A stretch of DNA of 43,366 bases, taken from contig JABJOX010000028.1 of the NCBI GenBank assembly GCA_018664115.1, forward strand, positions 1 through 43,366, in the 5' to 3' direction. The notes beneath the pieces are model-generated. The model worked only from the letters and a program-made list of their open reading frames with translations, did not search any database and was not told the origin of the DNA. The DNA comes from Candidatus Woesearchaeota archaeon (GTDB taxonomy: Archaea > Nanobdellota > Nanobdellia > Woesearchaeales > GW2011-AR9). Positions 1 to 43,366 of the stretch are shown one piece after another. Position 1 is the first letter of the stretch. The number at the start of each line of letters is the position of its first letter. Made by a program: the position numbers and the translations under genes.

Positions 1-1
1 A

Positions 2-190
2 GATCGGACTGTTTTGAAAGCTTTAGTAGAAAAAGAAATAAGTAATATCAAAGAAGAAGGAGAAAAAGTATTGATTGTAAACTCTCCTTTCCTTAGTTCT
101 GTTTCTAGAACTGAGTCAAATGATTTGCCATTTCTTTCAACAATTGAAGCTTATAGTAAGTTTTTAGATGACTTATTGAAAAGATTATAA
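2..190 (+). CDS. C-terminal fragment of a protein truncated by the window edge
   Basis: Open frame from base 2 to TAA at 188-190 (DRTVLKALVEKEISNIKEEGEKVLIVNSPFLSS...LLKRL*), followed at once by prefoldin alpha. Confidence 0.6.
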   Translation, partial: DRTVLKALVEKEISNIKEEGEKVLIVNSPFLSSVSRTESNDLPFLSTIEAYSKFLDDLLKRL

Positions 191-191
191 A

Positions 192-599
192 ATGGTAAAT
201 GAAGAAGAGATTCAACAGAAGTACATGCAGTTTCAGGCGATGCAACAGCAGTTAGAACAGATTTCACAACATTTAGAATTATTAAATCAACAAAATGCTG
301 AGCTAGATATTTCTATCAATGCAGTTAAAGAGTTATCTGAAACGAAAGTTGATAATGAACTTCTTGCTCCAATTGCTGATGGGATTTTCTTTAAAGGTGT
401 TTTGAAAGATAATCAGAAATTGGTTGTTAATGTGGGTTCAGATACAACTGTAGAGAAATCAATTCCGGAAGTTGTTAAATTATTAGAAGATCAGAAAAAA
501 GATGTAAGTAAGAGAATGATGGAAGCAGATAGTATGATGCAAGATATGAGTTTACAAGCAATGCAATTATATCAAGAAGTTGAAGAAGAGGCAAAGTAG
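192..599 (+). CDS. pfdA: Prefoldin alpha subunit
   Basis: 135 aa; coiled-coil ends around a central beta segment (APIADGIFFKGVLKDNQKLVVNVGSDTTVEKS); directly upstream of ftsY as is typical in archaea. Confidence 0.9.
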   Translation: MVNEEEIQQKYMQFQAMQQQLEQISQHLELLNQQNAELDISINAVKELSETKVDNELLAPIADGIFFKGVLKDNQKLVVNVGSDTTVEKSIPEVVKLLEDQKKDVSKRMMEADSMMQDMSLQAMQLYQEVEEEAK

Positions 600-2456
600 A
601 TGTTTGGTAAACTTAAAGATAAACTGAAAGGTGCATTGAGTGTTTTTTCTAAGAAAGCTGAAGAGGAAGCTGTTGAGACTAAAGTTGATGAAGTAGTTGA
701 AGGGCCGGAAGAAAAAGTTACTGAAGAAGTTTCTGAAGAATCTAAAGAAGAAGTTAAACCAGAAGAAGAAAAAGCAGAAGTTGTTGAAGAAGAAGATGAT
801 ATTTCTGAAGAAGAATTAGAAAGAGCAGACAAACTTATTGAAGAAACTAATCAAGAAATTTTTGAAGAACCTCAAGAAGAATTTAAAGAAGAAGAAAAAG
901 AAGAAGAAGTTCCAACTAAATTTGTTGTTGGTCAAAATAGATTTGAACCAGATTTAGAAGAAATTAAAGAAACTAAAGAATCAAAAGAAGAAGTATCAAA
1001 AGAGGAAAAAGAAGAACCTGTAGAAGAAAAAGAAGAGGTTCTTCCAAAAGAAGAAGATATTTCTGAAGAGGAGTTAGAAAGAGCAGACAAACTTATTGAA
1101 GAAACTAATAAAGAAGAAACTAATAAAGAAGAAACTCCTACAGAAGAATCAGTTGAAGAAGATAAAGAATCAGAAGAAGATGATGATGATGATGAAAAAT
1201 TTGTTCCAATACCTGAAGTGTCTAATGACAGAGAAATTCCATCTGCGGAATCATTAATTGAAGCAACTAAAGATAAGTTTGCAGTTGAAGAGTTACCTCA
1301 AGAAGAGCAAGATAAAATTAAAGAAGCGGAAAGACAACCTACAGCTGCAGAATTATTAGAAGAAGTTGCTGATGAAGCTGTTGAAGATGAGAAAGAAGAA
1401 GTTATTGAACCGGTAAAAGAAAAAAAGTTATTTGGATTATTTAAAAGAAAAGAAAAAGTTATTGAAGAAAAAGAAGAAATTATTAAAGAAGAAGAAAAAG
1501 TTATTGAAGAAAAGAAAGAGGTAGTTGAAGAACCTCAAGTTGAAGAAGTAAAACCGGTTGAAGAAAAAGAAGTTATTGCGGAAAAGTCAGGTTTCTTTGG
1601 CAAAGTTAAACAATCATTAACTACAAAAACTATTTCTGCAGATAAGTTCGAAACATTATTCTGGGAATTAGAGATTGCTTTATTGGAAAGTAACGTTTCT
1701 GTAGAAGTTATTGAAAAGATTAAAGAAGATCTTAAAGAAGAATTGGTTGATAAACCGCTTCCAAGAGATGTTCCGAAAAAAATCGAAGAAACATTAAGCA
1801 AGACTTTAAATGAAATTCTTACTTTTGATAAAATTGATATTTTAGAAAAAGCTAAAAATAAAAAACCATTAATTATTGCTTTCTTTGGAATCAATGGTTC
1901 AGGAAAAACAACTTCTATTGCTAAACTTGCTAATTATTTTAAAGAGAATAATTTATCTGTAGTGTTAGCAGCTTGTGATACCTTCAGAGCAGCGGCTATA
2001 CAACAGTTAGAAGAGCATGCAAATAAATTAGAAGTGAAGATGATTAAACACGATTATGGAAGCGATGCAGCAGCAGTAGCTTTTGATGCTGTTAAATATG
2101 CAGAGAAACATAAAGTTGATGTTGTTTTAATTGATACTGCGGGAAGATTACATAGCAATACTAATCTGATGGCAGAACTGGAAAAGATTATCCGTATTAC
2201 AAATCCCGATTTGAAAATCTTTATTGGTGAATCTATTACTGGAAACGATTGTATTGAGCAGGCAAGAAAGTTTAATGAGCTTGTAGAGATGGATGGAGCA
2301 ATCTTAACAAAAGCTGATGTGGATGAGAAGGGCGGAGCGCCTCTTTCGATTGCTTATACCATTAAAAAACCAATTTTATTCTTAGGGATGGGTCAAGAGT
2401 ATAAAGACTTCGAAGCATTTGATAAGAATGTTATTCTAGAACGATTAGGGTTTTAA
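600..2456 (+). CDS. ftsY: Signal recognition particle receptor FtsY with very long acidic N-terminal extension
   Basis: SRP GTPase motifs GINGSGKTTSIAKLA, DTFRAAA, DTAGR, TKADVDEKGG; N-terminal ~320 aa is E/K-rich. Confidence 0.95.
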   Translation: MFGKLKDKLKGALSVFSKKAEEEAVETKVDEVVEGPEEKVTEEVSEESKEEVKPEEEKAEVVEEEDDISEEELERADKLIEETNQEIFEEPQEEFKEEEKEEEVPTKFVVGQNRFEPDLEEIKETKESKEEVSKEEKEEPVEEKEEVLPKEEDISEEELERADKLIEETNKEETNKEETPTEESVEEDKESEEDDDDDEKFVPIPEVSNDREIPSAESLIEATKDKFAVEELPQEEQDKIKEAERQPTAAELLEEVADEAVEDEKEEVIEPVKEKKLFGLFKRKEKVIEEKEEIIKEEEKVIEEKKEVVEEPQVEEVKPVEEKEVIAEKSGFFGKVKQSLTTKTISADKFETLFWELEIALLESNVSVEVIEKIKEDLKEELVDKPLPRDVPKKIEETLSKTLNEILTFDKIDILEKAKNKKPLIIAFFGINGSGKTTSIAKLANYFKENNLSVVLAACDTFRAAAIQQLEEHANKLEVKMIKHDYGSDAAAVAFDAVKYAEKHKVDVVLIDTAGRLHSNTNLMAELEKIIRITNPDLKIFIGESITGNDCIEQARKFNELVEMDGAILTKADVDEKGGAPLSIAYTIKKPILFLGMGQEYKDFEAFDKNVILERLGF

Positions 2457-3346
2457 TTAAACTGATTCATTACACTATCATCAATTTCTAATTGGCCGAT
2501 TCGTTCTCTTTCGCCACCATGATGGTCTGTTCCGCCAGTAATGATAAGATTATTTTTTTTAGCGAAGTTAATATAAAATTCTGTTTCTTCTTTGCTATGT
2601 TCCCAATAATAACATTCAATTCCATCGATATAATCTAACATTGAACTGATAATCTTTTCTTGAATTTTTAAGTCTGTAGTAATGTCTGATAAAGAATGGC
2701 TTCCTCCAGTTCCAGGATGAGCAAGTACAACTTTACCTCCGGCATTTTTAATTAATTCTGAACCTTCTTTTAAAGTAATTATTCTTTTGGGAACGTTTAG
2801 TTCTACAAGATATAAATTGAAAGCTTCATTAAAATCTTTAACAATTTTTTTGTCAACAAGTAATTGGGCAAGATGTGGTCTTCCAATTGCACCTTTAGTT
2901 TTACTAATCATTTCTTGAGTTTCATCCTCAGTAATTAAAGGTTGGTTATTTTCTTTTAACACAGCATTAACTTTATCCACCATTTTTAGAATTCTTTTCA
3001 ATCTATATTCTTCATTCATCTTTAGTTCATGATGAAATGTTTGGTTATTTTTATCAAAACCATATCCTAAAACATGTAATTCAAATGGTTTTTTACCTTC
3101 TTTGTAATACTTAGTATTAAACATTACACTTAATTCAACACCATTAACAAATTTAATTCTTTTTTTATTGCATAATTCTGCGGTTGCTTCTAAAGAATTT
3201 ATATTGTCATGGTCAGTAACAGAAATCATTTCTAAACCTAATTCTTTAGCTTTGTTGACAATAGTTTCTGGATTATCTTTACCATCTGAAGCAGTAGTGT
3301 GCATGTGTAAGTCAATTTTATTTCCCATTTTGGATGAATAACCCAT
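2453..3346 (-). CDS. PHP-domain metal-dependent phosphoesterase
   Basis: DLHMHTTASDGKDNPETIVNKAKELGLEMISVTDHDN, VLAHPGTGG, GGTDHHG; start may be the internal Met at 3328. Confidence 0.9.
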   Translation of the reverse strand: MGYSSKMGNKIDLHMHTTASDGKDNPETIVNKAKELGLEMISVTDHDNINSLEATAELCNKKRIKFVNGVELSVMFNTKYYKEGKKPFELHVLGYGFDKNNQTFHHELKMNEEYRLKRILKMVDKVNAVLKENNQPLITEDETQEMISKTKGAIGRPHLAQLLVDKKIVKDFNEAFNLYLVELNVPKRIITLKEGSELIKNAGGKVVLAHPGTGGSHSLSDITTDLKIQEKIISSMLDYIDGIECYYWEHSKEETEFYINFAKKNNLIITGGTDHHGGERERIGQLEIDDSVMNQFN

Positions 3347-3424
3347 TCTTGTTTAAAATGTTTCTGGTTCTGATTTCTTTAAAACAAGCAAAACTTTTTA
3401 AATCACATCTTCTCTGCCCATTTT

Positions 3425-4696
3425 ATGACAAAAATTTACGTTGAAACTGCGGGTTGTAGCCATAATTTTGCTGATTCTGAGCAGATGGCAGGATTGTTAG
3501 AACAAGCTAAGTTTCAAATAATTGATGAGATAGAAGAAGCAGACGTAATTATTCTTAATACTTGTACTGTAAAGACTCCCACAGAGAACGCTTTTTATAA
3601 AAAGTTAGAGGAAATTAAAAAACAACACCCTTACAAAATTGTGATCATTGCGGGTTGCATCCCGCAAACTAGTCGAATGAATTTGAAAGAATATTCTATG
3701 ATCGGGACCAAACAAATTCATAATATTGTGGAGGTGGTAGAAGAAGCGTTAAATGACAATATCATTCATGCTTTAGAAACTGGAGAAATGCCTCCATTAA
3801 ATTTACCCCGGGTAAGAAAAAATCCGGTGGTGAGTATAATTCCTATTTCTCGAGGTTGTTTAGGTGCTTGTACTTTTTGTAAAACAAAAGCGGCAAGAGG
3901 AAATTTGATTTCTTATTCTATTGAAGATATCAAAAATGAAGTTCTTCTTTCTTTGAAAGATGATGTTAAAGAGGTCTGGTTAACTTCTCAAGATACAGGT
4001 TGTTATGGATTTGATATTGACACGAACTTGGCTAAATTATTAAAAGTATTAATCAATCTGCCTGGACAATTTAAAATCAGAATTGGAATGATGAATCCTA
4101 ATCATTTGATTAACTTTAAAGATGAGTTTTTAGAAGTCTTTAAGTCTAACAAGATTTTTAAGTTTGTTCATTTACCTGTTCAAGCAGGAAATGATGAAGT
4201 GTTAAAAGCAATGAACAGAAAATATAAAGTAAAAGATTTCATTTCTTTAGTTAAAGAAATCAAAGAAAATTTTTTCCGAGTGACAATTGCAACAGACATT
4301 ATTATTGGTTTTCCAGGAGAGACTGATGAACAACATTGGGATACCCTTAATTTATTAAGAGATTTATCGCCCGAAGTTGTCAATATCTCTAAATATTGGC
4401 CAAGACCGAAAACAAAAGCAGCTGAACTGAAACCTTTACCAACAGAAGTAATTAAACATCGTTCCAAGATCATTACAGACATTTGTAAAAATATTTCAAG
4501 TTTACAAAATGAACGTTGGTTGAATTGGGAAGGAGAAGTTATCATTGATGAAAAAGGAAAAGAAGAAAATCAATGGATTGGTAGAAATAGTTCTTACAAA
4601 TCAGTTATCATTAATGGTAATTACAAATTGGGTCAAATCTTGAGAATTAATGTCATGAAAACTACTGATTGGGATTTGAGAGGAAAAGTAATTTAA
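3425..4696 (+). CDS. Archaeal/eukaryotic-type tRNA t6A37 methylthiotransferase (MiaB-like radical SAM)
   Basis: N-terminal ETAGCSHNFADSE, radical SAM RGCLGACTFCKTK, IIIGFPGET. Confidence 0.9.
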   Translation: MTKIYVETAGCSHNFADSEQMAGLLEQAKFQIIDEIEEADVIILNTCTVKTPTENAFYKKLEEIKKQHPYKIVIIAGCIPQTSRMNLKEYSMIGTKQIHNIVEVVEEALNDNIIHALETGEMPPLNLPRVRKNPVVSIIPISRGCLGACTFCKTKAARGNLISYSIEDIKNEVLLSLKDDVKEVWLTSQDTGCYGFDIDTNLAKLLKVLINLPGQFKIRIGMMNPNHLINFKDEFLEVFKSNKIFKFVHLPVQAGNDEVLKAMNRKYKVKDFISLVKEIKENFFRVTIATDIIIGFPGETDEQHWDTLNLLRDLSPEVVNISKYWPRPKTKAAELKPLPTEVIKHRSKIITDICKNISSLQNERWLNWEGEVIIDEKGKEENQWIGRNSSYKSVIINGNYKLGQILRINVMKTTDWDLRGKVI

Positions 4697-5310
4697 TTAT
4701 TTTTTAATTCGTTTTTTTCTTTCTTAATTTCTTCTTTTAATTCTTTCTTAACCTGTTTTCTAATTTCTTCTTCTTTGACTGGTTTTCCAGATTCTCCTTG
4801 ATAAGAATTTAATAATCCTTTTATTTTAGCATATATATATGCTGTGTCTTGGGCCAGTTTACCACCTGTTTCTGCCTCTAATGGATTTTTGTAAATGAAT
4901 TTGTTTATCATTCCTTTTACAAAATAAAACCATGGTTTCATTCCCCAACGATTTCGATAGTTTGATAAAACCCAGCCATCAAAAGCAATTAATAAATCTC
5001 CTTGCTGATAAATTCTTTTTTCAGATTTATGTTCTACGAGATCTTCAGTAACATTATCAAAAGTAATTCTCATTTTTATCATTAATGTTAAGTAATTGGT
5101 AATCATTCTAAATGGTCTTAATTCAACATATGTTTTTCTACCTGCTTCAGTTACTGTTTCTTCACTTTTTTTTTCTCTTTTAGTATAATCTTTTTCTTCT
5201 AATGCTCTATTAATAGTACTGAAAATATCCTCTACTTTGAAGATTCCTTTATAACTTAATTGTCGATTGTTTATCAACAGGAACTTTTCATAGTTTACTT
5301 CGTTTATCAT
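4693..5310 (-). CDS. Conserved hypothetical protein, paralog of 5332..5844
   Basis: 205 aa; shares layout with neighbour (SYKGIF / SYEGLF; AFDGWVLSNYRNRWGMKPWFYF / TFDAYVFNDRKNVWTEKPFYWF). Confidence 0.7.
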   Translation of the reverse strand: MINEVNYEKFLLINNRQLSYKGIFKVEDIFSTINRALEEKDYTKREKKSEETVTEAGRKTYVELRPFRMITNYLTLMIKMRITFDNVTEDLVEHKSEKRIYQQGDLLIAFDGWVLSNYRNRWGMKPWFYFVKGMINKFIYKNPLEAETGGKLAQDTAYIYAKIKGLLNSYQGESGKPVKEEEIRKQVKKELKEEIKKEKNELKNN

Positions 5311-5331
5311 TTTTTAATTATATTTGTGTGT

Positions 5332-5844
5332 TTATGTTTGGTAAATATACTTATAAGTGTTAAGGAATGATTTCATTTTGTATAATAATTCATCAACATC
5401 GTGTTTAACCCAATGTTCAAATTTTTTATAATTTTTATTGAAAATATATTTGTCAAAAATAACTGTTAGGAACCAGTAAAATGGTTTTTCTGTCCAGACG
5501 TTTTTTCGGTCATTAAAAACATAAGCATCAAAAGTTGTTCTAATAAGTCCTTGATTTAATTTTAATGTTTCATTTTGGTGTTCAATTTCAACATCTTTTA
5601 AATCAACCAGATTAAATTTAATTCTAATTTTTATTTTATAATAATCACTGACGCTTTTCCAAGGTTCAAAAACAATTTTAATTTGTTTTCCTTCAGGAGT
5701 TATTAGTTCTTCATTCATTTTTTCATGCCAGTCCCAACCTTTACCATAAAAAAATTCTGAGATCATAGCATGAAGTTCAGTGGCATTGAATAGTCCTTCA
5801 TAACTAAATTTTAAATGATCTAAAACAATAGTTCTATCTGCCAT
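5332..5844 (-). CDS. Conserved hypothetical protein, paralog of 4693..5310
   Basis: 170 aa; aligned blocks with neighbour. Confidence 0.7.
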   Translation of the reverse strand: MADRTIVLDHLKFSYEGLFNATELHAMISEFFYGKGWDWHEKMNEELITPEGKQIKIVFEPWKSVSDYYKIKIRIKFNLVDLKDVEIEHQNETLKLNQGLIRTTFDAYVFNDRKNVWTEKPFYWFLTVIFDKYIFNKNYKKFEHWVKHDVDELLYKMKSFLNTYKYIYQT

Positions 5845-5950
5845 GATTTTTTGCCTCTAATTTTTGATCGAATTTCTTTTTACCAAAAAATAACCAGTAC
5901 AAACTTAAATTACCCATTACAATCAAAATTACTAATAAAGCTGTGTCCAT
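5834..5950 (-). CDS. 38-aa single-TM microprotein (not in ORF track)
   Basis: ATG at 5950, TAG at 5834-5836: MDTALLVILIVMGNLSLYWLFFGKKKFDQKLEAKNHGR; TATA-like ATTTATAAGT ~25 nt upstream; stop overlaps the next gene's start by 11 nt. Confidence 0.6.
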   Translation of the reverse strand: MDTALLVILIVMGNLSLYWLFFGKKKFDQKLEAKNHGR

Positions 5951-5970
5951 ATTCTAATAATTATTTTTTT

Positions 5971-5980
5971 ACTTATAAAT
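5971..5980 (-). promoter_or_regulatory. TATA box for the microprotein/paralog operon
   Basis: ATTTATAAGT on the minus strand ~25 nt before ATG 5950, consistent with leaderless transcription. Confidence 0.5.
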
Positions 5981-6045
5981 TATTCTGTTTATTTTTAGCT
6001 TCATTCAACAAAAATTATATAAATGATAAAATATTCATTTTGATT

Positions 6046-6480
6046 ATGGCAAAAAAGAGGTTGAAGAAAAGAGATAGTTCTAGACATCATCATCCTACTA
6101 AACATGAACATCATCCTGTATTTCGGCAAGAATTGAGTATGGGGCAGAAAGCAGCCGATAAAATTGCTACTTTTGGTGGTAGTTGGACTTTTATTATTAC
6201 TTTTTTTGTACTTTTAATTATTTGGATGGGAATGAATAGTTGGGTGTTATTAAAAAAGCCTTTTGATCCATATCCGTTTATTCTTTTAAATTTAGTTTTA
6301 TCTTGTTTAGCGGCGATTCAAGCGCCAATAATTTTAATGGCTCAGAATAGACAGGCTGAGAGAGATAGAATTGATGCTAAGTATGATCATGCGATTAATC
6401 GAAAAGCTGAACGAGAGAATCAGCAATTACAGAAAGATTTCAATAAAGTTATTCGAATGTTGAGAGAGATGAAGAAGTAA
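6046..6480 (+). CDS. DUF1003 family membrane protein
   Basis: Starts MAKKRLKKRD (ORF-track start 5851 is too early); KIATFGGSWTFIITFFVLLIIWMGMN...DPYPFILLNLVLSCLAAIQAPIILMAQNRQAERDR. Confidence 0.85.
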   Translation: MAKKRLKKRDSSRHHHPTKHEHHPVFRQELSMGQKAADKIATFGGSWTFIITFFVLLIIWMGMNSWVLLKKPFDPYPFILLNLVLSCLAAIQAPIILMAQNRQAERDRIDAKYDHAINRKAERENQQLQKDFNKVIRMLREMKK

Positions 6481-6526
6481 TTTCTAAAAGCCACAACCCA
6501 CGAGAAAAATAAAACAGTTTTCTGAG

Positions 6527-6558
6527 GGGTTTTTAAAGTGTTTCTCTTTAAAAAACCC
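6527..6558 (+). terminator. Hairpin downstream of the DUF1003 gene
   Basis: GGGTTTTTAAAG ... CTTTAAAAAACCC near-perfect inverted repeat. Confidence 0.35.
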
Positions 6559-6653
6559 ACTGGTCAGGTGCGGACAAAGTTTATTAATGATTAGTTCTGT
6601 AAGAAATGTATTAATTAAAATAATTTTTGTTCATTACAAGATCTTGGGGGAGC

Positions 6654-7589
6654 ATGAATAAACAAAAAATAATTTTGGAACTGAATGACATATTAAACAC
6701 TTATAAGAAAAGAATGCCCTGTTCCCAAATAAAAGTTCTTGAAGATAGGAAATGGCTTCCATTATTTAATAATTCTAACTTGTCCAGTGAGTTTGCTTAC
6801 TTAGTTGCAAAAGTAATGGGCGACGGACATTTAGACTCTAATTTTATAGTAAAGTTTTCTGGACAAGAAAAAGAACTTAAAAAATTAAAGAAAATAGTTT
6901 CTTTTAGTTTAAACATTAATATTAAGAAATTTAAAATATTCGTAAGTAAAGCAAAAGGAATTGCTTACACCTTAAATGTTAATGATACTCTTCTTGGAAG
7001 AACATTGTTTTGTTTAGGGGCTCCAATGGGGAATAAAACAAAAAGCAATTTTTTAGTGCCAAATTGGATTATTGAATCTAAGAGAAACAGCCATCTGTTT
7101 TTACAAGGTTTATTAGAAGATGAACTTTCAACCGTTAAGATAGAAAAGAAAACTCATTCTAATAAACCAAGACTGAAGCTTGCTAAGTCTGAAGAATTAT
7201 TGCCTAATTTAAGAAAATTTTTAAATCAAATTAGGATGATGTTATATGCTTTCAATATAAATTGTAGTGTAATACCTAAGAAAGCTAATCATAGGGATGA
7301 TCAAATCACTAGAGACTTGTATTTCGATATTCACAGAGATAAAGAAAATATTATCCGATTCGGCGATAATGTGGGATTTAGGGTTTATGAAGAGAAATTA
7401 AAAAAACTAAATGAATGTGTTGAAATTCTAAAAAAGACAAGACATATTAGAAAACCTGTGATTGATGTTTCAGAAATTGTTAGATTAAGAAAAATGGGGC
7501 ATAGTATTAGAAAAATAAGTGGGGAAGTAAATTTAAACAAAACTTCTGTTCACAATGTTATTAAAAAAAGTGCGGGGGAGGAGATTTGA
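6654..7589 (+). CDS. LAGLIDADG-type homing endonuclease with C-terminal HTH
   Basis: LVAKVMGDGHLDSN and FLQGLLEDELSTVKI match two LAGLIDADG-type helices; C-term IRKISGEVNLNKTSVHNVIKK is HTH-like; ATG at 6654 follows GGGGGAGC; stop lies inside the tRNA-Leu gene on the other strand. Confidence 0.8.
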   Translation: MNKQKIILELNDILNTYKKRMPCSQIKVLEDRKWLPLFNNSNLSSEFAYLVAKVMGDGHLDSNFIVKFSGQEKELKKLKKIVSFSLNINIKKFKIFVSKAKGIAYTLNVNDTLLGRTLFCLGAPMGNKTKSNFLVPNWIIESKRNSHLFLQGLLEDELSTVKIEKKTHSNKPRLKLAKSEELLPNLRKFLNQIRMMLYAFNINCSVIPKKANHRDDQITRDLYFDIHRDKENIIRFGDNVGFRVYEEKLKKLNECVEILKKTRHIRKPVIDVSEIVRLRKMGHSIRKISGEVNLNKTSVHNVIKKSAGEEI

Positions 7590-7714
7590 ACTTTTCCGCA
7601 AAAAGTATTTTCACACTTTCTGTCCCGAACCCACTAAGAGACAGGATATCTTTCATTGGCCTAAACCATGATGACTTAAGTCCTGCGCATTTGACCAGAC
7701 TTTGCTACCCCCGC
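7571..7714 (-). tRNA. tRNA-Leu(UAA) with two introns (37/38 and T-stem)
   Basis: Acceptor GCGGGGG/CCCCCGC plus A73; anticodon arm CAGGA-CUUAAG/A-UCCUG; T-arm GGGAG-TTCAAAT-CTCCT only after removing a 31-nt insert; introns ~7648..7674 and ~7593..7623; mature ~86 nt. Confidence 0.88.
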
Positions 7715-7866
7715 ATGTCTAGAACACAGGTGTCTTTTTATTAGTGGGTGAAGATGTAAAAATGGGGGTTATTTATAAAACTTATCTTAAAAGATTTGTT
7801 TATTGAAAATCTTTCCTCACACTTTTTTTCATTAATTATTTAAACTAGCGAACTTCTGGCTATATC

Positions 7867-8181
7867 ATGAATCCTATCCCTAATCCTATTGTTGTAAATA
7901 CTGGTGGACAAAGTACAGTTACAAACACCATTGATGATTTTTTTCTTGAAACTGAACGGTATGTTCGGGAGAATTATAAAGTACAAAAATCAGAGTTTGA
8001 AATCAAATCTGGTGGATTAGCGGCTGATTTTTCTCAAATGTCAAACGACAGAATTACTTATTTATGTTATCAAGATTTAGTTCTTGCTAGTATTTTTGAA
8101 ACTCGAACAGAATTTAATTATGTGAGATACACATTTTTTAGAAATTTAGGATCTCTTAATGAGTTGGGACTTAAAAAATAA
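7867..8181 (+). CDS. Hypothetical protein
   Basis: 104 aa ORF with ATG start and clean gaps on either side. Confidence 0.55.
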   Translation: MNPIPNPIVVNTGGQSTVTNTIDDFFLETERYVRENYKVQKSEFEIKSGGLAADFSQMSNDRITYLCYQDLVLASIFETRTEFNYVRYTFFRNLGSLNELGLKK

Positions 8182-8234
8182 TCTTATTCTATTTTTTCTA
8201 AACAATTATATACTGCTAATATATTCTTAAGTTC

Positions 8235-8897
8235 ATGCAAGAAGATCAAGAAGAAGATAATCATCACGAAGAACATTTTGATGACCATCAACCATGGTAT
8301 AAAGGTCCGATTAAGATCATGATGGGTTTATTCTTAATTTTAATTTTAGTTCTTTGGTTAGTTCCGTATTACGGAATCAAACAGAATCCAGAACCAAACT
8401 ATTTGCCGACGATAGCAGACTTAAATATTCCGGAAATGGTTATTCCCGAGGTTAGTTCTGGGAAAATAACTGCTTATGTTCAAGTAAATCAAGAAATCAA
8501 ACAAATCGCGGACAAGATTGTAACATTATCCTGTCAAGAGACACATAAAGTCTGTAACGCGAAAGCAATGTTTTACTTCGTACAGAAGAACTTTAATTAT
8601 CTTAATGATCCACTGGCTTTTGAGTACTATAAAACGCCTCAGGAGTCATTGAAATCAGATTCAGGGGATTGTGATGATTCAAGTATTTTACTTTCTTCTT
8701 TATTACAATCAATTGGTTTACAAACAAGATTTGTTTTTGTTCCAGGTCATGTTTATGTTCAAGTTAAACTTCCTGAAGCTATTTCTGCGTATAAAACAGA
8801 AGATAATTGGATTAATTTAGACGGAACTTGTCGAGGTTGTGAGTTCGGTGAGATCCATTATAGTTATGCTGATAGTAAGAAGAGTTATTCTGGTTAA
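8235..8897 (+). CDS. Membrane-anchored transglutaminase-like protein
   Basis: N-terminal TM; SGDCDDSSILLSSLLQSIGLQTRFVFVPGHVYVQV and later Asp give a Cys-His-Asp pattern. Confidence 0.8.
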   Translation: MQEDQEEDNHHEEHFDDHQPWYKGPIKIMMGLFLILILVLWLVPYYGIKQNPEPNYLPTIADLNIPEMVIPEVSSGKITAYVQVNQEIKQIADKIVTLSCQETHKVCNAKAMFYFVQKNFNYLNDPLAFEYYKTPQESLKSDSGDCDDSSILLSSLLQSIGLQTRFVFVPGHVYVQVKLPEAISAYKTEDNWINLDGTCRGCEFGEIHYSYADSKKSYSG

Positions 8898-8929
8898 TTA
8901 TATCATTTTAATTCTAAGAATCATTTAGA

Positions 8930-8997
8930 AAAATAAAAAGCGGGTTCCGAAGAGGGGGTGAGGGTGGTAGAATTCTTGGAACCCAGCTATCGTGATA
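8930..8997 (-). ncRNA. Candidate small RNA: 10-bp stem, C-rich loop, U-tract
   Basis: Minus strand AGC-TGGGTTCC...CCACCCTCACCCCCTCTTC...GGAACCCGCTTTTTATTTTT; TATA-like ATTTATATA at 9019-9027 about 26 nt before the inferred start. Confidence 0.4.
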
Positions 8998-9144
8998 TTG
9001 TTACAAAAGTACAACAAGTATATAAATGTTACGTTTTTGTATACTGGTTACTTATAACCAACAATTTGTAGATTAATAGCTAAATTTGAAAGTGCCTAAT
9101 TTTGTACATAAATTCTTTTATAGTTTGAAGATATACCTCTAAAG

Positions 9145-9471
9145 ATGACGATTTGTAAATATTCTAGATCTCATTATTGTTTAAGTGCTTGTTGTTATAA
9201 AACTAAGAAAATAATTGTTTCAGAAGAGATTGATGAAATTGGATTGGAGAATGTTGTTAAAAAAAATGACAAACATTATTTGAAAAATAAAGAGGGATTT
9301 TGGGCAGGAGGGGTTTGTACTTTCCTTGATGAAGAGACATGTTTATGTGATATCTCTCATAATATGCCTTACAAATGTCAATTATATACTTGTTATGGAG
9401 AACCAGGTTTCGAGGAATTTTGGCAAGAAGTAAGACATTTCCGTAAGAAAAGAGGATTACTTCCTCCATGA
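9145..9471 (+). CDS. Cys-rich putative Zn/Fe-chelating small protein
   Basis: 108 aa; CLSACC, GGVCTFLDEETCLCDI, YKCQLYTCYG. Confidence 0.6.
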   Translation: MTICKYSRSHYCLSACCYKTKKIIVSEEIDEIGLENVVKKNDKHYLKNKEGFWAGGVCTFLDEETCLCDISHNMPYKCQLYTCYGEPGFEEFWQEVRHFRKKRGLLPP

Positions 9472-9476
9472 TATTT

Positions 9477-11366
9477 TTAACCAAAGAATTCTTTTAACAA
9501 CTTCTCATAATCTTTACTAACAATCAATCCTTCTCTTGGCAAACAGCCATAATAATTTTGCCAGCTGAATCGTTCATCTAAAAAGATAACTACTCCTTTA
9601 TCAGTTCCACTTCGAATACATCTGCCTGCAGATTGGATACATTTAGACATTGCTGGATAAATATATCCATAATCCCAACCTTTACCATATTTGTCTTCAT
9701 AGAACTTAATGATTTGTCTATTTTTTAATGAAGGTCTGGCTAAAGGTAATCCGACAACGACAACTCCTTTCAACAAATCTCCGGGCAAATCAATTCCTTC
9801 AGCGAAGTTTGCGCCAGTAACGCCCAACAATACTCCACCTTTATCTTTTTCTGCTCGAAATGAATTAAGAAATTCTTCTTTTTCTTCTTTACTCATTTCA
9901 CTTTTTTCTAAAAATTTCTTTTTTTCTGTAGAAATGAAATAACTCACTTGATCTCTTAAAGCATATGAAGGAAAGAAAATAGCAACATTACCGGGAATTA
10001 ATGAGGAGAACGTTGAACATTTCTCAGCAATTTTTCTAAACATTGTTTCTCCCCTTAAGTTATATTTTGTTGAAGTTTCTGGGACTATTAAATTTAATTT
10101 ATTTTCTGGAGGGAAAGGAGACTGATATTCTTTTTCAATTCCATTCTCAATTCCTAAAACATCTTTATACATAAACGTTGGTTTTAAAGTTCCACTCATA
10201 ATCAAGCCAGCATGAATTCTTTCAAAAACAGTTTTTGTTACAATACTTGGATCTAGACAAGAATAACTTAAGATTATTTGTGGGCCATATTTACTTTCTT
10301 TCTCAGAAATGATTCTGGTAAAACCTTCATCAGGATTTTTCCATTCTTCTAAGAAAAATGAAATTCCTCCCAAAAAACTTTTTCTTTGTTTTTTTCTAAC
10401 TTCATCGGCAGCGAATTCTAATTCATTAAGTAACTGATCATAATCAACAATATTGTTTATTTCATCAACGAAATGTTCTTTCAATACTAATTTTTCTTTA
10501 GCAAAATCATTTCCTTCAAATTCTGCTAGCTTGTTAATGATACTATTTATTTCTTGCAACCAAATGATCAAACCATTATAATGATATTTCTTTGCTTCTT
10601 GAATGGCATTCTTAATCATATAACTTGTTAAATTAGAACTTAACATTTCTGTTACTCTATTTGGCAAGTTATGGCCTTCATCTAGGATTAAGATCACATC
10701 TTCCATTTCAAGTTCTAATTTATTAAAGATTGTTGATTGCACAAAAGGATTAAACAAATAATAATAATCACCAATAATTACTTGGGCACCTTTCGCTAAT
10801 GCAAAAGCCATTTCGTAACCGCATTTTTTTTCATCTTTACAAATAGAAATCAATTCTTCGTTATGCAACGGCCCTTTCTGTTTTAATTCTTTTAATAATT
10901 TTTTTGCTTCTACTGTTAATTCTTTTTTTGATTTTACTTTGTTGTAATATTCACATTCTCCTTTTTCTACAACTGTTTTACAATATTCATTAAATTCATT
11001 ACCAAACAGTCCAGCAACTTCTTGAATACACATCCATCTTTTTCCAATCAAGTCTGCACATGAAACTTCTTGAGAGGTTTGTTTATTGATCATCTTTAAT
11101 GTGTCTACGGCAATTTGATGTTGAGTATGTCTATTAGTTAGAAAGAATACAGTCTTCTTTTTTTCTAAAGCGAATTGTAATGCTACTGATAATGCAGAAG
11201 CAGTTTTTCCTAATCCTGTAGGAGCATGCGCTAATAATATTTTTTCGTTAGAAAAAGCTTCTTCTGTATCTTTAATTAATTCATCTTGTCCTGTTCTAAC
11301 CTCTTTATGGGGAAAAAATTCTTTTTTAAATGAAGAAGTCATAGCTTTTGTGGAAAGTTGGGCCAT
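9477..11366 (-). CDS. XPD/Rad3-family DNA helicase
   Basis: APTGLGKTASAL, DEGH box, Cys residues of a possible FeS domain, SAGRCIRSGTDKG. Confidence 0.9.
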   Translation of the reverse strand: MAQLSTKAMTSSFKKEFFPHKEVRTGQDELIKDTEEAFSNEKILLAHAPTGLGKTASALSVALQFALEKKKTVFFLTNRHTQHQIAVDTLKMINKQTSQEVSCADLIGKRWMCIQEVAGLFGNEFNEYCKTVVEKGECEYYNKVKSKKELTVEAKKLLKELKQKGPLHNEELISICKDEKKCGYEMAFALAKGAQVIIGDYYYLFNPFVQSTIFNKLELEMEDVILILDEGHNLPNRVTEMLSSNLTSYMIKNAIQEAKKYHYNGLIIWLQEINSIINKLAEFEGNDFAKEKLVLKEHFVDEINNIVDYDQLLNELEFAADEVRKKQRKSFLGGISFFLEEWKNPDEGFTRIISEKESKYGPQIILSYSCLDPSIVTKTVFERIHAGLIMSGTLKPTFMYKDVLGIENGIEKEYQSPFPPENKLNLIVPETSTKYNLRGETMFRKIAEKCSTFSSLIPGNVAIFFPSYALRDQVSYFISTEKKKFLEKSEMSKEEKEEFLNSFRAEKDKGGVLLGVTGANFAEGIDLPGDLLKGVVVVGLPLARPSLKNRQIIKFYEDKYGKGWDYGYIYPAMSKCIQSAGRCIRSGTDKGVVIFLDERFSWQNYYGCLPREGLIVSKDYEKLLKEFFG

Positions 11367-11487
11367 TTAAAAACATTCCCCAAAATGTTCCAAAACCTTT
11401 AAATAGAGGTGCTTCTAAGATAGATATTACAATAAGTAAATGTTGAAAAGTAACTATTGTAATTAAATGTTTTGAGGGGGGTGAAAG

Positions 11488-11790
11488 ATGGAAAACCAAT
11501 TGCGGGGTGTCAAATTGATTAAAACTAATAAATCCATCTTTGAGGTATTTTTTCGAGAAAAACCAGCTATGATGTTGGTAGAATTAAAGAATGCAAACTC
11601 TAACGTTTACGCGTCAGTGTTAGCAAAACAAATAGATTGTACATATTCTCACGTTGTGAAAATCTTGCAAGAAATGCAGAAGTCTGACTTAATTAAGTTT
11701 AAGAAAGAAGGTCGACTGAAGTTGTTAGAACTTACCAAGAAAGGTACAGATATTGCAACAAACATTGAAAGTATTCGAACTATGTTATAG
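11488..11790 (+). CDS. Winged-helix transcriptional regulator
   Basis: VLAKQIDCTYSHVVKILQEMQKSDLIKFKKEGRLKLLELTKKG; upstream GGGGGGTGAAAG ribosome-binding site. Confidence 0.8.
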   Translation: MENQLRGVKLIKTNKSIFEVFFREKPAMMLVELKNANSNVYASVLAKQIDCTYSHVVKILQEMQKSDLIKFKKEGRLKLLELTKKGTDIATNIESIRTML

Positions 11791-11854
11791 TTCTTATTTT
11801 TTTTCTTTTTTAATAATTAATTATTTTTAATTATTTTATTATATTTAGTAATTT

Positions 11855-12073
11855 TTATATTGGTTTGTTTATACATAAAGAATATTCTGTGCTAGGGTTC
11901 TTACAGAAATCGGTTGTTTCTTCGTTATGATCATTACAATCTTTATCCTCGAAGCAGGAGACGCTTTTAATGATAATTCCGCCTGTAATTCCACCTGCAC
12001 TGAAAAGGACACTAGCGATGAAAATAAATGTAACTACTATTGCAGCTATTAAGTATATCTCTTTACGTTCCAC
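11855..12073 (-). CDS. Small one-TM exported Cys protein
   Basis: 72 aa; N-terminal TM then CFEDKDCNDHNEETTDFCKN. Confidence 0.6.
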   Translation of the reverse strand: MERKEIYLIAAIVVTFIFIASVLFSAGGITGGIIIKSVSCFEDKDCNDHNEETTDFCKNPSTEYSLCINKPI

Positions 12074-12142
12074 TCTTTTTTAACCTCAGAATAAAAAAGA
12101 AAGAAAAGGAGAATAAAAACCTTTCGGAAATTTATTCTTAAT

Positions 12143-12595
12143 TTATTCTAAGTACATCTTTAATCTGTCTGGGTTGAATTTCCAATCAGCTTCTAAACGT
12201 TTAGACCTTTTATAATACTTAATCAAACGCATAATCTTTGATTGAGTTAATTGTAAACCTCGTTTAGAGGTCATATCTTGTCTATTTTTATCAAAGTGTG
12301 CTTTAACATCAACCATCTTTCTGATTAGGTTTAAAAGATCTTCAGGTATTTTTTTTACTAAACCATTTTCTTCAAGGATTTGGTTAACTTTTTTACCAGT
12401 TAATACTTTAACACTATTGATTCCATAAGCATCTCTTAGAACCATTCCAATTTCTGAAGTAGTGTTACCTGCTTTAGCAAATTTAATTACTAATTTCTCT
12501 ACTTCTTTCTCTTTATATGGTGCCCATGATGGGATTTTCTTTGCTGGTTTTGTACTTTTTGATTTTCCTTTATCTCTACTATGCATACGTGCCAC
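12143..12595 (-). CDS. rps15: Ribosomal protein uS15, GTG start
   Basis: (V)MARMHSRDKGKSKSTKPAKKIPSWAPYKEKEVEKLVIKFAKAG matches the archaeal S15 N-terminus; GTG at 12595-12593. Confidence 0.92.
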   Translation of the reverse strand: MARMHSRDKGKSKSTKPAKKIPSWAPYKEKEVEKLVIKFAKAGNTTSEIGMVLRDAYGINSVKVLTGKKVNQILEENGLVKKIPEDLLNLIRKMVDVKAHFDKNRQDMTSKRGLQLTQSKIMRLIKYYKRSKRLEADWKFNPDRLKMYLE

Positions 12596-12769
12596 AGTTC
12601 TTTCGCCAACTGGGAGCGAGGTGCGACATGCGTTCACCTTACGGTTCACTTAGTCCCACGAGTTATCCTCACAGTTGGTCCTCCATGTTATTTTATTTTT
12701 AATAAGAAGAATAAGAATTATCTCACCCTTCCAGTATACAGAAGCGTTAACCACTGTACCTCTCAAAGT
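12596..12769 (-). promoter_or_regulatory. Long structured 5' leader of the uS15 mRNA
   Basis: CCAACTG (12672-12678 as cagttgg on +) pairs with CAGTTGG (12606-12612); internal GAG-GATAA-CTC and ACC-GTAA-GGT hairpins; higher GC than flanks; TATA ATTTATAAAT at 12791-12800. Confidence 0.5.
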
Positions 12770-12879
12770 ATTACTCTAATTGTGTAGTTGATTTATAAAT
12801 GTTATGGGTGAAAATTAGAACATTTTTTATATAATAACATTTTGTTATAAATAAATTAAAACATTGAGGTAATCCTATT

Positions 12880-14616
12880 ATGAAAATCTTAACAATCCAT
12901 GCAGACTTTATTGAATTTCAAGCTAAAAAGAAAGCTTTCAAAGGTGCTGAAGCAGATGTTGAAAAAGGCAGTAGTGAAAGAGTTGAAGAATGTTTAGTTG
13001 TCTTTACAGCAGTAGAAAAGCGAGATGAAAGTAATGTTAAAGGGATTGTTAAAAAGTATCTTGCTGAAATTAAAGATATTGCAAAGCAAGTTAAAACTGA
13101 AAATATTGTTCTTTATCCTTACGCACATCTAAGTTCTAGTTTATCTAATCCTCAAACAGCAGAAGAAGTGATGAAAGAAGCAGAAAAGAAACTTAAGAAA
13201 GATTTCAAAGTTACTCGAGCGCCATTTGGTTGGTACAAAAGTTTTAATGTTTCTTGTAAAGGTCATCCTCTTTCAGAGTTAAGTAGAGAATTTTCTGTTG
13301 AGGAAGGAAAAGATGGAGAAGAAGTTGAAGAAGAAGTAGACATGCCCAATTTATTGAAAAAGATGTCTCACGTACAAATGACTGCTCCACGAGGGAAGAA
13401 TGATCAGAAAAGTAATGTGGAATTAGGAAAAGAGCTTGATTTATATTTTGTAAGTGAGATTGTTGGTGGTGGGTTACCTTTATTTACTTCTAAAGGGGCA
13501 ACTATTAAAAGAGAAATTGAACGTTTTGTAATTGATGAAGAAATTAAACGTGGTTATCTACATACTTCTACACCAGTAATGGCTAAAAGTGATTTGTATA
13601 AAGTATCTGGTCATTGGCAGCACTATAAAGATGATATGTTTTCTTTACAAGTTAGGGGAGAAACTTTTGCTTTAAGGCCAATGACTTGTCCATTTCAGTT
13701 TATCATCTATAAACATAAACCCAGAAGTTACAAAGATTTACCAATTGGCTATGCAGAACTTGCTCAGTTATTTAGAAATGAGAAGTCTGGAGAACTAAGA
13801 GGACTAACGCGAGTTAGACAATTTACTTTGGCGGATGCACACATTATTTGCCAACCAGAAAAACTTGAAGAAGAATTTGCCAAAGTTCTTGATTTGGTTA
13901 AGTTTATGATGGAAAAACTGGGAATTAAAGATATCTGGTATAGATTTTCTAAATGGGATTCTAAAGATAAAAAAGGAAAATATATTGATCATCCTGAAGC
14001 TTGGGATGATTCTCAGAAGTCAATGAGAAAAATTTTGAACAAATTGAAAGTTAAATTTGTTGAAGTAGAAGGAGAAGCCGCTTTTTATGGTCCAAAATTA
14101 GATTTGCAGTATAAAGATATTTATGGCAAAGAAGATACTTTAATCACAATTCAAATTGATTTTGCTCTTCCAGAAAGGTATGATCTAACTTATACTGATA
14201 AAGATGGTAAAGAAAAGCGTCCGATGGTAATTCATCGTTCATCTTCAGGAGCTACAGAAAGGACTATGGCTTACTTGTTAGAAACGTATCAAGGGAAATT
14301 TCCAGCGTGGTTAAGTCCGGTACAAGTTAAACTTGTTACCATTACGGATGACAATGTTCCTTTTGCTAAGAAAGTTATGCAGCAATTAGTTGATGTTGGT
14401 ATTCGTGTAGAGTTAGATGACCGAATGGAATCAATGGGTAAGAAAGTTCGTGATGCTCAGATGGAGAAAGTGAATTACATTGTTACTATTGGTGACAAAG
14501 AAGTTGAGAAGAAAACACTTGCTGTCCGAAACAGAGAAGGTAAAACTAAGTTCGATGTCAAAGTAGATAAGTTTGTTAAAGATTTATTGAAAGAGATTTC
14601 GGAGAAGAAAGTTTAA
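12880..14616 (+). CDS. thrS: Threonyl-tRNA synthetase, archaeal type
   Basis: Archaeal editing domain MKILTIHADFIEFQAKKKAFKGAE; class II motifs RPMTCPFQFIIYKHKPRSYKDLPIGYAELAQLFRNE. Confidence 0.96.
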   Translation: MKILTIHADFIEFQAKKKAFKGAEADVEKGSSERVEECLVVFTAVEKRDESNVKGIVKKYLAEIKDIAKQVKTENIVLYPYAHLSSSLSNPQTAEEVMKEAEKKLKKDFKVTRAPFGWYKSFNVSCKGHPLSELSREFSVEEGKDGEEVEEEVDMPNLLKKMSHVQMTAPRGKNDQKSNVELGKELDLYFVSEIVGGGLPLFTSKGATIKREIERFVIDEEIKRGYLHTSTPVMAKSDLYKVSGHWQHYKDDMFSLQVRGETFALRPMTCPFQFIIYKHKPRSYKDLPIGYAELAQLFRNEKSGELRGLTRVRQFTLADAHIICQPEKLEEEFAKVLDLVKFMMEKLGIKDIWYRFSKWDSKDKKGKYIDHPEAWDDSQKSMRKILNKLKVKFVEVEGEAAFYGPKLDLQYKDIYGKEDTLITIQIDFALPERYDLTYTDKDGKEKRPMVIHRSSSGATERTMAYLLETYQGKFPAWLSPVQVKLVTITDDNVPFAKKVMQQLVDVGIRVELDDRMESMGKKVRDAQMEKVNYIVTIGDKEVEKKTLAVRNREGKTKFDVKVDKFVKDLLKEISEKKV

Positions 14617-14714
14617 TTTATTTCTTTTTAATTTTGTTTAAATTATTGTTTTGACTACTCCATGATAACTAATCATCAAAAAGTTTATATAGTTTTACTC
14701 CTATTTTAATTTTT

Positions 14715-15359
14715 ATGATTGGGAAATGGAATCGAACAAGAATTGGTCAAATACGGTTAGATACTCTTTTAGAAGATGATAAATATTTAGATCGGCCATT
14801 AATTGGACGTGATTCTCCTATTGACGGAGGAGTTTACATTGGCGGAAATGAAAGAGAAGCAATTGTAGTTAATTCTTGTGATTCCCCTCAGTTACAATTA
14901 GCTTACAAAGAAACAAAACAAAGATCTCTTAATGATTCGGGTGAAGTTCGGAGAGGGAAAATATTGCGATCAGTTTATGATTTAACTAATGAAAAAATGA
15001 TTTTTTCTGAAATTGAGGTTGCAAGAATTATTAATAAACATTCTCTTAATGAAGATGGAAAAGTTTCTTTAGGTATATTTTTGCAAGAAGGTTATGGTGT
15101 TTGTCGGCATATGGCTTTATTATCTGCTTTTTTGTTAGAAAAGTTTGTTGAAGAAGGATATATTCGGGGAAAACCTAGTGTGGACAGAAATTCTTGTTTT
15201 CATAATGCTCATGCTTGGTGTCGGTATAAAAATCATTCTGGTGAAGTGTACATTCTTGATTCAGCAAAAAATTTTTTAGGAACATTAGAAGATTCTAAAG
15301 AAAGAATGGTTTGGGAATATTTTAGAGATGATGATAAAATCGCTATTTCTGATGAATAA
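14715..15359 (+). CDS. Transglutaminase-like putative cysteine peptidase
   Basis: GYGVCRHMALLSAFLLE ... NAHAWCRY ... VYILDSA gives Cys-His-Asp. Confidence 0.65.
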   Translation: MIGKWNRTRIGQIRLDTLLEDDKYLDRPLIGRDSPIDGGVYIGGNEREAIVVNSCDSPQLQLAYKETKQRSLNDSGEVRRGKILRSVYDLTNEKMIFSEIEVARIINKHSLNEDGKVSLGIFLQEGYGVCRHMALLSAFLLEKFVEEGYIRGKPSVDRNSCFHNAHAWCRYKNHSGEVYILDSAKNFLGTLEDSKERMVWEYFRDDDKIAISDE

Positions 15360-15389
15360 TTTTTTAATTTTAACTTTACCTAAACACCA

Positions 15390-16517
15390 TCATCCTAACC
15401 ATTTATTTTTCAATTCTTCGAAACTACCATCTTCAATACTATCTCTAATCTCATCCATCATTCTTTTAAAGAAATAAAGGTTGTGGTATGTTGTTAAAGT
15501 ATTGAATAATATCTCTTTAGCTTTGTATAAATGATGGATATATCCGCGGGAAAAGTTTTTACATACATAACAATGGCAATTGTTATCAATTGGTTGAAGA
15601 TCTTCTTTAAATTTTGATTTAGTGGTTTGATAACGGAATTTATTAGCTTCATTTCCACCAGATTCTGGACGGAAAAAGACAATGCCTTGTCTTGCTAATC
15701 TGGTTGGTAAAACACAGTCAAAAGTGTCTAGTCCTAAAGAAACATAATTAAAAATGTCTTCTACTGCACCAATTCCGAGAAGATGTTTAGTTTTTTCTTC
15801 AGGAAGGAATTGCATTGCATGTTTTACTAATTCAAAACTTTCTTCTTTTGGATCGCCGAAGATTGAACCGATAGATAAAGCATCGAAATCTAATGAAGAA
15901 ATGAACTTAGCACTTTCTTCTCTAAGTTCTTTAAATCTTCCACCTTGCACAATTCCGTAGAGTGCTTGTTTTTGATCTTGGTTAAGTTTTTTGAATTCTG
16001 TCAGGCTTCTTTTTTCCCAAGCGTGTGTTCGGGCTAAAGATTCTTTTGTTGTTTCGTAATCAGCATTAATATCTAAACATTGATCAAACGCAAAAATTAA
16101 GTCTGCTCCTAACTTACGTTGAATTTGCATAGATTTTTCAGGAGTGAATTCGTGTTTAGAAGAATCAATGTGAGATTTGAATGTCACTTTATCTTCATCA
16201 ACTTTACATAAGCCATCATTTAAACTGAAAACTTGAAATCCTCCTGAGTCTGTGAACATTGGTTTATGCCAGGCAGATATTTTTTGTAATCCACCTAATT
16301 TTTCGATTGTTTCTGCGCCTGGTTGTAAATAGAGATGATAAGTATTGGAAAGAATGGCATCAAAACCAATTTCATTTAATTGTGTTGGGGTTAATGATTT
16401 TACAGTGGCTTTAGTAGCTACAGGAATGAACGCAGGAGTTTTAATTTCTCCATGAGCTGTTTTAATTATTCCTGTTCTTGCTTGTCCAAGTTTCTTGTTT
16501 ATTGTGAATGAAAACAT
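15390..16517 (-). CDS. tgt: tRNA-guanine/queuine transglycosylase, bacterial-type
   Basis: FTDSGGFQVFSL, YGIVQGG, TFDCVLPTRLARQG, Zn site CHCYVCKNFSRGYIHHL; no archaeosine-TGT C-terminal domains. Confidence 0.92.
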   Translation of the reverse strand: MFSFTINKKLGQARTGIIKTAHGEIKTPAFIPVATKATVKSLTPTQLNEIGFDAILSNTYHLYLQPGAETIEKLGGLQKISAWHKPMFTDSGGFQVFSLNDGLCKVDEDKVTFKSHIDSSKHEFTPEKSMQIQRKLGADLIFAFDQCLDINADYETTKESLARTHAWEKRSLTEFKKLNQDQKQALYGIVQGGRFKELREESAKFISSLDFDALSIGSIFGDPKEESFELVKHAMQFLPEEKTKHLLGIGAVEDIFNYVSLGLDTFDCVLPTRLARQGIVFFRPESGGNEANKFRYQTTKSKFKEDLQPIDNNCHCYVCKNFSRGYIHHLYKAKEILFNTLTTYHNLYFFKRMMDEIRDSIEDGSFEELKNKWLG

Positions 16518-16564
16518 ACTTTATTCTAGGAATTCTGGTGCTTTAAAAAAGTAATGGGTTATTT

Positions 16565-16876
16565 TTATAGTTCAATAATTATAATTGCAACCGCAAGCAA
16601 TAATAGTCCCATTGATTCTCTTAAATTAAGATTCTGGTTTAGGAAAAAGTATCCTCCCATAGTTACTGCAATTATATTTATTCCTAAAAAGATTGCCGTG
16701 GCTAAACCTACACTTTCAAATCTGAGAGTGTTGGCATAAAAACTAATTCCAATCACATTAAGCAATAGTCCTACAGCTAGTAAGATCCAATTACTTGTTC
16801 TGGCCCATTGTGCCAGTATCAAATCTCCGATTGTTACAAACAATCCTGCTCCTGCAAACAATGTTATTGTATTCAT
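16565..16876 (-). CDS. Small 4-TM transporter, SMR/EamA-like
   Basis: 103 aa, four hydrophobic segments, ESVGLATAIFLGINIIAVTMGGYFF. Confidence 0.65.
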   Translation of the reverse strand: MNTITLFAGAGLFVTIGDLILAQWARTSNWILLAVGLLLNVIGISFYANTLRFESVGLATAIFLGINIIAVTMGGYFFLNQNLNLRESMGLLLLAVAIIIIEL

Positions 16877-17271
16877 TCTATCACCACATAATCATCCCTG
16901 TTCCAACTAAGAGCTCTAGTTTCTATAGTTGTTTCTAGATCTGATCTCTGAAGAACAGAGTTTACTATTTCTCCCAAATCTTCTTCTATTCTTGTTAATG
17001 TTTCTTCATCTTGGATCCATAGTTCTATGTCTCTTGGACTATACCCTACCACTCTTACAATTTGATTTTCTTCTGGTTCTCTTTCATAATGTCTCAGATA
17101 ATCAAATGTTCTTCTCCTTACTTCTTCTAATTGTTCATGGCTCATTCGCATTCTTCCATCCATAGTTCCTTCAGGAGGGGCAGATCTAATTCTACCTCTT
17201 ATTCGAGGGTCTGTATAATTATCTACCTCCATCCTTAATTCGTAAGTGAACCTTGTTACGTCTTCTGTCAT
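16873..17271 (-). CDS. Hypothetical protein
   Basis: Starts MTEDVTRF after GGAGGT; stop/start overlap with the SMR-like gene. Confidence 0.6.
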   Translation of the reverse strand: MTEDVTRFTYELRMEVDNYTDPRIRGRIRSAPPEGTMDGRMRMSHEQLEEVRRRTFDYLRHYEREPEENQIVRVVGYSPRDIELWIQDEETLTRIEEDLGEIVNSVLQRSDLETTIETRALSWNRDDYVVIE

Positions 17272-17412
17272 TTTTTTTACCTCCAATATTTATATTACTT
17301 AATCTTTCAATTACTTATATCTAGTACTTACTTAATAAAGATTCTGAGAAAATCTACGTAAAATACGAAAGTTTTTTAAAGAAATACTCCCATTTAATTA
17401 AAATAAAGTCAA

Positions 17413-17883
17413 ATGGCCATAAAATTAGATAAGAAAGATAAGAAAATTTTAGAAATAATTAACAACAATGCTAGATTGTCTGTTGCTAACATTAGCAGAA
17501 AAACCGGTATTCAAAGAGATAGTGTTCTTTACAGAATCAAAAGGATGGAAAAACTAAATGTGATTCGTTTTTTTCATACTGCTATTAATCCGACAGTTTT
17601 AGGATATCCTATTTACGCTTTTGTAAATTTTGTTCTTCACAATTTAAATCAAGATAATGAAAAATTGTTTTTGGGTCATTTAAAAGCTTTACCAAATGTT
17701 GTTTATGTAGCAAAGACAACTGGAAAATGGGATTTTACCATTAATATTGCTGCCAAAGATTTAAAACATTTTGATGAAGTTATTACTCAAATCAGAATGA
17801 AATTTTCAAAAATAATTAAGGAATATGAATCTGCTTCAATAATCGAAGAATTAAAATATGATTACATGGTTGACCTTGTTTGA
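17413..17883 (+). CDS. Lrp/AsnC family regulator
   Basis: KKDKKILEIINNNARLSVANISRKTGIQRDSVLYRIKRMEKLNVI plus RAM-like domain. Confidence 0.85.
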   Translation: MAIKLDKKDKKILEIINNNARLSVANISRKTGIQRDSVLYRIKRMEKLNVIRFFHTAINPTVLGYPIYAFVNFVLHNLNQDNEKLFLGHLKALPNVVYVAKTTGKWDFTINIAAKDLKHFDEVITQIRMKFSKIIKEYESASIIEELKYDYMVDLV

Positions 17884-17903
17884 TTAATAAAAAAAGAGAA
17901 AAG

Positions 17904-20099
17904 ATGAAAGAAGATGAATATACAACACTTTTAGAAAAATACAAATCTAAAATAAAAGAGGAATTTGGTGAGACTCCAGCTAAAGGTCCACTCAAAATTA
18001 GTTCTAAAGAATATACTGAATTTAAGAAAGAACTTTATCCTGCTAGTTATAGCTTATATGAAAAAGCTTGTAATTTTTCAGGGAACTTATTGAAGTTAAC
18101 TGTTGATGAAAAGAAAGCTGTTAAAATTAATAAAGATATTTCTGCCTGTCATTTGAATGTAACTCCTTCGGGTGTTCAATCATTTGCTATTCTTTTACCT
18201 CTTCTAGTTATTGTTTTAGGTTCATTTATTGGTTTTGCGTTACCAATCCTTCTCATTGGTAAGCCGATGATGTTTTTCGTAATCTTTTTTCTTTTTGGTG
18301 GAATGTTAATGATTCCTGCTTTACAAAAAGTTCCCAGTTTTATGGCTAATTCTTGGCGAATGAAAGCGTCTAACCAAATGGTACAAAGTATTTTTTATGT
18401 GGTAACATATATGCGGCACACTTCTAACTTAGAAAGAGCAATTGAATTTGCTTCTGACCATTTAGAACAGCCGTTATCACTTGATTTTAGAAAAATCCTT
18501 TGGGATGTTGAAACACAAAAGTTTAGTAATATTAGAGAATCTGCTGATGCTTATTTACAAACTTGGAAAGATTGGAATAAAGAATTTGTAGAAGCATTTC
18601 ACTTAGTTGAATCTTCTTTATTTGAAGGTTCAGAAGATCGACGTTTATCTTTGTTAGACAAATCTCTTGACGTAATTCTTAATGGTACTTATGAAAATAT
18701 GTTACATTATGCTCATGATTTAAAATCGCCAATGACTATGTTACACATGTTAGGAGTTATTTTACCAATTTTAGGTTTAGTCATTTTACCTTTAGTAGTA
18801 AGTTTTATGGGTGGTGGTGAAGGTTCAAATCCTTTTGTAACTGCTATTTATATTTCTGTACTTTACAATATTAGTTTGCCGATTGGAGTATTTTATTTGG
18901 GTAAGACTATTCTTTCTAAACGTCCAGCTGGTTATGGTGCTGTAGATGTTGGTGAAAAGCCTGGGATGAAGAAATATAAGAATGTTAATATTAAACTTGG
19001 AAAAGCTTTTGTGATTAGTGTTAATCCTTTTTTCTTTTCTTTAGTGATTTTTGCGGTGGCGATGTTGATTGGTTTTAGTCCACTGATTTTACATGCTCTT
19101 GGTTCACCAGATTTTTCTTTTGATGAAGATGGTCAATTTAAAATGTTAGATTACGTTTGTGCTAACTCTGGTTGTGAAGAAGAAGATAGAGTAGGTCCTT
19201 ATGGTATTGGGGCTTCATTATTATCTCTTTTAGTTACTATTGGTTTAGGTGTTTCATTAGGTTTATTTTATTCACTTCGTTCAAAGAATGTGATCAAGAT
19301 TAGAAAACAAACAAAAGAGTTAGAGGATGAATTTTCTTCTGCATTATTTCAGTTAGGTAATCGTTTAGGTGATGGTATACCAGCGGAGATTGCTTTTGCA
19401 AAAGTTGCGGATACAATGAAAGGAACAACTTCTGGAGATTTTTTTAATCTTACTGAGAGGAATATGACTAAATTGGGAATGGGGTTAGAACAATCTGTAT
19501 TTGATCCTAAAGTTGGAGCAATTGCAAGTTATCCTTCTGAGGTTATTAGATCTTCAATGAAAGTATTAATTGAAAGTGTTAAGAAAGGGCCAAGAATTGC
19601 TGCTCAAGCTTTGTTATCAATGTCAAGGTATATTAAAGAAATTCACCGAGTAGAAGAGAGATTGAAAGATTTAATGGCAGACGTTATCTCTTCGATGAAA
19701 GCACAGGTAAAGTTTTTAACGCCTGCAATTGCTGGAATTGTGATTGGAATAACTTCGATGATTTCTACAATTTTGACTAAGTTAAGTGCTCAATTGACTA
19801 GCTTTGCTGCTCAAGGGGAACAGTCAGGGGGTTGGGCAGATATGCTGAAAATATTTGGGATAGGTATCCCTACGTTTCATTTTCAAGTCATTGTAGGGAT
19901 TTATATTGTACAAATTGCTTTTATTTTAACTTCTTTAGTCAGTGGAATTGAGAATGGTTCTGACAAGCTTGGCGAAAGATATGCTTTAGGTAAGACCTTA
20001 ATCTCAAGTACGCTTCTATTTTGTTTCATTGCTGGAACAGTGATGTTATTGTTTAATCTGTTTGCGACTAGTATTATGAAAGGGACATTGGGTGGTTAG
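17904..20099 (+). CDS. Type II/IV secretion or pilus-assembly membrane protein (GspF/TadC/FlaJ-like)
   Basis: Multi-TM, two GspF-like halves (MVQSIFYVVTYMRHTSNLERAIEFA; ELEDEFSSALFQLGNRLGDGIPAEIAFAKVA). Confidence 0.8.
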   Translation: MKEDEYTTLLEKYKSKIKEEFGETPAKGPLKISSKEYTEFKKELYPASYSLYEKACNFSGNLLKLTVDEKKAVKINKDISACHLNVTPSGVQSFAILLPLLVIVLGSFIGFALPILLIGKPMMFFVIFFLFGGMLMIPALQKVPSFMANSWRMKASNQMVQSIFYVVTYMRHTSNLERAIEFASDHLEQPLSLDFRKILWDVETQKFSNIRESADAYLQTWKDWNKEFVEAFHLVESSLFEGSEDRRLSLLDKSLDVILNGTYENMLHYAHDLKSPMTMLHMLGVILPILGLVILPLVVSFMGGGEGSNPFVTAIYISVLYNISLPIGVFYLGKTILSKRPAGYGAVDVGEKPGMKKYKNVNIKLGKAFVISVNPFFFSLVIFAVAMLIGFSPLILHALGSPDFSFDEDGQFKMLDYVCANSGCEEEDRVGPYGIGASLLSLLVTIGLGVSLGLFYSLRSKNVIKIRKQTKELEDEFSSALFQLGNRLGDGIPAEIAFAKVADTMKGTTSGDFFNLTERNMTKLGMGLEQSVFDPKVGAIASYPSEVIRSSMKVLIESVKKGPRIAAQALLSMSRYIKEIHRVEERLKDLMADVISSMKAQVKFLTPAIAGIVIGITSMISTILTKLSAQLTSFAAQGEQSGGWADMLKIFGIGIPTFHFQVIVGIYIVQIAFILTSLVSGIENGSDKLGERYALGKTLISSTLLFCFIAGTVMLLFNLFATSIMKGTLGG

Positions 20100-20100
20100 A

Positions 20101-20706
20101 ATGGGTTTAATCAAAAATATTTTTAAAGGAAAACTACTCTCTAAAGAGTTTCTGAAAGAAGTTTTTCCTTTCTTAGAAGAAGTTAAGAAAAAGCTTTCCT
20201 TAGAAATGAAATTTGTTGTAGAGGTAGTTAGGAATTTAAAAACTACAGGCCAAAGTGCGTCGGGTTCTACTTTGCATCATAGGGGTAAAATCATCCCTTC
20301 AAGTCCGGAAAAAGTGAGGAGTAAGATTAAACCAAAACTTTTTGCTTATTCTTTAAACAAAGATATGTTTGAGAAATATTTAATTCTTTACCAAAAACTC
20401 AACAAGTTGATTACAAAGATTAAAAGTAATGATGAAATTAGAAAGTATGAATTAAATTTTGTTTTAAGTTCCTTTTCTTATGGTTGTTCAATAGCTAGTA
20501 GTGATAGTTTAAAGTATAATGTGGAAGAATATAAAAAACTTAAAAAAATCAAACCTAGAGAATTTTTTTCGAAAAAGAAAAATGACATATATTTAATGAT
20601 GTTAAATAATGAGATTACCTTAATTTCTCATTTTATTCCTCTTGCTGATGAATTGAGTAAGAACTATAAAAACATAATTGTGGTAATGGATAAGTATAAA
20701 ATTTAG
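20101..20706 (+). CDS. Hypothetical protein in an operon with the GspF-like gene
   Basis: MGLIKNIFKGKLL..., starts directly after the GspF-like stop codon. Confidence 0.6.
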   Translation: MGLIKNIFKGKLLSKEFLKEVFPFLEEVKKKLSLEMKFVVEVVRNLKTTGQSASGSTLHHRGKIIPSSPEKVRSKIKPKLFAYSLNKDMFEKYLILYQKLNKLITKIKSNDEIRKYELNFVLSSFSYGCSIASSDSLKYNVEEYKKLKKIKPREFFSKKKNDIYLMMLNNEITLISHFIPLADELSKNYKNIIVVMDKYKI

Positions 20707-20770
20707 ACATTTTTTCTCACTTTGTTCGTAAAAACATTTATAAATGACTGCTTGATTATGAGTGTTAGTT

Positions 20771-20892
20771 GGGGCTGTAGCTCAATCTGGATTGCTTTTC
20801 TTTTAGAAGCAAGGAAAAGAGAGCACTAGACTGAAGATACAATTGTTGTAATTGAAATCTAGGTGTTCGGGGTTCAAATCCCCGCAGCCCCA
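20771..20892 (+). tRNA. tRNA-Phe(GAA) with two introns (D-loop and 37/38)
   Basis: Acceptor GGGGCTG/CAGCCCC plus A73; T-arm CGGGG-TTCAAAT-CCCCG; anticodon arm CTAGA-CTGAAG/A-TCTAG; removing 20791..20818 and 20837..20856 gives a standard 74-nt tRNA. Confidence 0.92.
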
Positions 20893-20941
20893 CATTTTTC
20901 TTAACGCTAAATTTATATACTCTAATTCTTTTTCTTAAGAG

Positions 20942-21595
20942 ATGGATATAAAAAGAGGAATATTTGAACATAAAGTGTTTTGGGGTATATTTGTTACATT
21001 TATCTTTCTATCTGTGATTGTTTCAATAAGTAGTGATGTAAATATTACTGGTCATGCTGTTCAAACTGTTGCTTATATGCAAACTGGTGCTGTATTACAA
21101 TTAGAAATTGATTCGTTTGGTTTAAAGACTATTGATTTAACTGTTTTAGATAATGTTAAAAATTCTAAAGTTCTTGTTGAGGAAGTTGAAGATCTTTCTT
21201 GGGATTTTGATGGTAAAGTTTATTCAATGTTTGAAGTTTCTTCTGCAGATGCAAATAAGTTTGGAGATTTAGAATTTAGATTGAAGATTAAAGATGCAGA
21301 TCTTTACAAAGTTGATTTGAACAGAAACGAAATAAGTTTGTATTTAGATGGTAAAGAATTAGAAACCCTATTAGCTGAAATTAAAAGTGATTATGTTTAT
21401 TATGATGTTTCTGCAGAAAAGATGGGTGAGTTTGTGATTGGAAAAGCTGAAGTTGTTGAAGCAGCTGTAGCACAACCATCTGAAGTTATTGAAGAACCTA
21501 TTGAAGTGCCTGAAGTTCAAGAACCAGCACAGTTACCTGTTGAAGAAGATGAAGAAAAAGGTTTCTTTGTTTGGGTTAAGAATTTATTTAATTAG
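20942..21595 (+). CDS. Exported one-TM protein
   Basis: N-terminal TM (VFWGIFVTFIFLSVIVSIS) followed by GHAV as in other exported proteins; acidic C-terminus. Confidence 0.6.
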   Translation: MDIKRGIFEHKVFWGIFVTFIFLSVIVSISSDVNITGHAVQTVAYMQTGAVLQLEIDSFGLKTIDLTVLDNVKNSKVLVEEVEDLSWDFDGKVYSMFEVSSADANKFGDLEFRLKIKDADLYKVDLNRNEISLYLDGKELETLLAEIKSDYVYYDVSAEKMGEFVIGKAEVVEAAVAQPSEVIEEPIEVPEVQEPAQLPVEEDEEKGFFVWVKNLFN

Positions 21596-21662
21596 GCTAC
21601 TTATTTAGTTAATCATTTCTTTGTATTAGTCTTTTTTAAATTAAATACTACTACTATTGTAT

Positions 21663-21678
21663 GTTACAAAATAGTAAC
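21663..21678. promoter_or_regulatory. TTAC-N6-GTAA palindrome upstream of the SMC TATA box
   Basis: GTTACAAAATAGTAAC directly before ATTTATAAAT. Confidence 0.45.
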
Positions 21679-21729
21679 ATTTATAAATTAAAAACAAAAC
21701 GTTATATACATCAAAGAGAGTGGTTTATT

Positions 21730-24700
21730 ATGACTAAAATAAATAGGATTGCAATTCATGGATTCAAGAGTTTTGCTCACAAGACAGATGTTCCTTTTGA
21801 TAGTAAATTTAATTGTATACTGGGTCCTAACGGGAGCGGGAAATCAAATATTGGGGATGCACTTTGTTTCGTTCTAGGTAGAATTTCAGCTAAATCTATG
21901 CGGGCAGAGAAAGCCGCGAATTTAATTTTCAACGGTGGTAAGAAAAAAACTCCTGCTCAGAAAGCTTATGTAGAGATTGCTTTTTGTAATAAAAATAATA
22001 TCTTTCCTCACCAAGATAAAGAAATTGTAGTTAATAGAACTATTACTAAAAAAGGAGCTAGCACTTATCGGATTAATGATAAGAAACATACTCGGTCAGA
22101 AGTGTTAGACTTATTATCTGCTGCAAAAATTAATCCTGACGGGCACAATATTGTTTTACAGGGAGACATCATGAAATTTGTTGATATGTCTCCAGTAGAA
22201 AGAAGAAAAGTTATTGAAGAAATTAGTGATGTTTCTGCTTATGAAGAAAAGAAACATAAAGCAACTTTAGAATTAAATAAAGTTGAAGATAAATTAAATA
22301 ATGCTGAAATAATTCTTAAAGAGAGAAAAACCTATTTACGAGAATTAAAAAAAGATCGTGACCAGGCTTTGAAATTTAAAGAATTGAAAGATCAAATTGA
22401 TTCTTATAAAGCTACTAATTATCATTTGCAAATTGAAGAAAAAGAGAAAGTTAAAGCTAAGTATGATCAAGAGATGGGTAAGAATCATGGTAAGATTGGT
22501 TCTGCAGAAAAACAAATTGAAAAATTGTTGACTACTATTAAAGTTAATAAAGAAAAAATTTCTACAATCAATAAAGAGATTGAACAGAAAGGTGAGAAAG
22601 AACAATTAACTATTCATCGGGAAATTGAAGATTTGAAAGTTTCCCTTACTAAAGATAAAGCGAGAATTTCGACATTGAAAGATGAGATTAATAAAATTCA
22701 ACAAAGGAAAGATCAGTTTGGTCAAGAATTGACTGATTTGGATGATAAGTTTTCTTCTTCTGGTGAAAAACAAAAAGATTTACAATTAAAAATTAAACAA
22801 AAAAATAATGAGATTGAAAATTTAGGAAAAAGTATTGCTGCTTTTAAAAAGAAAAATAAAATTGAATCTTCACAGGAAATTGAAGAAGAACTTGAAAGTA
22901 AAGATAAACTAATTGAACAGAAGCAAGAAGAAGTACAAAAGATTCGTCAGGAACAACAAGAATTATTAAGAGAAAAAGATAAAGTAGAGTATCAATTGGA
23001 AACTATTGACGAGAAGATTAAGAAAGTTAAAGAAATTGAAAAAGAAAGTAAAGGGCAATTGAAAGAATTGCAAGATAAGAAAACTAATTTTAAGCAATCA
23101 ACTTTAAGATTAAACCAATGTTTAGATCAGGATAGTAGTTTTGCTTCTCAGCTTGCTAATGCTCGTCGAAACTTAGTGGGTTTACAAGAAAAACATTCAC
23201 AATTAAATGCGAAAACAATGTCTATTCAAGCAGGGTTATCAGGTAATCGGGCAGTTTCTTCAATTTTAGATAATAAGAAAAAGTTTAAAGGCGTACATGG
23301 AACTATCTCGGAATTAGGGCAAGTAAAGAGAAAGTTTGCTACTGCTTTAGAAACTGCTGCTGGTGGAAGAATGCAACAAATAGTAGTTGACAATGAACAA
23401 GTTGCCGCTGATTGTATTAAGTATTTGAAAAATAATAAGTTGGGTTCTGCTTCGTTTATTCCTTTAAATAAAATTCGTTATCGTGAAGTTTCTTCTGATG
23501 ATAAAAGGTTATTAAAGACGAACGGTGTACAAGATTTTGCGATTAATTTAGTTTCATTTAAATCACAATATCAAAAAGCGTTTGCTTATGTTTTTGGTAA
23601 CACTTTAGTTGTGGATGATATCAGTGTGGCTAGAAATGTAGGTATTGGGAAAATTAAAATGAGTACTATTGACGGAAATATTGCTGAGGCTAGTGGTGTT
23701 ATGCGTGGCGGTTTTTTAAGAAAATCTTCAGTGGGTTTTAAAGAAAAAGATTCTTTAGAACAGTTGGAGGGTATAGAAAGAGAAATTGCTGAGATAGAAA
23801 ATGTTATCTCTTCTGTGGAAACAAAAAGAGCAGCAAATGAACAAGAAATTAGTTCTTTAAGAAATTTGAAAGGGGAGTTAGAAGTTGATGTTATCAAGTT
23901 GGAAAAAACTTTACACTTAGATGGTTCAGATTTATCAATGACTGGTGATTTGAAGAAAGAGTTACATGATCAATTAAAAGAAGTTAATGAAAAGTTAGGA
24001 AATATTGGTAAAAATGTCTCTGTTATTAACCAGGAATTAGCAGGATTGAAAACAAAAAAACATACTTTAAGATCACAAATTTCTGAATTAAGAAATCCTA
24101 GATTGTTAGCACAGTTAAGTGCATTTGAAGAGTCTAAACAATCGAATAAAGAGGATTTAATTCGATTAGAGAATGAATTAAAGAACAGTTCTGAACAAGT
24201 AAGTCAGTTAATTTCTCCAGAGAAAGAGAAGATTAAAGAGATTCTTAAACAACATCAGAAAGAAGAAGTAGAATTCAATTCTGAGATTAAGAAATTATCT
24301 GAAACTATTAAAAATGGGGATAAAAATTTAGACCAAAAAGAAAAGAATAGTAAAGAGTTTTATTCTAAGTATCGGGAATTATTTAATCAAAGAGAAAAAT
24401 TCAGTACAGAGACTAATAAAGCAGAGAACGAAATGGAAAATGTTCGAGAGAAAGTTCGTGGTAGTGAAAGAGAAATCAATTTAGTTTCGTTAAGAAATGC
24501 GGAAGTGAAAGCCAAACTTGCTGCTTTGAAAGAAGGATTTAGCAAATATAAAGATGCTCAAATATTGAAAGGTAAAACTAAAGAAGAATTGCAACGAGAA
24601 ATTAATAAATTTGAAGTTATGTTAGGACAGATGTCTGCTGTAAACATGAAAGCGTTAGAAGTTTATGAAGAAGTAGAGAAAGAATATACTAAACTTGTTA

Positions 24701-25221
24701 ACAAGAAAGATTCGTTAGGAACAGAAAAAACTGATGTTTTATCATTAATGAACGAGATTGAAACTAAGAAAAAAGATCAGTTTATGAAAACATTTAATGA
24801 TGCTAACGAGAATTTCAGAACAATCTTTGAAAGTTTATTCAAGAAAGGTAAAGCCTATTTACAATTAAACAATCCTAACAAACCATTTGAAGATGGTTTA
24901 AGTATTAAAGTTAAACTTACTGGGACAAGATTTATGGATATCAAATCTCTTTCTGGGGGAGAGAAAACACTTACTGCTTTATCGTTCATTTTTGCTATTC
25001 AGGAATATCAACCTGCTTCATTTTATATCTTAGATGAGATTGATGCCGCTCTTGATAAACATAATTCTGATACTCTTGCGAAACTGATCAGAAATTATTC
25101 TGGCAAAGCTCAATATTTAGTAATTTCTCACAATGATGCGTTGATTTCAGAAGCAGATAATCTTTACGGTGTTTCAATGAACGAGCATGGAATTAGTAAA
25201 GTTACTAGTTTGAAGATATAG
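21730..25221 (+). CDS. smc: Chromosome segregation protein SMC
   Basis: GPNGSGKSN, hinge GVHGTISELGQV, LSGGEKTLTALSFIFAIQ, DEIDAALDKHN; start MTKINRIAIHGFKSFAHKT. Confidence 0.96.
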   Translation: MTKINRIAIHGFKSFAHKTDVPFDSKFNCILGPNGSGKSNIGDALCFVLGRISAKSMRAEKAANLIFNGGKKKTPAQKAYVEIAFCNKNNIFPHQDKEIVVNRTITKKGASTYRINDKKHTRSEVLDLLSAAKINPDGHNIVLQGDIMKFVDMSPVERRKVIEEISDVSAYEEKKHKATLELNKVEDKLNNAEIILKERKTYLRELKKDRDQALKFKELKDQIDSYKATNYHLQIEEKEKVKAKYDQEMGKNHGKIGSAEKQIEKLLTTIKVNKEKISTINKEIEQKGEKEQLTIHREIEDLKVSLTKDKARISTLKDEINKIQQRKDQFGQELTDLDDKFSSSGEKQKDLQLKIKQKNNEIENLGKSIAAFKKKNKIESSQEIEEELESKDKLIEQKQEEVQKIRQEQQELLREKDKVEYQLETIDEKIKKVKEIEKESKGQLKELQDKKTNFKQSTLRLNQCLDQDSSFASQLANARRNLVGLQEKHSQLNAKTMSIQAGLSGNRAVSSILDNKKKFKGVHGTISELGQVKRKFATALETAAGGRMQQIVVDNEQVAADCIKYLKNNKLGSASFIPLNKIRYREVSSDDKRLLKTNGVQDFAINLVSFKSQYQKAFAYVFGNTLVVDDISVARNVGIGKIKMSTIDGNIAEASGVMRGGFLRKSSVGFKEKDSLEQLEGIEREIAEIENVISSVETKRAANEQEISSLRNLKGELEVDVIKLEKTLHLDGSDLSMTGDLKKELHDQLKEVNEKLGNIGKNVSVINQELAGLKTKKHTLRSQISELRNPRLLAQLSAFEESKQSNKEDLIRLENELKNSSEQVSQLISPEKEKIKEILKQHQKEEVEFNSEIKKLSETIKNGDKNLDQKEKNSKEFYSKYRELFNQREKFSTETNKAENEMENVREKVRGSEREINLVSLRNAEVKAKLAALKEGFSKYKDAQILKGKTKEELQREINKFEVMLGQMSAVNMKALEVYEEVEKEYTKLVNKKDSLGTEKTDVLSLMNEIETKKKDQFMKTFNDANENFRTIFESLFKKGKAYLQLNNPNKPFEDGLSIKVKLTGTRFMDIKSLSGGEKTLTALSFIFAIQEYQPASFYILDEIDAALDKHNSDTLAKLIRNYSGKAQYLVISHNDALISEADNLYGVSMNEHGISKVTSLKI

Positions 25222-25271
25222 TTGGATTATTTTTTAAATGATTTAGAATTTATTTTTGTTAGAATTATTAA

Positions 25272-26219
25272 TTACAACAATCCTAGCACTTTAGGTTGCA
25301 CTTGTTTTTTTCGAGACACTACTTTTGGTAAATAAATTATTCCACCATTTAAACCAGTGATGGTCTCCACTTTTTTATTAAACAGTTTTTTAATCTTATT
25401 TTCGTTTCCGGCGAAGAATAAGTAAGTATTGCCTGCAATAATCTCTGTTATCATCAGGAACATGGCTTCATGGTTTCTTTTTTGTAATCTGATTAATTCT
25501 TTAAGGATTTCTTCTTTTCTGGACATGATTTTGTTGAACCCTAATACTGGTGCTTGGCCAATGCCTATCTTTTTTGTTCCTTGACGATAAGTTTTAAAGT
25601 CGGTAAGAATGATTTTATTAGCGCTATGTTTTATTGTATCGCAGCCAGCTTCTAATAGTTCATGGCCATACTTTTGCAGATTAACTTTGGCAATCTTGGC
25701 TAACTTTTTGGCTAAGACCCTATCTTTTGGAGTTGTAGTTGGACTTTTCAATAGTAAAGTATCAGAGATGATTGCAGAAAGAATCATCGCGGCTATTTTT
25801 CTACTGAATGGGATTCTGAACCAGCTATATCTATCAGCAATGATGGCGGCAACAGCTCCTCTCGGTTCGTTTTCAAAGGGAATTGGATGGATTGTTTCCA
25901 CATCGCCAATACGATGGTGGTCAATAATTTCTAAGATGTTAGCTTCGCGGATATTTTTTATTGCTTGTTCAATTTCATTATGGTCAATAATGATAATGTT
26001 TTTATTTGTGGCATCTTTTAGTAGAACGGGTGTTTTTACTTTCCACTTTTTTAAAATAAATTTTGTTTCAGAATTTAGTTCTCCTGCTCTTGCGGGAACA
26101 ACATTACGTTTATGTTTTTCTTTTAAGAAATGGGCATAAGCGATTGCGCCACAAACTGAATCTGTGTCTGGATGCAGATGGCCAATCACATAAATATTCT
26201 TATCACGCACTCTTTTCAT
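25272..26219 (-). CDS. ppaC: Manganese-dependent (family II, DHH) inorganic pyrophosphatase
   Basis: VIGHLHPDTDSVCGAIAYAHFL, IIDHNE, EIIDHHRIGD, AMILSAIISDTLLLKSPTTT; start most likely MKRVRDKN. Confidence 0.9.
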   Translation of the reverse strand: MKRVRDKNIYVIGHLHPDTDSVCGAIAYAHFLKEKHKRNVVPARAGELNSETKFILKKWKVKTPVLLKDATNKNIIIIDHNEIEQAIKNIREANILEIIDHHRIGDVETIHPIPFENEPRGAVAAIIADRYSWFRIPFSRKIAAMILSAIISDTLLLKSPTTTPKDRVLAKKLAKIAKVNLQKYGHELLEAGCDTIKHSANKIILTDFKTYRQGTKKIGIGQAPVLGFNKIMSRKEEILKELIRLQKRNHEAMFLMITEIIAGNTYLFFAGNENKIKKLFNKKVETITGLNGGIIYLPKVVSRKKQVQPKVLGLL

Positions 26220-26330
26220 ATTCTTAGAGAAAGTTTTGAGGTTTAAATATGTTTTGTATTGGGGGTGAAATAAAAACATTTATAAATGATAATATATTAG
26301 TTGTATTATATAAAAGGGTGATAAAAGTTA

Positions 26331-29300
26331 ATGGATAGTAGATTTAATCAATTGTTTTCAGTTTTTGCTATATTTATCGTAGTGATTGGTTTTGGAGTTT
26401 TACTTAATTTAGATGATTCTCAGCTTAATAATGCTGAATTAAATTTTAATAATTTGTTTGGATCAGAAGGAAATGTTCTTACCGGTGCGGTTATTGGGAT
26501 TGGTTCTGGGGAAACTGGAGCTGATGAGTCTGTAATTGAAGAAGTAATTGTTGATGATGATTCAGAATCAAATTCTGTTATATTGAATGATGATTTGACT
26601 TTACATGCAAATTGTGGTGATGGTTTTGGTACTTGTGCTTGTGCTGATCAACTTCTCGGGAGTTATAATTTGTCTTTTGATTTAAGTTGTACTGATAGTG
26701 GTATAACTATTGGTGGTCCTAATCTTGTTTTTGATTGTAGGGGGCATAGTATTACTGGAGATGGCGGTGGTGGTCCGGATACTGGTTTTACAAATAATGG
26801 GGTTTGGAGTAATGTTACTATTAAAAATTGTGTTATTGGGGGATTTGGACAGGGGATTAATTTTCAGCACGCTGTTAATGCCACAATTTGGAATAATACT
26901 ATTGGTCATATTAATATTAGCGAACCTGCTTGGGGAATTAGTTTTACTAATTGTTCTGAAGCAAATATTTCTAATAATGTTGTTACTAATATTAGTTCTG
27001 ATAATCTAGATAGTCCATATGGTATTCAGTATGCTGAAGCTATGAATAGTGCTCTTTATGATGCTGTAATTTATAGTAACAATATTTCTCGAATTTATGG
27101 GGTAGATAATCTTGTTCCTTATGGTTTGGGTATAGGTGATGCAAATTTTCCTACTCTTAATAATGTTAGATTTGAGAATAATATAATTGAGAATATTAAT
27201 TGTACTACTGGTAGTACGGGTACTTGTGCACTTTTAGGTGGTATTGGTCTTAAAATTAGTAGTGGGACTAATTTTAATATTTCTAATAACCAATTTAATT
27301 ATTTAGGGACGGGAATTATACCTGACCAACCTAATTTAAGAATTGTCAATAATGATTTTAAATCTAGTTCTTATGGTATCTACAATTTAAATAATGTAGG
27401 GGCAGCTAGTACTCGTTTTAATCATAGTTGGATTGAAAATAATACTTTTGATGGATTAACAGAAGGCGTTTATCTTTTTGGAAATAATCATAATAATACT
27501 TTTTTGAACAATAACTTTAGTAATAATTTACCATTTTCTATTCGGGATGATACAGTTAGTATTACTAACAATACTGTGATTTACAATAGTTCTATGGGAG
27601 AAATCAAATGGGATAAAGCAAATATTACTACTAGTATCACTTTAGGGGTTAATTCATCTGATCTTTATATTGAAAATGGTACTATTGGTTTGCTTAACAG
27701 TATTAATATGTTTAAGTTGAATGATACAGCCAGATTAACATTCAGAGGTTTAGCTTATTCTGCTGCTCCGTTCTTGTTAAAAGATGGAACTAGATGCGAT
27801 AATGGAAATGCTTGTAACATTACTTATGATGCTAGTACGGGGATCTTGCTAGCTAATGTCAGTAGTTTCAGTAATTATACCTTACAAGAGGGAGTTGATT
27901 CTACTCTTCCTTACTTTGATCCCACTCCAACAAATCAGTCTGTAGAATATGGAAGTGAATTTAATTATGATGTTAATGGTACTGATGAAACTGCAGTGGG
28001 AAATTATTCAGTTAATGATACTACTCAATTTAGAATTAATGGAAGTGGTATGATTAGCAATGCAACTCATCTACATTATGGCGTGATTGCTCTTAATGTT
28101 TCTTTAAATGATTCTAGTAATAATGTTAATAGTACAATTATTTTTATTAATGTGACTGATACTACGCCTTCTAGTTTTAGTCCTACTCCTACAAATCAAA
28201 CCGTTCAATATTTGGCTAACTTTTTTTATGATTTAAATGGTTCTGATAATTATAATGTTAGTAGTTTCACTGTTAATGACACTAATCAGTTTAAAATTAA
28301 TTCTAGTGGTGGATTGACAAACGTTAGTAATCTTCATTATGGTGTGATTGCAGTTAATGTAAGTGTTAATGACACTTTTAACAATACTAATAGTACAATC
28401 ATTTTTGTTAATATTACCGATACCACTCTTCCAAGATTTGACCCTACTCCAACAAATCAATCTATGGAATACTTAGTTAATTTCTTTTATGATTTAAATG
28501 GAAGTGATAATTATAATATTAGTAGTTTTACAATCAATGATACAGTGAGTTTTAAGATTAATAGTAGTGGTGGATTAACAAATAAAACTAATAATGTTTT
28601 GGCAGGATTTTATGGAATAAATGTTAGTGTTAATGATACTTTTAACAATACAAATTCTACAATTATCTTTATTAATGTTTCAGATACTATCTCTGCAACA
28701 ATAGATGTTATTGGTCCTGTTGGTCCAACTAATGGTACGACCGTAGAATTGATGTTATTAACATCAGAGAATGCCAGTTGTTATTATAAAAACGCAACTA
28801 TTGGTTATACCCCTTTCAATGTTACTTTAGCGAATACTACTCATCAACATATTTTGAATAATAGTTTTTCTGCAGGTAATCACCAGTACAATTTCTTTTG
28901 TAATGATACCTCTAATAATAATGCTAGTGCTTCAATAACATTATTGGTTACAACTACCAATGTCACTAATTCTAGTGTGGTTTCTTCAACTTTAACAGCT
29001 AATACCTCTAATATTTTAGATTTAACTACAGAATTAAATTTAACGTTTAATGTTTCTAAAGATTATTCTCCGGCGATTTCAGTTTCAATGTACAAGTATA
29101 ATACTACCCCGGAAACGAGTGCTTTTGCAATTACAGGAAGTACTATTACTGAATTTAAATATTATGTGATTGATGCGCCTGCTGTTTCTGGTAATATTAA
29201 TAAAATTACAATGAAATTTACTTATAATGAAACTGATGTTGTTGCTGCAGGAATTGCTGAAGCTGATCTTAAAGTTTATTATTATAATGCGACTGCTGGT

Positions 29301-30209
29301 ACTTGGACTGAAGAAAGTGAGCAGGGTGTAGATACAGATTTAAATCATCTTGAAGTTAATGTTACTCATTTAAGTACTTTTATTTTAGGTAAAGCTGCTG
29401 TGACGGCTGCTGCTAGTGCTGCTGCTAGTAGTTCTAGTAGTAGTTCAAGTTCGGGTAGTAGTGGTAGTGGTTTACCGCCTGCCCCTACACCGTCTGCAGG
29501 ATCAGCGGCTGCGGCTTTTATTGAGGATAAAAGTGATACCTCGGAAGATGAAGAAAAAGTTCAAGAAGCATCTTCAGAGTTAGATGAAGAAAGACGTTTA
29601 GGAATTATTGGTTGGGATAAATATAAAGGGATCATTATTAACTTAAGTGGGATTCTGATTGGGGTTCTTGTTCTGGTAATTATTGGCAGTTTATTTGTTC
29701 GGTCACATCATAATCTTTTGTTAAAGAGAAAATATAACACTGGAGAAACTATTTGGTCAAAGATTAAACTGTTCTTTAGAGATAATAAGAAAAATGTTAA
29801 ATTAACTTTGATGATAATTGCGGGTTTATTATTCTTGGGATTGTTAGTTTATTTAATTTATTCTTCCTGGTCTCAAATTGTTTTATCTTTAAGTAAAGTT
29901 TGGGCTTGGTTGTATACTGTTGGGATTTTGAATCAGTTTAGGGGTATTTTTATAGCGTTAATTATATTACTAATTATTGGTGCTTTATTTATTAGGTCTC
30001 ATCATGAATTTTTATTGAAAAAAAAAACTGAGAAAGTTAACAAGTTTAAATGGAAAACTTTTTTTAAAAAACACGGGAAAATGATCAAATTGGTTTCAAT
30101 AATTGTTCTTATCTTATTGGTTTTGGCAGTTATAATTTATTTAATTTATTTTTATTTTTCAGCTATTAGTTCTTTTTTTAGTAGGATTTGGTCTTGGTTG
30201 TTTAATTAG
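26331..30209 (+). CDS. Giant exported beta-helix surface protein with Ig/cadherin-like repeats and C-terminal TM modules
   Basis: N-terminal TM; parallel beta-helix (NISNNVVTNISS...); three ~90-aa PTPTNQSVEY repeats; Ser/Gly/Pro linker; duplicated 2-TM module. Confidence 0.85.
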   Translation: MDSRFNQLFSVFAIFIVVIGFGVLLNLDDSQLNNAELNFNNLFGSEGNVLTGAVIGIGSGETGADESVIEEVIVDDDSESNSVILNDDLTLHANCGDGFGTCACADQLLGSYNLSFDLSCTDSGITIGGPNLVFDCRGHSITGDGGGGPDTGFTNNGVWSNVTIKNCVIGGFGQGINFQHAVNATIWNNTIGHINISEPAWGISFTNCSEANISNNVVTNISSDNLDSPYGIQYAEAMNSALYDAVIYSNNISRIYGVDNLVPYGLGIGDANFPTLNNVRFENNIIENINCTTGSTGTCALLGGIGLKISSGTNFNISNNQFNYLGTGIIPDQPNLRIVNNDFKSSSYGIYNLNNVGAASTRFNHSWIENNTFDGLTEGVYLFGNNHNNTFLNNNFSNNLPFSIRDDTVSITNNTVIYNSSMGEIKWDKANITTSITLGVNSSDLYIENGTIGLLNSINMFKLNDTARLTFRGLAYSAAPFLLKDGTRCDNGNACNITYDASTGILLANVSSFSNYTLQEGVDSTLPYFDPTPTNQSVEYGSEFNYDVNGTDETAVGNYSVNDTTQFRINGSGMISNATHLHYGVIALNVSLNDSSNNVNSTIIFINVTDTTPSSFSPTPTNQTVQYLANFFYDLNGSDNYNVSSFTVNDTNQFKINSSGGLTNVSNLHYGVIAVNVSVNDTFNNTNSTIIFVNITDTTLPRFDPTPTNQSMEYLVNFFYDLNGSDNYNISSFTINDTVSFKINSSGGLTNKTNNVLAGFYGINVSVNDTFNNTNSTIIFINVSDTISATIDVIGPVGPTNGTTVELMLLTSENASCYYKNATIGYTPFNVTLANTTHQHILNNSFSAGNHQYNFFCNDTSNNNASASITLLVTTTNVTNSSVVSSTLTANTSNILDLTTELNLTFNVSKDYSPAISVSMYKYNTTPETSAFAITGSTITEFKYYVIDAPAVSGNINKITMKFTYNETDVVAAGIAEADLKVYYYNATAGTWTEESEQGVDTDLNHLEVNVTHLSTFILGKAAVTAAASAAASSSSSSSSSGSSGSGLPPAPTPSAGSAAAAFIEDKSDTSEDEEKVQEASSELDEERRLGIIGWDKYKGIIINLSGILIGVLVLVIIGSLFVRSHHNLLLKRKYNTGETIWSKIKLFFRDNKKNVKLTLMIIAGLLFLGLLVYLIYSSWSQIVLSLSKVWAWLYTVGILNQFRGIFIALIILLIIGALFIRSHHEFLLKKKTEKVNKFKWKTFFKKHGKMIKLVSIIVLILLVLAVIIYLIYFYFSAISSFFSRIWSWLFN

Positions 30210-30340
30210 TTGATTTGTGATTAATTCTTTATTTAAGAGAAAATAGGTAAAGTTTAAAACGTAGGCTTCTTTTTCTGATATGTTATGAACTTTCAAAAAC
30301 TTAATCAGTTTTTGTCTTTCATTTTTAATGAAATTAAAAA

Positions 30341-31306
30341 ATGAATTTCCAAAACATTGCACCAATTGAAACTAACAAACAGTTGTTGAACTTAGCTTTT
30401 GCTAAAGCTAGAGTTAAAGGTAAGTCTAAAAAACTAAAAGGTAATTGGTTACAAATTATTCGTCAGAAAGAGGCTTTAAAGTTAGATATAGTTAAAGATA
30501 CAATTGTTCCCAGACTTGATAAAGTTTTAAAATCTTTTCCAGCAACCGCAGATTTGTCTGATTTTTATACCAAATTAATGAATTTAACTTTAGATTATCC
30601 TAATTACAAGAAATCTTTAGGTGCAGTCAACTGGGCAATGGGGAAAATTAGACTTTTGCACAAAAGTTATGTTTCTAAAATAATTAAATGTAAAGATCGT
30701 GAAGCCATTAAAGATCTTTCCAAACAATTTTATGGTCGATTATCTTCATTACTTAAACAAGTCTCTCCAAATTTTGTTTATTTAGAAAAATGTAGAAGAA
30801 TCATGAAAAATTATCCTGATATTAAAGAATTGTTTACTGTTTGTATTTATGGTTTTCCTAATGTAGGTAAAACTACTCTTTTGAATAAATTGACTGGAAC
30901 AAGAGCACAGGTTGCTGCTTATGCTTTTACCACAAAAAGTGTTAATGCGGGTTATTTTAAAGTAGGGGATAAAAAAATACAGGTTTTAGATGTTCCGGGA
31001 ACTTTAGCTAGAAAAGAAAAGATGAACGCTATTGAATTACAAGCAGATTTAGTGGCTAAAGAACTTGCTGATTCGATTATTTATGTTTTTGATTTAAGTG
31101 AGCAAGGTGGTTTTTCTATTAAGAAACAGGAACAGTTATTACAGAATTTAGGACTGAAAAAGAAAGTATTGGTATATTTAAGTAAATTAGATTTAGTTGG
31201 GCCTGAAGTTCTTGCTGGGTTTAAAGAAAAGTATTATTCTTCAGAAGAGATCAAAGAAAAGATTGTTTCTTTTGTAAAAATTGACCCTGAACCAGTGGTT
31301 GATTAG
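30341..31306 (+). CDS. NOG1-like GTPase
   Basis: N-terminal helical domain then YGFPNVGKTTLLNKLTG, DVPGTLARKE, SKLD. Confidence 0.85.
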   Translation: MNFQNIAPIETNKQLLNLAFAKARVKGKSKKLKGNWLQIIRQKEALKLDIVKDTIVPRLDKVLKSFPATADLSDFYTKLMNLTLDYPNYKKSLGAVNWAMGKIRLLHKSYVSKIIKCKDREAIKDLSKQFYGRLSSLLKQVSPNFVYLEKCRRIMKNYPDIKELFTVCIYGFPNVGKTTLLNKLTGTRAQVAAYAFTTKSVNAGYFKVGDKKIQVLDVPGTLARKEKMNAIELQADLVAKELADSIIYVFDLSEQGGFSIKKQEQLLQNLGLKKKVLVYLSKLDLVGPEVLAGFKEKYYSSEEIKEKIVSFVKIDPEPVVD

Positions 31307-31381
31307 TTGTTAATTGATTTATGGTTCTTTGACATTTTTTTATCTGGTTATTAATTATTTCTAGTTCTTTTTGTCTTGTGG

Positions 31382-31583
31382 GGTTACATTGTAGTAATTT
31401 ATGGCTACATGGTGGCAAATTATGTGCCAAATAGCCTAAAAAAATTGTGATTTTATTTTGGTTATTAATTTATTAATTATTTCTGGTTCTTTTGGTCTTG
31501 TCTGGGCTACATAATAGTAAAAAATAGTTACATGGTGGTAAATACTTTGCTAAATGACCTAAAAAATGGTTACATAATAGTAA
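31382..31583. repeat. Five 16-bp operator-like repeats (GGTTACATNNTRGTAA)
   Basis: Copies at 31382, 31403, 31505, 31526, 31568; steps of 21, 21 and 42 nt within groups; last copy abuts TATA tttataaag. Confidence 0.65.
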
Positions 31584-31617
31584 GATTTATAAAGATAATA
31601 AAGATTCTTTATTTAGT

Positions 31618-32103
31618 TTGAAAGTACAAAAAGAAGAGGAAATAGTAAAAGTAATCTCTCGGCTAGCTAATCTTCTCTCTGATGAAAACAAAAAAGCGCT
31701 TGCTAAAGAACTTGTTGGAGCTGTAAAAGAAGATAAAGTAAGTCTTCCAATTTCTATTTTTAAAACAAAATTGTCTGCTTTAGGTGCAATTGTTGTTTAT
31801 CTTAAAGATGTTCAGAAATTAAAAGTTAAAGAAATTGCATCGTTATTAAATAGAGAATTAAGCACGATTTATACCACCTATGAATTGGCTAAAACTAAGT
31901 TGAAGAAAGAGATTGATATCTCTGATGATTCCGTATTAGTTCCATTATCTATTTTTTCTAATCGTAAATATGCAGTTCTTGAATCTTTAGTATTTTATCT
32001 TAAAAATGAAAAGAAATTTTCTATGACTGAAATTAGTAAAATTCTGAATAAGAGTTATAGCACGATTAAAACTTCTAATAAGAGGTATAATGATAAGAAA
32101 TAA
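31618..32103 (+). CDS. Duplicated-HTH (sigma region 4-like) regulator, TTG start
   Basis: Two homologous halves: LPISIFKTKLSALGAIVVYLKD...EIASLLNRELSTIYTTYELAK and VPLSIFSNRKYAVLESLVFYLKN...EISKILNKSYSTIKTSNKRYN. Confidence 0.75.
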   Translation: MKVQKEEEIVKVISRLANLLSDENKKALAKELVGAVKEDKVSLPISIFKTKLSALGAIVVYLKDVQKLKVKEIASLLNRELSTIYTTYELAKTKLKKEIDISDDSVLVPLSIFSNRKYAVLESLVFYLKNEKKFSMTEISKILNKSYSTIKTSNKRYNDKK

Positions 32104-35100
32104 TAAAAAAGAGGGCTGGAAGAGGAAAGTTGAGAATATTAGTTCAGGTAATAAAGCGTTCTTAGTCTTATCGTTAGTTTTAGCTTTCTTTTTTATCTTC
32201 TCGTTAAGTTATGGTTATTTGAATGATTCTGACTTTGGCAATTATGAGACTAATTTAATTACTGGTGCGGCTATTGGAATACAAGATCCGATGGTTGTTG
32301 AGGAACCTGTGATTGAGGAACCTGTTATTGAAGATGTTGTTGAAGATGTTATAGAGGAGCAAGATTCAGGAATCATTATTGGGGAACAGGGATTAGGTCT
32401 TGCTGCTGTTGATACCTGTAATAGTTGTGCTGATTGTCAGACTAAAGCGGTTGATGGGGTTACTCTACAATTACTTAACAATATAACCAATCTTGCTGCT
32501 GATTGTATTAATCTTGCTGCTGGAAATTTAGTGATTGATTGTCAAGGATATAGTATTATCTCTGAGAATTCTTTTAGGGGGATCGATGTTAATTTTGGAA
32601 ATACAAATGTTACGGTCAACAATTGTAGTATTTATAATGCAGGTACTGGAGTATATGGAGACGCTCATAACGTTACAGTTGATAATTCTTCATTTTACCA
32701 TAATTCTGTTGGTATTGATATGAGAAGAACAGATCATAATGTGAGAAATAATTATTTTTATAACAATACTGAAGGAATTACTTTCAGTGCTGCTCATAAT
32801 GCCATTATTAGAAATAATAAAATTGTTGGGCTTCTTAATGATGAAGGGATTATTGGTTCTTCCGGTAATGATATTGTTATTGATGGGAATGATCTTTATA
32901 ATCATACTAATGGGATTCTGATTAGTTCTACTAGCTCTAAAACCAATTATGATATAATTAATAATTACATTTATAATTCTACTAATGATGGAATTTCATT
33001 AACTGAAGTTGAACCAAATTTATATTTTGCTAACAATACTATTAATTTATCTTTATCTGATTGTTTAGTGTATAATGGTGATAATAATAATGATAATCAA
33101 ACTTTTTTGAGTAATACATTTGTTAATTGTACTACTAGTTCTTTAGATATACAATTTTCAAGTGATTGCACCGATAATTATTATATTAACAATAGTATTG
33201 ATCCGACCGTTCAATTAAGATACGATCAAAATTGTCCTGTATACTTTATTAATAATTCGTTTAATAAAAGTTGGGTTGATGTTGTTGGCACTACTGGAAG
33301 AACAAATGCTAAATTCTTTGTGCAATGGTATTTAGACGTACATGTTCAGGATACTGCTGCTGCTGCTATTGCAAATGCTAATGTTTCTGTGTTTAATGTT
33401 ACTGGGGATTTGTTTAATATTAGTCAATCTGATGCGAATGGTAATGCTCCAAGATTAGTGGTTACAGAATTTTATCAGAATAATACTAATGTTAAGTTCT
33501 ATGAAACACCGCACAATATAACTGCTAATTTGACAGATTATATTATAAATTATACTTCTGTTAATTTTACTAACAATGAGAGTACTATACTGACGATTGT
33601 CTTGCCTTCTGGTGCGACTAGTTGTGGTGATACAATTACTGCTGATACTACATTAACTGCTGCTTTAAATGGTTGTACTGGTGATGGAATTACTATCGGT
33701 GCTTCAGACATTATTCTTGACTGTGCTAATTTTCAGATTGATGGAGATGGAGATGGTCCTGACTCTGGTGTTTTAAATAGCGGGATTTATAGTAATATTA
33801 CTGTTAAGAATTGTGTAATCAAGAATTTTGGTACTGCGATTGCTTTTTCACATAGTCATAATGTTACCATTTGGAATAATACCCTTGGTCATGTTAATTT
33901 TTCTACTGACACGGGTGGAGGAATTAATTTTGCTAATTGTACTCAAGCAAATATTTCTAATAATATTATTACTAATATCACTGCTGATGCTACAGCTAAT
34001 CCTTTTGGAATTACTTTTGCAGAATTTGTAGGGGATGCTCCTGCTGCTTTAACAGTTTCTAGTTCTGTAATATTTGGAAATAATATTTCTAGAATTTATG
34101 GGGAAGATAATGTCAATCCATTTGGTATAAATTTGGGTGATGCTAACTTTTTAAAAATAGATGGTTTAAAAGTTGATGGTAATGTTATTGAAAATATTAA
34201 TTGTACTTCCGCTGGTGGGGGCACTTCTTGTGAATCTAATGGTGGTATAGGAATTAGGATTAGTTCGGGTACTAATGTTAATATTACTAATAATAATGTT
34301 AGTTATACTGGAACTGCAATTTTACCTAATCAACCTAATTTACGGATTGTAAATAATTATTTTAGAAGTAGTACTTATGGTATTGGTGCATTCCAAGATA
34401 GTGCTAGTATTCGTTTTAATCATAGTTGGATTGAGAACAACACTTTTGATGGGTTAACACAAGGTGTTTATCTTCTTGGAAACAATCACAATAATACTTT
34501 TTTGAATAATAACTTTAGTAATATTTTACAATTTTCAATTTTAGATTTTACTGTGGGCATTACTAATAATAGTGTGATTTATAATAGTTCAATGGGTGAA
34601 ATTAAATGGGATAAATCTAATATTACTACTAATATCACTTTAGGGGTTAATTCATCTGATCTTTATATTGAAAATGGTACAATTGGTTTGATTAATGATA
34701 TTAATACATTTAAATTAAATGATACTGCTCAAATAACTTTTAGGGGATTAGCTTATCCTGTTACTCCACAACTATTGAAAGATAATGTTAGATGTGATGA
34801 TGGAAATACTTGTAATATTACTTATGATACTAGTAATGGAGTTTTAGTAGCTAATATTAGTAGTTTCAGTAATTATACCTTACAAGAGGGAACTCCTCCT
34901 TACTTTGACCCTACTCCAACAAATCAGACGGTCCAATATATTAGTGAGTTTAATTATGATGTTAATGGAACTGATGATACAGCTATAGGAAATTATTCGG
35001 TTAACGATACTGCCCAGTTTAGAATTAATGCTAGTGGTATGATTAGTAATGCTACTCATTTACATTATGGGTTTTATGGTTTAAATATATCTATTAATGA

Positions 35101-38100
35101 TACTTTTAACAATGTTAATAGTACAATAATTTTTATTAATGTAACTGATACTACTGTTCCATATTTTGACCCTACTCCTACAAATCAAACTGTCCAATAT
35201 TCATCTAATTTCTTTTATGACATAAATGGTTCTGATAATTATAATATCAGTAGTTACACTGTTAATGACACTATTCAATTTAAAATTAATAGTAGTGGTG
35301 GTTTGACTAATGTTAGTACTCTTCATTATGGTGTGATTCCAATTAATATTAGTGTTAATGATACTTTTAATAACACTAATAGTACGGTTATTTTCATTAA
35401 CATTACAGATACAACTGCTCCTAGTTTTAGTCCAACGCCAAGTGATCAAAGTGTTCAGGTTGATAATCAGTTCTTGTACGATGTAAATGCTACTGATAAT
35501 TATAACGTTAGTAGTTATACTGTTAATGATACGACTCAGTTCAGCATTAATATTAGCGGTACAATTCTTAACAACACCATTCTTGCTGTTGGGGCTTACA
35601 ATTTGAATATCAGTGTTAATGATACGTTCAATAATACTAAATCTAGTGCGATTGTTGTTACGATAACTGCTATCCCTGCTACACCTCCTGCTGATAGTGG
35701 TGGTTCTTCAAGGGGTTCAGATGCTACTGATTCTGCTCCTGCAACTCCTCCTGAACCTCCTGCACCCCCTTCACCTGCTGCTCCAGCACCAATAGATTCT
35801 GAAAAAGAAGTGCTTTCAGAGAGAGAAGTTCGAGCGATTGCTGATCATATTATTACAGATATTAGGGTTCCAAGATCTGAAATGGCTGCTACTAATCCGG
35901 AAGCTGCTACTGATTTCAGAGAGGGGCCAACTGCTGATAGGGGTGAAGTACAAAGAAATCCAATTTCGGATGTTGAGAAAGTATTAGTTAGAATTTATAA
36001 TCCTGGTGATAAAGATTTAGTGGTTAGTCCGAGAATTAAGAAGAAGATATATGAACTTAAAGATGGGGAGAGGGTTGAAGATATTTTACGTGATAGATTA
36101 CTTGATGAATTTAAAGATATTAATGAGGATGACCTTCGACAAAAAATTGAGGAACGTAAAGAAATAATTTCTTTGATTGAAAGGGAGAATGTTGATTTTA
36201 TTAGTGTCGGTAAAACTGCAAGTTTTTTTGCCGGTGAAGTGGGGATGTATTCTGGTGAACATACCGCTGGTGAATATTTGAGAAATTCATTAATCACCAA
36301 AGAGATTGTTGTTAGGCCAAAAGAAACTGTGGAAACAGAATTATTTTTGAGAAAAGGATTGTCATTAGATCCAAAAGATGTAGAAATTATTTTAGAATCA
36401 AGGGGCGTTTTATTGGAAGAGAAAACCATAGCACCAATTGATGAACGTTTGATTGGTACAGAGATAGATTTTGGTGAAGATGATAATATTATGGATGTTT
36501 ATGTATTAATACCTAAAGAGGTTTCTGAAACTCAGAGTAGAGGTAAGTATCATGTTGAGATTGATATTAATCAAATAGCTTGGAAACAAAGAGATCTTGA
36601 AAATATAATTGTTCCAAGACAAGTAAGTTCTTTTGTAGAATTTTATGGACCTTATGATGTTTTATCTGACAGGGGAGCTTTCTTGGCACAGGAAATAGTG
36701 TACAAGTTTGATCCTAGAAGTGATTATGTTATCAAAAGTAGAATCTACAAAGACGGAACACTTGTTTCAGAGCATGAATTTGAACGCCTTGCTATAGAGA
36801 AAGTTGCAAAAGATGAGTTTTATGATTCTCCTGCTTTAGTAGGTAGAGCATTTGGTACGGCAGTAAAATTGGTTCCATTCGGTTATCGGTCATATTGGTT
36901 TGGATTATTTGTATTGATTATATTAATTATGATTACTATTTATGCTGGATATAGATTACGTAAAATATATGGATTCAAAATTAAACGGAAAGGAGTATTC
37001 GATGATTTAGAAGAAGCAAAAACTGAATTGATTAAAAAGATTAAAGTCGTTCCTACGTTCAAAAGAGGAAAGATTGCTTCTCTAATCATTTTTAAACGTC
37101 GTTTGATTAAAGCGGCTTTAATAGTTTCTTATGGGCTAGCATATCCATTTGTTATTTTATATCGTGGATTTAGATTTGTTAAGAATTTAATTGTTCAACG
37201 GTTTAGAAAGTTGTTTAGACATTCTGCTAAGATGTCTGAAAAAGTAAGTGATGATTATGTTGAAGCTATACGTGATAATAATCGTTTCGTACGTAAAGAA
37301 GTACGTCGGTCTAAAAGAAGTTTGTTTAAGTTTGTCTTGGCTATTATTTCATCATTTGGTTTAGTTATGAAATGGGTTGAACATCAATTTGGAAAGTTGT
37401 TCAGACGTTCTGCTAAGATGTCTGCAAAAGTTAGTGAACAATCTTCTGAAGCTGTGCATGATAGTAATCGTTTTGTTCGTAAAGAAGTTCGTAGGACTGA
37501 AAGAAAACTGTTGAAGTTCTTGTTAGCTATTGGCTTATCTCTACGGGCAGCTAAGAATTGGATTAAGCGACAGTTCAGGAAATTGTTCAGACGTTCAGCT
37601 AAGATGTCTGCAAAAGTAAGTGAACAATCTTCTGAGGCTGTGCATGACAGTAATCGTTTTGTACGTAAAGAAGTACGGCGTACTGAGAAGAAATTGTTGA
37701 AGTTCTTGTTAGCTATTGGCTTGTCTCTACGGGCAGCTAAGAATTGGATTAAGCGACAGTTCAGGAAATTGTTCAGACGTTCTGCTAAGATGTCTGCAAA
37801 AGTAAGTGGAGGAATAAGTGAAACTTCCTCTGCTGTTGTAAAGAGAAGTAAGAATGCAAAGGAAGATGTTAGTGAAGCTTCGTCAATGGTTTTAAAAGAA
37901 AGCAAGAGATCTCTTTGGAAATTTATTAAGAATCTTATTACTGGAACATTATCTGTCTCTAAATCTGCTTTCAAATTTTTAACTAAATGGACTATTTATA
38001 CTCTCAAAGCATTAGTGGTCGGCTTAGCTGTAATAATAAAGGATACTTATCTATTAATTAGAAAAGCAACTATTTGGTCTGGCAAATATTTATTCTTGTT

Positions 38101-39247
38101 ATTGAAATCTGTATCTGTAGGTATTTGGATTGCATTAACTTCAATTGTGAGATTTATATTATTCTTAGTATCTTTTACTCTTCGAAATACTCGGAAATTT
38201 ATGGTCTGGTCTAGAAGCATGATTAGTATTGGTTCATCTAATTTCAAAACTTATCTTTGGAATCATAAATCTTGTCCTCACGTTAAAATTAAAGGGACAG
38301 GAATACCAGCAATTGTTGTTAGTCCACTGAAAAAGAAACCAATCGCTGAATGGAAACAGAGAAGAAAACTTCGTTTAATGGAAGAGATGGAACAGGTGGA
38401 TTTACGTATTAAAGATATTGATAAAGTTTCTTTTAAGAAAATGTTAAAGAAACCTGTAACAGTTGTTTCCAAAAAGAAAAAGATTTTGTTTATTGAAAAA
38501 TTAGCAATTAAAACTAAAACAAAACCAACCATTGTAGAAAAACCTAAAACGGATGTACTTTTAGGTAAGGAATTAAAATGGATTGATAGAAGTTTAACTA
38601 ATTTAGATAAAAAGAAAGTAACAAGAACTACTCGGGGTATTAAGAAATCAATTATAGAAGAACGAGTTGTAGATAATATTGCAGATAAAAAAGCAATTGA
38701 AGAAGTAGTTAAAATATCTAAGGAGTTAGAAGAAAAACATCAACTTGCTAGAAAGAATGAAAGTAAATTACAAAAAGAATTAGAAAAATTAAATCAAAAA
38801 ATATCTTCAATTGATCGTCCGGTTAAGAAATCAACTAGGAAAGTAAACGTTAAAAATATTGGATCTATTTTTAAATCAAAGCGTAGAGATATAATTGCTG
38901 AACAAAATGCGGTTCAGGAAGTTATTAAAGTATCTAAAGAGTTAGAAGAAAGACATCAACTTGCTAGAAAGAATGGAAGTAAGTTACAAAAAGAATTGGA
39001 AAAATTAGATATGAAGTTGTATAAATTAAATCATCCGGTGAAAAATGAGAAGAAGAGAAAAGTTTTGAATATTCCCAGAAAGTTATCTGTTAATAATACT
39101 ACTGTTTTAGCTGGCCGTAAAGCGGTTCGGGAAGTTAATAAAATATCTAAAGAGCTAGAGAAGAAACACCTGTTGGAAGAAATGAGGGGTTCTAAACTTA
39201 ATAAAGAATTGAAGAAAGTTGAAAAGATTATTAGTAAGCTAAGATAA
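32090..39247 (+). CDS. 2385-aa giant surface protein: beta-helix, Ig-like repeats, Pro linker, multi-TM region, cytoplasmic repeat/coiled-coil tail
   Basis: Continuous ORF; paralogous ectodomain to 26331..30209; three near-identical 62-aa repeats; three ~72-aa coiled-coil repeats at the C-terminus. Confidence 0.85.
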   Translation: MIRNNKKEGWKRKVENISSGNKAFLVLSLVLAFFFIFSLSYGYLNDSDFGNYETNLITGAAIGIQDPMVVEEPVIEEPVIEDVVEDVIEEQDSGIIIGEQGLGLAAVDTCNSCADCQTKAVDGVTLQLLNNITNLAADCINLAAGNLVIDCQGYSIISENSFRGIDVNFGNTNVTVNNCSIYNAGTGVYGDAHNVTVDNSSFYHNSVGIDMRRTDHNVRNNYFYNNTEGITFSAAHNAIIRNNKIVGLLNDEGIIGSSGNDIVIDGNDLYNHTNGILISSTSSKTNYDIINNYIYNSTNDGISLTEVEPNLYFANNTINLSLSDCLVYNGDNNNDNQTFLSNTFVNCTTSSLDIQFSSDCTDNYYINNSIDPTVQLRYDQNCPVYFINNSFNKSWVDVVGTTGRTNAKFFVQWYLDVHVQDTAAAAIANANVSVFNVTGDLFNISQSDANGNAPRLVVTEFYQNNTNVKFYETPHNITANLTDYIINYTSVNFTNNESTILTIVLPSGATSCGDTITADTTLTAALNGCTGDGITIGASDIILDCANFQIDGDGDGPDSGVLNSGIYSNITVKNCVIKNFGTAIAFSHSHNVTIWNNTLGHVNFSTDTGGGINFANCTQANISNNIITNITADATANPFGITFAEFVGDAPAALTVSSSVIFGNNISRIYGEDNVNPFGINLGDANFLKIDGLKVDGNVIENINCTSAGGGTSCESNGGIGIRISSGTNVNITNNNVSYTGTAILPNQPNLRIVNNYFRSSTYGIGAFQDSASIRFNHSWIENNTFDGLTQGVYLLGNNHNNTFLNNNFSNILQFSILDFTVGITNNSVIYNSSMGEIKWDKSNITTNITLGVNSSDLYIENGTIGLINDINTFKLNDTAQITFRGLAYPVTPQLLKDNVRCDDGNTCNITYDTSNGVLVANISSFSNYTLQEGTPPYFDPTPTNQTVQYISEFNYDVNGTDDTAIGNYSVNDTAQFRINASGMISNATHLHYGFYGLNISINDTFNNVNSTIIFINVTDTTVPYFDPTPTNQTVQYSSNFFYDINGSDNYNISSYTVNDTIQFKINSSGGLTNVSTLHYGVIPINISVNDTFNNTNSTVIFINITDTTAPSFSPTPSDQSVQVDNQFLYDVNATDNYNVSSYTVNDTTQFSINISGTILNNTILAVGAYNLNISVNDTFNNTKSSAIVVTITAIPATPPADSGGSSRGSDATDSAPATPPEPPAPPSPAAPAPIDSEKEVLSEREVRAIADHIITDIRVPRSEMAATNPEAATDFREGPTADRGEVQRNPISDVEKVLVRIYNPGDKDLVVSPRIKKKIYELKDGERVEDILRDRLLDEFKDINEDDLRQKIEERKEIISLIERENVDFISVGKTASFFAGEVGMYSGEHTAGEYLRNSLITKEIVVRPKETVETELFLRKGLSLDPKDVEIILESRGVLLEEKTIAPIDERLIGTEIDFGEDDNIMDVYVLIPKEVSETQSRGKYHVEIDINQIAWKQRDLENIIVPRQVSSFVEFYGPYDVLSDRGAFLAQEIVYKFDPRSDYVIKSRIYKDGTLVSEHEFERLAIEKVAKDEFYDSPALVGRAFGTAVKLVPFGYRSYWFGLFVLIILIMITIYAGYRLRKIYGFKIKRKGVFDDLEEAKTELIKKIKVVPTFKRGKIASLIIFKRRLIKAALIVSYGLAYPFVILYRGFRFVKNLIVQRFRKLFRHSAKMSEKVSDDYVEAIRDNNRFVRKEVRRSKRSLFKFVLAIISSFGLVMKWVEHQFGKLFRRSAKMSAKVSEQSSEAVHDSNRFVRKEVRRTERKLLKFLLAIGLSLRAAKNWIKRQFRKLFRRSAKMSAKVSEQSSEAVHDSNRFVRKEVRRTEKKLLKFLLAIGLSLRAAKNWIKRQFRKLFRRSAKMSAKVSGGISETSSAVVKRSKNAKEDVSEASSMVLKESKRSLWKFIKNLITGTLSVSKSAFKFLTKWTIYTLKALVVGLAVIIKDTYLLIRKATIWSGKYLFLLLKSVSVGIWIALTSIVRFILFLVSFTLRNTRKFMVWSRSMISIGSSNFKTYLWNHKSCPHVKIKGTGIPAIVVSPLKKKPIAEWKQRRKLRLMEEMEQVDLRIKDIDKVSFKKMLKKPVTVVSKKKKILFIEKLAIKTKTKPTIVEKPKTDVLLGKELKWIDRSLTNLDKKKVTRTTRGIKKSIIEERVVDNIADKKAIEEVVKISKELEEKHQLARKNESKLQKELEKLNQKISSIDRPVKKSTRKVNVKNIGSIFKSKRRDIIAEQNAVQEVIKVSKELEERHQLARKNGSKLQKELEKLDMKLYKLNHPVKNEKKRKVLNIPRKLSVNNTTVLAGRKAVREVNKISKELEKKHLLEEMRGSKLNKELKKVEKIISKLR
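37205..37810 (+). repeat. Tandem 186-bp coding repeats in the giant protein
   Basis: KLFRRSAKMSAKVSEQSSEAVHDSNRFVRKEVRRTE...WIKRQFR repeated; units near 37205, 37391, 37577 plus a partial at 37763. Confidence 0.85.
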
Positions 39248-39274
39248 TTAAAAAAATTAATTAATAGAAATAAT

Positions 39275-39790
39275 TTATTGGGCAATAACTTTACAAGTAC
39301 AAGGGAATTTTTTTGATGCTCGGGTTAATGCTTCTTTACCCACTTTAATATTCTCTTTATTTACTCTTAATTCAATTACTGTTTGGCCTTCTCTAACTCT
39401 GGCTGCACAACTAATGGATTTACCATAAGATTTCTTCATTCCTGTACTCATTCTGTCTGCACCTGCACCACTTGCTAAAGGATTTTCTCTTAAAACATGA
39501 AACGGATAAACTTTAATTCTTAAATGGTATTCTTTACCAAGAGTTTTTTCTAATAATCTGTTAGAAGTCATTCTGGCAGATTCTAAAGCGTTATGACGGA
39601 AATTCATACTTCTAGTGGAATTTAATTTAATTACTGTATCGTATTCTTTTCGAGGGTCACCCATATCAAACTTGATAACTTTCATGTGGGGAAATCCGCC
39701 TCTTACGTAGTTCTTTTTAGTATACTTACTAATTCTAGTGTAAGGTCTTTCTAACTTTTGGTACGCTTTGAATTTACGTAATTTTGCCAT
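39275..39790 (-). CDS. rpl10e: Ribosomal protein L10e (uL16)
   Basis: MAKLRKFKAYQKLERPYTRISKYTKKNYVRGGFPHMKV...HVLRENPLASGAGADRMSTGMKKSYGK. Confidence 0.95.
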   Translation of the reverse strand: MAKLRKFKAYQKLERPYTRISKYTKKNYVRGGFPHMKVIKFDMGDPRKEYDTVIKLNSTRSMNFRHNALESARMTSNRLLEKTLGKEYHLRIKVYPFHVLRENPLASGAGADRMSTGMKKSYGKSISCAARVREGQTVIELRVNKENIKVGKEALTRASKKFPCTCKVIAQ

Positions 39791-39891
39791 TTTTGATTAG
39801 AAATAGGGGTGCTTTATAAAAGTTTCTAGAATGTCATAGATATTTTAGGAGTCATAGAAATTTAACTTTTTTAGAATGATTTATAGTGGAT

Positions 39892-40455
39892 TTATCCTAT
39901 AAAGAGCTTATATTTCTCTTTACCTTCTAATTCAGCAAGAATTCTTTTAATTACCATCCCTTTTGGATCAGGAATTAGTTTAACTCTGTTCTTTAAATCT
40001 TCAAAATTTTCAAACGGTTTACCCTTTCTAGCGTTAATTACTTCCCACATATGTTTTTTACCTAATCCTGGAAGTAGTTCTAATTGGTGCATTCGCATTG
40101 TTAAAGGTTGAGCTTTATTGAAAAATTCTATGAACCTTTCTTCATCTTTACTAATAACTGTTTCAATGACGTGAGGTAATTCTTTTCTAGCAGAATTAGT
40201 TAACTTGTCAATTGATATTCTGCCTTTAATGTGGTGGATATCATCTCTTTTACCTTCACCAATATAAACTTCTTGTTGTGGTTGTAAATGGATATCTTTT
40301 TTTGGAATCAATTCTAATAATGTTAAATGGTTAAGGCCAAGAGCTTGAGCTATAGAAGACTTCATTGTTCCTTGTTCCATAGGATAACCGTGTTCTAAAT
40401 ATTCCAAGATTATCGCATTCTCTTCTTTAACTTGTTGTTTATTGATTGGTTCCAT
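39892..40455 (-). CDS. DUF655 family protein
   Basis: AIILEYLEHG..., QEVYIGEGKRDDIHHIKGRI, LELLPGLGKKHMWEVINARKGKPFENFEDL; downstream of rpoF as usual in archaea. Confidence 0.88.
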   Translation of the reverse strand: MEPINKQQVKEENAIILEYLEHGYPMEQGTMKSSIAQALGLNHLTLLELIPKKDIHLQPQQEVYIGEGKRDDIHHIKGRISIDKLTNSARKELPHVIETVISKDEERFIEFFNKAQPLTMRMHQLELLPGLGKKHMWEVINARKGKPFENFEDLKNRVKLIPDPKGMVIKRILAELEGKEKYKLFIG

Positions 40456-40519
40456 TTTTTTTGTTCTATTTTAGAGATATATCTTAAGAGTTAATAAAAA
40501 TTGCGCTTTTTTAATAGAA

Positions 40520-40864
40520 TTAAGCAAATTCTTTAACTGTTTTAACAATTGCTTCTTGATCTTTTTTAGGCATACTTAATGGGTATGCGGTTAGAACTAC
40601 TTTTAATTCGTCTACTGTTTTCGGTAGGAAATCAACAATTTTGGCAATATGTTCTTCTTTTAACCTTGTTAAGTCTAAATCAGAAAGTTTTTTTTCTAAT
40701 TCTTCTTTTTGTTTTAAGTCTAGTTTAACAAAAGTTTCTAAATACTCTTTAGCTTTATTTGAAAGATAATTCAATTCTTTATCTCTTTTTTCTATTTCGT
40801 CTATTTTTACTTTAACATCTACTAAAGATAGAGATTTCTGTTCAATAAATTGTGGATTTGCCAT
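40520..40864 (-). CDS. rpoF: RNA polymerase subunit F (Rpb4)
   Basis: HIAKIVDFLPKTVDELKVVLTAYPLSMPKKDQEAIVKTVKEF; between L21e and DUF655. Confidence 0.88.
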   Translation of the reverse strand: MANPQFIEQKSLSLVDVKVKIDEIEKRDKELNYLSNKAKEYLETFVKLDLKQKEELEKKLSDLDLTRLKEEHIAKIVDFLPKTVDELKVVLTAYPLSMPKKDQEAIVKTVKEFA

Positions 40865-40881
40865 TTTATTTGTTTACCAAT

Positions 40882-40909
40882 AAAATGGTGCTCAAAAATG
40901 CACCATTTT
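40882..40909 (-). other. Intercistronic perfect hairpin between L21e and rpoF, flanked by 18-bp direct repeats
   Basis: AAAATGGTGC-8 nt-GCACCATTTT; TGCCATTTTATTTGTTTA at 40859-40876 and 40916-40933. Confidence 0.7.
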
Positions 40910-40922
40910 TGTATGTGCCATT

Positions 40923-41210
40923 TTATTTGTTTAAATGAATAGGATGAATATATAAAAGTTTTTCTTTCTTTCCATCTTTGATTTTAACACCATAACAACT
41001 GCCTTTCTTACCTGAAACTGTTCCAGTTAAACCATGGAATCTAGGGAAAAATCTGCCTTTTTGTACTCCTGGATGAATTTTTAAGTTAACTTTGTCTCCG
41101 TCTACGAATTCTTGTAAATATTTACTGATGGAAAGTTTTCCTTTCTTTCTAACAGATTGAGTATACTTATGTCTTGTTTTCCTTTGTTTAGTTCCTGTTC
41201 TAGTTACCAT
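40923..41210 (-). CDS. rpl21e: Ribosomal protein L21e
   Basis: GTKQRKTRHKYTQSVRKKGKLSISKYLQEFVDGDKVNLKIHPGVQKGRFFPRFHGLTGTV. Confidence 0.95.
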   Translation of the reverse strand: MVTRTGTKQRKTRHKYTQSVRKKGKLSISKYLQEFVDGDKVNLKIHPGVQKGRFFPRFHGLTGTVSGKKGSCYGVKIKDGKKEKLLYIHPIHLNK

Positions 41211-41307
41211 TTTAAGTTTATTTTCGTTGTAGGTTTATAAAGATATCGGTAGATTTTTTTTTAATTTAAAGATAATCTTTAAATAGTATATTTATATTCA
41301 TTATGAG

Positions 41308-42081
41308 ATGAGTGGCAATAAAGCAAATTATTCTTCTGAAGTAGCTTTAGATGTTTTTCATACTGCTAGATTAAAATCAGATTTTAGTAACTTGAAATCT
41401 TTTCTTAAAAATGGAGCATACTCTAATTTGGCTCATGGTTATGGTCAGGGAGAAGGATTTTATGTTTGGACTACGTTGGATCGAGCAGTTTATCATTCGA
41501 AATTTTTAAAAAGTATACCAAATTCTCCTAAAAGTTCTTATGTTATTTTTAAGTTTCAGGAAATTATTGATGCCGAAAATTGGGATTTGGATTATGAAGA
41601 ATTAGCTTTGTTAGTGCTTTCTTTTATTTCTGGCCATTGGGGTTTGTTTAAGAAAATTTCTGATAATTTTTTGAGTTTTATAGATAAGGGGAAAAAACAT
41701 TTTATATTGCCAAGTCTTTCTGAAAGGGTAAATCTTTTTAATGAAATTTTTTATTTACGTCTTTTTTATTTAAAAGAAGGAGAAAAAGAACCCAAGAAAG
41801 AAGATTTGAAGACTGGTAAACTAGGGATTGGAAATATAAGGGATACATTTACAGGGGCTTTAGTTGGGACCATATTTAATTATTTACAAAAAGTTTATCC
41901 TAAAAAAACAGCTAAGTTTGAAATTAATGTATTTAAGAAACTTGTTAAGAAAGGGACTGCTATTAAATATGTTGGAAAAGATCCCTTGTTGGTAAAATCT
42001 TTTAATTTAATTATTGATGGAGAATTATTAAGTTATCGGAAGTCTAAATCTTATTTGAGAAAACATGGTATAGTGATTTAA
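41308..42081 (+). CDS. Hypothetical protein, possible ADP-ribosyltransferase-like N-terminal fold
   Basis: VFHTARLKSDFSNLKSFLKNGAYSNLAHGYGQGEGFYVWTTLDRAVYHSKF resembles H-G / GFY / A-x-x-A patterns of ART-like domains. Confidence 0.5.
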   Translation: MSGNKANYSSEVALDVFHTARLKSDFSNLKSFLKNGAYSNLAHGYGQGEGFYVWTTLDRAVYHSKFLKSIPNSPKSSYVIFKFQEIIDAENWDLDYEELALLVLSFISGHWGLFKKISDNFLSFIDKGKKHFILPSLSERVNLFNEIFYLRLFYLKEGEKEPKKEDLKTGKLGIGNIRDTFTGALVGTIFNYLQKVYPKKTAKFEINVFKKLVKKGTAIKYVGKDPLLVKSFNLIIDGELLSYRKSKSYLRKHGIVI

Positions 42082-42833
42082 TCCTTTCCTAACGCCCACA
42101 TGATTTCAAAGTATTTCTTGAATGAATCTGCAACTTTCTTGCTTTTTATTTTGAAAGCTACTGGATTTTTTATCCAAAGAGCAATAAATGTTACATCTTT
42201 GTAAATATTGATGGTGGCGGGAGTTTCTTGCGGTAAGAATTTATTTTCTGTGATTGGTGATTGTTGTTCATATTGGAAAGTTTTTCTGGCACTTTCATTG
42301 TAAAGAACTTTCCATTTCATTTTCTTTTTTTCACATTTTTTGATAACTTTCGTAATTAGGGCATTAGTTTTTTGTTGATCTTCTCCTGCATAGGCTCCTA
42401 AAACGTACCAAACATCATTTTTGTTCATTACTTTTATTCCTTCATTAAAGACTGTTTCTAGGCCTTTCCATCCCTGGAATATTTCTGCTTGAGTATCGTC
42501 TGTTTTTAATTGTTGAAGTAATTTTAATTGAGGGATAATTTTCTTAATCTCTGTTTCTTCTTCGTTAATATTATTCTTTTTGTCCTCTAAGAAATCTAGT
42601 AGTCTGTCTGGAGAAACGGCTTTGAAGTTTTTTGTATTGGAAATAATAACGTGGGTTACCAGGCCTTTATTTGCCAATCGTTCTAAGCCATCATAAACTT
42701 TAGAATTATGGATACCGGTTTTCTTAATAATTGCTCCTGATGTAGTTAAACCTAATTCTAATAATTTGAGATATATTTTAACTTCATTCTTAGTTAAGCC
42801 TATTTTTTCTAATATTTGTTCCATTTTAGTCAA
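42078..42833 (-). CDS. TrmB family transcriptional regulator
   Basis: LEKIGLTKNEVKIYLKLLELGLTTSGAIIKKTGIHNSKVYDGLERLANKGLVTHV plus PLD-like sensor domain. Confidence 0.9.
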   Translation of the reverse strand: MTKMEQILEKIGLTKNEVKIYLKLLELGLTTSGAIIKKTGIHNSKVYDGLERLANKGLVTHVIISNTKNFKAVSPDRLLDFLEDKKNNINEEETEIKKIIPQLKLLQQLKTDDTQAEIFQGWKGLETVFNEGIKVMNKNDVWYVLGAYAGEDQQKTNALITKVIKKCEKKKMKWKVLYNESARKTFQYEQQSPITENKFLPQETPATINIYKDVTFIALWIKNPVAFKIKSKKVADSFKKYFEIMWALGKD

Positions 42834-42925
42834 TTAGCTTTATTTTTATTTAAATCTTTCTGTTGTTCTCCCGTTAGGGAGGAATAACATTTAAGTAGTT
42901 ATTAGTTACTACTGTATTATAACGA

Positions 42926-42946
42926 AACACTTACTAAGTGAGTGTT
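42926..42946. promoter_or_regulatory. Inverted repeat just upstream of the SD of the next gene
   Basis: AACACTTAC-TAA-GTGAGTGTT, 4 nt before GGAGGT. Confidence 0.45.
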
Positions 42947-42964
42947 AAAAGGAGGTAGAATAAA

Positions 42965-43366
42965 ATGTTAGAATTGGAAAGTAGATTAGAGGCGTTAACT
43001 CATGAGGGGGCACCAAAAGTACGTTGGAGGATTGATTCAGGGTTTACTACAGATATACCGGAAATGGAGAAAATTAACAAAGCCCTTGTAAGTATTAGCG
43101 CAAAAGAAAAGTTAGAATTAATTACGCAACTTTTCTCATTGTATCTCGGAAATGATAGAGAAGCACAAAAGAGAATTTTTGGTGATCTTTCAATTGGATT
43201 GTATGTATTAGGAACACTTACAGACGATGGAAGACAGTTCCGAATTTGGGATAGAGTTCCAGGTTATATGACTTATGACCATGTTGATAACGGACCTGGT
43301 TTGTTAGAAGTTGTAGGGGATCCAAGAGAAGTAATCAAATATGTTCACGCACTAGTTTCTGAAAGA
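42965..43366 (+). CDS. Hypothetical protein, runs off window edge (not in ORF track)
   Basis: ATG at 42965 after AAGGAGGTAG; 134 codons with no stop: MLELESRLEALTHEGAPKVRWRIDSGFTTDIPEMEKINKALVSIS... Confidence 0.75.
   Translation, partial: MLELESRLEALTHEGAPKVRWRIDSGFTTDIPEMEKINKALVSISAKEKLELITQLFSLYLGNDREAQKRIFGDLSIGLYVLGTLTDDGRQFRIWDRVPGYMTYDHVDNGPGLLEVVGDPREVIKYVHALVSER

Follow-up and report, generated by a model that had tools for sequence, protein, structure and literature searches.

The window analyzed here, a contig of 43,366 nucleotides (C12), belongs to a 1.12-Mb metagenome-assembled genome of a Candidatus Woesearchaeota archaeon (G000), which is 86.6% complete and may contain binning errors. 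Rfam model RF00005 matches positions 20771-20892 on the forward strand (50.8 bits, E 4e-8). ARAGORN reports no tRNA in the unspliced gene, with or without its anticodon-intron option, and calls tRNA-Phe(gaa) once two inserts, one in the D-loop and one in the anticodon loop, are taken out. The features of the locus are as follows.

20737..20744, + strand: TATA-like box TTTATAAA, about 30 nt upstream of the gene (read directly from the sequence; presumed function)
20771..20892, + strand: precursor gene of tRNA-Phe(GAA), 122 nt
20771..20790, + strand: exon 1, tRNA positions 1-19 (identical in three congeneric species; aligned with intronless relatives)
20791..20818, + strand: intron 1, D-loop, 28 nt, position 19/20 (placed by bulge-helix-bulge geometry and by relatives)
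20819..20836, + strand: exon 2, positions 20-37, with anticodon GAA at 20833-20835
20837..20856, + strand: intron 2, anticodon loop, 20 nt, canonical position 37/38 (placed by its bulges and inner stem)
20857..20892, + strand: exon 3, positions 38-73
20895..20899, + strand: T-run just 3' of the gene, possible archaeal terminator (read directly; presumed function)

The three exons join to GGGGCTGTAGCTCAATCTGGGAGAGCACTAGACTGAAGATCTAGGTGTTCGGGGTTCAAATCCCCGCAGCCCCA, which folds into a cloverleaf with anticodon GAA, U33, and a purine at position 37; exon joining and the ARAGORN call agree on the 74 nt that an earlier note on this DNA had given for the mature form. An uninterrupted tRNA-Phe gene elsewhere, named by that note as the observation to set against its reading, was looked for and not found, nor was any second tRNA-Phe gene, either in the source genome or in its 97%-complete congener G001; another congener, G002, likewise yielded no other tRNA-Phe gene. 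An intact copy could sit in the missing part of the source genome, though the more complete G001 has none. The TATA-like box also precedes the tRNA-Phe gene in G001, G002, and G012. Genes for an archaeal-type threonyl-tRNA synthetase with an editing domain (12880-14616, +) and a tRNA-guanine transglycosylase (15390-16517, -) lie 4 to 8 kb upstream, and downstream follow an SMC protein (21661-25221, +), a 1292-amino-acid protein without a Pfam match (26331-30209, +), and a 2385-amino-acid beta-helix protein (32090-39247, +). A large protein of the window has a 71%-identical relative in Candidatus Woesearchaeota archaeon SI039_bin18.

Both inserts are flanked by the elements of a bulge-helix-bulge (BHB) motif. 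In the D-loop intron, two 3-nt bulges, GG^A (20789-20791) and AA^G (20817-20819; ^ marks the cut), surround a 4-nt central helix (20785-20788/20813-20816), followed by a 6-bp inner stem, UUGCUU/AAGCAA (20792-20797/20807-20812). The central helix, AUCU/GGAA, forms three of four pairs (two Watson-Crick, one G-U, and one mismatch), and the outer helix opens with an A.A mismatch ahead of the D-stem, which makes this a relaxed form. Shuffled versions of this D-loop intron reach the observed pairing of central helix and inner stem in 0.45% of trials. The anticodon intron has bulges AG^A (20835-20837) and AA^A (20855-20857) and an inner stem UACAA/UUGUA (20838-20842/20846-20850); its central helix, CUGA/AUUG, retains two of four pairs (one C-G Watson-Crick pair and one G-U) with two mismatches. 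The central helices are thus imperfect, as the earlier note had it. Taken alone, the anticodon intron is the weaker case, since 6.5% of shuffles reach its observed pairing; it is kept in three species of the genus, and the cloverleaf requires its removal. The complete 4-bp central helix of a strict BHB motif is present at 37/38 in G009, G010, and G021 and absent at this position from the genus of the source genome. The anticodon intron is therefore a markedly relaxed motif, and the D-loop intron of the genus is relaxed as well. Reading the anticodon intron as 20838-20857 leaves the product unchanged. A 29-nt D-loop intron, which would leave an 8-nt D-loop, also lets ARAGORN call tRNA-Phe, but it conflicts with the bulge geometry and with the D-loops of relatives.

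To test these borders, the spliced tRNA was fitted to the tRNA-Phe loci of relatives, among them 28 genomes of the same family with a readable tRNA-Phe. Five of these (G003, G006, G030, G031, and G060) carry an intronless gene with a 9-nt D-loop. We regard the exon/intron borders as settled because these intronless relatives give the same exon junctions; the earlier coordinates of two BHB-type introns all proved correct, and the D-loop splice sites appear to be fixed by bulge geometry and relatives together. D-loop introns occur in 12 of the 28 genomes, at 19/20 in G000, G001, G002, and G013 and at 20/21 in G005, G012, G016, G021, G035, G066, G070, and G071. Other tRNA-Phe introns of the family lie at 29/30, 37/38, 53/54, or 59/60. 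Other families of the order contributed eleven more D-loop introns, including seven at 18/19, so that 23 genomes of the order carry a D-loop intron in tRNA-Phe, in three adjacent registers (18/19, 19/20, and 20/21). The 18/19 forms of the other families are near-strict BHB motifs; in the 19/20 and 20/21 forms of the family studied here the outer helix is interrupted.

The 23 introns share one border pattern. In each, the predicted cuts fall within 3-nt bulges, of which the 5' one almost always reads [GT]G^A and the 3' one AA^R, and the central helices covary with the exon (TCTG/CAGA, CCTG/CAGG, ACTG/CAGT, GCCT/GGGC, and AGCC/GGCT). In the 22 other species, shuffles reach the observed pairing in approximately 0.03 to 2% of trials per species, with close relatives being nonindependent. 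Within the genus, G000, G001, and G002 share all 74 exon nucleotides, and the D-loop intron varies in sequence and in length (28, 29, and 27 nt, respectively). On an EndA tree, the presence of the D-loop intron took seven label changes, not clearly better than shuffled labels, which left single versus repeated gain undecided. Two tRNA-Phe genes hold three introns each, in the D-loop, anticodon loop, and T-loop in G035 (L030, 1441-1607) and at 29/30 and in the anticodon loop and T-loop in G216 (L146, 74-279).

The genome encodes the enzymes that splicing would call for. EndA combines both domains (PF02778 and PF01974) in one open reading frame with the catalytic Y/H/K residues, and RtcB is present in one copy; nearly every genome of the family has an EndA gene, one copy per genome. 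On these grounds, we consider it highly probable (about 0.93) that the locus is a functional tRNA-Phe gene whose two BHB-like introns are cut by a single EndA and whose exons are joined by RtcB. In the precursor, the D-arm and the anticodon arm would each form a BHB-like motif, EndA would cut every 3-nt bulge after its second nucleotide to release introns of 28 and 20 nt, and RtcB would ligate the three exons into the 74-nt tRNA-Phe. Transcription, cutting, ligation, the order of the two excisions, and an alpha4 homotetrameric EndA are steps that we infer from sequence. Counting against this explanation are the weak central helix of the anticodon intron, the type of EndA, the incompleteness of the genome, and a predicted minimum-energy fold of the unspliced molecule in which the D-stem does not form.

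Which form of EndA would do the cutting is less clear. The earlier note had suggested a relaxed-specificity endonuclease, a proposal that the one EndA found does not demonstrate: it is alpha type, lacks the CSL/ASL insertions, and has no detectable beta partner of the Nanoarchaeum equitans kind. The loop that would bear a CSL/ASL insertion (between FG and VELSLLE) is about as long as in Methanocaldococcus jannaschii in 25 of 26 family proteins, the remaining one being unmatched by the search pattern, and in these 25 no insertion with a conserved lysine was found in the N-terminal domain. With its two-domain alpha architecture, its catalytic residues, its acidic C-terminal loop (VDxExDVTYY), and no CSL/ASL, the protein resembles the alpha4 EndA of M. 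jannaschii (PDB 1A79). That enzyme is described as narrow (PMC6379350), whereas the likely substrates here include relaxed motifs. More generally, alpha-type EndA without CSL/ASL has been described as strict for the BHB motif (PMC4090602, PMC6379350), and efficient removal of relaxed BHB introns has been credited only to (alpha-beta)2 and epsilon2 enzymes (PMC6379350). As far as sequences can tell, there is thus a real tension between an EndA of narrow-type architecture and relaxed introns in the same lineage, and the explanation would be either an EndA unusually permissive for its class or a diverged partner that escaped detection.

The second of these options would assign the same introns to an (alpha-beta)2 enzyme like those of Nanoarchaeum or Crenarchaeota, with a beta subunit too diverged or too short to detect. 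The best PDB matches of EndA, alongside M. kandleri EndA and 1A79, include the N. equitans alpha subunit (3IEY), which is the top match in a single-sequence search and belongs to a broad (alpha-beta)2 enzyme with a beta partner, the counterpart of which was not found here. A profile of Woesearchaeal EndA recovers the N. equitans beta subunit from the PDB at 5e-16, yet it detected no second credible EndA homologue in ten genomes, several of them more than 95% complete. The same profile barely sees the short Pyrobaculum aerophilum beta subunit (E 0.11) and does not list that of Aeropyrum pernix, so that a short beta of crenarchaeal type would escape it. The insertion (CSL) of the crenarchaeal alpha is absent, however, and the acidic C-terminal loop is like that of the M. 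jannaschii homotetramer and unlike those of the N. equitans and Sulfolobus tokodaii alpha subunits, although this likeness is suggestive only. Taken together, we judge an overlooked beta subunit to be rather unlikely. It is tempting to speculate that Woesearchaeota splice D-loop, T-loop, T-stem, and multiple introns, many of them relaxed, with an alpha-only EndA free of CSL/ASL, neither beta nor these loops being required, but we put this forward tentatively, as somewhat less than an even bet. If an alpha-only enzyme does remove these introns, the accepted correspondence between the subunit type of EndA and its substrate range would need revision. In G018, PF01974 gave a weak second match (E 0.014), but inspection revealed no EndA-like open reading frame there, and the match was taken as chance. 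The idea that a Lys-rich, variable N-terminal tail, seen in the EndA of several intron-rich species, loosens specificity was unsupported; tail charge and tRNA-Phe intron number gave a Spearman coefficient of 0.32 (p 0.11) over 26 genomes.

Two further readings concern the gene rather than the enzyme. Only the anticodon insert might be a true intron, with the D-loop insert being retained after maturation and enlarging the D-loop. Such a loop would leave the anticodon undamaged, and the fold predicted after removal of the anticodon insert alone retains an extended D-loop hairpin. Nevertheless, the insert is found in three neighboring registers and is missing from relatives with an otherwise similar tRNA, its border pattern of bulges and helix is conserved and covaries with the exon, and it interrupts the conserved G-rich segment of the D-loop that docks with the T-loop; we consider a retained insert very improbable. 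Least probable of all is a decaying pseudogene with random insertions, which would fit the failure of ARAGORN on the unspliced gene and the incompleteness of the genome but not the intact stems, the exons invariant across the genus, the retained TATA-like box, or the lack of any other tRNA-Phe found in G000, G001, and G002.

Introns in the D-loop, and several introns in one tRNA gene, have been described before in other archaea; the present gene belongs to this kind, which is abundant in its lineage. Noncanonical intron positions including 20/21 have been reviewed for Crenarchaeota and Nanoarchaeota (PMC4090602), so that the rarity ascribed to the D-loop intron by the earlier note has to be qualified; in this order the D-loop of tRNA-Phe is a recurrent site, with introns in 23 genomes. 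The present intron shares with the reviewed ones its short length, D-loop location, 3-nt bulges, 4-nt central helix, and presumed removal by EndA. It differs in its Woesearchaeota host, its partly degenerate central helix, and its position at 19/20, which, like 18/19, is missing from the open-ended list of that review. Genes with two or three tRNA introns are established for Thermoproteales and Thaumarchaeota (PMC8450103, PMC6379350), and the Woesearchaeal genes resemble them in both intron number and high density; the crenarchaeal enzyme, however, is (alpha-beta)2 with a CSL, whereas only an alpha-type EndA was seen here. Among the open-access papers searched, none dealt with tRNA introns of Woesearchaeota, which does not prove that no such paper exists. 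The order also supplies 23 natural variants of a single D-loop intron, spread over three neighboring registers and accompanied by intronless relatives.

The tRNA-Phe gene is not an isolated case in its genome. Using a purpose-written parser with hand-corrected borders on this incomplete genome, we found that at least 17 of the 22 tRNA genes that could be read contain introns. At least 21 introns were counted in the 22 parsed genes, compared with 0.84 per gene in Thermoproteales and 0.21 in the archaeal average (tRNAscan-SE 2.0; PMC8450103), densities obtained with a different program. A large uncultured DPANN lineage would thus have a tRNA intron density like that of the most intron-rich archaea, and because of this density standard annotation easily overlooks its tRNA genes. 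Two introns each are present in four genes: tRNA-Phe, Thr(TGT) and a TAT-anticodon tRNA (both at 37/38 and 59/60), and Ile(GAT) (29/30 and 37/38). tRNA-Pro(GGG) (L017, G000:C26:10524-10631, -) has a 33-nt D-loop intron, also at 19/20, whose central helix is GCTT/GAGC; T-loop introns interrupt the Asp and Leu(CAA) genes, and the Arg(TCG) gene is interrupted at 53/54.

Two genes for tRNA-Met(CAT) give one and the same sequence after splicing; the first (L004, 1195-1269, C55) has no intron, and the second (L016, 193-309, C65) has a 42-nt anticodon-loop intron. The pair may reflect either a genuine duplication or mixed binning. A tRNA-Thr-like gene with anticodon AGT (A34) occurs in three species (L008, 1501-1591, G000:C52:16452-16542; L132, G002:C71:9044-9134; L131, G010:C28:37644-37716) and is uninterrupted in G010. 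Genes for tRNAs with an unmodified A34 are said to be very few across life (PMC11066159). Matches to the deaminase family PF00383 number one in G010, in a 336-amino-acid frame, and four in G000.
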